Assembly (NCBI GenBank): GCA_017477435.1
Contig: JAFUVV010000017.1
Location: 1-40,625 of the forward strand
Direction: 5' to 3'
DNA from: Prevotella sp.
Lineage (GTDB): Bacteria > Bacteroidota > Bacteroidia > Bacteroidales > Bacteroidaceae
Length of the DNA: 40,625 bases
Below the pieces are notes generated by a model. It worked only from the letters and a program-made list of their open reading frames with translations. It was not told the origin of the DNA and did no database searches. Position numbers and translations under genes: made by a program. Positions 1 through 40,625 of this stretch are shown one piece after another. Numbering within the stretch: the first letter of the stretch is position 1; the number at the start of each line of letters is the position of its first letter.

Positions 1-170
1 ATTAATGTAAAATGTAAAATATAAAATATCGATGGTCGACAGATGGTCGGTGATGGTCGGAGGGAAAAAGGACAGCCTACCCCTATTGCTTTCCCTCCTT
101 CGCTCCGCTCGGAACAGCGACCGTTGGTTCCCCCCTAGGGAGGGGAACGCAACCGCGAAGAGATGGTTTC

Positions 171-324
171 TACCACAGATTGAGCTGATTAAACAGATTT
201 TTCATTCGTGCACAACACGAAATAATAAAAAGATTTCACAGATTCACTCTACTCGAATCTGTGAAATCTTTTTTTATAGAGTCCTATTGAATAATAATCT
301 GCTAAATCTGCTAAATCTGTGGTA
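171..324. repeat. Nested inverted-repeat element
   Basis: The outer arms TACCACAGAT (171-180) and ATCTGTGGTA (315-324) are exact reverse complements. Inside them a perfect 19-bp stem (227-245 with 255-273) closes a 9-nt loop, and the 3' arm ends in a T-run. The 12-bp word GACCGTTGGTTC lies on both sides (119-130 and 348-359). No protein is encoded. It looks like a dispersed non-autonomous repeat of the kind common in Bacteroidetes intergenic DNA. The rest of 1-401 holds only short repeats (AAAATGT-like at 1-30, GATGGTCG at about 31-56) and a small palindrome at 128-149. Confidence 0.6.
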
Positions 325-401
325 AATAAATCTATAGTGTAATCTGTGACCGTTGGTTCTTTCTACATTTTTCTAGTGGTTAGCAAAAAAATAGGAAAAT
401 G

Positions 402-433
402 TTTGTTTCGTTCAGAGAAATGTTATAATTTTG
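402..433 (+). promoter_or_regulatory. Promoter of the aromatic amino acid operon
   Basis: TTTG at 402-405 and TAATTTTG at 426-433 are separated by 20 bp. This fits the Bacteroidetes housekeeping consensus TTTG-N19-21-TAnnTTTG. Transcription should begin near 440, just upstream of the leader peptide and more than 200 nt before pheA, leaving room for the attenuator. Confidence 0.8.
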
Positions 434-461
434 CATGCAGAACATAGATAATTTATCAAAA

Positions 462-539
462 ATGAACAAAACGCGTGCTTACTTCTTCGGCTATTACTTT
501 TACTTTGCAAGCAATTGTGAAGCGGGAAGTCGCATGTAG
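462..539 (+). CDS. Phe/Tyr-rich leader peptide of the pheA operon
   Basis: This short open frame starts with ATG at 462, about 22 nt after the predicted transcription start, and ends with TAG at 537-539. It encodes 25 residues. Residues 7-15 read YFFGYYFYF: four Phe and four Tyr in nine positions, using TTC/TTT and TAC/TAT codons. Such a run directly upstream of prephenate dehydratase is the hallmark of an attenuator leader peptide, in which a ribosome starved for charged Phe- or Tyr-tRNA stalls. Codons 19-22 (516-526) form one strand of the antiterminator. There is no obvious Shine-Dalgarno site, as is normal in this phylum. The peptide is unlikely to have a function of its own. Confidence 0.85.
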   Translation: MNKTRAYFFGYYFYFASNCEAGSRM

Positions 540-597
540 TTTTTAGTACAAAGAAATATTTGCAGCCCCGCTTCACAGACATGTGAGACGGGGCTTT
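516..597 (+). promoter_or_regulatory. Transcription attenuator: antiterminator and terminator
   Basis: TGTGAAGCGGG (516-526), inside the leader peptide gene, is perfectly complementary to CCCGCTTCACA (567-577). The latter is the 5' half of a terminator hairpin: AGCCCCG (564-570) pairs with CGGGGCT (589-595), TCACA (573-577) pairs with TGTGA (582-586), and the loop is GACA. The two structures exclude each other. A ribosome stalled on the Phe/Tyr codons would leave 516-526 free to form the antiterminator. A ribosome reaching the stop codon would cover it and let the terminator form. A weak upstream stem (474-478 with 532-536, 481-485 with 526-530) is also possible. The T-run is short (595-597), so termination may be incomplete. 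Confidence 0.8.
564..597 (+). terminator. Attenuator terminator hairpin
   Basis: A 7-bp GC-rich stem (564-570 with 589-595), a 2x2 internal loop, a 5-bp stem (573-577 with 582-586) and a 4-nt loop, followed by only three T residues. It lies 59 nt upstream of pheA and is the default structure when the leader peptide is fully translated. Confidence 0.7.
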
Positions 598-646
598 AAA
601 GTGTAAAATGTAAAGTGTAAAATGTAAAGTGTAGAATGTAAAATGT
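598..646. repeat. Heptamer tandem repeat
   Basis: Seven 7-bp units alternate mainly between AAAGTGT and AAAATGT between the attenuator terminator and the pheA start. Related tracts occur at 1-30, 17815-17845 and 37411-37430. Slippage-prone repeats of this type fill many spacers in this window. Here the tract forms most of the pheA translation-initiation region. Confidence 0.7.
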
Positions 647-655
647 AGAGTAGAC

Positions 656-1486
656 ATGAAACGCATTGCCATACAAGGAGAGCTGGGGTCGTATCACGAC
701 ATTGCAGCGAGACAGTATTTCGAAGGCGACCAGGTGGAGATGGTCTGCTGCTCAACGTTCGAAGAAGTGTTTGCCAAGATGAAGGCCGACCCGACGCTCA
801 TCGGCTTTATTGCCATCGAGAACACTATTGCCGGTTCGCTGTTGCATAACTATGAACTGTTGCGTGAGTCGGGAACAACCATCGTGGGCGAGCATAAGCT
901 CCACATAGAGCATTCCATCTGCTGTCTGCCCGCTGACGACTGGGATACCATCAGCGAGGTGCACTCCCATCCCGTCGCACTCATGCAGTGCCGCGGTTTC
1001 CTTTCCCGACATGCCGACCTGAAGGCTGTGGAGACGGAAGACACGGCAGGAGCAGCTGAGGACATCAGCAGGAATGGAACCAAGGGAGTGGCGGCCATTT
1101 GCAGCGCATCGGCAGCGGAGATGTACGGAATGAAAGTACTCGAAAACTCTATTGAAGACAATAAGCATAACTTCACACGTTTCCTCGTGGTGGCCAATCC
1201 GCGTAAGGCCGACTTCCTGCGCCCGCTGGAGAAGGCAGACAAGGCAAGCCTGGTGTTCTCGCTGCCTCACGAAGAAGGATCGCTATCGAAAATACTTACT
1301 ATACTGTCATTCTATAATATAAACCTGACGAAGATACAGTCGCTGCCGGTCATCGGACATGAGTGGGAATATATGTTCTACGTCGACGTGACCTATGGCA
1401 ATCTGACCCGCTACCGTCAGTCGATCGATGCAATCATGCCGTTGACCCGCGAGCTGAGGATTATTGGAGAATACATAGGAAGGTAG
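656..1486 (+). CDS. pheA: Prephenate dehydratase
   Basis: Converts prephenate to phenylpyruvate, the committed step to phenylalanine, in the cytoplasm. The 276-residue protein has a dehydratase domain (about 1-180) with GELGSYH at 8-14, ENTIAGS at 55-61 and the catalytic T-R-F motif at 174-176. A C-terminal ACT domain (about 198-276) follows for feedback by Phe. The usual ESRP Phe-binding motif of the ACT domain reads QSLP at 228-231, so feedback may differ from the enterobacterial enzyme. It lacks the N-terminal chorismate mutase found in E. coli PheA; that activity is fused to the DAHP synthase two genes downstream. It is the first structural gene behind the Phe/Tyr attenuator. Confidence 0.95.
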   Translation: MKRIAIQGELGSYHDIAARQYFEGDQVEMVCCSTFEEVFAKMKADPTLIGFIAIENTIAGSLLHNYELLRESGTTIVGEHKLHIEHSICCLPADDWDTISEVHSHPVALMQCRGFLSRHADLKAVETEDTAGAAEDISRNGTKGVAAICSASAAEMYGMKVLENSIEDNKHNFTRFLVVANPRKADFLRPLEKADKASLVFSLPHEEGSLSKILTILSFYNINLTKIQSLPVIGHEWEYMFYVDVTYGNLTRYRQSIDAIMPLTRELRIIGEYIGR

Positions 1487-1559
1487 TTATGTTAAAAGGT
1501 TAATGAGTTAAGGAGCTAAAAAGATAAATGTTAGGATGTCCTTGGAGGACGAAGATATT

Positions 1560-2741
1560 ATGACGAAAACTATACAACCAGCAGAGCGCTTGTCGCTTGT
1601 TCAGGAATACTACTTCAGTCGCAAGCTGAAGGAAGTCGCAAGGCTCAATGCAGAGGGGCAGGACATCATAAGCCTTGCAATAGGCTCTCCCGACATGCCG
1701 CCATCGCCGCAGACAATAGCCAAGTTGTGCGAGGTGGCGCGCCAGCCGTCGGCCCATGGTTATCAGCCCACGATGGGAACACCGGAGCTACGCTCGGCAA
1801 TGGCAGAGTTCTACCGTCGATGGTATGATGTGGAACTGAATCCTGTCACCGAAGCGCTTCCTCTTATAGGATCGAAGGAAGGCATACTGCACGTGACGCT
1901 CGCCTTCTGTAATCCAGGCGACGAGGTGCTCGTGCCCAACCCGGGATATCCCACATACACATCGCTGAGCAAACTGCTTGGAACCAAAATTGTGAACTAC
2001 AATCTCCGTGAAGACAACGGGTGGCAGCCAGACTTCGACGAACTGGAGAGCATGGATCTCTCTCGGGTGAAGCTCATGTGGACAAACTATCCGAATATGC
2101 CTACAGGCGGTCGGGCAATGATGAACACTTACGAGCGATTGGTTGATTTCTCCCGTCGACATGGTATAGTTGTTGTTAACGACAATCCATATAGCTTCAT
2201 CCTCAACGACAAGCCATTGTCGCTCATGCAGGTGGATGGAGCCAAAGATAGCTGTATTGAGTTCAACTCGCTGTCGAAGAGTCATAACATGCCGGGATGG
2301 AGAGTTGGCATGTGCATCAGTAACAAGGAGTTTATCTCGTGGATACTGAAGGTGAAAAGTAACATCGACAGCGGAACCTTCCGCGGCATTCAACTGGCAG
2401 CAGCCGAGGCACTGACAACTAACAGTGAGGAATGGCACGGCGAGGCTAACAGGACGATTTACCGTCGTCGGCGAGACATTGCCGAGAAGATAATGACCAC
2501 ACTAGGATGCACGTTCGACCCCATGCAGCAAGGATTGTTCCTCTGGGGACGCATTCCCAACGGTTATGCCGACTGTGAAGAACTCACAGAACGGGTGCTC
2601 CATGAAGCACGGGTGTTTATAACTCCTGGTTTTATCTTCGGCAGTAACGGTTGTCGATATGTCCGCATATCGCTCTGTGCAACAGAGAAACGTATGGCCG
2701 AGGCCCTGAGAAGAATAGAAGAGTTGAAGGATAAGAAATAA
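1560..2741 (+). CDS. PLP-dependent aminotransferase, probably aromatic
   Basis: A class I/II fold-type I aminotransferase of 393 residues. Visible motifs are GSPDMPPS near 42-49, NYPNMPTGG at 176-184 (substrate/PLP region), NDNPYSF at 207-213 and SLSKSHNMPGWR, with K240 as the PLP lysine. Placed between prephenate dehydratase and DAHP synthase-chorismate mutase, it probably transaminates phenylpyruvate and 4-hydroxyphenylpyruvate. A role on another 2-oxo acid, such as in the diaminopimelate pathway, cannot be excluded. I chose ATG 1560 over the in-frame ATG at 1536 because GGAGG at 1544-1548 is well spaced for 1560 and the family begins near MTKTIQPA. Confidence 0.88.
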   Translation: MTKTIQPAERLSLVQEYYFSRKLKEVARLNAEGQDIISLAIGSPDMPPSPQTIAKLCEVARQPSAHGYQPTMGTPELRSAMAEFYRRWYDVELNPVTEALPLIGSKEGILHVTLAFCNPGDEVLVPNPGYPTYTSLSKLLGTKIVNYNLREDNGWQPDFDELESMDLSRVKLMWTNYPNMPTGGRAMMNTYERLVDFSRRHGIVVVNDNPYSFILNDKPLSLMQVDGAKDSCIEFNSLSKSHNMPGWRVGMCISNKEFISWILKVKSNIDSGTFRGIQLAAAEALTTNSEEWHGEANRTIYRRRRDIAEKIMTTLGCTFDPMQQGLFLWGRIPNGYADCEELTERVLHEARVFITPGFIFGSNGCRYVRISLCATEKRMAEALRRIEELKDKK

Positions 2742-2761
2742 GAAACAACCCTCTTTCATGT

Positions 2762-2809
2762 TTTTTTAATTATTCAATTCGTTAGTTTTTTAATTATTCA
2801 ATTTGTTAA
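2762..2809. repeat. Two tandem 24-bp AT-rich repeats
   Basis: Units at 2762-2785 and 2786-2809 match at 22 of 24 positions. They fill the spacer before the DAHP synthase start, so this intra-operon spacer consists almost entirely of repeat. No promoter-like element is convincing inside it. Confidence 0.7.
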
Positions 2810-2820
2810 TTCGTAAAGAT

Positions 2821-3888
2821 ATGGAAATACATCTTAACCCTCTCAATTTGCCAAGCGATCAGCAGCGTCCGTTCATCATCGCTGGTCCGTGTAGTGCTGA
2901 AACCGAGGAGCAAGTGATGACCACTGCCCTTCAGTTGGCGTCGAAAGGTTGCCACATGTTCCGTGCCGGGGCATGGAAGCCGCGTACAAAGCCCGGTTGC
3001 TTTGAAGGACATGGCGAACCGGCATTAGTATGGCTGAAGGAAGTAAAGGAAAAAACCGGCATGCAGGTGGCTACTGAAGTCGCCACGCCTAAGCATGTAG
3101 AGCTGGCTCTGAAGTATGGCATCGACATCCTTTGGATTGGTGCCCGCACCACAGCCAATCCTTTCGCCATGCAAGCCCTTGCCGACTCATTGCGCGGAGT
3201 CGACGTCCCAGTACTTGTGAAGAATCCGGTTAATCCCGATATCGAGCTATGGATTGGTGCACTCGAGCGTCTCAATCAGGCTGGGGTCAACAGGCTTGGG
3301 GCTGTCCATAGGGGATTCTCCAGCTTTGGAGAGAAGATTTACCGCAACATGCCCATGTGGCAAATCCCCATCGAACTTCATCGTCGCATACCTCAGTTGC
3401 CCCTCATCTGCGACCCGAGCCATATTAGTGGTCGCCGCGAACTCATTGCTCCTCTCTGCCAGCAGGCAATGGACCTCGGTTTCGACGGACTCATAGTGGA
3501 GAGCCACTGTTCGCCCGACGAGGCATGGAGCGATGCTTCACAACAGGTGACCCCCGACGTGCTCGACTATATTCTTTCGCTTCTTGTCATTCGTGACGAA
3601 CGTGCCACTACAGAAGGCATATCCCAGTTGCGCCGACAGATAGACGAAGTGGACAATCAGCTCATGGAACTCCTTGCCCGCCGAATGCGCATCTGTCGTG
3701 AGATTGGTGAGTATAAGAAGGAGCACAACATGACCATCCTGCAGGCCGTGCGTTACAACGAGATACTCGAGAAGCGTGGTGCACAGGGTTCGCTCATGGG
3801 CATGGCGCCGGAGTTTATAGCAAAAGTCTTCGAGAACGTTCATGAAGAAAGCGTACGCCAACAAATGGAAATAATTAATAAGGATTGA
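2821..3888 (+). CDS. Bifunctional DAHP synthase / chorismate mutase
   Basis: Catalyses the first step of the shikimate pathway (PEP plus erythrose 4-phosphate to DAHP) and also chorismate to prephenate. The DAHP synthase domain (about 1-255) has GPCS at 22-25, KPRT at 53-56 and DPSH at 198-201. A type II chorismate mutase helix bundle follows (about 262-350; RRQIDEVDNQLMELLARR from 271). This N-DAHPS/C-CM order is known in Prevotella, where the mutase domain confers allosteric inhibition by prephenate. ATG 2821 is preferred over an upstream in-frame TTG at 2803, which lies in repeat DNA. Fusion and operon position link entry and branch point of Phe/Tyr synthesis under one attenuator. Confidence 0.93.
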   Translation: MEIHLNPLNLPSDQQRPFIIAGPCSAETEEQVMTTALQLASKGCHMFRAGAWKPRTKPGCFEGHGEPALVWLKEVKEKTGMQVATEVATPKHVELALKYGIDILWIGARTTANPFAMQALADSLRGVDVPVLVKNPVNPDIELWIGALERLNQAGVNRLGAVHRGFSSFGEKIYRNMPMWQIPIELHRRIPQLPLICDPSHISGRRELIAPLCQQAMDLGFDGLIVESHCSPDEAWSDASQQVTPDVLDYILSLLVIRDERATTEGISQLRRQIDEVDNQLMELLARRMRICREIGEYKKEHNMTILQAVRYNEILEKRGAQGSLMGMAPEFIAKVFENVHEESVRQQMEIINKD

Positions 3889-3919
3889 TCCTTGAATCCT
3901 TGGTTTATAAATAATTCTT

Positions 3920-4693
3920 ATGAGAATATTGATATTAGGTGCAGGTAAGATGGGAAGTTTCTTTCTCGACCTGCTTAGCTTCGACCACGAGACCGCAGTC
4001 TATGAGATAGATCCCCGCCGACTGCGATTCACTTACAATACCCTCCGTTTTACTTCGCTCGAAGAGATTGATGAGTTCCGTCCCGAACTTGTCATCAATG
4101 CCGTGACGGTGAAGTACACTTTGCAGGCCTTCGACCAGGTGTTGCCTCACCTGCCTGCCGACTGTATTCTTAGCGATATCAGTTCGGTGAAGACGGGGTT
4201 GAAGGAGTATTATGAAAAGACAGGTCGGCGCTACGTGTCCACCCATCCCATGTTTGGTCCCACCTTTGCCAACCTGAACCAGCTCTCCCACGAGAATGCC
4301 ATCATCATCAGCGAGGGCGACTACATGGGCCGCATCTTCTTCCGCGACCTCTACCAGCGCCTGGGTCTCAATATTTATGAATACACCTTTGAAGAGCACG
4401 ACCGCACGGTGGCCTACTCGCTTTCCATTCCTTTCGTTTCCACCTTCGTCTTCGCTGCCGTCATGAAGCATCAGGATGCGCCCGGAACGACATTCAAGCG
4501 CCACCTCGCCATTGCCCACGGGGTGCTCAGCGAAGACGACTACCTCCTTCAGGAGATACTTTTCAATCCTTACACCCACGACCAGGTGTCGCAGATTCGC
4601 GACGAACTCAAAGAACTGCTCGGAATAATCGACCGCCGCGATTCAGAGGGAATGCATCAATATCTCGAGAAAATACGTAAGAATGTGAAATAG
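3920..4693 (+). CDS. tyrA: Prephenate dehydrogenase
   Basis: Oxidative decarboxylation of prephenate to 4-hydroxyphenylpyruvate, the tyrosine branch. The 257-residue protein starts with a Rossmann motif GAGKMGS (7-13), then DISSVK (86-91) and HPMFGP (109-114), the conserved substrate-site region. No ACT domain is present. It lies 31 bp after the DAHP synthase-chorismate mutase gene and is the last biosynthetic gene of the operon. The pathway is then complete from chorismate to both keto acids, with the aminotransferase as the likely final step. Confidence 0.92.
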   Translation: MRILILGAGKMGSFFLDLLSFDHETAVYEIDPRRLRFTYNTLRFTSLEEIDEFRPELVINAVTVKYTLQAFDQVLPHLPADCILSDISSVKTGLKEYYEKTGRRYVSTHPMFGPTFANLNQLSHENAIIISEGDYMGRIFFRDLYQRLGLNIYEYTFEEHDRTVAYSLSIPFVSTFVFAAVMKHQDAPGTTFKRHLAIAHGVLSEDDYLLQEILFNPYTHDQVSQIRDELKELLGIIDRRDSEGMHQYLEKIRKNVK

Positions 4694-4722
4694 CCAGGTT
4701 TTTTGATGCTATTTTGTAGTTT

Positions 4723-5772
4723 GTGAAAAGATTCTCCAAGTCCTTTTTTATCGTGGGCTGCAGTATATCCTTTCTTGCTGCATGCCCGTTTTTATCCACT
4801 TCTGCCCAGACGGATGTCGACGTCCTGTCTGAGCAGAAGGAGATGTTGCTCACGTTTGTAGAGCTCAACTGCGAGAATCTTTTCGACACCCGACACGATA
4901 CACTTAAGAACGACGTCGACTTCCTTCCCGACGGCAGATACCGCTGGACTCCCTACCGATATTGGAAAAAGCTCAATGCGATTGGCAAGGAGATCATCGG
5001 CTGTGGCGACACCGCCGGCGGATGGACGATGCCCGACCTCGTGGCGCTCGTCGAAGTGGAGAACGACTCGGTGCTCTTCGACCTCACCCGACGTTCGCTC
5101 CTTCGCTCGGCTCGCTATGAATACGTCATGACCAATTCGCCCGACGAACGCGGAGTAGACGTTGCCCTTTTATATTCACCCTTTTCTTTTTCGCTCCTTT
5201 CGAGCAGTTCCCTTCGTGTGGAGCCGCCCCGCGGCCTGCGCCCGACGCGTGACATCCTCTACGCCTCGGGGCTTACCATCGGCGGTGATACGCTCCACGT
5301 CTTCGTTGTTCATGCCCCCAGTCGTGCGCAAGGCGAGGGTCCTACGCGACGCTACCGCATGCGGGTGGCAGAGAGGATAGGTGAGGCCGTAGATTCGATA
5401 AGAGCCGTTGATGGCGAAGCCCGCATTATCGTGGCCGGAGACTTCAACGACTACACGAAAAACCCTCCGTTGCGATACCTCGCCGAACGCGGGTTGCGGT
5501 CGGCGTCCGACGGTGCCCAGGGCACGAACGGAGCTCGCGGCACCTATCGCTATCGTGGCGACTGGAGCAGCCTCGATCATATACTTGTTTCGTCTCCGAT
5601 GGATGAAATACTCATTGATTGCCAGATCTACGACGCTCCCTACCTTCTCACGCCTGACGAGCAATACGGTGGGAGCAAGCCTGCCCGTACATTCCTCGGT
5701 CCACGCTACCTTGGCGGAACGAGCGACCACCTGCCCCTTGTCGCACGCTTCCGTATCGGCATCCGCAAGTGA
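4723..5772 (+). CDS. Secreted endonuclease/exonuclease/phosphatase family protein
   Basis: 349 residues from a GTG start 29 bp after tyrA. An N-terminal signal sequence is evident. A lipobox-like LAAC ends at C21, so it may be a lipoprotein; cleavage after the STSA stretch is an alternative. The EEP (DNase I-like) metal-dependent fold is marked by ELNCENLF (N49), ALVEVEND (E111), VVHAPS (H197), VAGDFND (D240, N242), SLDHIL and a final GTSDHLP. The substrate (nucleic acid, phosphoinositide or sphingolipid) cannot be told. It probably rides on the aromatic operon transcript without a functional link. Confidence 0.85.
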   Translation: MKRFSKSFFIVGCSISFLAACPFLSTSAQTDVDVLSEQKEMLLTFVELNCENLFDTRHDTLKNDVDFLPDGRYRWTPYRYWKKLNAIGKEIIGCGDTAGGWTMPDLVALVEVENDSVLFDLTRRSLLRSARYEYVMTNSPDERGVDVALLYSPFSFSLLSSSSLRVEPPRGLRPTRDILYASGLTIGGDTLHVFVVHAPSRAQGEGPTRRYRMRVAERIGEAVDSIRAVDGEARIIVAGDFNDYTKNPPLRYLAERGLRSASDGAQGTNGARGTYRYRGDWSSLDHILVSSPMDEILIDCQIYDAPYLLTPDEQYGGSKPARTFLGPRYLGGTSDHLPLVARFRIGIRK

Positions 5773-5789
5773 TCATTTGCTTCTACGCA

Positions 5790-5877
5790 AGTACAAAGCC
5801 TTTGTACTCTCAGTACACGACCCATGTACTCTGAGTACGGCGTTCATGTACTCTCAGTGCAAAGCCCTTGTACTGGG
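5790..5877. repeat. GTAC block A: four tandem 22-bp palindromic units
   Basis: Units begin at 5790, 5812, 5834 and 5856. Each is a near-palindrome of the form AGTAC-N9-GTACT followed by a 3-bp spacer (CTC, CTG, CTC, GGG). This is the most divergent block: unit 4 has AGTGC. It starts 17 bp after a stop codon. Four other blocks with exactly four units occur in this window. Confidence 0.9.
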
Positions 5878-5996
5878 ATATGATAAATGTTAATAGTGAA
5901 ATTGTTTTACGTTTCGATGTTGGTAGGCGGCGTGGGAAAGTCGTGAGAATAAAGGAAGAAAATAGGGCAATAAGGCGCAAAAAAATTGATATTTAT

Positions 5997-6027
5997 TTTG
6001 TTCTCTGCTCGGGTTTTATTAACTTCG
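5997..6027 (+). promoter_or_regulatory. Promoter upstream of the Gfo/Idh gene
   Basis: TTTG (5997-6000), a 19-bp spacer, and TAACTTCG (6020-6027). It shares ATTTATTTTGT and a CTC in the spacer with the promoters at 13190, 39708 and 39787. The roughly 200-nt leader (6028-6232) contains GTTCATAGTTCAT-type repeats and short inverted words, but no riboswitch or leader peptide that I recognise. Confidence 0.75.
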
Positions 6028-6232
6028 CAGCTGAATAGAACTTTATCTGGGTTCATAGTTCATGATAACTTTCCTTGTGGCGGTGGGCCTTGCCTGCGGT
6101 ACGACAAGTTTCATGGTTCATGGTCCACATCTATCTCCCTTGCAGAGGATGGGTATTGCCATGGGTTCGGCAGATATCAAAGTTCATAATACAATTAAAT
6201 AAAATAACAATCTAAAAACTCTTTTACGTATC

Positions 6233-7516
6233 ATGAAGACGAACAGACGTACGTTTTTGAAGACGATTGGTGCAGCGGGGCTGTTCACCATTGTCCCTCG
6301 CAACGTCCTCGGCGGTGTTAATCACATTGCTCCGAGCGATCAGCTTACGAAGGGCATCATCGGCGTGGGCGGCATCGGTCGCTCGTCGTCGCACTTCTCG
6401 AGCAGCGAGGCATGCCGCCTGACGGCAGTGTGCGACGTGGATGCCAATCATCTGAACAGCGCCGTGGATGCAGCCAAGAGTCAGCTCCACGAGAGTGTGA
6501 AACCTTATCGCGACTTCCGCGACCTTATCAACGACCCCAACGTAGACGTTGTCCACATCGCCACGCCTCCCCATTGGCACGCACTCATGTCGATTGCTGC
6601 TGCAAAGGCAGGGAAGGACATCTGGTGTGAGAAGCCGATGACCCGCACCATCGGCGAGGGCAAGGCCGTGATGGAGGCTGTGAAACGCTATGGAAGAGTG
6701 TTCAGACTGAACACCTGGTTCCGTTTCACCGACACGTTCTACGGCCTCGGCACCACCGTGAAGCCGCTGAAGAAGCTCGTAGACTCGGGCATGCTCGGAT
6801 GGCCGCTGAAAGTGACCGTGAGCGGCACGACGGGATTCGCGTGGAAGTTCTTCTGGGTAGGAAAGGAGAACCTCGAGCAGCAAGCCGTACCGAAGGAACT
6901 CGACTACGACATGTGGCTCGGCCCGGCTCCTTACAAGCCATACAATGTCCACCGCACTCACCAGACGTTCCGCGGATATTGGGACTACGACGGTGGCGGA
7001 CTGACCGACATGGGACAGCACTATCTCGACCCCGTGCAGTATCTCCTGGGCAAAGACGATGAGTTCCCCGTGAAGGTGGAAATCGACGCTCCCCAGCAGC
7101 ATCCCGACGCTGTGGGCATCTGGCACAAGATAACGTATACCTACGAAGACGGTTGCCAGATAGTGCTCGAGGGCGAGGGATACGAAAGCCCGGGCAAGGT
7201 GCCGTATATCGAAGGCCCGAAAGGAAAAGTGTATCGCGGCTTCGAGTGCACCATCCCAGATATTATGAACAAGCTTGCCGAGCTGCCCGACCCCGAGCCG
7301 CAACGCACCGACTTCCTCGAGTGTATACGCACTCGCCAGAAGTTTGCTCTCAACGAAGTGAACGGCCACCACTCTTGCACGCTCGTAAACATGGGCGCTG
7401 TAGGACTGCGCCTCGGACGCCGTGAGCTGCACTTCAATCCGAAGAGACAACTGTTCACCGATCCAACTGCCAACCAACTCATCAACCAGCCAATGCGCGG
7501 AGAGTGGCACTTGTAG
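6233..7516 (+). CDS. Tat-exported Gfo/Idh/MocA family oxidoreductase
   Basis: A 427-residue NAD(P)-dependent sugar oxidoreductase-type protein. The N-terminus carries a twin-arginine signal (RRTFLK at 5-10, then a hydrophobic stretch), so it is probably folded with its cofactor and exported. The nucleotide-binding motif GIIGVGGIG is at 41-49, TPPHWH at 111-116 and the conserved EKP at 133-135. Periplasmic members of this family in Bacteroidetes oxidise glycosides at C3 or act on sugar derivatives. The next gene encodes a 3-keto-disaccharide hydrolase-type domain, which supports a 3-keto-glycoside route. The substrate is unknown. Confidence 0.88.
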   Translation: MKTNRRTFLKTIGAAGLFTIVPRNVLGGVNHIAPSDQLTKGIIGVGGIGRSSSHFSSSEACRLTAVCDVDANHLNSAVDAAKSQLHESVKPYRDFRDLINDPNVDVVHIATPPHWHALMSIAAAKAGKDIWCEKPMTRTIGEGKAVMEAVKRYGRVFRLNTWFRFTDTFYGLGTTVKPLKKLVDSGMLGWPLKVTVSGTTGFAWKFFWVGKENLEQQAVPKELDYDMWLGPAPYKPYNVHRTHQTFRGYWDYDGGGLTDMGQHYLDPVQYLLGKDDEFPVKVEIDAPQQHPDAVGIWHKITYTYEDGCQIVLEGEGYESPGKVPYIEGPKGKVYRGFECTIPDIMNKLAELPDPEPQRTDFLECIRTRQKFALNEVNGHHSCTLVNMGAVGLRLGRRELHFNPKRQLFTDPTANQLINQPMRGEWHL

Positions 7517-7545
7517 AGTTCATAGTTCATAATTCATAGTTCATG
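7516..7545. repeat. GTTCATA-type short repeats
   Basis: AGTTCATAGTTCATAATTCATAGTTCATGG-like words are stacked directly after the oxidoreductase stop codon. Similar words occur in its leader near 6049-6066 and 6110-6122. They are simple spacer repeats with no sign of coding. Confidence 0.5.
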
Positions 7546-7634
7546 GAAGTACAGAGGACAGGACGTTGGGCCGCTTTTATAGCAAATCTCACCACACACT
7601 CCTACCTCCACACTCCACAAAAAACATAAATGAA

Positions 7635-10523
7635 ATGAAAAAAATAAGATCTTCACTATTGATCTTGGCCGTGATGATGGGATTCTGCCTGTCGGTATCG
7701 GCCCAAGACAGCCGCAACCGTGTGACGTCGACCATCATTGCCGACGGACTCGCACAGCTTCCGGCAAAAGACCTTAACGTCTGCCAGCAGGTCATTGGCG
7801 AAATGGCAGCCACTGGCACAGAAGGCATGCAGATGCTCATCAGCTATCTCGCTCCGTCGGTACAGGCAAAGAACGCCAAATTCGAATATGCCATCGACGG
7901 CATCGTGAGCTACGTGTCCGAGAAGAATGATGCAGCCCTTACAGGTAATATCCGCAAGGCTCTGGCCGAAGGGATAGAAAAGCAGAGCGACTCGGTGAAC
8001 AAGGCTTTCCTGATGAGTCAGCTACAGAAGATAGCTACTCCTGCCGATGCTCCCTTGTTTGCAAAATATCTCGGCGATGCCACCCTTGGCGAACCCGCTC
8101 TCGCAGCAATCTCTACAATCGGCAATGCCGCCGTCGTGAAAGACCTTGTAGAGAAGGGTACTGCTCCGAAGGCAGCACTGGCCCATCTCGTAGGACAAGT
8201 GCCCGTGGCCGGAGTTGAAGGCACCCTCGCATCATGGGTCACAGGGGCCGACACGAAGACACTCGCCGCCATCTACAACGCTCTTGCCGCTTGTGGCACA
8301 GACAAATCTTTCTCCTTGCTCCACAACGCCGCTAAAGCTGTAGGCTTCAACGACGACCCGACAGGGGCAACAGATGCCTATCTGAAGTATCTCCACTCCA
8401 ACGTAGGCGACCTGAAACTGCTCGGAAAGGCAGCGAAGGAACTGATGAAGAGCAGTAACGGTGCCGTGAGAAACTCCGGACTGGAGATTATGGGCAAGTC
8501 GTTGGGATATGCCGATGGTATCGGAAACGACTATCTGCTCCTCCCCTCTACGAAACTGATGAAGGCGGTGCTGACGGCACTGAAAGATGGCGACCGCCAG
8601 TATCGGAACACTGCGCTGAGAATGCTCTGGGGCTCGACGTTGAACGACACTCAGAAGTCGGCTGCCACGGCAAGTGTGGCAAAGGCATTCTCAGGACTGA
8701 CAGACGATGCGAAGATTGACGTGGTACGCTGGTTGGGCAACATCCATGCCACCGACCAGATTGGTGTCGTGACCAAGCTGTTGAGCTCGCCTAACGACGA
8801 ACTGGCCGATGCAGCCATCACAGCCGCCGGACAGATTGGCGGCGACAAAGCACTCACCGCCCTCATATCACTTCTCGGCACTGGGAAAGCTGCTCAGGCA
8901 GTGAAAGCCCTGATGGCCTTCAACGGAAATATAAACGACGGCGTGATATCTGCCCTTGCTTCAACGAATGGCGATGTGCAGAATGCTGCACTCAAACTCG
9001 CAGCCGACCGTCATATCTATGCTGCATATCCAGCAGTGGTAGGTTTGCTCTCTCCTGGTGGAAAGACAAATCCCGTAGCCTACGAAGCACTGAAAGGCGT
9101 TGTCAAGGCTGAGAATTTCGAGGCTATGGCTTCGCTCTTGCAGGGTGGAAAGGCCGTTGGTCAGGAAACAGCATTGCAAGAGGCTGCAAAGGCTGCACTT
9201 CGCAATCTGCCAGCCGACGAGCAGTACAAGCTCATAACCGCACAGATGGCTACCACAGGCAACAAGTCGGCATTCTATCCTCTTCTTGCCCAAGCAGGCA
9301 CAAAAGCTGCCATCGACTATCTCGGCAATGCCTATAAGGAAGGAAATGCATCGGCGCTGGATGCACTCCTCACCGTGAACAACGACCAGGCCCTGCCGCT
9401 GCTCTTCGACATCGCAAAGAGCAATACAACGATGAAAGACCGTATCCTCCAGCGTTGTCTCACTCTGGTGAAGAACGCCCGGAAGAATCGTGGCGAGAAG
9501 TTTAATCTCTATGAGCAAGGTCTCGGACTTAATCCGTCGAGCTCTCTCACCGCCGACTATGTTGCTGCTTTGGCTGATATCAACAACCAGCCAGCCATGA
9601 ATCTCGCTGCTAAATACCTCGTTGGCAACGATGCTCCGGCCCTTGCTGCGGCTTCTACCGTGAAGAGCATCATAGCCAAGAACCCGTCGCTGCAAGGATG
9701 CGAAGGAGTGAAGGACATGCTCGTCAAGGCTCAAAGCATCTATGCAGCCAAGAAGGCATTGGGCGATGCCGATGCCGGATATGCTGTTGACGAGATTAAG
9801 GGACTTATCGAGAAGGTGGAGGAACAGGAGAAGAACACCGTCTCCGTGAATGCTCTTACGCCTGAGGAGAAGAAGCAAGGCTTCGAACTCCTGTTTGATG
9901 GAAAGAGTCTCGACAAGTGGTTTGGCAACAAGACCAACTATATTCCCGATAATGGTACAATCTATGTGAGTGCCGGATATGGCTCGGGTGGCAATCTTTA
10001 TACGAATAAGACCTACAGCGATTTCGTATATCGCTTCGAGTTCTGCTTCCTCGAGGAGGGTGTGAACAATGGTATTGGTATCCGCACCCGTGAAGGTGTC
10101 GACGCTGCCTACGAAGGAATGGAGATACAGGTGCTCGATCATGATGCGCCCATCTATGCCGGACTGCGCGAGTATCAGCAGCACGGATCGGTGTATGGTA
10201 TCATTGTTCCGAAGCATGTGAACTTCGGTCCTGTGGGCAAGTGGCACAGTGAAGAGATACGTGCCGTGGGTGATCACATCACTGTCACCGTTGATGGAGA
10301 CGTGATTCTCGACGGTAATATCCGTGAAGCCTGCCAGGGTCACAACGTTGCACCCGATGGCAGCAACCACAATCCATACACCATAGACCACAACAACCAT
10401 CCTGGTCTGTTCAACAAGGAAGGCAACATCAGCTTCTGCGGTCATGGCGAGGGTGTGCGCTTCCGCAATATCCGCATCCTTGACCTGAGCAAGCCTGTGA
10501 AGGGAAAGAAGGCGAAGAAGTGA
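7635..10523 (+). CDS. HEAT-repeat protein with C-terminal 3-keto-disaccharide hydrolase (DUF1080) domain
   Basis: 962 residues from ATG 7635, with a signal peptide ending near VSAQ (residues 1-24). Residues about 30-735 are Ala/Leu-rich helical repeats of HEAT/armadillo type with recurring A-A-x-x-x-x-G-x-x-G helix ends. From about 742 (KKQGFELLFDGKSLDKW) a concanavalin-like DUF1080 domain runs to the end, including GIGIRTREG and YEGMEIQVLD. Family members hydrolyse 3-keto-glycosides or bind carbohydrate. The HEAT array may be a docking scaffold. It follows the exported Gfo/Idh oxidoreductase by 118 bp, so oxidation followed by hydrolysis of a glycoside in the periplasm is the best inference. 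An upstream in-frame TTG (7566) lacks a signal peptide start and is rejected. Confidence 0.85.
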   Translation: MKKIRSSLLILAVMMGFCLSVSAQDSRNRVTSTIIADGLAQLPAKDLNVCQQVIGEMAATGTEGMQMLISYLAPSVQAKNAKFEYAIDGIVSYVSEKNDAALTGNIRKALAEGIEKQSDSVNKAFLMSQLQKIATPADAPLFAKYLGDATLGEPALAAISTIGNAAVVKDLVEKGTAPKAALAHLVGQVPVAGVEGTLASWVTGADTKTLAAIYNALAACGTDKSFSLLHNAAKAVGFNDDPTGATDAYLKYLHSNVGDLKLLGKAAKELMKSSNGAVRNSGLEIMGKSLGYADGIGNDYLLLPSTKLMKAVLTALKDGDRQYRNTALRMLWGSTLNDTQKSAATASVAKAFSGLTDDAKIDVVRWLGNIHATDQIGVVTKLLSSPNDELADAAITAAGQIGGDKALTALISLLGTGKAAQAVKALMAFNGNINDGVISALASTNGDVQNAALKLAADRHIYAAYPAVVGLLSPGGKTNPVAYEALKGVVKAENFEAMASLLQGGKAVGQETALQEAAKAALRNLPADEQYKLITAQMATTGNKSAFYPLLAQAGTKAAIDYLGNAYKEGNASALDALLTVNNDQALPLLFDIAKSNTTMKDRILQRCLTLVKNARKNRGEKFNLYEQGLGLNPSSSLTADYVAALADINNQPAMNLAAKYLVGNDAPALAAASTVKSIIAKNPSLQGCEGVKDMLVKAQSIYAAKKALGDADAGYAVDEIKGLIEKVEEQEKNTVSVNALTPEEKKQGFELLFDGKSLDKWFGNKTNYIPDNGTIYVSAGYGSGGNLYTNKTYSDFVYRFEFCFLEEGVNNGIGIRTREGVDAAYEGMEIQVLDHDAPIYAGLREYQQHGSVYGIIVPKHVNFGPVGKWHSEEIRAVGDHITVTVDGDVILDGNIREACQGHNVAPDGSNHNPYTIDHNNHPGLFNKEGNISFCGHGEGVRFRNIRILDLSKPVKGKKAKK

Positions 10524-10546
10524 GGAAGGGTAAAAGATAGAAAAGT

Positions 10547-10583
10547 GACTCCCTGCGGTTATGCTGCAGGGAGTCCTTTTTTT
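10547..10583 (+). terminator. Rho-independent terminator
   Basis: GACTCCCTGC (10547-10556) pairs perfectly with GCAGGGAGTC (10566-10575) over a 9-nt loop, followed by seven T residues. It ends the Gfo/Idh-DUF1080 unit. Confidence 0.9.
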
Positions 10584-10641
10584 AGATAGATGCTATAGGG
10601 GGGATAGATGCTATAGATTTTATAGATGGTATAGGGGGATA
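10583..10641. repeat. GATAGATGCTATA-type minisatellite
   Basis: Degenerate repeats of GATAGATGCTATAG with G-runs fill the gap between the terminator and the end of the convergent GH76 gene. A related tract lies at about 21828-21870 after the thioesterase gene. Confidence 0.6.
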
Positions 10642-10668
10642 GGGATTGTGTTGAGATAGGGGTGGGGG

Positions 10669-12864
10669 TTATTTTTTCATCTCGTTGATGATTATCTGTA
10701 TGTCGGCTGTGGAGATTTTGCCGTCGGCGTTGAGGTCGTAGGCTGGGTTTTGTTCTTCCTGCGGTCGTTTCATTTCGTTGATGATGATTTGTATGTCGGC
10801 TGTGGATACTTTCCCGTCGCCGTTGAGGTCGTAGGGGAGTGTTGCGGGGCTTGTGCTGAAGGTGAATGAGTCGACTGCAAAGGAGAGTTTGTCGCCAGTG
10901 GGCGAGATGAAGACGAGGAAGATGTTTTTTTGTCCGCTGGTGGGTGTGATGTCGGCTTTTATCTGTGAGTAGGTTGTCTCCTGTTCTTCTCCTGTGGTGG
11001 GTGATGCGATGTCGAGGGTTGCGATGAGTTGTCCGTCGATGCTGTCGGTGTGTATTTCGATTTTGCCTTCTTTTCCTTCGATGGGCGATGGGAGGATGTT
11101 TATTGTTATCGATCGTGCGATGTCGGTTCCGAAGTCGATGTTGCAGTATTCTGCGTGGTCGCCTGTGATTGCCTGGTATGAATAGCATGTCACTCCTGTT
11201 CCGCTTTGTGAGAGGAATGCTTCGTCGCGGTCGACGCTCATGCCTTGGTGTCGGTCGAATTCTTCGGCTTCGATGGGTTGGTAAGCTGACCGAATGGTTT
11301 GGTGCATGGGATAGTTGACTGCTGCCGAGACGGCTGTGGAGCATCCGAAGGGTTGGTTGTCGTAGCGTGTTTTGTTTTCGAAGAGTCCGTTTTCGGCTGA
11401 TTTAGTGAGCCATGCCGAGTGTGCGTAGTGTTTTGAGTTTGAGTTGCTGTAGGCGTGCATTGCGTTTTTGAGCAGCCATTCGTGTCGTTGTGACTTTGCG
11501 AGGTCGGTTACGTAGCGTCGTACGTATCTCATGAGTATTCCTTTGAATCCGCATCGATCGCCTTCTACTTCTTGGCATGCTTTCACTATTCCGTAGGTGT
11601 TGCACAGTTCGCTGACTGTGCGGTTCATGATGAGGTCGGCGTGTTTTTTGTATTTTTCGGTTTTGTAGTGGTCGTAGAGCAGTACTGCTGCTCCGAGCAT
11701 TGTGCCTTGGTTGTAGGTCGACACCCAGTAGTTTCCTATTGTGAATTTTCCTGTCGATGTGTCCCATGATCCTGAGTCGTAGACTTGTCCTGTTGAGGCG
11801 TTGAAGAGTATTTCGCTTTGTTTGTCGTAGAGCGATCGTGCTTTTTCGTAGTAGCTTTCGTCGCCTGTTGCCATTGCTATGTAGCATGCGGCGATGATGG
11901 TGGGGCAGTTGATGCACGAGTTTGATCCGTTTTTTGTGTCGTCGGACTCTTTCCACCGCATTGTGCCCCACTGTTGTATGGCTCGGTTGTAGATGATGTC
12001 GAAATTGTTTTTGGCTATTCTTGTGTATCTTTTTGTACCTGTGAGCATTCCTGCTCTGCTGACGGCGAGTACCATCCACATCACGTCGTCGTTGAATTCA
12101 TGGCCGTACCATTTGTAGTCGTCGGTGTAGACGAGTTTGTTCCATGTTGTCCCGACGTATCTGGCGAAGTAGTCGTAGAGGTATTTGAATGTGTCGATGT
12201 ATGTTCTGTTTCCTGTTGTCTCGTATGCGTCGAGCAGTGTTTCCATCATCTCGGCGTCGCCCCATCCTCCTCCGTTGCCCATTGTGGCGGTTGTTTCTGT
12301 GCGCATGTTGAGGAACTTTGTGAGCCATCCGTCGGCCATTTCTGCCTGCATGGCTCGCGTGAAGGTGGTTTTAGGTGTTGTGGGGATGAGTGTCCAGGTG
12401 TATGGTGTAGTCGACAGCATTGTTGTGCTTCCGTCGGTGGTGGCTTTGGCGGATAGGTAGAAGTTGGCTGTGTCGGCAGGCATGTAGATGAGGTAGTCTG
12501 TGGTGCTGCCTTCTGCCTGGACGATGTTCCACGTCGTGCGGCTCACCGATCCTGCGCCGAGGGTTCTTGCGGCGATGTTTTCTTTCAGTACTCCTGCGCG
12601 TCCGATGCAGGTCCCGGTGTACACGTTCTTGAGCTGGAATCCTCCGTCGTCGGTGGCTACGGCTTCCCATTGCTGCGACGGGACGTCGGTCTCTGTCCAC
12701 ACGACGACGTCGATGCCGTTGCCGAATGTAGAGTTGCTCACCATCAGCGACTTGCCCGTGCCGTCGGAGAGGGCTATCTTGTAGACGTTGCCACTTTCGA
12801 CAGCGGCCGACATACCGACCGTCGCCGTGAGGGACAATAGTAGGGAAATGATATTACGTTTCAT
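10669..12864 (-). CDS. GH76 mannanase-like protein with ricin-type, CBM6-like and dockerin-like modules
   Basis: 731 residues with a signal peptide (1-20). Residues about 25-162 resemble a ricin-type beta-trefoil with repeated QxW-like elements (QQWEAVA, WNIVQ). Residues about 170-500 are a GH76 (alpha/alpha)6 domain with the Asp-Asp pair at 259-260 (FNDDVMWM), the family's catalytic signature; the family cleaves alpha-1,6-mannan. A CBM6-like module (about 528-670, starting IEAEEFD) follows. The C-terminus has two EF-hand/dockerin-like repeats (679-698 and 710-729, DLNxDGKxSTADIQ). It stands alone without SusC/D genes and is divergent from ffh. Secreted fungal or plant mannan breakdown is likely. 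Confidence 0.87.
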   Translation of the reverse strand: MKRNIISLLLSLTATVGMSAAVESGNVYKIALSDGTGKSLMVSNSTFGNGIDVVVWTETDVPSQQWEAVATDDGGFQLKNVYTGTCIGRAGVLKENIAARTLGAGSVSRTTWNIVQAEGSTTDYLIYMPADTANFYLSAKATTDGSTTMLSTTPYTWTLIPTTPKTTFTRAMQAEMADGWLTKFLNMRTETTATMGNGGGWGDAEMMETLLDAYETTGNRTYIDTFKYLYDYFARYVGTTWNKLVYTDDYKWYGHEFNDDVMWMVLAVSRAGMLTGTKRYTRIAKNNFDIIYNRAIQQWGTMRWKESDDTKNGSNSCINCPTIIAACYIAMATGDESYYEKARSLYDKQSEILFNASTGQVYDSGSWDTSTGKFTIGNYWVSTYNQGTMLGAAVLLYDHYKTEKYKKHADLIMNRTVSELCNTYGIVKACQEVEGDRCGFKGILMRYVRRYVTDLAKSQRHEWLLKNAMHAYSNSNSKHYAHSAWLTKSAENGLFENKTRYDNQPFGCSTAVSAAVNYPMHQTIRSAYQPIEAEEFDRHQGMSVDRDEAFLSQSGTGVTCYSYQAITGDHAEYCNIDFGTDIARSITINILPSPIEGKEGKIEIHTDSIDGQLIATLDIASPTTGEEQETTYSQIKADITPTSGQKNIFLVFISPTGDKLSFAVDSFTFSTSPATLPYDLNGDGKVSTADIQIIINEMKRPQEEQNPAYDLNADGKISTADIQIIINEMKK

Positions 12865-12919
12865 CGTTTTAGGTTTTGTTGAGTCTTGTTCTTGAGTTCA
12901 GATTGTCTGTACTCGCCTG

Positions 12920-12950
12920 CAAAAATACAAATTATCGTCAACCTGACAAA
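12920..12950 (-). promoter_or_regulatory. Promoter of the GH76 gene
   Basis: On the minus strand, TTTG (12950-12947), a 19-bp spacer, and TATTTTTG (12927-12920). Predicted transcription starts near 12913, giving a leader of about 50 nt before the ATG at 12864. Confidence 0.75.
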
Positions 12951-12984
12951 ATAGTTGAGATGTATTTTCGTTTTGCTTGTCTCC

Positions 12985-13072
12985 AGTACATGAACGTTGT
13001 ACTCTCAGTACAAGGCCCATGTACTGTGAGTACAAAGGTCATGTACTCGGCGTACAAGGCCCATGTACTGCG
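12985..13072. repeat. GTAC block B: four tandem 22-bp palindromic units
   Basis: Units begin at 12985, 13007, 13029 and 13051, each of the form (A/C)GTAC-N9-GTACT plus a 3-bp spacer. The block lies between the divergent GH76 and ffh genes, upstream of both promoters. Confidence 0.95.
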
Positions 13073-13189
13073 GTTGGAATGCAAGACCATCGGTTTTTAT
13101 CTTGTCCTCTGGTTGTTTTTCGCCAGCTTTACATCGTTGCCTTCTGTGAAGTCAGGAAGCGACTCGGCATAAAAAATAAATAGATTTAT

Positions 13190-13220
13190 TTTGTTCTGCA
13201 CTCGGTTTTCACTAACTTTG
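13190..13220 (+). promoter_or_regulatory. Promoter of the ffh operon
   Basis: TTTG (13190-13193), a 19-bp spacer, and TAACTTTG (13213-13220). The leader to the ffh ATG is about 30 nt. It belongs to the ATTTATTTTGT...CTC promoter group. Confidence 0.85.
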
Positions 13221-13257
13221 CACCTTGATAAATATAATAAGGTAGAAACGTAGAAAA

Positions 13258-14592
13258 ATGTTTGAAAATTTAAGTGACAGGCTTGAACGCTCTTTTAAGA
13301 TACTGAAGGGCGAAGGCAAGATAACCGAGATAAATATAGCGGAGACACTGAAGGACGTCCGCCGTGCACTGCTTGATGCCGACGTGAACTACAAGGTGGC
13401 CAAGCAGTTCACCGACACCGTGAAGCAGAAGGCATTGGGCATGAATGTGCTCACTGCGGTGAAGCCCGGGCAGATGATGGTGAAGATCGTGCACGACGAG
13501 CTTGCCGAGCTCATGGGAGGCGAAGCAGCAGAGCTTCGTCTCGAGAACAAACCCGCCGTCATCCTGATGTCGGGACTGCAGGGCTCGGGTAAGACGACGT
13601 TCAGCGGCAAGCTTGCCAACATGCTCCGCAGCCGCAAGAACCGCCGTCCGCTGCTCGTGGCGTGCGACGTCTATCGCCCTGCTGCCATCGAACAGCTGAA
13701 GGTCGTGGGCGAGCAGATAGGAGTGCCGGTTTATTCAGAGGACGGCAACAAGAACGTTGTCGAGATAGCGCAGAACGCCCTCCGCGAGGCAAAGGCACGG
13801 TCGTACGACACCGTCATCGTCGACACTGCAGGCCGTCTGGCCGTCGACGAGCAGATGATGGACGAGATAGCCCGCCTGAAAGCCGCCATCAACCCCGACG
13901 AGACGCTCTTCGTGGTCGACTCGATGACCGGTCAGGACGCCGTGAACACCGCAAAGGAATTCAACGACCGCCTCGACTTCGACGGCGTGGTGCTCACAAA
14001 GCTCGACGGTGACACACGCGGCGGTGCAGCACTGTCGATACGCACAGTGGTCACAAAGCCGATAAAATTTGTCGGTACAGGCGAGAAGATGGAAGCCATC
14101 GACGTGTTCCACCCCTCGCGAATGGCCGACCGTATACTCGGAATGGGCGACATCGTGTCGCTCGTGGAACGCGCACAGCAGCAGTATGACGAAGAAGAGG
14201 CACGGCGGCTGCAGAAGAAAATACAGAAGAACAAGTTCGGCTTCGACGACTTCCTCTCGCAGATTCACCAGATAAAGAAGATGGGCAACCTGAAAGACCT
14301 CGCTTCGATGATACCCGGAGTTGGAAAAGCCATCAAAGACGTCGATATCGACGACGATGCCTTCAAGAGCATCGAAGCCATCATACAGAGCATGACACCC
14401 AAAGAGCGCTCCAACCCAGAGATACTCAACACCAGCCGCCGACAGCGCATCGCACGCGGGTCGGGAACAAACATACAGGAAGTGAACCGACTCATAAAGC
14501 AGTTCGACCAGATGCGCAAGATGATGAAGATGATGACCGGCGGAGGAGCACAGCAGATGATGAAGAACATGCGGGGAATGAGGAGAAACTAA
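13258..14592 (+). CDS. ffh: Signal recognition particle protein (SRP54 homologue)
   Basis: The GTPase that binds 4.5S RNA and signal peptides and hands nascent membrane proteins to FtsY. The 444-residue length is typical. Order: N-domain helices (1-90), G domain with GLQGSGKTT (106-114), DTAGR and TKLDGD, then the methionine-rich M domain from about 325 ending in a cluster of Met (MMKMMTGG...). It is the first gene after a strong promoter, with folD 14 bp downstream. Confidence 0.97.
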
Positions 14593-14606
14593 CAATAGAC
14601 AACAAC

Positions 14607-15482
14607 ATGAAGCTGATAGACGGAAAACAGACGGCGGCAGAGATAAAAGCCGAGATCGCCCGCGAAGTGGAGCAGATGGTCAGCCAAGGACGGAAACGCC
14701 CACATCTGGCAGCAGTACTCGTAGGACACGACGGCGGCAGTGAGACCTACGTGAAGAACAAAGTGCTGGCATGCGAACAGTGTGGATTCAAATCCACACT
14801 CATACGCTTCGAAGACAACGTCAGCGAGGCAGAACTCCTCGAGTGCGTCGACAGCCTGAACCGCAACGGCGACGTCGACGGATTCATCGTTCAGCTGCCA
14901 CTGCCACGCCACATCGACGAGCAAAAGATAATCGAGGCAATCGACTACCGCAAAGACGTCGACGGATTCCATCCCGTCAACGTCGGACGCATGGCAATCG
15001 GACTGCCGTGCTTCGTAAGTGCCACACCACTCGGAATCATCACCCTCCTCGAACGCTACCATATTGAGACATCGGGCAAGAAATGCGTAGTGATAGGACG
15101 ATCGAACATCGTAGGGAAACCCATGGCACAACTGATGATGCAGAAACAATATGGCGATGCAACGGTCACCGTGTGCCACTCCCACACGAAAGACATCGCC
15201 TCCGAATGCCGTCAGGCCGACATCATCGTCGCAGCCATAGGCAGCCCAGGATTCGTAAAAGCCGACATGGTGAAAGAAGGCGCAGTGGTGATCGACGTAG
15301 GCACAACACGCGTCGCCGACCCGACACGCAAGAGCGGATACCGACTCTCAGGAGACGTCGACTTCGAAAACGTTGCACCCAAGTGCAGCTACATCACCCC
15401 CGTGCCAGGAGGAGTAGGGCCGATGACCATCTGCTCGCTGATGAAGAACACCCTCAAAGCCGCAAAGCAAGAACTGAGGTAA
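14607..15482 (+). CDS. folD: Bifunctional methylenetetrahydrofolate dehydrogenase/cyclohydrolase
   Basis: Interconverts 5,10-methylene-, methenyl- and 10-formyl-tetrahydrofolate in the cytoplasm, supplying one-carbon units. 291 residues. YVKNK (48-52) carries the catalytic Tyr/Lys; [14 protein letters not shown] and the Rossmann-type GRSNIVGKP follow, and [10 protein letters not shown] closes the family pattern. It is 14 bp behind ffh and probably cotranscribed with it. Confidence 0.97.
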
Positions 15483-15522
15483 CAAGCACCACCCACCACC
15501 CATCAACCAGCACCCACCACAC

Positions 15523-15702
15523 GTGACAGCAAACGAATACTACGAACTCGGCAACCGCTACCGGAAAGAAGGCAACTGGCAGATGGCAATAAACAACTAC
15601 CTCGAAGCCATCGCCCTCGACCCGCAGTCGCCAGCCGTCGAGGCAAAGCAGATGCTCGACGATATACTGAATTTCTATAACAAGGATTGCTATAATCCTT
15701 AG
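15523..15702 (+). CDS. Small TPR protein of the oxidoreductase operon
   Basis: A 59-residue frame from GTG 15523 to TAG 15702, below the size normally tabulated. It holds one tetratricopeptide unit (YYELGNRYRKEGNWQMAINN, ending in ALDP) and a short helical tail. It sits 40 bp after folD and 22 bp before the ferredoxin-like subunit gene, so it looks like the first gene of the kor cluster. One TPR could serve as an assembly or docking factor for the oxidoreductase; that is an inference from position. Start choice: no in-frame ATG comes before the TPR. Confidence 0.75.
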   Translation: MTANEYYELGNRYRKEGNWQMAINNYLEAIALDPQSPAVEAKQMLDDILNFYNKDCYNP

Positions 15703-15724
15703 TAACAAATAAAAGCAAAACATT

Positions 15725-15958
15725 ATGAGCAAGATTAAAGGTGCAATAGTAGTCGACACCAATCGCTGCAAAGGATGCCAATTGTGCATCGTCGCATGCC
15801 CGAAAGATGTCATTGCCCTTGCACAGAAAAAAGTCAACGTACACGGCTATCCCTACGTGGAGGCAGTGCGTCCCGACGATTGCATCGGGTGTGCATCATG
15901 CGGCATAGTGTGCCCCGACGGATGTATAACAGTGTACAAAAAGAAAATGGAGGCTTAA
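15725..15958 (+). CDS. korD: 2-oxoacid:ferredoxin oxidoreductase, delta (4Fe-4S) subunit
   Basis: 77 residues with two cysteine clusters, CKGCQLCIVACPK and CIGCASCGIVCPDGC, each a CxxCxxCxxxCP-type motif binding a [4Fe-4S] cluster. It passes electrons from the TPP-bearing subunits to ferredoxin. It lies 4 bp upstream of the alpha subunit gene. Confidence 0.92.
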   Translation: MSKIKGAIVVDTNRCKGCQLCIVACPKDVIALAQKKVNVHGYPYVEAVRPDDCIGCASCGIVCPDGCITVYKKKMEA

Positions 15959-15962
15959 CGTT

Positions 15963-17051
15963 ATGGCAGAAGAAAGAGAAGTTGTACTGATGAAAGGCAA
16001 TGAGGCCATAGCCCATGCCGCCATCCGATGCGGCTGCGACGGATACTTTGGTTATCCCATCACGCCGCAAAGTGAAGTGATAGAGACGCTTGCGGCACTG
16101 AAACCCTGGGAAACAACAGGCATGGTCGTGCTTCAGGCAGAAAGTGAAGTGGCATCCGTCAATATGCTCTATGGCGGCGCAGGCTCCGGAAAACGAGTGA
16201 TGACATCGTCGTCGTCGCCAGGAGTAGCACTCATGCAGGAAGGCATAGCATACATGGCCGGTGCCGAAATACCAGGAGTGATCGTTAACGTACAGCGTGG
16301 AGGTCCAGGCCTCGGTACCATCCAGCCATCGCAAAGCGACTACTTCCAGGCCACCCGCGGAGGAGGAAACGGCGACTACTACGTCATCGTGCTCGCCCCG
16401 AACAGCGTGCAGGAGATGGCAGACTTCGTCGACCTCGCCTTCACACTCGCCTTCAAATACCGCAATCCGGCAATGATACTCTCAGATGGAGTTATTGGGC
16501 AGATGATGGAGAAAGTCGTACTTCCTCCCTTCAAACCACGCCGAACAGAAGAGGAAGTCATTCGCGAATGCCCCTGGGCTGCTACAGGACGCACGAAGGA
16601 CCGCCGTCCGAACATAATGACATCGCTCGAACTGAAACCCGAAGTGATGGAAGAGCGCAACCTGAAGCTGCAGGAGAAGTATGAGACTATCCGACAAAAC
16701 GAAGTCAGATATGAGACCATCGGCCTCGACGACGACTCAGAGTTTATGATTGTGGCCTTTGGCAGCGCCGCAAGAGTGGCTGAAAAGGCGGTAGAGCTGG
16801 CTCGCGAAGAAGGAATGAAAGTGGGACTCTTCCGTCCTATCACACTATGGCCGTTCCCCTCGAAACAAATACTGGAGGCATCAAAGGGAAAGAAAGGCAT
16901 ACTCGTGGCAGAAATAAATGCTGGACAGATGATTGAAGATGTGCGGCTGGCAGTGAACGGCACCGTGCCCGTGGAGCACTTCGGACGCCTCGGAGGCATC
17001 GTACCGGAGCCGGAAGAAATCGTTAACGCAATAAAGGAGAAACTCGTATGA
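15963..17051 (+). CDS. korA: 2-oxoacid:ferredoxin oxidoreductase, alpha subunit (VorB/KorA type)
   Basis: 362 residues with the pyruvate:ferredoxin oxidoreductase domain I and II pattern: GNEAIAHAAIRCGCDGYFGYPITPQSE-like start (kept short here as GYPITPQSE near 36-44), TSSSSPG near 81-87 and GPGLGT near 115. The enzyme oxidatively decarboxylates a 2-oxo acid to an acyl-CoA and reduces ferredoxin. The family is often annotated VorB (2-oxoisovalerate), but 2-oxoglutarate is equally possible from sequence alone. Its stop codon overlaps the next start (ATGA). Confidence 0.9.
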   Translation: MAEEREVVLMKGNEAIAHAAIRCGCDGYFGYPITPQSEVIETLAALKPWETTGMVVLQAESEVASVNMLYGGAGSGKRVMTSSSSPGVALMQEGIAYMAGAEIPGVIVNVQRGGPGLGTIQPSQSDYFQATRGGGNGDYYVIVLAPNSVQEMADFVDLAFTLAFKYRNPAMILSDGVIGQMMEKVVLPPFKPRRTEEEVIRECPWAATGRTKDRRPNIMTSLELKPEVMEERNLKLQEKYETIRQNEVRYETIGLDDDSEFMIVAFGSAARVAEKAVELAREEGMKVGLFRPITLWPFPSKQILEASKGKKGILVAEINAGQMIEDVRLAVNGTVPVEHFGRLGGIVPEPEEIVNAIKEKLV

Positions 17052-17812
17052 ACAACGATATTATTTCACCAGAAAATCTTGTATACAAGAAACCCACGCT
17101 CATGAACGACGTGGCAATGCACTATTGTCCCGGATGTTCGCACGGTGTTGTACATAAACTCGTGGCCGAGGTCATCGAGGAAATGGGCATGGAAGAAAAG
17201 ACAGTCGGCGTCTGTCCTGTCGGGTGCGCCGTCTTTGCCTATCGTTATCTCGACATCGATTGGCAGGAAGCTGCCCATGGACGTGCTCCCGCCGTGGCTA
17301 CGGCAATTAAGCGCCTCTGGCCCGACCGCCTTGTGTTCACGTATCAAGGCGATGGCGACTTCGCCTGCATAGGCACAGCAGAGAGTATCCACGCCTTGAA
17401 TCGCGGCGAGAACATCGTGATGATTTTCATCAACAACGCCATCTATGGAATGACGGGTGGACAGATGGCTCCGACGACACTGCTCGGACAGAAGACATCG
17501 ACGTGTCCTTACGGTCGGCAACCCGATCTCCACGGCTATCCTCTCAATATCACCGATCTTGCCTCTCGCCTCGAAGGTACGTGTTACGTCACTCGCCAGA
17601 GCGTGGAGAGCGTGGCATCGATACGTCAGGCAAGGCGTGCCATACGAAAGGCATTCGAAGCATCGATGGCAGGGAAGGGTTCGAGTCTCATCGAAGTAGT
17701 GTCTACCTGCAACAGCGGATGGAAGCTATCACCTGTGAAAGCCAATGAATGGATGAAGGAAAACATGTTCAAGCAGTATCCCAAGGGCGACCTGAAGGAC
17801 ACTACGGTTTGA
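17048..17812 (+). CDS. korB: 2-oxoacid:ferredoxin oxidoreductase, beta (TPP-binding) subunit
   Basis: 254 residues that bind thiamine diphosphate. CPGCSHG near the N-terminus and GDGDFACIG followed by NNAIYGMTGGQ form the Mg-TPP site (GDG-x20+-NN type). It overlaps the alpha subunit gene by 4 bp (translational coupling), as expected for stoichiometric subunits. Confidence 0.93.
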   Translation: MNNDIISPENLVYKKPTLMNDVAMHYCPGCSHGVVHKLVAEVIEEMGMEEKTVGVCPVGCAVFAYRYLDIDWQEAAHGRAPAVATAIKRLWPDRLVFTYQGDGDFACIGTAESIHALNRGENIVMIFINNAIYGMTGGQMAPTTLLGQKTSTCPYGRQPDLHGYPLNITDLASRLEGTCYVTRQSVESVASIRQARRAIRKAFEASMAGKGSSLIEVVSTCNSGWKLSPVKANEWMKENMFKQYPKGDLKDTTV

Positions 17813-17814
17813 GT

Positions 17815-17845
17815 GTAAAGTGTAGAGTGTAAAACGTAAAAAGAT
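17815..17845. repeat. Heptamer repeat inside the kor operon
   Basis: GTGTAAAGTGTAGAGTGTAA-type heptamers separate korB and korC. The tract belongs to the same family as the one before pheA. The operon continues across it. Confidence 0.6.
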
Positions 17846-17847
17846 TT

Positions 17848-18384
17848 ATGAAGACAGAAATAATTATCTCAGGATTTGGTGGTCAGGGCGTGCTGTCGAT
17901 GGGAAAGATACTTGCATACTCCGGTCTTATGGAGGGCAAGGAAGTGACGTGGATGCCTGCCTATGGCCCTGAGCAGCGTGGTGGCACGGCAAACGTGACC
18001 GTTATCGTCAGCGACGACCGCATCTCGTCGCCTGTGCTGAGCAAGTATGATGTTGCCATTGTGCTCAATCAGCCGTCGCTCGACAAGTTCCTCCCACGTG
18101 TAAAGCCCGGAGGTATACTCATCTACGACGGCTACGGAATACTCAATCCTCCTCAGCGTGACGACATCCATGTCTATGCCATCAATGCAATGGACAAGGC
18201 TGCCGAGATGAAGAATGCCAAGGTGTTCAACATGATAGTTCTTGGAGCATTGCTTCGCGTGTGCCCCGTGGTGAGCACAGAAGGATTGCAGAAAGCGCTC
18301 TACAAGAGCCTGCCCGAGCGTCATCATGGTCTCATCCCGCTCAATATGCAGGCTGTGGAAGAGGGAATGAAGCTGATAAAATGA
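17848..18384 (+). CDS. korC: 2-oxoacid:ferredoxin oxidoreductase, gamma subunit
   Basis: 178 residues starting IISGFGGQGVLSMGK, the glycine-rich signature of the gamma subunit (CoA-ester-forming domain), followed by the GPEQRGGTANVTV region. It completes the delta-alpha-beta-gamma set in the D-A-B-C order common in Bacteroidetes. It is followed at 90 bp by a strong terminator. Confidence 0.93.
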   Translation: MKTEIIISGFGGQGVLSMGKILAYSGLMEGKEVTWMPAYGPEQRGGTANVTVIVSDDRISSPVLSKYDVAIVLNQPSLDKFLPRVKPGGILIYDGYGILNPPQRDDIHVYAINAMDKAAEMKNAKVFNMIVLGALLRVCPVVSTEGLQKALYKSLPERHHGLIPLNMQAVEEGMKLIK

Positions 18385-18474
18385 GGCCTCCTATAATTCT
18401 CCAGTGAGGGGTAAAGGGATAGAAAGATGCCCCTTGTAATTCCTTAGGGGAATAAAGATATAGAGGAAAAAAAT

Positions 18475-18524
18475 AATGACCGGACTTGTCGCTTATCGTA
18501 GTGTGCAAGTCCGGTCATTTTTAT
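18475..18524. terminator. Bidirectional terminator between korC and the CobS-like gene
   Basis: AATGACCGGACTTG (18475-18488) and CAAGTCCGGTCATT (18506-18519) form a perfect 14-bp stem with a 17-nt loop. T-rich DNA follows on the plus strand and A-rich DNA precedes it, giving a T-run on the minus strand. It serves both convergent genes. Confidence 0.9.
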
Positions 18525-18588
18525 GTTGAATCCCCTTTTTCTGATCTCATCATATCTCACTCTACGCTCCACACTCCTCACTTCATTC

Positions 18589-19374
18589 TCAAACCGACAT
18601 TGCAACAAATGCGCAGCATACAAGCTCGGCTGCCAGTTGCATGGCTGCTATTGTCTTGTCGGTATAGCCTCCGAAGCGTCGCCATGTGAGCAGGTACATG
18701 AAGTACATCACGAGGCATGGGCCGAAGATGATGAGGTCCCATCGCAGGTTGCCGCTGCCTATCCACAGGAGCACGGCTATCGGGATGATGCCGACGACGA
18801 AATATATAACTCCGGCCATGGTACTGAGTTTCGCATACGGTGGTGTCGTGCCAATGCCTATCCTTGCCGTTGCGCAGGGCATGAACTGAATTGCCTGTCC
18901 CGACACCATCCTCGTGTAGGTGTCGGCAGCCAAGATTGTGATGGCTGCAGACGGAGCGTCCATCGTCGACAGCGTCCACCACAGCGCTCCCCATGCCACG
19001 ATTGTGATCAGCGCACCTGGGGCATCGAAGGCATACTTCTCCATCCGCTCGAGCCCTTCTTGTCCTGTTTTTCTGTTCACTATGGTGCTGAAGAGTGCCG
19101 CTGCGCCCGTCTCGTTTCTCATTCCGAGCACACAGCATCGTAGTGCCATTGCTATCCCCACGGCGACGGGCAGTCCCAGCCATGGTGAGAGGAGCATGAT
19201 TGCTCCGGCGCAAATGCCTCCGCTCAGCCATCCCACGAGTGGCCAAAACTCCATTGCCCTGACCTCGTAGGCAGCAGAGGGTGTGAACACTTTGCCGACT
19301 GGCAGCGACGTGAAGCGCATGAAGCTTGTCAGCATGCGGCACGCAAAATTCGTCTGATTTATGTCTGTTTTCAT
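18589..19374 (-). CDS. CobS-like (adenosylcobinamide-GDP ribazoletransferase family) membrane protein
   Basis: 261 residues, largely hydrophobic, with several membrane helices. FTSLPVGKVF near 22-31 and MEFWPLVGWLSGG near 41-53 match the CobS N-terminal pattern (RLPV...FPLVG). The position that carries the acidic DGLAD...DG motif in CobS reads NETGAAALFSTI here, so the metal-binding aspartates are gone. No cobalamin genes flank it. It may be a degenerate or repurposed CobS. A -7 element (TATCTTCG, 19386-19379 minus) lies almost at the ATG, so either the mRNA is nearly leaderless or the start is an internal Met such as M14. Confidence 0.6.
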   Translation of the reverse strand: MKTDINQTNFACRMLTSFMRFTSLPVGKVFTPSAAYEVRAMEFWPLVGWLSGGICAGAIMLLSPWLGLPVAVGIAMALRCCVLGMRNETGAAALFSTIVNRKTGQEGLERMEKYAFDAPGALITIVAWGALWWTLSTMDAPSAAITILAADTYTRMVSGQAIQFMPCATARIGIGTTPPYAKLSTMAGVIYFVVGIIPIAVLLWIGSGNLRWDLIIFGPCLVMYFMYLLTWRRFGGYTDKTIAAMQLAAELVCCAFVAMSV

Positions 19375-19478
19375 GCTGCGAAGATAGTAAAAATAGTTGA
19401 AAGTAGAGGGCTGATGGCTCTTTGTTTGTCCTTTTTTTCCTTTTTTCGTCGAAAAGATGTTTAAAAAGTCAAAAAATA

Positions 19479-19510
19479 TTTGGTCGTACAGCTTTTATTT
19501 ACTTATTTTG
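19479..19510 (+). promoter_or_regulatory. Promoter of the OmpA-like gene
   Basis: TTTG (19479-19482), a 20-bp spacer and TTATTTTG (19503-19510), one base off TAnnTTTG. A leader of about 55 nt, AT-rich near the ATG, is typical of highly expressed Bacteroidales porin genes. Confidence 0.7.
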
Positions 19511-19570
19511 CACCGTCAAAATCGTCAATAGGAGTAATAAACGTTACATTATTTATTAATTTTTTAAGTT

Positions 19571-20671
19571 ATGAAGAAAATAGTTCTACTTTTTGCTGCT
19601 TTCGCAATGACAGTTGCAGCATCGGCTCAAACTGTGCAGGAAAGCAAAACATTCGACAACTTCTACATTGGAGTAAACGGTGGCGTAGCTACTTTTACAA
19701 AGGGTCACAAGTGGATGAGCGATCTCAATCCAAACGCAGGTCTGCGCATTGGTCGCTACTTCACCCCAGTCTTCGGTCTTGCTGTTGAGAGCAATGCATA
19801 CTTCTCAGCAAAGCCTCTGCACGGTGTTCCAAGCACAACTGTGAAGTATCTCGACACCAATCTTCTCGGTACAGTCAACCTGAGCAACTGGTTTGGCGGT
19901 TACAAGGGCGAGCCTCGTCTCTTTGAGGTGGTAGCACTTGCCGGCCTGGGATGGGGACACATGTTCACCACTTCTGCCGACCGTGCAGCCCTTGAACTGG
20001 AGAACGCCAAGTATAACGACCTGACCTCAAAGGCTGCCATCGACTTCGTGTTCAACCTTGGCGCCAAGAAGGCTTGGCAGTTCTACATCGAGCCAGCCAT
20101 CCTGTGGAACCTCGATGCAAGCGACAAGGCTGGTTATGGCACAATGCCTCTCTACAACCTCAACAAGTCGGCTGTTCAGCTCAACGCCGGTTTCGTCTAC
20201 AAGTTCCCATGCTCTAACGGCACTCACAACTTCAAGATTGCTGAGCTCCGCGACCAGGCCGAGATCGACGCTCTCAATGCTCAGATCAACAGCCTCAAGG
20301 CTGAACTGGCAAAGAAGCCGAAGGAAGTCGTGAAGGAAGTGGTGAAGGAAGTTGCTGCTCCGGCTCCTGTAGTTGAGACACGTGAAGTGAAGGTCGAGAA
20401 CCTCGTGTTCGTTACCTTCGCACAGGGCAAGTCGGCTCTGACGACAGAGGCCAAGAAAGCCCTCAACGAGATTGCTGAAGGCAAGCATGTTCAGATTGTT
20501 GGTACTGCTTCTCCAGAGGGCAGCAAGGAACTCAACGACCGTCTGTCGCAGGCTCGTGCCGACAATGTGGCTGAATATCTGAAGACCCGCGGCGTTGTTG
20601 TCGACGAGGCTACAGGTAAGGGCGTACAGGGTACAACCTCTAATCGTCTGGCTGTTGTCTACGTGAAGTAA
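19571..20671 (+). CDS. OmpA-family outer membrane protein
   Basis: 366 residues with a signal peptide ending ASAQ (about 1-20). An N-terminal beta-barrel (about 25-220) with alternating aromatic strands is followed by a short helical stretch (EIDALNAQINSLKAEL), a K/V/P-rich linker with KEVVKEVVKEV, and a C-terminal OmpA peptidoglycan-binding domain (about 275-366; GTASPEGSKELNDRLSQARA). It anchors the outer membrane to peptidoglycan. Stand-alone gene with its own promoter and terminator. Confidence 0.92.
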   Translation: MKKIVLLFAAFAMTVAASAQTVQESKTFDNFYIGVNGGVATFTKGHKWMSDLNPNAGLRIGRYFTPVFGLAVESNAYFSAKPLHGVPSTTVKYLDTNLLGTVNLSNWFGGYKGEPRLFEVVALAGLGWGHMFTTSADRAALELENAKYNDLTSKAAIDFVFNLGAKKAWQFYIEPAILWNLDASDKAGYGTMPLYNLNKSAVQLNAGFVYKFPCSNGTHNFKIAELRDQAEIDALNAQINSLKAELAKKPKEVVKEVVKEVAAPAPVVETREVKVENLVFVTFAQGKSALTTEAKKALNEIAEGKHVQIVGTASPEGSKELNDRLSQARADNVAEYLKTRGVVVDEATGKGVQGTTSNRLAVVYVK

Positions 20672-20725
20672 TCGTAGATAGCGCAGACTGAAGCGCTGAC
20701 GCAAACGTAAAACTAACCGATAATC

Positions 20726-20760
20726 GGCGGGGTGCAGCACATGCATCCCGCCTTTTTTTT
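20726..20760 (+). terminator. Rho-independent terminator of the OmpA-like gene
   Basis: GGCGGGGTGC (20726-20735) pairs with GCATCCCGCC (20743-20752) with one G-U pair, a 7-nt loop and eight T residues. Confidence 0.92.
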
Positions 20761-20816
20761 CTTCGTGGCGGCCTTGACGGAATGGGTATGGCGCCCCTCT
20801 CCGGCGTACAGATGGC

Positions 20817-20904
20817 AGTACATGGTTCTTGTACTCCCAGTACAAAGGCCATGTACTCGGAGTACAAAGGCCATGTACTCGAAGTACAAGGCCTATGTAC
20901 TGCT
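20817..20904. repeat. GTAC block C: four tandem 22-bp palindromic units
   Basis: Units begin at 20817, 20839, 20861 and 20883. Units 2 and 3 are the cleanest copies (AGTACAAAGGCCATGTACT plus CGG or CGA). The block lies between the OmpA terminator and the thioesterase promoter. Confidence 0.95.
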
Positions 20905-20981
20905 GCCGGAGGAAAATGCCGATTTCGTATGTCCACGTTTCTTTTATCAGCAGAGAATGCTTTTTTTCGGTGCAAAAGTGT

Positions 20982-20989
20982 TAATTTTG
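20982..20989 (+). promoter_or_regulatory. Likely -7 element for the thioesterase gene
   Basis: TAATTTTG followed by C matches the -7 consensus 56 bp before the ATG. No clear TTTG lies 19-21 bp upstream. The leader holds TTTTCATTTTTCACTTTTCA-type repeats (about 21011-21041). Confidence 0.5.
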
Positions 20990-21045
20990 CAGTGCGATAT
21001 CGCAATCAACTTTTCATTTTTCACTTTTCACTTTTCATTTCATAT

Positions 21046-21810
21046 ATGATTCTCGACAAAGTAGGACGCTACGCGTTTATGGCAGAGCCGTTCCATTGCG
21101 ACTTCAGCCGTCATCTGTTTATGGGCCACCTGGGCAACAGTCTTCTCAATGCTGCCGATTTCCACAGCAACGACCGTGGTTTCGGGATGAGCTATCTCAA
21201 TCCGCTCCATCTGACGTGGGTTCTCTCGCGGCTTGTCATCGAGGTGGAGTCGATGCCCGAGGCTTACGAGCAGATGGAGGTGGAGACGTGGGTGGAGAAT
21301 GCCATGCGTTTTTTCACCAACCGCAACTTCAAGATTTCGGAGCCGTCGTCGGGCCGTGTGTTCGGTTACGGGCGCTCGGTGTGGGCAATGATCAATACCG
21401 ACACGCGTCAGCCTGTCGACTTGATGTCGATACGCGACGGGATGATAATGGACTATGTGGAGAAGGAGAAGGCGTGCCCCATTGCTCCGTTCTCGCGCGT
21501 GAAGATGGGCGAGGGGGCTGAGATGGTGAGGGAGATCGATACCTACTACGACGATGTCGACATGAACGGCCATGTGAACAGCGTGAAATATATCGAGCAT
21601 GTGCTCGACCTGTGGTCCGTCGATTGGCATCGCAGCCATCCCTTGCGCCGCATCGAGGTGGCTTATGTAGCCGAGGCTCATGGCGGCGACAGGCTTGCTT
21701 TCTTCCGCGAGGAAGTGGGCGAAAGATGTTTCGCGGTTAAGATAATGAAGCGTGAAAGCGCTGGCGGCGAGCTTGTGGAGGTGGTCAGATGCCAAGTGGC
21801 ATTTGAGTGA
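21046..21810 (+). CDS. Acyl-ACP thioesterase
   Basis: 254 residues forming two hot-dog domains of the FatA/FatB-like bacterial family, releasing free fatty acids from acyl-ACP. NPLHLTWVLSRLVIEVE in the first half and DVDMNGHVNSVKYIEHVLD in the second are recognisable; the latter carries the Asp/Asn/His catalytic region (DxNxHVNN type). ATG 21046 is chosen; the frame runs back to 20782 through the GTAC block, which is not coding. Confidence 0.85.
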   Translation: MILDKVGRYAFMAEPFHCDFSRHLFMGHLGNSLLNAADFHSNDRGFGMSYLNPLHLTWVLSRLVIEVESMPEAYEQMEVETWVENAMRFFTNRNFKISEPSSGRVFGYGRSVWAMINTDTRQPVDLMSIRDGMIMDYVEKEKACPIAPFSRVKMGEGAEMVREIDTYYDDVDMNGHVNSVKYIEHVLDLWSVDWHRSHPLRRIEVAYVAEAHGGDRLAFFREEVGERCFAVKIMKRESAGGELVEVVRCQVAFE

Positions 21811-21870
21811 AAAGGAAGATTTTCAGGGATATAGATGGGATAGATTCTATAGTTGTGATAGATAGAATAG

Positions 21871-23769
21871 TTATTCTGTTGCCCACACTTCTGCGCCGCG
21901 CGAGCCGATCAGCTCGTTGTCGGCAAGCATGCTGAGGGCTTCGCTGATGTGTTTCTTAGGGAACCCCAGCTCGTTTATTTCGCTCAGACGATGGCGTCGG
22001 CCGTCGCTGAGCAGTTTTTTTATGGCCTCCCGGGCGTCGGCAGTCTTTTCCTTGCCGTTCTTGTGGGAGCCTTTTTCTGCGCATATGTCGCAGATGCCGC
22101 AGTCGCTGCTTTCCGTTTCTCCGAAGTATGCCAGCAGGCAACGGCTGCGGCAGATGGAGTCGTTGGTGCAGTACTCCTGCATCGCCTTTAGCCGTCCCTT
22201 GAGACTGTCGCGACGCTGCTCGTAGACGGAGGGGGGAATGACGACCTCGTCCTCGGTCACCCTGTCGCGCAGGTAGGTCACTATCGGCGTGTTGCGCTGC
22301 GGGATGAAGTGAGCAATGCGTTTCATCGTGAGCGAGCGCAGCAGCTGGTATGCCTGGCTGGTAGTCATCTCGGCGCGATGGGCAATGTCGTCGAGATCGA
22401 TGAAAGTGTAGTCAACGAACAGGCTGCCGTAGGTGCGCAGCAGCACCGTGACGAGCTTGTGCTCGGCGGGAGAGAGGTCGTTGAGCATGTCGAGCTCGGC
22501 ACGTGTGAGCAGAAACATAAGTCGTGCCCGCATGTTGGGGTCTTCCTCGTAGTCGATGTATCCGCACGATGTGAGTATCTTCAGTGCCGCCTCGGTGTAG
22601 ATGGGGGGCAGGTGGTAGGTCGATGTGAAGGCGTAGATGTCGAACGCATAGCTGCATCCGGCTCCGCTTCCGGCCGCTATCTGATAGAAATATGCAAGAT
22701 GTTCGTAGACATTCCTTATGAAGTCTTTCTCCGGAAACGAACTTGTGAGGCGCTGAGAGAGTTTCCGTTTGTCGAGGTCGTTGTAGAGTAGCACGGCGTA
22801 GGCCTTTCTTCCGTCGCGTCCGGCACGCCCTGCCTCCTGGAAATACTCTTCCGGCGAGCTGGGCACATCGTAGTGTATCACGAGCCTTACGTCGGCTTTG
22901 TCGATACCCATCCCGAATGCCGTGGTGGCGACGATCACGCGCGTCTTGTCGGCAGACCATGCTTCTTGCCGCTCGTTTTTCAGCGATGTCTCGAGTCCGG
23001 CATGATATGCTTCGGCGCTGATGCCGCTTTTCTTCAGCATCTCGGCGATTTCCTTGGTGCGCTTGCGGCTGCGTACATATACGATTGCCGGGCCCGGTAC
23101 GGAGTTGAGGATGTGTATCGTCTGCGAGTCTTTGTTCTCGGCCCGTCTCACCACGTAGGCGAGGTTCTTGCGGTGGAAGCTCATCCTGACCACGTTTTTC
23201 TCGCGGAACGACAGTTGCTGTTGTATGTCGTCGACCACCTCGGGCGTTGCAGTTGCCGTGAGAGCAAGTATGGGTGCGTCGGGCTTGAGGAGGCGTAGGT
23301 CGGCGATGTGGAGGTAGGATGGCCGGAAATCGTATCCCCATTGGCTGATGCAGTGGGCTTCGTCGACGGTGATGAAACTCACTTTTATGCGTTTCAGCTT
23401 GTTTTTGAAGATGTCGGATTGTATTCTCTCGGGCGATACGTAGAGCAGCTTCGTCGAGCCCAGGATGCTGTTTTCGAGTGCAGTGATGATTTCCCTTCTC
23501 GACAGTCCCGAGTGTATTGCCGCGGCGGGAATGCCTCTTTTGCGCAGGTGCTGCACTTGGTCGTTCATGAGGGAGATGAGGGGTGTGATGACTATGCACA
23601 CTCCTTCCATTGCCAGGGCCGGCACTTGGAAGGTGACAGACTTTCCTCCTCCTGTGGGCATAAGGCCGAGGGTGTCGCGCCGGGCGCAGATGTTTTCGAT
23701 GATCTGTCGCTGGATACCTCGGAAGGAGTCGTAGCCCCAATAGGTTTTGAGGATTTGTTCGTAGTTCAT
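21871..23769 (-). CDS. recQ: ATP-dependent DNA helicase RecQ
   Basis: 632 residues. 3'-5' helicase acting in recombination and fork repair. Walker A MPTGGGKS near 36-43, DEAH box near 135, ALTATAT, and QEAGRAGRDG (motif VI) are present. The RecQ-Ct zinc site has four Cys (C...CRSRC...CGICDIC near 540-570), followed by a winged helix. No clear HRDC domain is seen; the last 60 residues look like a small helical domain (HRLSEINELGFPKKHI). It lies 116 bp downstream of recJ on the same strand, so the nuclease and helicase that resect DNA together are probably cotranscribed. Confidence 0.95.
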   Translation of the reverse strand: MNYEQILKTYWGYDSFRGIQRQIIENICARRDTLGLMPTGGGKSVTFQVPALAMEGVCIVITPLISLMNDQVQHLRKRGIPAAAIHSGLSRREIITALENSILGSTKLLYVSPERIQSDIFKNKLKRIKVSFITVDEAHCISQWGYDFRPSYLHIADLRLLKPDAPILALTATATPEVVDDIQQQLSFREKNVVRMSFHRKNLAYVVRRAENKDSQTIHILNSVPGPAIVYVRSRKRTKEIAEMLKKSGISAEAYHAGLETSLKNERQEAWSADKTRVIVATTAFGMGIDKADVRLVIHYDVPSSPEEYFQEAGRAGRDGRKAYAVLLYNDLDKRKLSQRLTSSFPEKDFIRNVYEHLAYFYQIAAGSGAGCSYAFDIYAFTSTYHLPPIYTEAALKILTSCGYIDYEEDPNMRARLMFLLTRAELDMLNDLSPAEHKLVTVLLRTYGSLFVDYTFIDLDDIAHRAEMTTSQAYQLLRSLTMKRIAHFIPQRNTPIVTYLRDRVTEDEVVIPPSVYEQRRDSLKGRLKAMQEYCTNDSICRSRCLLAYFGETESSDCGICDICAEKGSHKNGKEKTADAREAIKKLLSDGRRHRLSEINELGFPKKHISEALSMLADNELIGSRGAEVWATE

Positions 23770-23885
23770 AGTCGGTGGGCGTTGGGTGGTAGAGGCGGTG
23801 TGATGGATGACGATTGCCGGTTGGTCGGCGTGATATGGAAGACTTGCCGGCCAACTATAGGCATTGAATTATGGACTCTGAACTG

Positions 23886-25604
23886 TCAGGTGTTTGGACG
23901 TATGTCTTCTATCTGTAGCTGTACTTTGTTGCGTTTGAAGACGTTGTCTTCTATGGTGTATGCGATGTCGAAGCTTCGTTTCGATTTTATGTACCTTGCC
24001 GATGCGCTTTGTCCGAATGCTATTCCTCCTATCACGTCGGCCGACTTCGAGTCGACGAGTTCGAGTTTGATGTGCTCTTGTTCGCGTCCCACCACTTTAC
24101 TTGTGCCGTAGTCGTAGACTCCGAGCGTTGCGAAGACGGGCTTTGGGTTGTCGGGTCCGAAGGGTGCGAATCGCTTCAGGTCGTTGTGGAGGCGCTTGGT
24201 GATGTCTTTGAAGTCGAGCAGTGCGTCGATATTGAGTGTGGGTTCGGTCTGCTCGGGCTGTATGTGTTCTTCGACGTATTGCTGGAATCTTTTTCTGAAC
24301 TCGGGTATGTCGGCCCATTTGAGTGTTAGTCCTGCGGCGTATGTGTGTCCTCCGAAGTTCATGAGCAGGTCTCGGCAGCTTTTTATTGCTGCGTAGACGT
24401 CGAATCCTGTTATGCTTCGTGCCGATCCTGTGGCGAGGTCTCCGTCGCGTGTGAGTACTACGGTGGGTCGGAAGTAGATTTCGGTGAGTCGTGATGCTAC
24501 GATGCCGACGACGCCTTTCTTCCAGTTTTCGTCGTAGAGTACTACCGATTGCTGGTGCTTTTGGCTTTCGAGTCGCGAGACGATCTGGTTTGCCTCTTCG
24601 GTCATTTGCTTGTCGATATCCTTTCTCTGCTCGTTGTACTGGTCGATGTGTCGTGCTTGCGAGAGTGCGTTTTGGAAGTCGCGCTCGACGAGGAGGTCGA
24701 CGCTTTCTTTGCCGTTTTCCATTCGTCCGGAGGCGTTGATGCGTGGTCCTATTTTGAACACGATGTCGCTCATGGTGATGTCTCTGCCGCTGAGTCCGCA
24801 GATGTCGATGATGGCTTTCAGTCCTACGCTTGGGTTCTGGTTGAGTTGTTTGAGTCCGTGGTAGGCCAGTATGCGGTTTTCATCTGTTGTCGGCACGATG
24901 TCGGCGGCGATGCTGACGGCGCAGAAGTCGAGCAGTGGGATGAGTCGTGAGAAGGGTATGGCATTGTTTTTGGCGAATGCCTGCATGAATTTGAATCCCA
25001 CTCCGCATCCGCACAGGTGTTTGAAGGGGTAGGTGTCGTCGGGGCGTTTGGGATTGAGTATTGCGACGGCCGGCGGCAGTACGTCGTCTGGCATGTGGTG
25101 GTCGCAGATGATGAAGTCGATGCCGAGCTTTTGTGCTTGCTCGATTTCCTTTACGGCTTTTATGCCGCAGTCGAGGATGATGATGAGTTTGACACCTGTC
25201 TCCAGCGCGTATTTGAGTCCCTTTTCGCTTATTCCGTAGCCTTCTTCATACCGGTCGGGGATGTAGTAGTCTACGTTTGAATAGAATTGTTGCAGGAACT
25301 TGTACACCAGTGCCACTGCGGTGCATCCGTCGACATCGTAGTCTCCGTAGACGAGGATGCGCTCTTTTCTTCCCATGGCGTCGTTGAGGCGGTCGACGGC
25401 CACATACATGTCCTTCATCAGGAATGGGTTGATCAGGTCGGCCAACTGCGGCCGGAAGAATCTTTTTGCTTCCGACTCGGTGGTTATGCCGCGCTTTATG
25501 AGCAGCCTGGCGAGAGTCTTGTTGATGTTAAGCTTCTCGCCCAGCTCTGCAGCTGCTGTCTCCTCTTCTGGTGTGGGTGTCGTGTAATTCCATTTAAAGT
25601 GCAT
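23886..25604 (-). CDS. recJ: Single-stranded-DNA-specific exonuclease RecJ
   Basis: 572 residues of the DHH phosphoesterase family. DYDVDG near 87-92 and CDHHMPDD near 155-162 provide Mn ligands; GRINASGRM and the DHHA1 region (GGHTYAAGL) follow, then an OB-like C-terminal domain (VGREQEHIKLEL). It degrades ssDNA 5'-3' in RecF-pathway recombination and mismatch repair. It is first in a recJ-recQ unit. A TAACTTTA element on the minus strand near 25660-25653 could be its -7. Confidence 0.95.
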   Translation of the reverse strand: MHFKWNYTTPTPEEETAAAELGEKLNINKTLARLLIKRGITTESEAKRFFRPQLADLINPFLMKDMYVAVDRLNDAMGRKERILVYGDYDVDGCTAVALVYKFLQQFYSNVDYYIPDRYEEGYGISEKGLKYALETGVKLIIILDCGIKAVKEIEQAQKLGIDFIICDHHMPDDVLPPAVAILNPKRPDDTYPFKHLCGCGVGFKFMQAFAKNNAIPFSRLIPLLDFCAVSIAADIVPTTDENRILAYHGLKQLNQNPSVGLKAIIDICGLSGRDITMSDIVFKIGPRINASGRMENGKESVDLLVERDFQNALSQARHIDQYNEQRKDIDKQMTEEANQIVSRLESQKHQQSVVLYDENWKKGVVGIVASRLTEIYFRPTVVLTRDGDLATGSARSITGFDVYAAIKSCRDLLMNFGGHTYAAGLTLKWADIPEFRKRFQQYVEEHIQPEQTEPTLNIDALLDFKDITKRLHNDLKRFAPFGPDNPKPVFATLGVYDYGTSKVVGREQEHIKLELVDSKSADVIGGIAFGQSASARYIKSKRSFDIAYTIEDNVFKRNKVQLQIEDIRPNT

Positions 25605-25790
25605 TTATATATTTTTTTTATTATGTTCCTGCCGTATGGATATAATCCGTCGTAAAGTTACGAAAAAATATTGAGACAGCGTCGGCTTTTTATATTTTTT
25701 AGATTATTTATACTTAAATATGCTTTCTTTCCGGCTTTTTTCCTTGGCTGGAGGGGTGCCCTGAGTGTGGGGCGGGGTCTGGAAGGCTTC

Positions 25791-25878
25791 AGTACAAAGG
25801 CTTTGTACTCGGAGTACATGGGCTTTGTACTGTGAGTACATGGCTTTTGTACTCGGAGTACATGGGCTTTGTACTGCG
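25791..25878. repeat. GTAC block D: four tandem 22-bp palindromic units
   Basis: Units begin at 25791, 25813, 25835 and 25857 and consist of AGTAC-N9-GTACT plus a 3-bp spacer (CGG, GTG, CGG, GCG). Compared with blocks C and E the inner bases (ATGGGCTTT) are reverse complements, so this block is in the opposite orientation. It lies upstream of recJ and downstream of the pantothenate kinase terminator. Confidence 0.95.
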
Positions 25879-25891
25879 GCCTGAACAAAAT

Positions 25892-25925
25892 AAAGCTCCC
25901 GGCGGAGTGTTCCGTCGGGAGCTTT
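25892..25925 (-). terminator. Terminator of the pantothenate kinase gene
   Basis: AAAGCTCCCGGCGGA (25892-25906) pairs with TCCGTCGGGAGCTTT (25911-25925) with one G-U pair and a 4-nt loop. On the minus strand the stem is followed by a T-rich stretch, 15 bp after the kinase stop codon. Confidence 0.88.
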
Positions 25926-25939
25926 GGGTGGGTGGGGGA

Positions 25940-26755
25940 TTATTTCTTGTAGCACAGTGCTGCTCCGATGGCGGTGCAGAACTCGCTGTGAGTTGGTATG
26001 ACAAACTCTACGCCGTACATCCGCTCGAGGGCGGGGTAGACGCGTCGGCACTGCGGCAGGAGGGTGAGGTTGCCGATGAGAACGTATTTCTTTATCCCGC
26101 TGCCGAGCGAGGAGAGTATTGTCGACGAGCCTATGGTCTGCAGCACTGTGGTTATTATTCCGAGTGCTATGTCCTCGCGTGCGGCGTTGCTCTTGGCGTT
26201 TCCGAAGAGTGAGGCGGTAGCGTCGGAGGGCAGTCCGGGCAGTGGATGCGGACTGATGTCGCCTATCTGCACGTCGATGTTTGCAAGGTTGCCCCCGTCG
26301 GCGAGCTCGACGATTTGCTTTATGTCGTCGGTCTGAAGCATTATGCGCGCCAGTCCCATGAGCGTGCCTCCACCGATGCCGAGTCCTCCTATGTGGCGTA
26401 TGTCGTTGCCCTTGCACTGTACGAGCGATGTTCCCGTGCCCATGCTCACGACAATCATGTCGCCCGAGCCGGCCTGGTGGCGCGCCCCGAGTCCGTCGGC
26501 AAGAAACTCGCCGGCCTTCTCCGTGGGCAGTCCGTAGACGGGAGAGTCGATGTAGGCAGCGCCGACACCGGTTATCATCACCCGCTCAATGTCGCTGAGG
26601 CTGAGCTGGCAGTCGTTGAGGTATTTGCCGAAGGCGCCGTAGAGCGACGTGACGGGGTCGGTGGCCTTGATGCGGATGGGAGAGACGACGGCGCCATCCT
26701 CGCCGATACCAATGATTTTCGTCGTGCTGATGCCGACGTCGATGCCTATTATCAT
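25940..26755 (-). CDS. Type II pantothenate kinase-like protein
   Basis: 271 residues of the ASKHA fold. GIDVGISTTKI (phosphate-1 loop) opens the protein, SMGTGTSLVQ forms the phosphate-2 region, and GGLGIGGGTLMGL and VLIGNLTLLP follow. The family phosphorylates pantothenate at the first step of CoA synthesis and is closest to the type II (staphylococcal/eukaryotic) enzymes. It is monocistronic with a strong terminator and is divergent from the Nudix gene. Confidence 0.85.
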   Translation of the reverse strand: MIIGIDVGISTTKIIGIGEDGAVVSPIRIKATDPVTSLYGAFGKYLNDCQLSLSDIERVMITGVGAAYIDSPVYGLPTEKAGEFLADGLGARHQAGSGDMIVVSMGTGTSLVQCKGNDIRHIGGLGIGGGTLMGLARIMLQTDDIKQIVELADGGNLANIDVQIGDISPHPLPGLPSDATASLFGNAKSNAAREDIALGIITTVLQTIGSSTILSSLGSGIKKYVLIGNLTLLPQCRRVYPALERMYGVEFVIPTHSEFCTAIGAALCYKK

Positions 26756-26807
26756 AATGCTTGTGAGTTAAATTTTTGGCAAAAGTAAGAAATAATTGAG
26801 AAAGTCG

Positions 26808-26839
26808 TTGCATTAAATGAGAGATTATTATTATTTTTG
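26808..26839 (+). promoter_or_regulatory. Promoter of the Nudix gene
   Basis: GTTG (26808-26811), a 20-bp spacer and TATTTTTG (26832-26839). Transcription would start near 26846, 15 nt before the ATG. Confidence 0.6.
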
Positions 26840-26860
26840 TGGAAAATAATCTGGAAGTAT

Positions 26861-27250
26861 ATGAAAAAGAAGACTACACGCGTTGTCGGTGCAGTAGTGA
26901 AAGAAGGTGACAAATACCTTTGCATGCAGCGCCCGAGATCGAAGTACAGCTACATTTCCGAGCATTGGGAGTTTCCAGGCGGAAAGGTCGAGACGGGCGA
27001 GTCGGACCACGAGGCCCTCGTGCGCGAGATAAAAGAGGAGATGGACTGGGACGTCTTCGTGGGGCCGAAGATTGGCACGGTGGTGTGCGACTATCCCGAC
27101 TTCTCGGTCGAGATCACAGCCTACCTCTGCAAGGGTGGCGACACGGAGATGAAGCTCCTCGAGCACCTCGACGCCCGCTGGCTCACGCGCGACGAACTAG
27201 CCGACCTCAACTGGACCGAGGCCGACCGCATGTTGCTGCCGATGATTTGA
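26861..27250 (+). CDS. Nudix (MutT-like) hydrolase
   Basis: 129 residues. The Nudix box is GGKVETGESDHEALVREIKEE (read from about 41), preceded by WEFPGG, as in MutT and NudG, which sanitise oxidised or modified nucleotides. The glycine after REIKEE is Asp here (EEMDWD), a departure from the consensus. ATG 26861 is used; the upstream in-frame TTG lies inside the promoter. Confidence 0.88.
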   Translation: MKKKTTRVVGAVVKEGDKYLCMQRPRSKYSYISEHWEFPGGKVETGESDHEALVREIKEEMDWDVFVGPKIGTVVCDYPDFSVEITAYLCKGGDTEMKLLEHLDARWLTRDELADLNWTEADRMLLPMI

Positions 27251-27251
27251 A

Positions 27252-27923
27252 ATGAGCAGACTGGTTAGCATAGTAATTACATTCTTGTTTCTATGGAATG
27301 TGGATGCTTTTTCTCAAGAACAGAAAAAGCACGATATCAGTGTGTTCCTTTCGGCACGGGCCTCTGGCACTGAACATAGTTATTCAAAGATGCTGGAAAG
27401 ATATTATAATACAGAGAACCTATATTTTGAAGGTGAATGTTTTGACATTATTGGAGATTCTTATTTAGGGATTGGACTCGAGTATTCCTACAAGATAAAT
27501 AACCGTTTCGCAATAGGTCTTGTTTTTGGCTTTGACCATGCAAAAGGTGGTGGGATAGCACACTATGCCACTAATGATATGGAGAATAGTTATTCACAGG
27601 GAATGACAGAGGAAGGAATGCAGGAAGATTTCACAACAGAATATTTTAATATGTATGTGAAAAGTCAGCATCTATATGTTTTTCCTTCTGTGAAATATTA
27701 TTGGACCAAGCATCCCAAATTGAATGTTTATTCAAAGGCAGGTATAGGCATGAGCCGCCATAAAATCATAGATTGTGATGACAATAAGCGAATTAAAGGC
27801 CAGTTGTTTTATCAGCTTTCTTTATTTGCTCTGGAGCTGAGATCCAAGAATTTGGGCTTTTATTATGAACTTGGATATGGTCATCAGGGAGTGTTTATCT
27901 GTGGCTGGAAGTATTACTTGTAG
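27252..27923 (+). CDS. AT-rich outer-membrane beta-barrel protein, unknown function
   Basis: 223 residues with a signal peptide (about 1-21, ending DAFSQ). Alternating aromatic and polar residues and a final aromatic strand (FICGWKYYL) point to a small outer-membrane beta-barrel of the Bacteroidetes type. I recognise no specific family. It starts one base after the Nudix stop codon and its end overlaps the convergent B3/B4 gene by 10 bp. Its DNA is visibly AT-richer than all neighbours, with frequent AAA, TAT and TTT codons, which suggests recent acquisition. Confidence 0.65.
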   Translation: MSRLVSIVITFLFLWNVDAFSQEQKKHDISVFLSARASGTEHSYSKMLERYYNTENLYFEGECFDIIGDSYLGIGLEYSYKINNRFAIGLVFGFDHAKGGGIAHYATNDMENSYSQGMTEEGMQEDFTTEYFNMYVKSQHLYVFPSVKYYWTKHPKLNVYSKAGIGMSRHKIIDCDDNKRIKGQLFYQLSLFALELRSKNLGFYYELGYGHQGVFICGWKYYL

Positions 27924-28585
27924 ATAAAATAGTTCCCTCCGCTGCTGTTGCAATATTTCCGCAACAGCGTTAGTATGTATTCTGCATTTTCTCTTACGCT
28001 CTGCTCGTTGCCGTCGTAGCCATTGATGAGCACGAGCAGGTGGCGCGTGTCGAGGCCGATCTTCGTGCGCTCATGGTCGCTGGTGGGAGTGCCCACACCG
28101 CCCTGGGCATCGCGATAGACGGGCATGCCCTCGATGTTTATCTGTCCGCGGCCTATTCCTTCGTACGGCTCTCCGGCACGTCCGATGCCCAGCGTGAGCG
28201 TGTCGCCAACGAACTTAGAAGCATCGAATCCGCCAATGCTATATCCGAACCGCATGCTGGCAAGGTTGATAAGGTCTACGAGCGTGTCGCGCTGGTAGAG
28301 CTCCTTGCCTTGCACCACGCGGCGAATGAGTGCCTCGGCGGCGGGACGATAGCGTGAAGGGTCCTTCCCACACATCTTATACACCTGCCGTGTGGCGGCG
28401 ATGGCTGGCATGTCTTTGATAGTCACCGTGTTGAACCGATGGCGATAATCTTCTGAGAGCATCTCTATCTCGTCCCACAGGGGTTGTGAATATTCCGAAT
28501 TCTCTACCTCTGCCTCTACGCATGCACCCACGAAGCAGGGGCATGCCGTTTCTATTTCTCTGCTTACTACTATTTTCATCTTCAA
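27914..28585 (-). CDS. B3/B4 tRNA-binding domain protein
   Basis: 223 residues matching the B3/B4 domain of phenylalanyl-tRNA synthetase beta: ITATRQVYKMCGKDPSRYRP-type segment (AATRQVYKMCGKDPSRYRPA near 64-83), then LVDLINLASMRFGYSIGG. Stand-alone B3/B4 proteins are thought to edit misacylated tRNA or bind tRNA; the substrate is unknown here. It begins 2 bp after the ligA stop codon and is probably cotranscribed with ligA. Confidence 0.8.
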   Translation of the reverse strand: MKMKIVVSREIETACPCFVGACVEAEVENSEYSQPLWDEIEMLSEDYRHRFNTVTIKDMPAIAATRQVYKMCGKDPSRYRPAAEALIRRVVQGKELYQRDTLVDLINLASMRFGYSIGGFDASKFVGDTLTLGIGRAGEPYEGIGRGQINIEGMPVYRDAQGGVGTPTSDHERTKIGLDTRHLLVLINGYDGNEQSVRENAEYILTLLRKYCNSSGGNYFIYK

Positions 28586-28587
28586 GT

Positions 28588-30777
<2,190 letters not shown>

Positions 30778-30812
30778 TTAGTGGATTTTGTCGAAAATAA
30801 TGACAACAGATA

Positions 30813-30882
30813 AGCCCTACACCGTGACATTCCCGAGCCACGCATGTGGCACTTTTCGGGCATAGTGGCTCGGTGTAGGGCT
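30813..30882. repeat. Long-stem palindromic element
   Basis: AGCCCTACACCG (30813-30824) and CGGTGTAGGGCT (30871-30882) form a perfect 12-bp stem. Inside, GAGCCAC (30836-30842) can pair with GTGGCTC (30866-30872), or with GTGGC (30847-30851) in a local hairpin, and CCCGA with TCGGG. No T-run follows on either strand, so it is not a standard terminator. It lies between the ligA promoter and the end of the small-protein cluster. Confidence 0.6.
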
Positions 30883-30923
30883 CTCCTGTAGTCAGCGACA
30901 TGCATTGAAGCAGTCGCCAAAGG

Positions 30924-31196
30924 TCAGAAGAATCTTTTCTTTTTCTTGAATTTCCGATAGAGCTTCCATGCCAGCAATGTGGCGTCGAAGATACCCACGC
31001 TGGTGTTCATCAGCGCGTTTATCCGCTTCGAGGGCATGATGTTGCTCGTGGCTGCAGGCTTGTGGAACAGCGAGTTCCACATGTTCTTCATCTGTTTGTC
31101 GTCGTTGCGCAGCTCAGTGAGCAGTTGCTCCTTCCTCACTCTGATCTGCTCGAGCGAGTCGTAGGTCTGTACCTCTTTCAGGTCGTTAACTTCCAT
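30924..31196 (-). CDS. Conserved small protein, unknown function
   Basis: 90 residues: a charged helical N-terminus (LEQIRVRKEQLLTELRNDDK), then a middle Pro/Ser region, and a C-terminal hydrophobic segment (GIFDATLLAWKLYRKF) ending in a Lys-rich tail. This is consistent with peripheral or single-pass membrane association. It is the third gene of a YtxH/holin-like/this cluster. No function can be assigned. Confidence 0.7.
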   Translation of the reverse strand: MEVNDLKEVQTYDSLEQIRVRKEQLLTELRNDDKQMKNMWNSLFHKPAATSNIMPSKRINALMNTSVGIFDATLLAWKLYRKFKKKKRFF

Positions 31197-31202
31197 AATC
31201 GT

Positions 31203-31553
31203 TTAAGCGTCAATGAGTATTTCGGCGAGGAACTTCACAACAGGACGTTCAATCCACGCCTTTCGGTTGATCATCACAAGGGCAAGGATTGCGAGATAGA
31301 TGATGGCCACGATGACAAATCCCAAAGCAGTGCCCACAAGTGGCGACAGGGCATGGGCAAGGGCGAAGGAGAGGAAGATCGTGACAAAAATAGTTATTAT
31401 CGCAATCACCGAGAATATGGCGAGGGCGGTAATAAGCTTGACAACCTTCTCAATCACGTCGAGCTTGATATACTCTGTCTGCAGTCCGAGATAGTGCTTC
31501 ACTTTCTCGGCCAGCTGAGCAATGGTCTCTATGTTCTGGTCGTTGGAAAACAT
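31203..31553 (-). CDS. Phage-holin-like (DUF1469/Act_E type) membrane protein
   Basis: 116 residues from ATG 31553 (an in-frame GTG at 31577 is possible). A cytoplasmic helical N-terminus (NIETIAQLAEKVKHYL) precedes two long hydrophobic segments (LITALAIFSVIAIITIFV and ALGFVIVAIIYLAILALVMI) and a short tail. This pattern matches the holin-3-6 superfamily of host proteins, not a phage lysis holin. It is flanked by YtxH and a small conserved protein, a recurrent Bacteroidetes trio of envelope or stress type. Confidence 0.75.
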   Translation of the reverse strand: MFSNDQNIETIAQLAEKVKHYLGLQTEYIKLDVIEKVVKLITALAIFSVIAIITIFVTIFLSFALAHALSPLVGTALGFVIVAIIYLAILALVMINRKAWIERPVVKFLAEILIDA

Positions 31554-31626
31554 GATTCTGTTATGGTAGGTGATCACTCAAGAAAGTGCAGTCTGTCGAT
31601 CGACAGGGGTAGGGAAGGCTGCTCTC

Positions 31627-31845
31627 TTATTCTGCTATCTCTTCTGCAGCCTCCTTGATGTCGTCAACAAACTCTTCAACCTCGTTGCGGTTGAGCTTTA
31701 TGTTGTGCTTCTTGCAGAATTCGTCGACAGCGCCGTAGATGCGAGTGCGTGTGTCTTCACCCTTCTCTGGAGCCAGGAGAAGTCCGATGGCAGTGCCGGC
31801 AATGGCACCACTGATGAATGCTCCGAAATAAGCTAATGTTTTCAT
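31627..31845 (-). CDS. YtxH domain-containing protein
   Basis: 72 residues. FGAFISGAIAGTAIGLLLAPEKGEDTR is the YtxH signature (a glycine-rich helix followed by LLLAPxxG), then an amphipathic C-terminal helix (VEEFVDDIKEAAEEIAE). A small membrane-associated protein linked in other bacteria to general stress. First gene of the trio behind its own promoter. Confidence 0.85.
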   Translation of the reverse strand: MKTLAYFGAFISGAIAGTAIGLLLAPEKGEDTRTRIYGAVDEFCKKHNIKLNRNEVEEFVDDIKEAAEEIAE

Positions 31846-31920
31846 ATTACTTTCCTTTCTATAGTTTTAAAAAGTTGTCATTCGTCTCCCAGCGCTTTTC
31901 TTGCACGCCTGGATGTCTGG

Positions 31921-31951
31921 CAAAATTAGTAAAAGATTTCGTATGAGCAAT
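31921..31951 (-). promoter_or_regulatory. Promoter of the YtxH cluster
   Basis: Minus strand ATTG (31951-31948), a 19-bp spacer and TAATTTTG (31928-31921). The leader is about 70 nt. Confidence 0.65.
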
Positions 31952-32103
31952 GTTTAGAGTGTCATTTTATGTTAAAAAAACATTTTTATTTCCTTTTAAC
32001 AAACTTTAGGCAGTAAAAATGAATGATTTCTCAGAATTATTTGTAATTTCGCCGAAGATATGCATATAGCAACTAATCAATAACCAAATAATCAATTAAG
32101 AAA

Positions 32104-32595
32104 ATGAAGAAAAGTATTGTTATTTGTGCAGGTTTGTGCGTAGCACTTGCATTCACAGGTTGTAAATCGAGCGAGAGTGCCTACAAGAAGGCTTATGAGA
32201 GATCGAAGGCAGCTGAGGCAGCAGCCACTGTAGAGACTCAGCCACAGACACAAGCTCCCGTTGTGACTCCTCTTACTCCGGCTCCGGCAGCACAGACACA
32301 GGTGGTCAGCAGCGCCGACAACGTGAACGTTCGCACAGAGAGCCTGCAGGTAGTAAGCGGTTCTGGCCTTAAGAACTACAGCGTAGTGGTTGGTTCTTTC
32401 TCTGTGAAAGCTAATGCCGAAGGTCTGCAGCGTACGCTGAAGAGCGCAGGTTATGATGCACAGATCGCCTATAATGCAAGCCGCAACATGTATCGTGTCA
32501 TAGCATCGACATTTGCCGACAAGGGTAGCGCCGTCAGCAGCCGCGACAGCCTGCGCGACAGATATCCCGATGCATGGTTGCTTTTCAACAAATAA
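32104..32595 (+). CDS. SPOR-domain lipoprotein
   Basis: 163 residues. Signal peptide with lipobox FTGC (Cys20), so it is probably outer-membrane anchored. A Gln/Thr/Pro-rich linker (about 45-75) leads to a C-terminal SPOR domain (about 88-160; YSVVVGSFSVKANAEGLQ...YRVIASTF), which binds denuded peptidoglycan at division sites. A -7-like TAATTTCG lies at 32044-32051. ruvX follows 53 bp downstream. Confidence 0.88.
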   Translation: MKKSIVICAGLCVALAFTGCKSSESAYKKAYERSKAAEAAATVETQPQTQAPVVTPLTPAPAAQTQVVSSADNVNVRTESLQVVSGSGLKNYSVVVGSFSVKANAEGLQRTLKSAGYDAQIAYNASRNMYRVIASTFADKGSAVSSRDSLRDRYPDAWLLFNK

Positions 32596-32648
32596 TAAGG
32601 GTTGAATGGTTATCGCTTGTCCGTGGAGGCAGCGATTGACAGACGATA

Positions 32649-33068
32649 ATGGCGCGTATTCTCTCTATTGATTACGGAAAGAAACGTACAGGATTAGCAG
32701 TCACCGACCCGTTGCAGATTATTGCAAACGGGTTGGCGACTGTTTCAACATCTGAGCTTTTCGACTACATTGCGGCTTATGTGCAGCGCGAAGACGTTGA
32801 GCGGATTGTCGTGGGCGAGCCACGTCAGCCTAACGGTGCGCCGAGCGAGAACCATCTGAGGGTGATGCAGTTTGTGGCTACACTCCGACGTCGGCTGCCC
32901 AAGATGCCCGTGGAGCTCTACGACGAGCGATTCACGTCGGTGATGGCTCACCAGGCTCTCATCGCCGGAGGAGCAAAGAAAAAGACGCGGCAGGACAAGG
33001 CGCTCGTAGATGAAATAAGTGCAACCATCATCCTGCAGAGCTACATGGAGGCACGGAAAAGGAAGTAG
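32649..33068 (+). CDS. ruvX: YqgF/RuvX family nuclease (putative Holliday junction resolvase or pre-16S rRNA nuclease)
   Basis: 139 residues of the RNase H-like YqgF fold. SIDYGKKRTGLA near 6-17 holds the first catalytic Asp; VVGEPRQPNG, DERFTS and a late DEISA (Asp/Glu) supply the rest. In E. coli the family processes pre-16S rRNA 5' ends. It is followed by peptide deformylase 200 bp downstream, across a spacer with short hairpins and GTTAATTCG repeats. Confidence 0.9.
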   Translation: MARILSIDYGKKRTGLAVTDPLQIIANGLATVSTSELFDYIAAYVQREDVERIVVGEPRQPNGAPSENHLRVMQFVATLRRRLPKMPVELYDERFTSVMAHQALIAGGAKKKTRQDKALVDEISATIILQSYMEARKRK

Positions 33069-33268
33069 GCAAAATGAGCCTCACCCCCAGCCACTCTCCA
33101 AGGTGTGAGAGAAGTGCAATGTATACTTCAGGTAGTAATACTGCATGAAGAAGAAATAAAAGGCAAGTGATGAGACTTGCTCGCTATTTGTCAATTTGTT
33201 AATCCGTTCGCTCGAGCTCTACTCGATTATATGAGCGACAGCGAATCTTAAGAATTTATTAATTCGTA

Positions 33269-33832
33269 ATGGTTTTACCTATTTATATATATGGACAGCC
33301 GGTGCTTCGCAAGGAGTCGGTGGATATAGCTCCCGACTACCCGGAGCTTCCTCAGCTCATTGAGAACATGTTCGAGACTCTCACTGCCAGCGAGGGCGTC
33401 GGGCTTGCTGCACCGCAGATAGGGCTCAACATACGCGTGGCAGTAATCGACCTCGATGTGCTTTCCGACGATTTCCCTGAATACAAGGACTTCCGGCGGG
33501 CATACATAAATCCGCATATCATCGAGTTCGATGAAGACAGCCCCACCGAGACGATGGAGGAAGGATGCCTCTCGCTGCCAGGTATTCACGAGAACGTCAC
33601 CCGCCACACGCGCATCAGGGTGCAGTGGCAGGACCCCGATTTCACAAAACACGACGAATGGGTCGACGGCTATCTTGCCCGTGTCATGCAGCATGAGTTC
33701 GACCATCTCGATGCCCACATGTTCATCGACCGCATCTCGCCTCTGCGCCGGCAGCTCATCAAGGGCAAGCTGAAAGCCCTCCTGCAAGGAAAATACCGCT
33801 GCGGATACCGTACGAAACCAGCACGACGTTGA
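33269..33832 (+). CDS. def: Peptide deformylase
   Basis: 187 residues. Removes the formyl group from nascent N-terminal Met. All three motifs are intact: GVGLAAPQIG (43-52), EGCLSLPG (98-105, metal ligand C100) and QHEFDHLD (141-148, ligands H142 and H146 with catalytic E143). Its TGA stop overlaps the TTG start of the next gene. Confidence 0.96.
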   Translation: MVLPIYIYGQPVLRKESVDIAPDYPELPQLIENMFETLTASEGVGLAAPQIGLNIRVAVIDLDVLSDDFPEYKDFRRAYINPHIIEFDEDSPTETMEEGCLSLPGIHENVTRHTRIRVQWQDPDFTKHDEWVDGYLARVMQHEFDHLDAHMFIDRISPLRRQLIKGKLKALLQGKYRCGYRTKPARR

Positions 33833-35799
33833 AACGCATCATCATAATCCTCCTCACCATGCTGCCTCTCAGCATGAGGGCGCAGTACAACATCGACCGT
33901 CTGCTCACAAGTGGGCAGATGGCACTGCATTATGAGGATTATGTTCTTTCCATACAATACTTCAACCAGATCATCTCCCTCAAGCCACACCTCTACCTGC
34001 CTTGGCACCTCAGAGGTGTGGCTAAATATTATCTCGACGATTACGTCGGAGCAGAGAGCGATGCCACCGAGGCGTTGGAGCGCAATCCGTACGTGAAGGA
34101 AATCTACGACCTTCGCGCCATCTGTCGCATCCGCCAGCAACATTACGAGGACGCTATCGCCGACTATGACGTCGCCATACGCATGGGGCCGTCGGTGCAG
34201 AGCTATCGCTTCAATCGGGCCATCTGCCTGATGAATATCAAAGACTACGACCGCGCGCTCCTCGAGACCGATACCATTATCCGACGCTGGTCGTCGTCGG
34301 CAAACACCTATACCCTCAAGGCGGAGATATACCTCCAGATGGAGGATACGGTCAAGGCCACAGAGTGGCTCGACAAGAGCATCGAGCTCAATCCCTATGA
34401 TGCCGGCACATGGACCACCCGAGCCTTTATCAGCCTGTCGAGACAGAACTGGCGCGACGCCGACGAGCAGCTCTCGAAGGCCATCCACCTGAAGCCGAAG
34501 ACCGTGGGCAACTACCTCAACCGAGCCGTGGCACGAGTGAACTACAACAACCTGCGCGGCGCTATGGACGACTACGACATGGCCATCGACCTCGATCCCA
34601 CCAACTTCCTCGGCCACTACAACCGCGGACTGCTTCGCATGCAGCTCGGCGACGACAACCGTGCCATTGCCGATTTCGACTTCGTAGTGAAGATGGAGCC
34701 CGACAACTTCCTCGCAATATTCAACCGTGGCGTTCTCAACGACCGCACCGGGAACCTGCGCGAAGCCATCCGCGACTATACGACGGTGATAGATCAGTTC
34801 CCAAACTTCTGGACCGGACTTGCCAATCGCGCCAGCTGCTACCGACGGCTGGGCATGAAGAATCAGGCCGAGCTCGACGAGTTCCGCATTCTCAAGGCGC
34901 AGATGGACAAACACATAGGCATACAGCCCCGATGGAGCAAGGAGACACTGAAGAAGACACGTAAGCGCAGCGAGATCGACCCGGAGAAGTACAATCAGCT
35001 CGTAGTGGAAGACGAGCCGACGGTGGAGCATGAATACAAGAGCGAATATCGCGGGCATGTGCAGAACCGCCTCGTCGCCTCCTCTTACATGCCAATGTTC
35101 GAAGTGTCCTATCTGCCTTACCTCAACGGAGTAAACACCGCCCAGGTGTTCGACCACAACATCGAGCAGTTCAACACTCTCCACTCTCCCTCGTGCCGCC
35201 TCTACCTCACCTGCTCGCGCAACAATCTCGGGCAGGAGCAGTCGGACGCATTCTTCGCACTCATCGACACCCTCTCCGCACAGATCGACCGCACGCAGAA
35301 CATCCGCGAGAGTCTGCCGCTCGTCATGCAGAGGGCCATAGCCTACAGCGTCACGCAAGATTACTCGTCGGCCATCAACGACCTCACCGTCGTCCTCGCA
35401 AACGACAGCGCATCGGTGCTCGCCAGCTGGCAACGCGCCGTATGCCAGACGAAGATGAACGACTACAACTCCTCCGCCGGCAACGATGTCCACCTGCAGG
35501 TGCGACGAGCCACTGACGACATCACCCACGCCATCGCCATCGATGCAAAGAATCAGTACCTCTACTACGACCGCGGATGCATGCGGGCAGCGCAGAGAAA
35601 CTACGAAGCTGCCATCGCCGACTTCACCCAGGCCATTGCCCTCGACCCGCTGTTCGCCGAGGCCTACTACAACCGCGGCATCGCCTATTCCGACGCAGGC
35701 AAAAAGGAGGAGGCTGTACAAGACCTCAGCAAGGCCGGCGAACTCGGTATCTACGATGCCTACAGCATCATAAAGCGCGTGACAGGCGACAAGAAATAA
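33829..35799 (+). CDS. Exported tetratricopeptide-repeat protein
   Basis: 656 residues from a TTG start that overlaps the def stop codon by 3 bases (translational coupling). A signal peptide (about 1-18, ending SMRAQ) is followed by about eight TPR-like units (N-rich YNRGLLRMQLGDDNRAIADFD type) across residues 22-350. A non-repeat, charged region with many Arg/Lys follows (about 355-470), then more TPR units near the C-terminus (YYDRGCMRAAQRNYEAAIAD). Likely a periplasmic protein-interaction scaffold. No enzymatic motif is seen. Confidence 0.87.
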   Translation: MKRIIIILLTMLPLSMRAQYNIDRLLTSGQMALHYEDYVLSIQYFNQIISLKPHLYLPWHLRGVAKYYLDDYVGAESDATEALERNPYVKEIYDLRAICRIRQQHYEDAIADYDVAIRMGPSVQSYRFNRAICLMNIKDYDRALLETDTIIRRWSSSANTYTLKAEIYLQMEDTVKATEWLDKSIELNPYDAGTWTTRAFISLSRQNWRDADEQLSKAIHLKPKTVGNYLNRAVARVNYNNLRGAMDDYDMAIDLDPTNFLGHYNRGLLRMQLGDDNRAIADFDFVVKMEPDNFLAIFNRGVLNDRTGNLREAIRDYTTVIDQFPNFWTGLANRASCYRRLGMKNQAELDEFRILKAQMDKHIGIQPRWSKETLKKTRKRSEIDPEKYNQLVVEDEPTVEHEYKSEYRGHVQNRLVASSYMPMFEVSYLPYLNGVNTAQVFDHNIEQFNTLHSPSCRLYLTCSRNNLGQEQSDAFFALIDTLSAQIDRTQNIRESLPLVMQRAIAYSVTQDYSSAINDLTVVLANDSASVLASWQRAVCQTKMNDYNSSAGNDVHLQVRRATDDITHAIAIDAKNQYLYYDRGCMRAAQRNYEAAIADFTQAIALDPLFAEAYYNRGIAYSDAGKKEEAVQDLSKAGELGIYDAYSIIKRVTGDKK

Positions 35800-35842
35800 C
35801 CCCATCTGACCTCTCTAAACAGTAGAAAAAAAAAGGTAATGA

Positions 35843-36102
35843 TATAGCTGTTGGCACAGGAAGCCCCCAATGGGGCGACAGAATACAGGCAGGTGGTGAA
35901 GCGAACGAAGTGAGCGAAACCCCTGCTAACAGCAGCCAGTGTATATAGAGTGCTGAAAGTACGACAGAACCGCCTCTTGCAAATTTATTCTGTCACCCTT
36001 TCAGGGTTCATATACAAAATCACAACAATAGCAGGGGTTTCGCTACACTCCACCCCTGCCTGTAATCTCACCACCCCTTCGGGGCTTGTGCCAATTGCTA
36101 TA
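35843..36102. repeat. Large nested inverted-repeat element
   Basis: The outer arms 35843-35927 and 36030-36102 are imperfect reverse complements: both contain AGCCCC-type stems, ACAGGCAGG/CCTGCCTGT and GCGAAACCCCTGCT/AGCAGGGGTTTCGC. A second inverted repeat is nested inside: GTATAT (35941-35946) with ATATAC (36010-36015), CTGAAAG (35953-35959) with CTTTCAG (35998-36004), and GACAGAA (35963-35969) with TTCTGTC (35988-35994). No coding capacity. It resembles REP-type repeats seen in other Bacteroidetes. It occupies most of the 35800-36218 spacer. Confidence 0.7.
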
Positions 36103-36218
36103 TTATTGCCAAAAAAAAAGACCCATCCCTAATACCTCCCTGGGGAGGAAGACTATTAGGCTAAATGCTAAACGTTAAAAGGTTAAATGTTGAACTAATC
36201 ATAATTTTCAACTTTATT

Positions 36219-37184
36219 ATGAGATATGAACTAAAAGGAACATACCTTCCCGACCCACATCGCTACGATGACGCTTCGCTCTATGCCCGTTGCGGGCGCA
36301 GCGGAGTGCTGCTGCCACGCATAAGCCTCGGCTTCTGGCAGAACTTCGGAGCCGTAGACCCCTACGAGCGCAGTCGCGCCATGGCACACTATGCCTTCGA
36401 TCACGGCATCACACACTTCGACCTGGCCAACAACTACGGCCCTCCCTACGGCACGGTAGAAGAGACGATGGGCCGGCTCATTGACGACGACTTCCGCCAA
36501 TATCGCGACGAACTGTTCATCAGTTCGAAAGCAGGCTACGACATGTGGCCCGGACCATACGGCAACTGGGGCTCGCGCAAATATCTCATCGCCAGTCTCG
36601 AGCAGAGCCTGCGCCGCATGCACCTCGATTACGTCGACCTCTTCTACAGCCATCGCCTCGACCCCGCGACGCCCCTCGAAGAGACACTACAGGCGCTCGT
36701 CGACATCGTGAGGCAAGGGAAAGCCCTCTATGTGGGAATATCCAACTGGCCCCTCGAGCATTTGAGGGTAGGGGAGAAATATCTGCGCGAGCACGACGTG
36801 CCCCTGCTCATCTATCAAGGTCGGCTCAACCTTATCGACCATAAGCCCCTCGACACAGGCATCCTTCAGTTCTGCCGCGAGAAAGGGGTGGGCTTCATCG
36901 CCTTCTCGCCGCTCGCACAGGGACTCCTCACCGACCGCTACCTGAACGGCATACCCGCCGACTCGCGCATGGCACGCCAGCGCACCCTCACCACCGAACG
37001 CCTCACACCCGACGTGCTCAACGTCGTGCGTAAGCTGAAGGCCGATGCCGAAGCCGCCGGACAGACAACCAGCGAGGCAGCCCTCAGATGGGTCCTCGCA
37101 CAAGAAGGAGTCACATCTGTGCTCGTAGGTACAAGCAGTGTCAGTCAACTGGAAGAAAACATGCGTTGCGTAAAGAGCCTCTGA
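36219..37184 (+). CDS. Aldo/keto reductase (YghZ/L-glyceraldehyde-3-phosphate reductase type)
   Basis: 321 residues. NADPH-dependent reduction of aldehydes or ketones in the cytoplasm. The TIM-barrel tetrad is visible: Asp in HFDLANNYG, Tyr in the same stretch, Lys in ISSKAGYDMWPGPYG and His in FYSHRLDP. The extended GYDMWPGPYGNWGS loop is characteristic of the YghZ/AKR14 group, which detoxifies methylglyoxal and L-glyceraldehyde 3-phosphate. ATG 36219 fits the family start. Its stop codon lies inside the terminator loop. Confidence 0.9.
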   Translation: MRYELKGTYLPDPHRYDDASLYARCGRSGVLLPRISLGFWQNFGAVDPYERSRAMAHYAFDHGITHFDLANNYGPPYGTVEETMGRLIDDDFRQYRDELFISSKAGYDMWPGPYGNWGSRKYLIASLEQSLRRMHLDYVDLFYSHRLDPATPLEETLQALVDIVRQGKALYVGISNWPLEHLRVGEKYLREHDVPLLIYQGRLNLIDHKPLDTGILQFCREKGVGFIAFSPLAQGLLTDRYLNGIPADSRMARQRTLTTERLTPDVLNVVRKLKADAEAAGQTTSEAALRWVLAQEGVTSVLVGTSSVSQLEENMRCVKSL

Positions 37185-37199
37185 CAGGCTCTTTTTTTT
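37172..37199 (+). terminator. Terminator overlapping the aldo/keto reductase stop codon
   Basis: AAAGAGCCT (37172-37180) pairs with AGGCTCTTT (37186-37194) over a 5-nt loop, and the T-run continues to 37199. The TGA stop (37182-37184) sits in the loop, so the 5' arm is coding sequence. Confidence 0.9.
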
Positions 37200-37322
37200 G
37201 TATATACAGAATCCTGAACCCCTCTTCCGCCACTTCCTCATCAGACGGCAACCGGAAGAGCCCCGATACCTCACTCTCTAATCAACAACCATCCGACCAT
37301 CCATCCCATTACCCCTTGCCAC

Positions 37323-37410
37323 AGTACAAAGCCCATGTACTCGGAGTACAAGAGCCATGTACTCGGAGTACAAGAGTCATGTATTCGGAGTACATAGCCC
37401 ATGTACTAGC
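37323..37410. repeat. GTAC block E: four tandem 22-bp palindromic units
   Basis: Units begin at 37323, 37345, 37367 and 37389. Three are AGTAC-N9-GTACT; unit 3 has GTATT in its second half. Spacers are CGG three times and AGC at the end. Heptamer-type GTAGAGCGTAAAATGTAAAT follows at once. Confidence 0.95.
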
Positions 37411-37437
37411 GTAGAGCGTAAAATGTAAATATAGCAC

Positions 37438-37608
37438 ACCACCCCTATCCCCTCCTCAGGCTGCTTGCTGATGAGCCACAGGCGAATAAAGGAGGGGAAA
37501 CGCTGCTTGCTCCTTCTTTGAGAGCAAACACTGCACCATTCCCATCGCCGCATGGTGAACGCTGCACCATGGGACTTCCCTCCTTTTTGAGGAGGGGTTA
37601 GGGGTGGT
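37438..37608. repeat. Inverted-repeat element with CCCCTCCT arms
   Basis: Arms 37438-37458 and 37588-37608 are reverse complements at 20 of 21 positions (ACCACCCCTA...TCCTCA type). The interior has further mirrored stretches around AAAGGAGGGG and CCCTCCTTTTTG. No open frame is convincing. The remainder to 38014 shows no gene, only a likely -7 element at 37986-37993. Confidence 0.6.
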
Positions 37609-37985
37609 AGAAAATAACGAAGCGAAGGAGGGAAAGACACTGCTTGCAGATGAGAATGGGCTGGGATGGTGGTAATATTTGGATACATAAAAGTATACAT
37701 TAAAATTTCAAGGTTTATGCCAGCTGCTATGGCATTGCTTATTTTTAGAAGGAATACCGACTTGGCGGTCATATAACTGATTGATAATCAGGCGAAAAAG
37801 TGAAAGTTGGAAATTTGGACTCAATTTAAGCAGAAAGCAGAAAATGCCGTGTCTGTCATAAATAGAAACAGTAACTTAACTTTCTGCGAGTGACACATCT
37901 GCTGCATATAAGTCATTCTGTCCGAAAGAAAGCATAGAAGTCGTGGATTTTATCGCCTCGAGATGATTCTTTCAAAAAATAATGC

Positions 37986-37993
37986 TATCTTTG
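37986..37993 (+). promoter_or_regulatory. Likely -7 element of the FAD oxidoreductase gene
   Basis: TATCTTTG matches TAnnTTTG 21 bp before the ATG at 38015. No TTTG is seen at the expected -33 distance, so activation or a weak promoter is possible. Confidence 0.5.
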
Positions 37994-38014
37994 TGACCGT
38001 ATACTTTATTTAAT

Positions 38015-39583
38015 ATGAATGCTATGAGGAAACTGTGCGTTTTTCTAATGTCTTGGTTGGTACTCTTGCAAGGAGTGTATGCCATCGTGGAAGAAAAGGA
38101 AGCGGATGTCTGCATCTATGGCGCTACTTCTGCTGGAGTGATTGCTGCCTATACGGCAAAGACTCAGGGTAAAACGGTCTTGCTGATAGAGCCTACGGCC
38201 CGTATTGGTGGTTTGTCTGCAGGAGGTCTGGGGTCGACGGATATAGGTAATGTGGCTATCATTCAGGGTCTTTCGCTTGAATTCTACAAGCGGGTAGGCA
38301 GGAAATATGGTAAGGATGAGCCAGCCTTCAAGTTTGAGCCCAGCGTGGCATTGTCTGTTTATAAGGATTTCCTTAGAGAGGCCGGTGTGGAGCCCTTAAT
38401 GCCATACCGCTTGCGTTCGGTAAAGAAGAAAGGAAACGTGATAAGCAGCATTATTCTGGAGAAATCCGATAACACCAAGGAACGCATGAAGATTTCTGCA
38501 AAGGTCTTTGTAGACTGTTCTTACGAAGGCGATTTGATGGCGAAGTCTGGCGTCAGCTATACGGTAGGCCGCGAATCCAATGCTCAGTACAACGAGATTT
38601 ATGATGGAGTCCAGATGCTAGACAAACATCAGTTCCCCGATGGCGTGGATCCCTATAAGGTAAAAGGCGATCCCAAGAGTGGTTTGCTTTATGGCATTCT
38701 GAAGGGAGACATGGGGAAAAGCGGAGAGGCAGACAAGTGTGTCCAGGCTTACAATTACCGCATCACATTGACCAATGACCCTTCCAACCAATTGCCTATC
38801 ACAAAGCCGGAAAACTATGATCCCACGCGTTACGAGCTTCTGTTGCGCTGGAAGGAGGTTGAGCCTTGGACGTCTGTCCACGACTGTTTCGGCTGGAGTT
38901 TCATGCCCAACAACAAGACAGACATCAACAATCGTGGAGCTTTTTCTACTGACATGATTGGCGAGAATTGGGATTATCCGGAGGCAAATTACAAAAAGAG
39001 AGACAAGATACGCAAGGCTCATCTCGATTACACCTTAGGCTTGCTCTATTTTGTAGGCCACGATGAGAGAGTTCCCGACAGCATCCGCAAGCGCATGTTG
39101 GCGTGGGGGCTTCCCAAAGATGAGTATCAGGAGACGGCTCATTTCACGCCGCAAATGTACATCCGTGAGTCTCGCCGTATGATAGGACGTTATGTGATGA
39201 CAGAGCACAATTGTCAGGGTCGCACGGATGTTGATGACTACGTGGGGTGGGCTGCTTACACCATGGACTCCCACAACTGTGGCCGCTACGTGGTGAATGG
39301 TATGGTAAAGAACGAGGGTGACGTGCAGATTCCTTGTCCCAAGCCCTACAATGTGAGCTATCGTTCGATTACTCCCATAGAGGAAGAGGCGAGTAACCTT
39401 CTTGTTCCCGTTTGTCTGAGTGCCAGCCACATCGCATACGGAAGCATCCGTATGGAACCCGTCTTCATGGTGCTGGGAGAAAGTGCTGCCATTGCAGCCT
39501 GTCTGGCTATCGACAATTTCCAGAATTGCGTGCAGAGGGTAAGTTCGAGTGATGTCATGCGCAAGTTTAACGAGATTCCTTGA
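38015..39583 (+). CDS. Exported FAD-dependent oxidoreductase
   Basis: 522 residues of the FAD_oxidored family (related to thiazole biosynthesis-like and xanthan lyase-associated proteins). A signal peptide (about 1-23) precedes the dinucleotide-binding motif VCIYGATSAGVIAAY near 32-46 and the following LLIEPTARIGGLSAGGLG. VDCSYEGDLMAKSG near 170-185 is the second characteristic segment. Substrate unknown; members often act on carbohydrates. An internal ATG at 38024 is an alternative start. Composition is slightly more AT-rich than the upstream block. Confidence 0.85.
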   Translation: MNAMRKLCVFLMSWLVLLQGVYAIVEEKEADVCIYGATSAGVIAAYTAKTQGKTVLLIEPTARIGGLSAGGLGSTDIGNVAIIQGLSLEFYKRVGRKYGKDEPAFKFEPSVALSVYKDFLREAGVEPLMPYRLRSVKKKGNVISSIILEKSDNTKERMKISAKVFVDCSYEGDLMAKSGVSYTVGRESNAQYNEIYDGVQMLDKHQFPDGVDPYKVKGDPKSGLLYGILKGDMGKSGEADKCVQAYNYRITLTNDPSNQLPITKPENYDPTRYELLLRWKEVEPWTSVHDCFGWSFMPNNKTDINNRGAFSTDMIGENWDYPEANYKKRDKIRKAHLDYTLGLLYFVGHDERVPDSIRKRMLAWGLPKDEYQETAHFTPQMYIRESRRMIGRYVMTEHNCQGRTDVDDYVGWAAYTMDSHNCGRYVVNGMVKNEGDVQIPCPKPYNVSYRSITPIEEEASNLLVPVCLSASHIAYGSIRMEPVFMVLGESAAIAACLAIDNFQNCVQRVSSSDVMRKFNEIP

Positions 39584-39617
39584 ACTTGTGGTATTTGTTC
39601 ACAAAACTCTTGTATCT

Positions 39618-39690
39618 CATCCGCTTAAGTTGGGCATAACTGGTTTTGTAGTTTGCCTTGCTGTGTTTCCCCGTGCTGAGGAAGCGGATG
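39618..39690. other. 9-bp inverted repeat in the spacer
   Basis: CATCCGCTT (39618-39626) and AAGCGGATG (39682-39690) are exact reverse complements 55 nt apart, between the FAD oxidoreductase and the LRR promoters. No T-run follows. The role is unknown. Confidence 0.35.
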
Positions 39691-39707
39691 TTCTATAAGG
39701 TATTTAT

Positions 39708-39738
39708 TTTGTATTACGCTCATTTTTTCGTAACTTTG
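39708..39738 (+). promoter_or_regulatory. Upstream tandem promoter of the LRR gene
   Basis: TTTG (39708-39711), a 19-bp spacer and TAACTTTG (39731-39738). The spacer contains CGCTCATTTTTTCG, also found almost unchanged in the next promoter. Confidence 0.8.
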
Positions 39739-39786
39739 ACTCTGTCGAAGTTGTATTGCATTCGGCAGAAAAATAAGTAAATTTAT

Positions 39787-39817
39787 TTTGTATTTCGCTC
39801 ATTCTTTCGTAATTTTG
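39787..39817 (+). promoter_or_regulatory. Downstream tandem promoter of the LRR gene
   Basis: TTTG (39787-39790), a 19-bp spacer and TAATTTTG (39810-39817), with CGCTCATTCTTTCG in the spacer. It is a near copy of the promoter 79 bp upstream. The leader to the ATG at 39844 is about 20 nt. Confidence 0.82.
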
Positions 39818-39843
39818 TAATTAGTAACCAAATTTTTAATCGT

Positions 39844-40515
39844 ATGCGACATATTTTTATAATCTCAGCCCTCACGGCTCTCCTGAGCCTGTTCTCCGTC
39901 ACTGCCTCTGCCTACGACATCGCCGTGGAGAACGAAGGAGTGACTTTCTATTATAATTATTCCGCAGATGGTTCGGAGCTTATTCTGACGGCGGGTGATT
40001 GGAATTGTTATACCGGGAATTTAGTCATTCCCGATAAAGTGACTTACGAAGGAAAGACATACAGCGTGACGAGCATTGAGGATAATACTTTCTTAAGCTT
40101 CAATCGTCTCCGTTCCGTCACCATCCCCGGTAGCGTGAAGAGTATTGGGGCAAGTGCGTTCCAAGGTTGCGTCGTACTCACCACCGTTACCATCCTGGGC
40201 AATGGCTTGACGAGCATCGGGACAAAAGCGTTCTATAACTCCGCCGTTAACTCCATCAACATCCCCAACAGCGTGACGAGCTTTGGCAATGGTGCGTTCT
40301 CCGGCTGCAAATTCACCTCCATCAACATCCCCAACGGCGTGACGAGCATAGCGGAAGATTTGTTCATGGACTGTGGTAAGCTTACCTCTGTCAACATCCC
40401 TAACAGTGTGACGAGCATCGAGGAATATGCGTTCTATAACACCGGCCTCACCTCTGTCACCATCCCTAACAGCGTGACGAGCATCGGGAACAAGGCGTTC
40501 TCTGGCTGTATTTAG
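39844..40515 (+). CDS. BspA-like leucine-rich repeat surface protein, short
   Basis: 223 residues with a signal peptide (about 1-23). From about residue 70 it is built of 22-24-residue LRR_5 units of the Treponema/BspA type (SVTIPNSVTSIGNKAFSGC pattern), about six in number. Relatives in Prevotella and Tannerella mediate adhesion and are usually much longer, with C-terminal sorting or Ig-like regions. This one stops right after a repeat (SGCI-stop), so it may be truncated. Confidence 0.8.
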   Translation: MRHIFIISALTALLSLFSVTASAYDIAVENEGVTFYYNYSADGSELILTAGDWNCYTGNLVIPDKVTYEGKTYSVTSIEDNTFLSFNRLRSVTIPGSVKSIGASAFQGCVVLTTVTILGNGLTSIGTKAFYNSAVNSINIPNSVTSFGNGAFSGCKFTSINIPNGVTSIAEDLFMDCGKLTSVNIPNSVTSIEEYAFYNTGLTSVTIPNSVTSIGNKAFSGCI

Positions 40516-40584
40516 AGATACCTAAACTACCATGAACAACGAAAACTAATCGAACTTAAAGCATTGGTACACAGACACTTTTAG
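40516..40584 (+). pseudogene. In-frame 22-codon tail after the LRR stop codon
   Basis: After TAG 40513-40515 the same frame stays open for 22 codons (RYLNYHEQRKLIELKALVHR, then HF) to a second TAG at 40582-40584. The Lys/Leu-rich, non-LRR composition is unlike the repeat protein. It may be the end of an unrelated gene, for example a transposase remnant, fused behind a truncated LRR gene. This is tentative; the stretch may simply be non-coding. An imperfect hairpin (40595-40603 with 40615-40623) follows at the window edge. Confidence 0.3.
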
Positions 40585-40625
40585 ATTTTAACACTTCAGA
40601 AGCTGTTTTTGGTTGCTTCGGAAAT

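Follow-up and report, generated by a model that had tools for sequence, protein, structure and literature searches.

A probable leader-peptide attenuator for phenylalanine and tyrosine upstream of a pheA operon in Prevotella and its relatives

What is the role of the short, phenylalanine- and tyrosine-rich open reading frame (ORF) that precedes the pheA operon of this Prevotella sp., and does the RNA that carries it act as a switch? Attenuation by leader peptides is textbook knowledge, and its most familiar cases are those of enterobacteria. A sequence-only reading of the window (the whole stretch of 40,625 nucleotides analysed here, which starts at the start of its contig) had proposed a ribosome-mediated attenuator that senses both amino acids. 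We examined this proposal by comparison with related loci and by RNA folding.

Anatomy of the leader region and operon

The proposed parts of the attenuator lie in the following places in the window.

402 to 433, + strand: Bacteroidota-type promoter, TTTG at 402-405 and TAATTTTG at 426-433
462 to 539, + strand: leader peptide ORF, ATG at 462, 25 codons, stop TAG at 537-539
475 to 535, + strand: candidate outer protector helix (1:2), about 475-485 with 526-535
480 to 506, + strand: sensor codons Tyr Phe Phe Gly Tyr Tyr Phe Tyr Phe, residues 7-15 (YFFGYYFYF)
503 to 522, + strand: candidate small protector hairpin, CUUUGCAA at 503-510 paired with UUGUGAAG at 515-522, which shares bases with the antiterminator strand
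516 to 526, + strand: strand 2, the 5' strand of the antiterminator, in leader codons 19-22
564 to 597, + strand: terminator hairpin (3:4) at 564-595, arms 564-570 and 589-595, with a short U-run at 595-597
567 to 577, + strand: strand 3, the 3' strand of the antiterminator, within the terminator hairpin
597 to 647, + strand: heptamer tandem repeat (TAAAATG) between the terminator and pheA, after the short U-run
656 to 1486, + strand: pheA, prephenate dehydratase (Pfam PDT; an ACT match fell under Pfam's cut-off)
1560 to 2741, + strand: class I/II aminotransferase (Pfam Aminotran_1_2; an ORF start is possible at 1536)
2803 to 3888, + strand: DAHP synthase fused to chorismate mutase, DAHPS/CM (Pfam DAHP_synth_1 and CM_2)
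3920 to 4693, + strand: tyrA, prephenate dehydrogenase (Pfam PDH_N)

The promoter and the 25-codon leader were found as the sequence-only reading had described them; TTTG and TAATTTTG are presumably the two elements of a Bacteroidota-type promoter. Inspection of the sequence likewise confirmed that 516-526 and 567-577 are perfect complements over 11 nt and that the 5' half of the terminator includes the complement of strand 2. The leader ORF was short and carried a run of codons for the amino acids that the operon produces, as an attenuator does. Pfam gene calls upheld the claimed order pheA-aminotransferase-DAHPS/CM-tyrA 3' of the leader. A single-sequence fold of the window contained a pairing similar to the outer 1:2 helix. 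At 227-273 there was also a long, AT-rich inverted repeat that resembles a minus-strand terminator, with T following it on that strand.

Distribution of the leader among relatives

Loci were collected by a search with the window's PheA, and a leader was scored when an ATG-initiated ORF of 10 to 60 amino acids with at least 6 Phe or Tyr in 9 residues lay no more than 450 nt from pheA. The best 80 of 564 confirmed loci were mostly titled Prevotella or Prevotellaceae, with four titled more broadly. A leader was detected in 79 of these 80, whereas the same criterion picked out 2 of 80 reverse strands and 0.2% of dinucleotide shuffles; in the remaining locus (L050) the leader begins just outside the scanned 450 nt, so that all 80 have one. 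These leaders and that of the window make up a set of 81 leaders with 70 distinct rows.

Leaders were detected at 23 of 31 pheA loci of the same family, 41 of 49 of the same order, 32 of 45 of other orders of the class and none of 29 of other classes of the phylum (450-nt scan; reverse strand 1, 1, 0 and 0, respectively; shuffles positive at most 0.94%), these loci being partly the best-scoring of each search and partly close kin (family f112) rather than independent random draws. One further locus of the order sample, L106, had only 15 nt of upstream sequence and was left out of the leader scan. The Bacteroidales setting given in the sequence-only reading was too narrow as a limit, as shown by the loci from other orders of the class. 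Seven of the eight family misses had a prephenate dehydratase 30 to 32% identical to that of the window, in a different gene setting and preceded by a stretch that matched part of the window's DAHPS/CM protein; five of these seven were re-examined with longer upstream sequence, and all five lacked an aromatic leader. The eighth miss (L160) has a leader with a non-ATG start. A chance low-complexity ORF was ruled out by the reverse-strand and shuffle controls.

Every one of the 81 leaders (those of the best 80 of 564 loci and of the window) had the motif TAnnTTTG in the 90 nt that precede its ATG (mononucleotide shuffles, 4.5%), and 65 of the 81 had an upstream TTTG besides (shuffles, 0.2%). Among the other 96 leaders, TAnnTTTG was present in only 62 and the upstream TTTG in 33.

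Linkage to the operon was assessed with a covariance model built from the leader alignment, the window included. This model matched once per genome in 32 of 41 family genomes, and 31 of the 32 matches lay just 5' of a prephenate dehydratase match. The nine family genomes without a leader match had either no prephenate dehydratase match (six) or the divergent form alone (three). The exception among the matches was genome G412 (L252 and L253), in which the leader precedes aminotransferase-DAHPS/CM and pheA is located elsewhere, behind a promoter without a leader; in this genome the leader has thus followed the chorismate operon. In 40 class genomes the model gave five matches, all upstream of pheA.

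Conservation of the codon run

The aromatic codon run was retained in relatives. Across the gap-free run columns of the 45 leaders in alignment A1 (MAFFT; 36 of the 81 leaders were left out), all 329 T[TA]N codons specified Phe or Tyr, with no Leu or stop. T[TA]N triplets ended in T or C in 92 of 95 cases in frame +1 of the run columns and in 36 of 160 in frame +2. The fraction over all trinucleotides of the window was 0.60, which is too low a baseline: a high density of Phe and Tyr was the criterion for selecting these loci, and frame +1 comes close to the reading frame in pyrimidine content. Both Phe and Tyr occurred in each of the 81 leaders from the best 80 of 564 loci and the window, at means of 3.8 and 4.5, respectively.

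Outside the 81-leader set, Trp was also present in 22 of 96 leaders, often within the run (L081, L084, L091, L094, L098, L175, L190, L223, L230 and others). Judged by their codons, these leaders possibly sense all three aromatic amino acids.

Pairing and covariation of the RNA strands

The two helices of the proposed switch covaried in aligned relatives, as would be expected if the sequence-only reading holds. Strands 2 and 3 paired in 87.9% of cells among the 81 leaders (70 distinct, consensus-anchored), a level reached by none of 1,000 re-pairings, of which the largest gave 86.8%; 15 double changes were seen in these 70 distinct leaders, compared to a re-pairing maximum of 8. On the 45-row alignment, double changes had occurred at 6 of 12 antiterminator pairs, a figure that none of 500 shuffles matched, and no more than 51.5% of cells paired when the partner was slid. 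Double-change cells numbered 53 in the terminator helix; shuffles averaged 17, and again none of 500 was as high. In L018, L039 and L050, one change was matched across strands 2, 3 and 4; these sequences are near-identical to each other, and this is perhaps a single event. The number of further pair types was not above shuffles in any of the four helices (45 rows).

A small protector hairpin that hides strand 2 was proposed by RNAalifold at the end of the aromatic run. Its cells were paired at 99.7% with 15 double-change cells (0 of 500 shuffles), all in one of its eight pairs, which changed at least six times on the PheA tree. The outer 1:2 helix was 80.1% paired (1 of 500 shuffles as high) with 15 double-change cells (4 of 500) in the 45 rows; when the partner was slid by +2, 24 double-change cells were counted at 53.3% paired. 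Support for the protector helices was thinner than the covariation of antiterminator and terminator.

Pairing energies were compared between cognate and swapped strands. In the 81-leader set (best 80 of 564 and the window), the cognate pairing was in the best tenth of swaps in 25 of 81 leaders for 1:2 and in 17 of 81 for 2:3; swaps discriminate little in this set because the sequences are so alike. The 96 other leaders had a mean cognate antiterminator energy of -15.2 kcal/mol, compared to -10.5 for swapped terminators, and 48 of them were in the best tenth. Eleven of the 96 were no better than half of their swaps (L093, L173, L195, L210, L219, L220, L222-L224, L226 and L228), and seven of these lie within L219-L228, one family. 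A hairpin was found 3' of the run in all 96, although the script always reports the best hairpin, and this count is no test by itself.

Overall, comparison at the level of sequence established the parts of the leader, its codon run, the covariation of antiterminator and terminator and the linkage to the operon.

Folding and the proposed mechanism

The conserved codon run, the covariation of both helices and the operon linkage supported the attenuator reading, and the leader is very probably a ribosome-mediated attenuator of transcription, responsive to the charging of Phe- and Tyr-tRNA. We infer the course of translation, stalling, termination, protection and response to starvation as follows. 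Transcription from the promoter at 402-433 would give the leader RNA. When Phe or Tyr is scarce, a ribosome would stall in codons 7-14, melt the protector hairpins and free 516-526, which would pair with 567-577 before 589-595 is made; no terminator would form, and the operon would be transcribed. When Phe and Tyr are plentiful, the ribosome would reach the stop codon at 537-539 and cover strand 2, and the terminator at 564-595 would form. If the leader is untranslated, the protector hairpins would hold strand 2 and the terminator would form too.

Folding was performed with the ribosome footprint masked. With the A-site at Tyr7, Phe8, Tyr11, Phe13 or Tyr14 and the RNA extending to strand 3, the antiterminator had a probability of 0.98 to 0.99, and with the ribosome on the stop codon the terminator had a probability of 0.99. 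Covariation and masked folding together indicated that the position of the ribosome decides the pairing of the antiterminator strand, which is mutually exclusive with the terminator. The terminator was also favoured in the complete free RNA (0.99), and it was still favoured at equilibrium in the complete RNA with a stalled ribosome (0.87 to 0.96), while free RNA up to strand 3 formed the antiterminator and not the protector. The switch must therefore be kinetic, since the terminator wins in the complete RNA even with a stalled ribosome and free RNA to strand 3 forms the antiterminator. The classic attenuation model is likewise a kinetic switch. In these folding models, the untranslated state would be the least secure step of the mechanism.

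The terminator U-run and adjacent repeats

In the window, the last G/C of the stem is followed by UUUAAAGUG, with 4 U in 9 nt, and the heptamer tandem repeat begins at this point. A simple consensus terminator scan (at least 5 T in 8 bases) did not list the window terminator, which has 4. Most elements (166 of 177) carried 5 or more U among the 9 nt beyond the last G/C of the stem. The other 11, the window included, had 4 U or fewer by count; in five of these (L038, L089, L163, L167 and L185) the stem as called takes in the U-run, so that six elements are truly U-poor. Eight further leaders of the same genus had T-runs of 4 to 8 close 3' of the stem. The suggestion of a Bacteroidetes-specific terminator was not supported and a phylum-specific form was ruled out, as these 166 elements have more U than the window. 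Because the U-run of the window is short, termination in this genome may be weaker than in most relatives, or partial.

The heptamer also occurs at 4-27 in the window, and similar arrays are present on other contigs of the genome; genome-wide the pattern was not specific, as its 31 matches were little above the 24 obtained with its reversal. Five arrays in the window consist of a 22-bp tandem repeat based on AGTACA...TGTACT (5790-5874, 12998-13069, 20830-20901, 25791-25875 and 37323-37407). Four of them hold long inverted repeats with arms of 19 to 48 nt that are 74 to 87% complementary, and the first has arms of only 9 nt.

Alternative explanations

The ORF might encode a small hydrophobic protein with a function of its own, the hairpin being merely the terminator of that small gene. 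The Phe/Tyr frame is indeed kept, and the peptide tail NCEAGSC was strongly conserved in the leaders of the best 80 of 564 loci. However, the tail was lost through a shifted frame in 8 of the 81 leaders (these loci and the window) in which the RNA strand 2 was kept, which rules out a functional peptide tail. The tails of other families differ while their Phe/Tyr runs remain, and the tail bases covary with the terminator arm, so that a small protein is an extremely improbable explanation. A T-box or metabolite riboswitch, with the ORF incidental, would also account for a structured leader before an amino acid operon, but no Rfam family reached its gathering score in the window or at 10 of the collected loci, and the Phe/Tyr codons are conserved. 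The sole match to 380-700 up to an E value of 5 was a plant miRNA model (E 4.7). The Phe_leader model, that of the E. coli pheA leader attenuator, and the T-box model gave no match in the window at the gathering score or in 380-700 up to E 5, and the T-box model gave none at those 10 loci. We regard control by a riboswitch as scarcely conceivable.

The short U-run in the window would fit a leader that controls pheA translation instead of transcription, with alternative hairpins hiding or freeing the start site. The pheA ATG, however, lies 60 nt past the end of the terminator stem in the window, and the U-richness past the stem (5 or more in 9 nt in 166 of the 177 elements) is a mark of intrinsic termination; translational control is very unlikely. 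A further possibility is a sub-case of the attenuator and compatible with it, namely, that the attenuator is decaying here, the heptamer repeat having replaced the U-run and the operon having become largely constitutive. The sequence after the stem, the 7-nt repeat that starts in it and the place of the window among the U-poor elements are in keeping with decay. Against it, the window has kept both its leader frame and its sensor codons, its antiterminator and its terminator stem are likewise intact, and the five other U-poor elements (L009, L011, L016, L022 and L062) keep the rest of their anatomy. We consider such decay a real, if rather unlikely, prospect within the attenuator reading.

Relation to known systems

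The peptide of the E. coli pheA leader likewise abounds in the amino acid that is produced; this leader, too, has an antiterminator/terminator switch and a downstream prephenate dehydratase. The element described here differs in using Tyr besides Phe, in heading an operon with DAHPS/CM and tyrA, in its type of promoter and in giving no match to Rfam. The ilvGMEDA and thr leaders of enterobacteria resemble it in that a single peptide senses two or more of the amino acids produced but differ in the amino acids sensed and in phylum. The abstract of a 2004 study by Vitreschak reportedly mentions candidate attenuators in Bacteroidetes/Chlorobi. We found no described Phe/Tyr leader from this phylum in the open-licence literature searched.

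The switch is of a known kind, since the mechanism is a textbook one and a pheA element of Flavobacterium psychrophilum is in print. In the available part of that report (PMC9723704), this element is a structured 5' element upstream of pheA without an Rfam match, as here, and was found in other Flavobacteriaceae genera; in that part it is described without a leader peptide, an antiterminator or covariation, and its authors regard leader peptide attenuation as strongly indicated ahead of amino acid operons. According to the accessible text of a 2010 paper, no leader attenuation was known outside Proteobacteria and Actinobacteria before its authors' own Firmicutes case (PMC2965389). Short ORFs that resemble leader peptides are noted in a transcriptome study of Bacteroides thetaiotaomicron, which, in the portion available, does not name pheA (PMC7366714). 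For Actinobacteria, a 2005 study placed phenylalanine under attenuators and tyrosine under T-boxes, as far as its available text goes (PMC1262725). Leader-peptide attenuation is thus known as a kind, and its breadth and dual Phe/Tyr specificity here are unusual.

Short ORFs were also seen upstream of other amino acid genes. Those before hisG (L260-L286) carry His runs, e.g., MIYTRTHHHHHCLTEQTVG, mostly 279 to 358 nt 5' of the HisG match. Their density reached 3 or more His in 9 residues at 21 of 26 loci and 4 or more at 16 of 26, with at most 2 on the reverse strand; L267 and L280 among the 21 look like chance. From their sequences, these ORFs are likely to be his attenuators. Upstream of ilvD (L287-L314), some of 27 loci have Ile/Leu/Val-rich short ORFs, often with a VVV run (e.g., L295 and L309), about 270 to 320 nt 5' of the IlvD match, and since the reverse strand reaches 7 of 9 residues, the count alone is weak.

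Implications

We lean slightly towards the wider proposal that the Phe/Tyr attenuator is ancestral to class Bacteroidia, is tied to the chorismate-making operon and not to pheA as such, and is one of several leader attenuators, of his and ilv types as well, with coupling of ribosome and polymerase kept. These bacteria mostly lack Shine-Dalgarno sites. If the proposal is true, ribosome and polymerase must stay coupled in the leaders despite this. The attenuator would be a compact reporter for asking whether transcription-translation coupling occurs in these bacteria. Sensing of tyrosine by a leader peptide is unusual, and the alignment, with its covariation, could serve as the basis of a new RNA family. 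Under the attenuator reading, a large group of bacteria of the gut and rumen would have a textbook mechanism heading its synthesis of aromatic amino acids.
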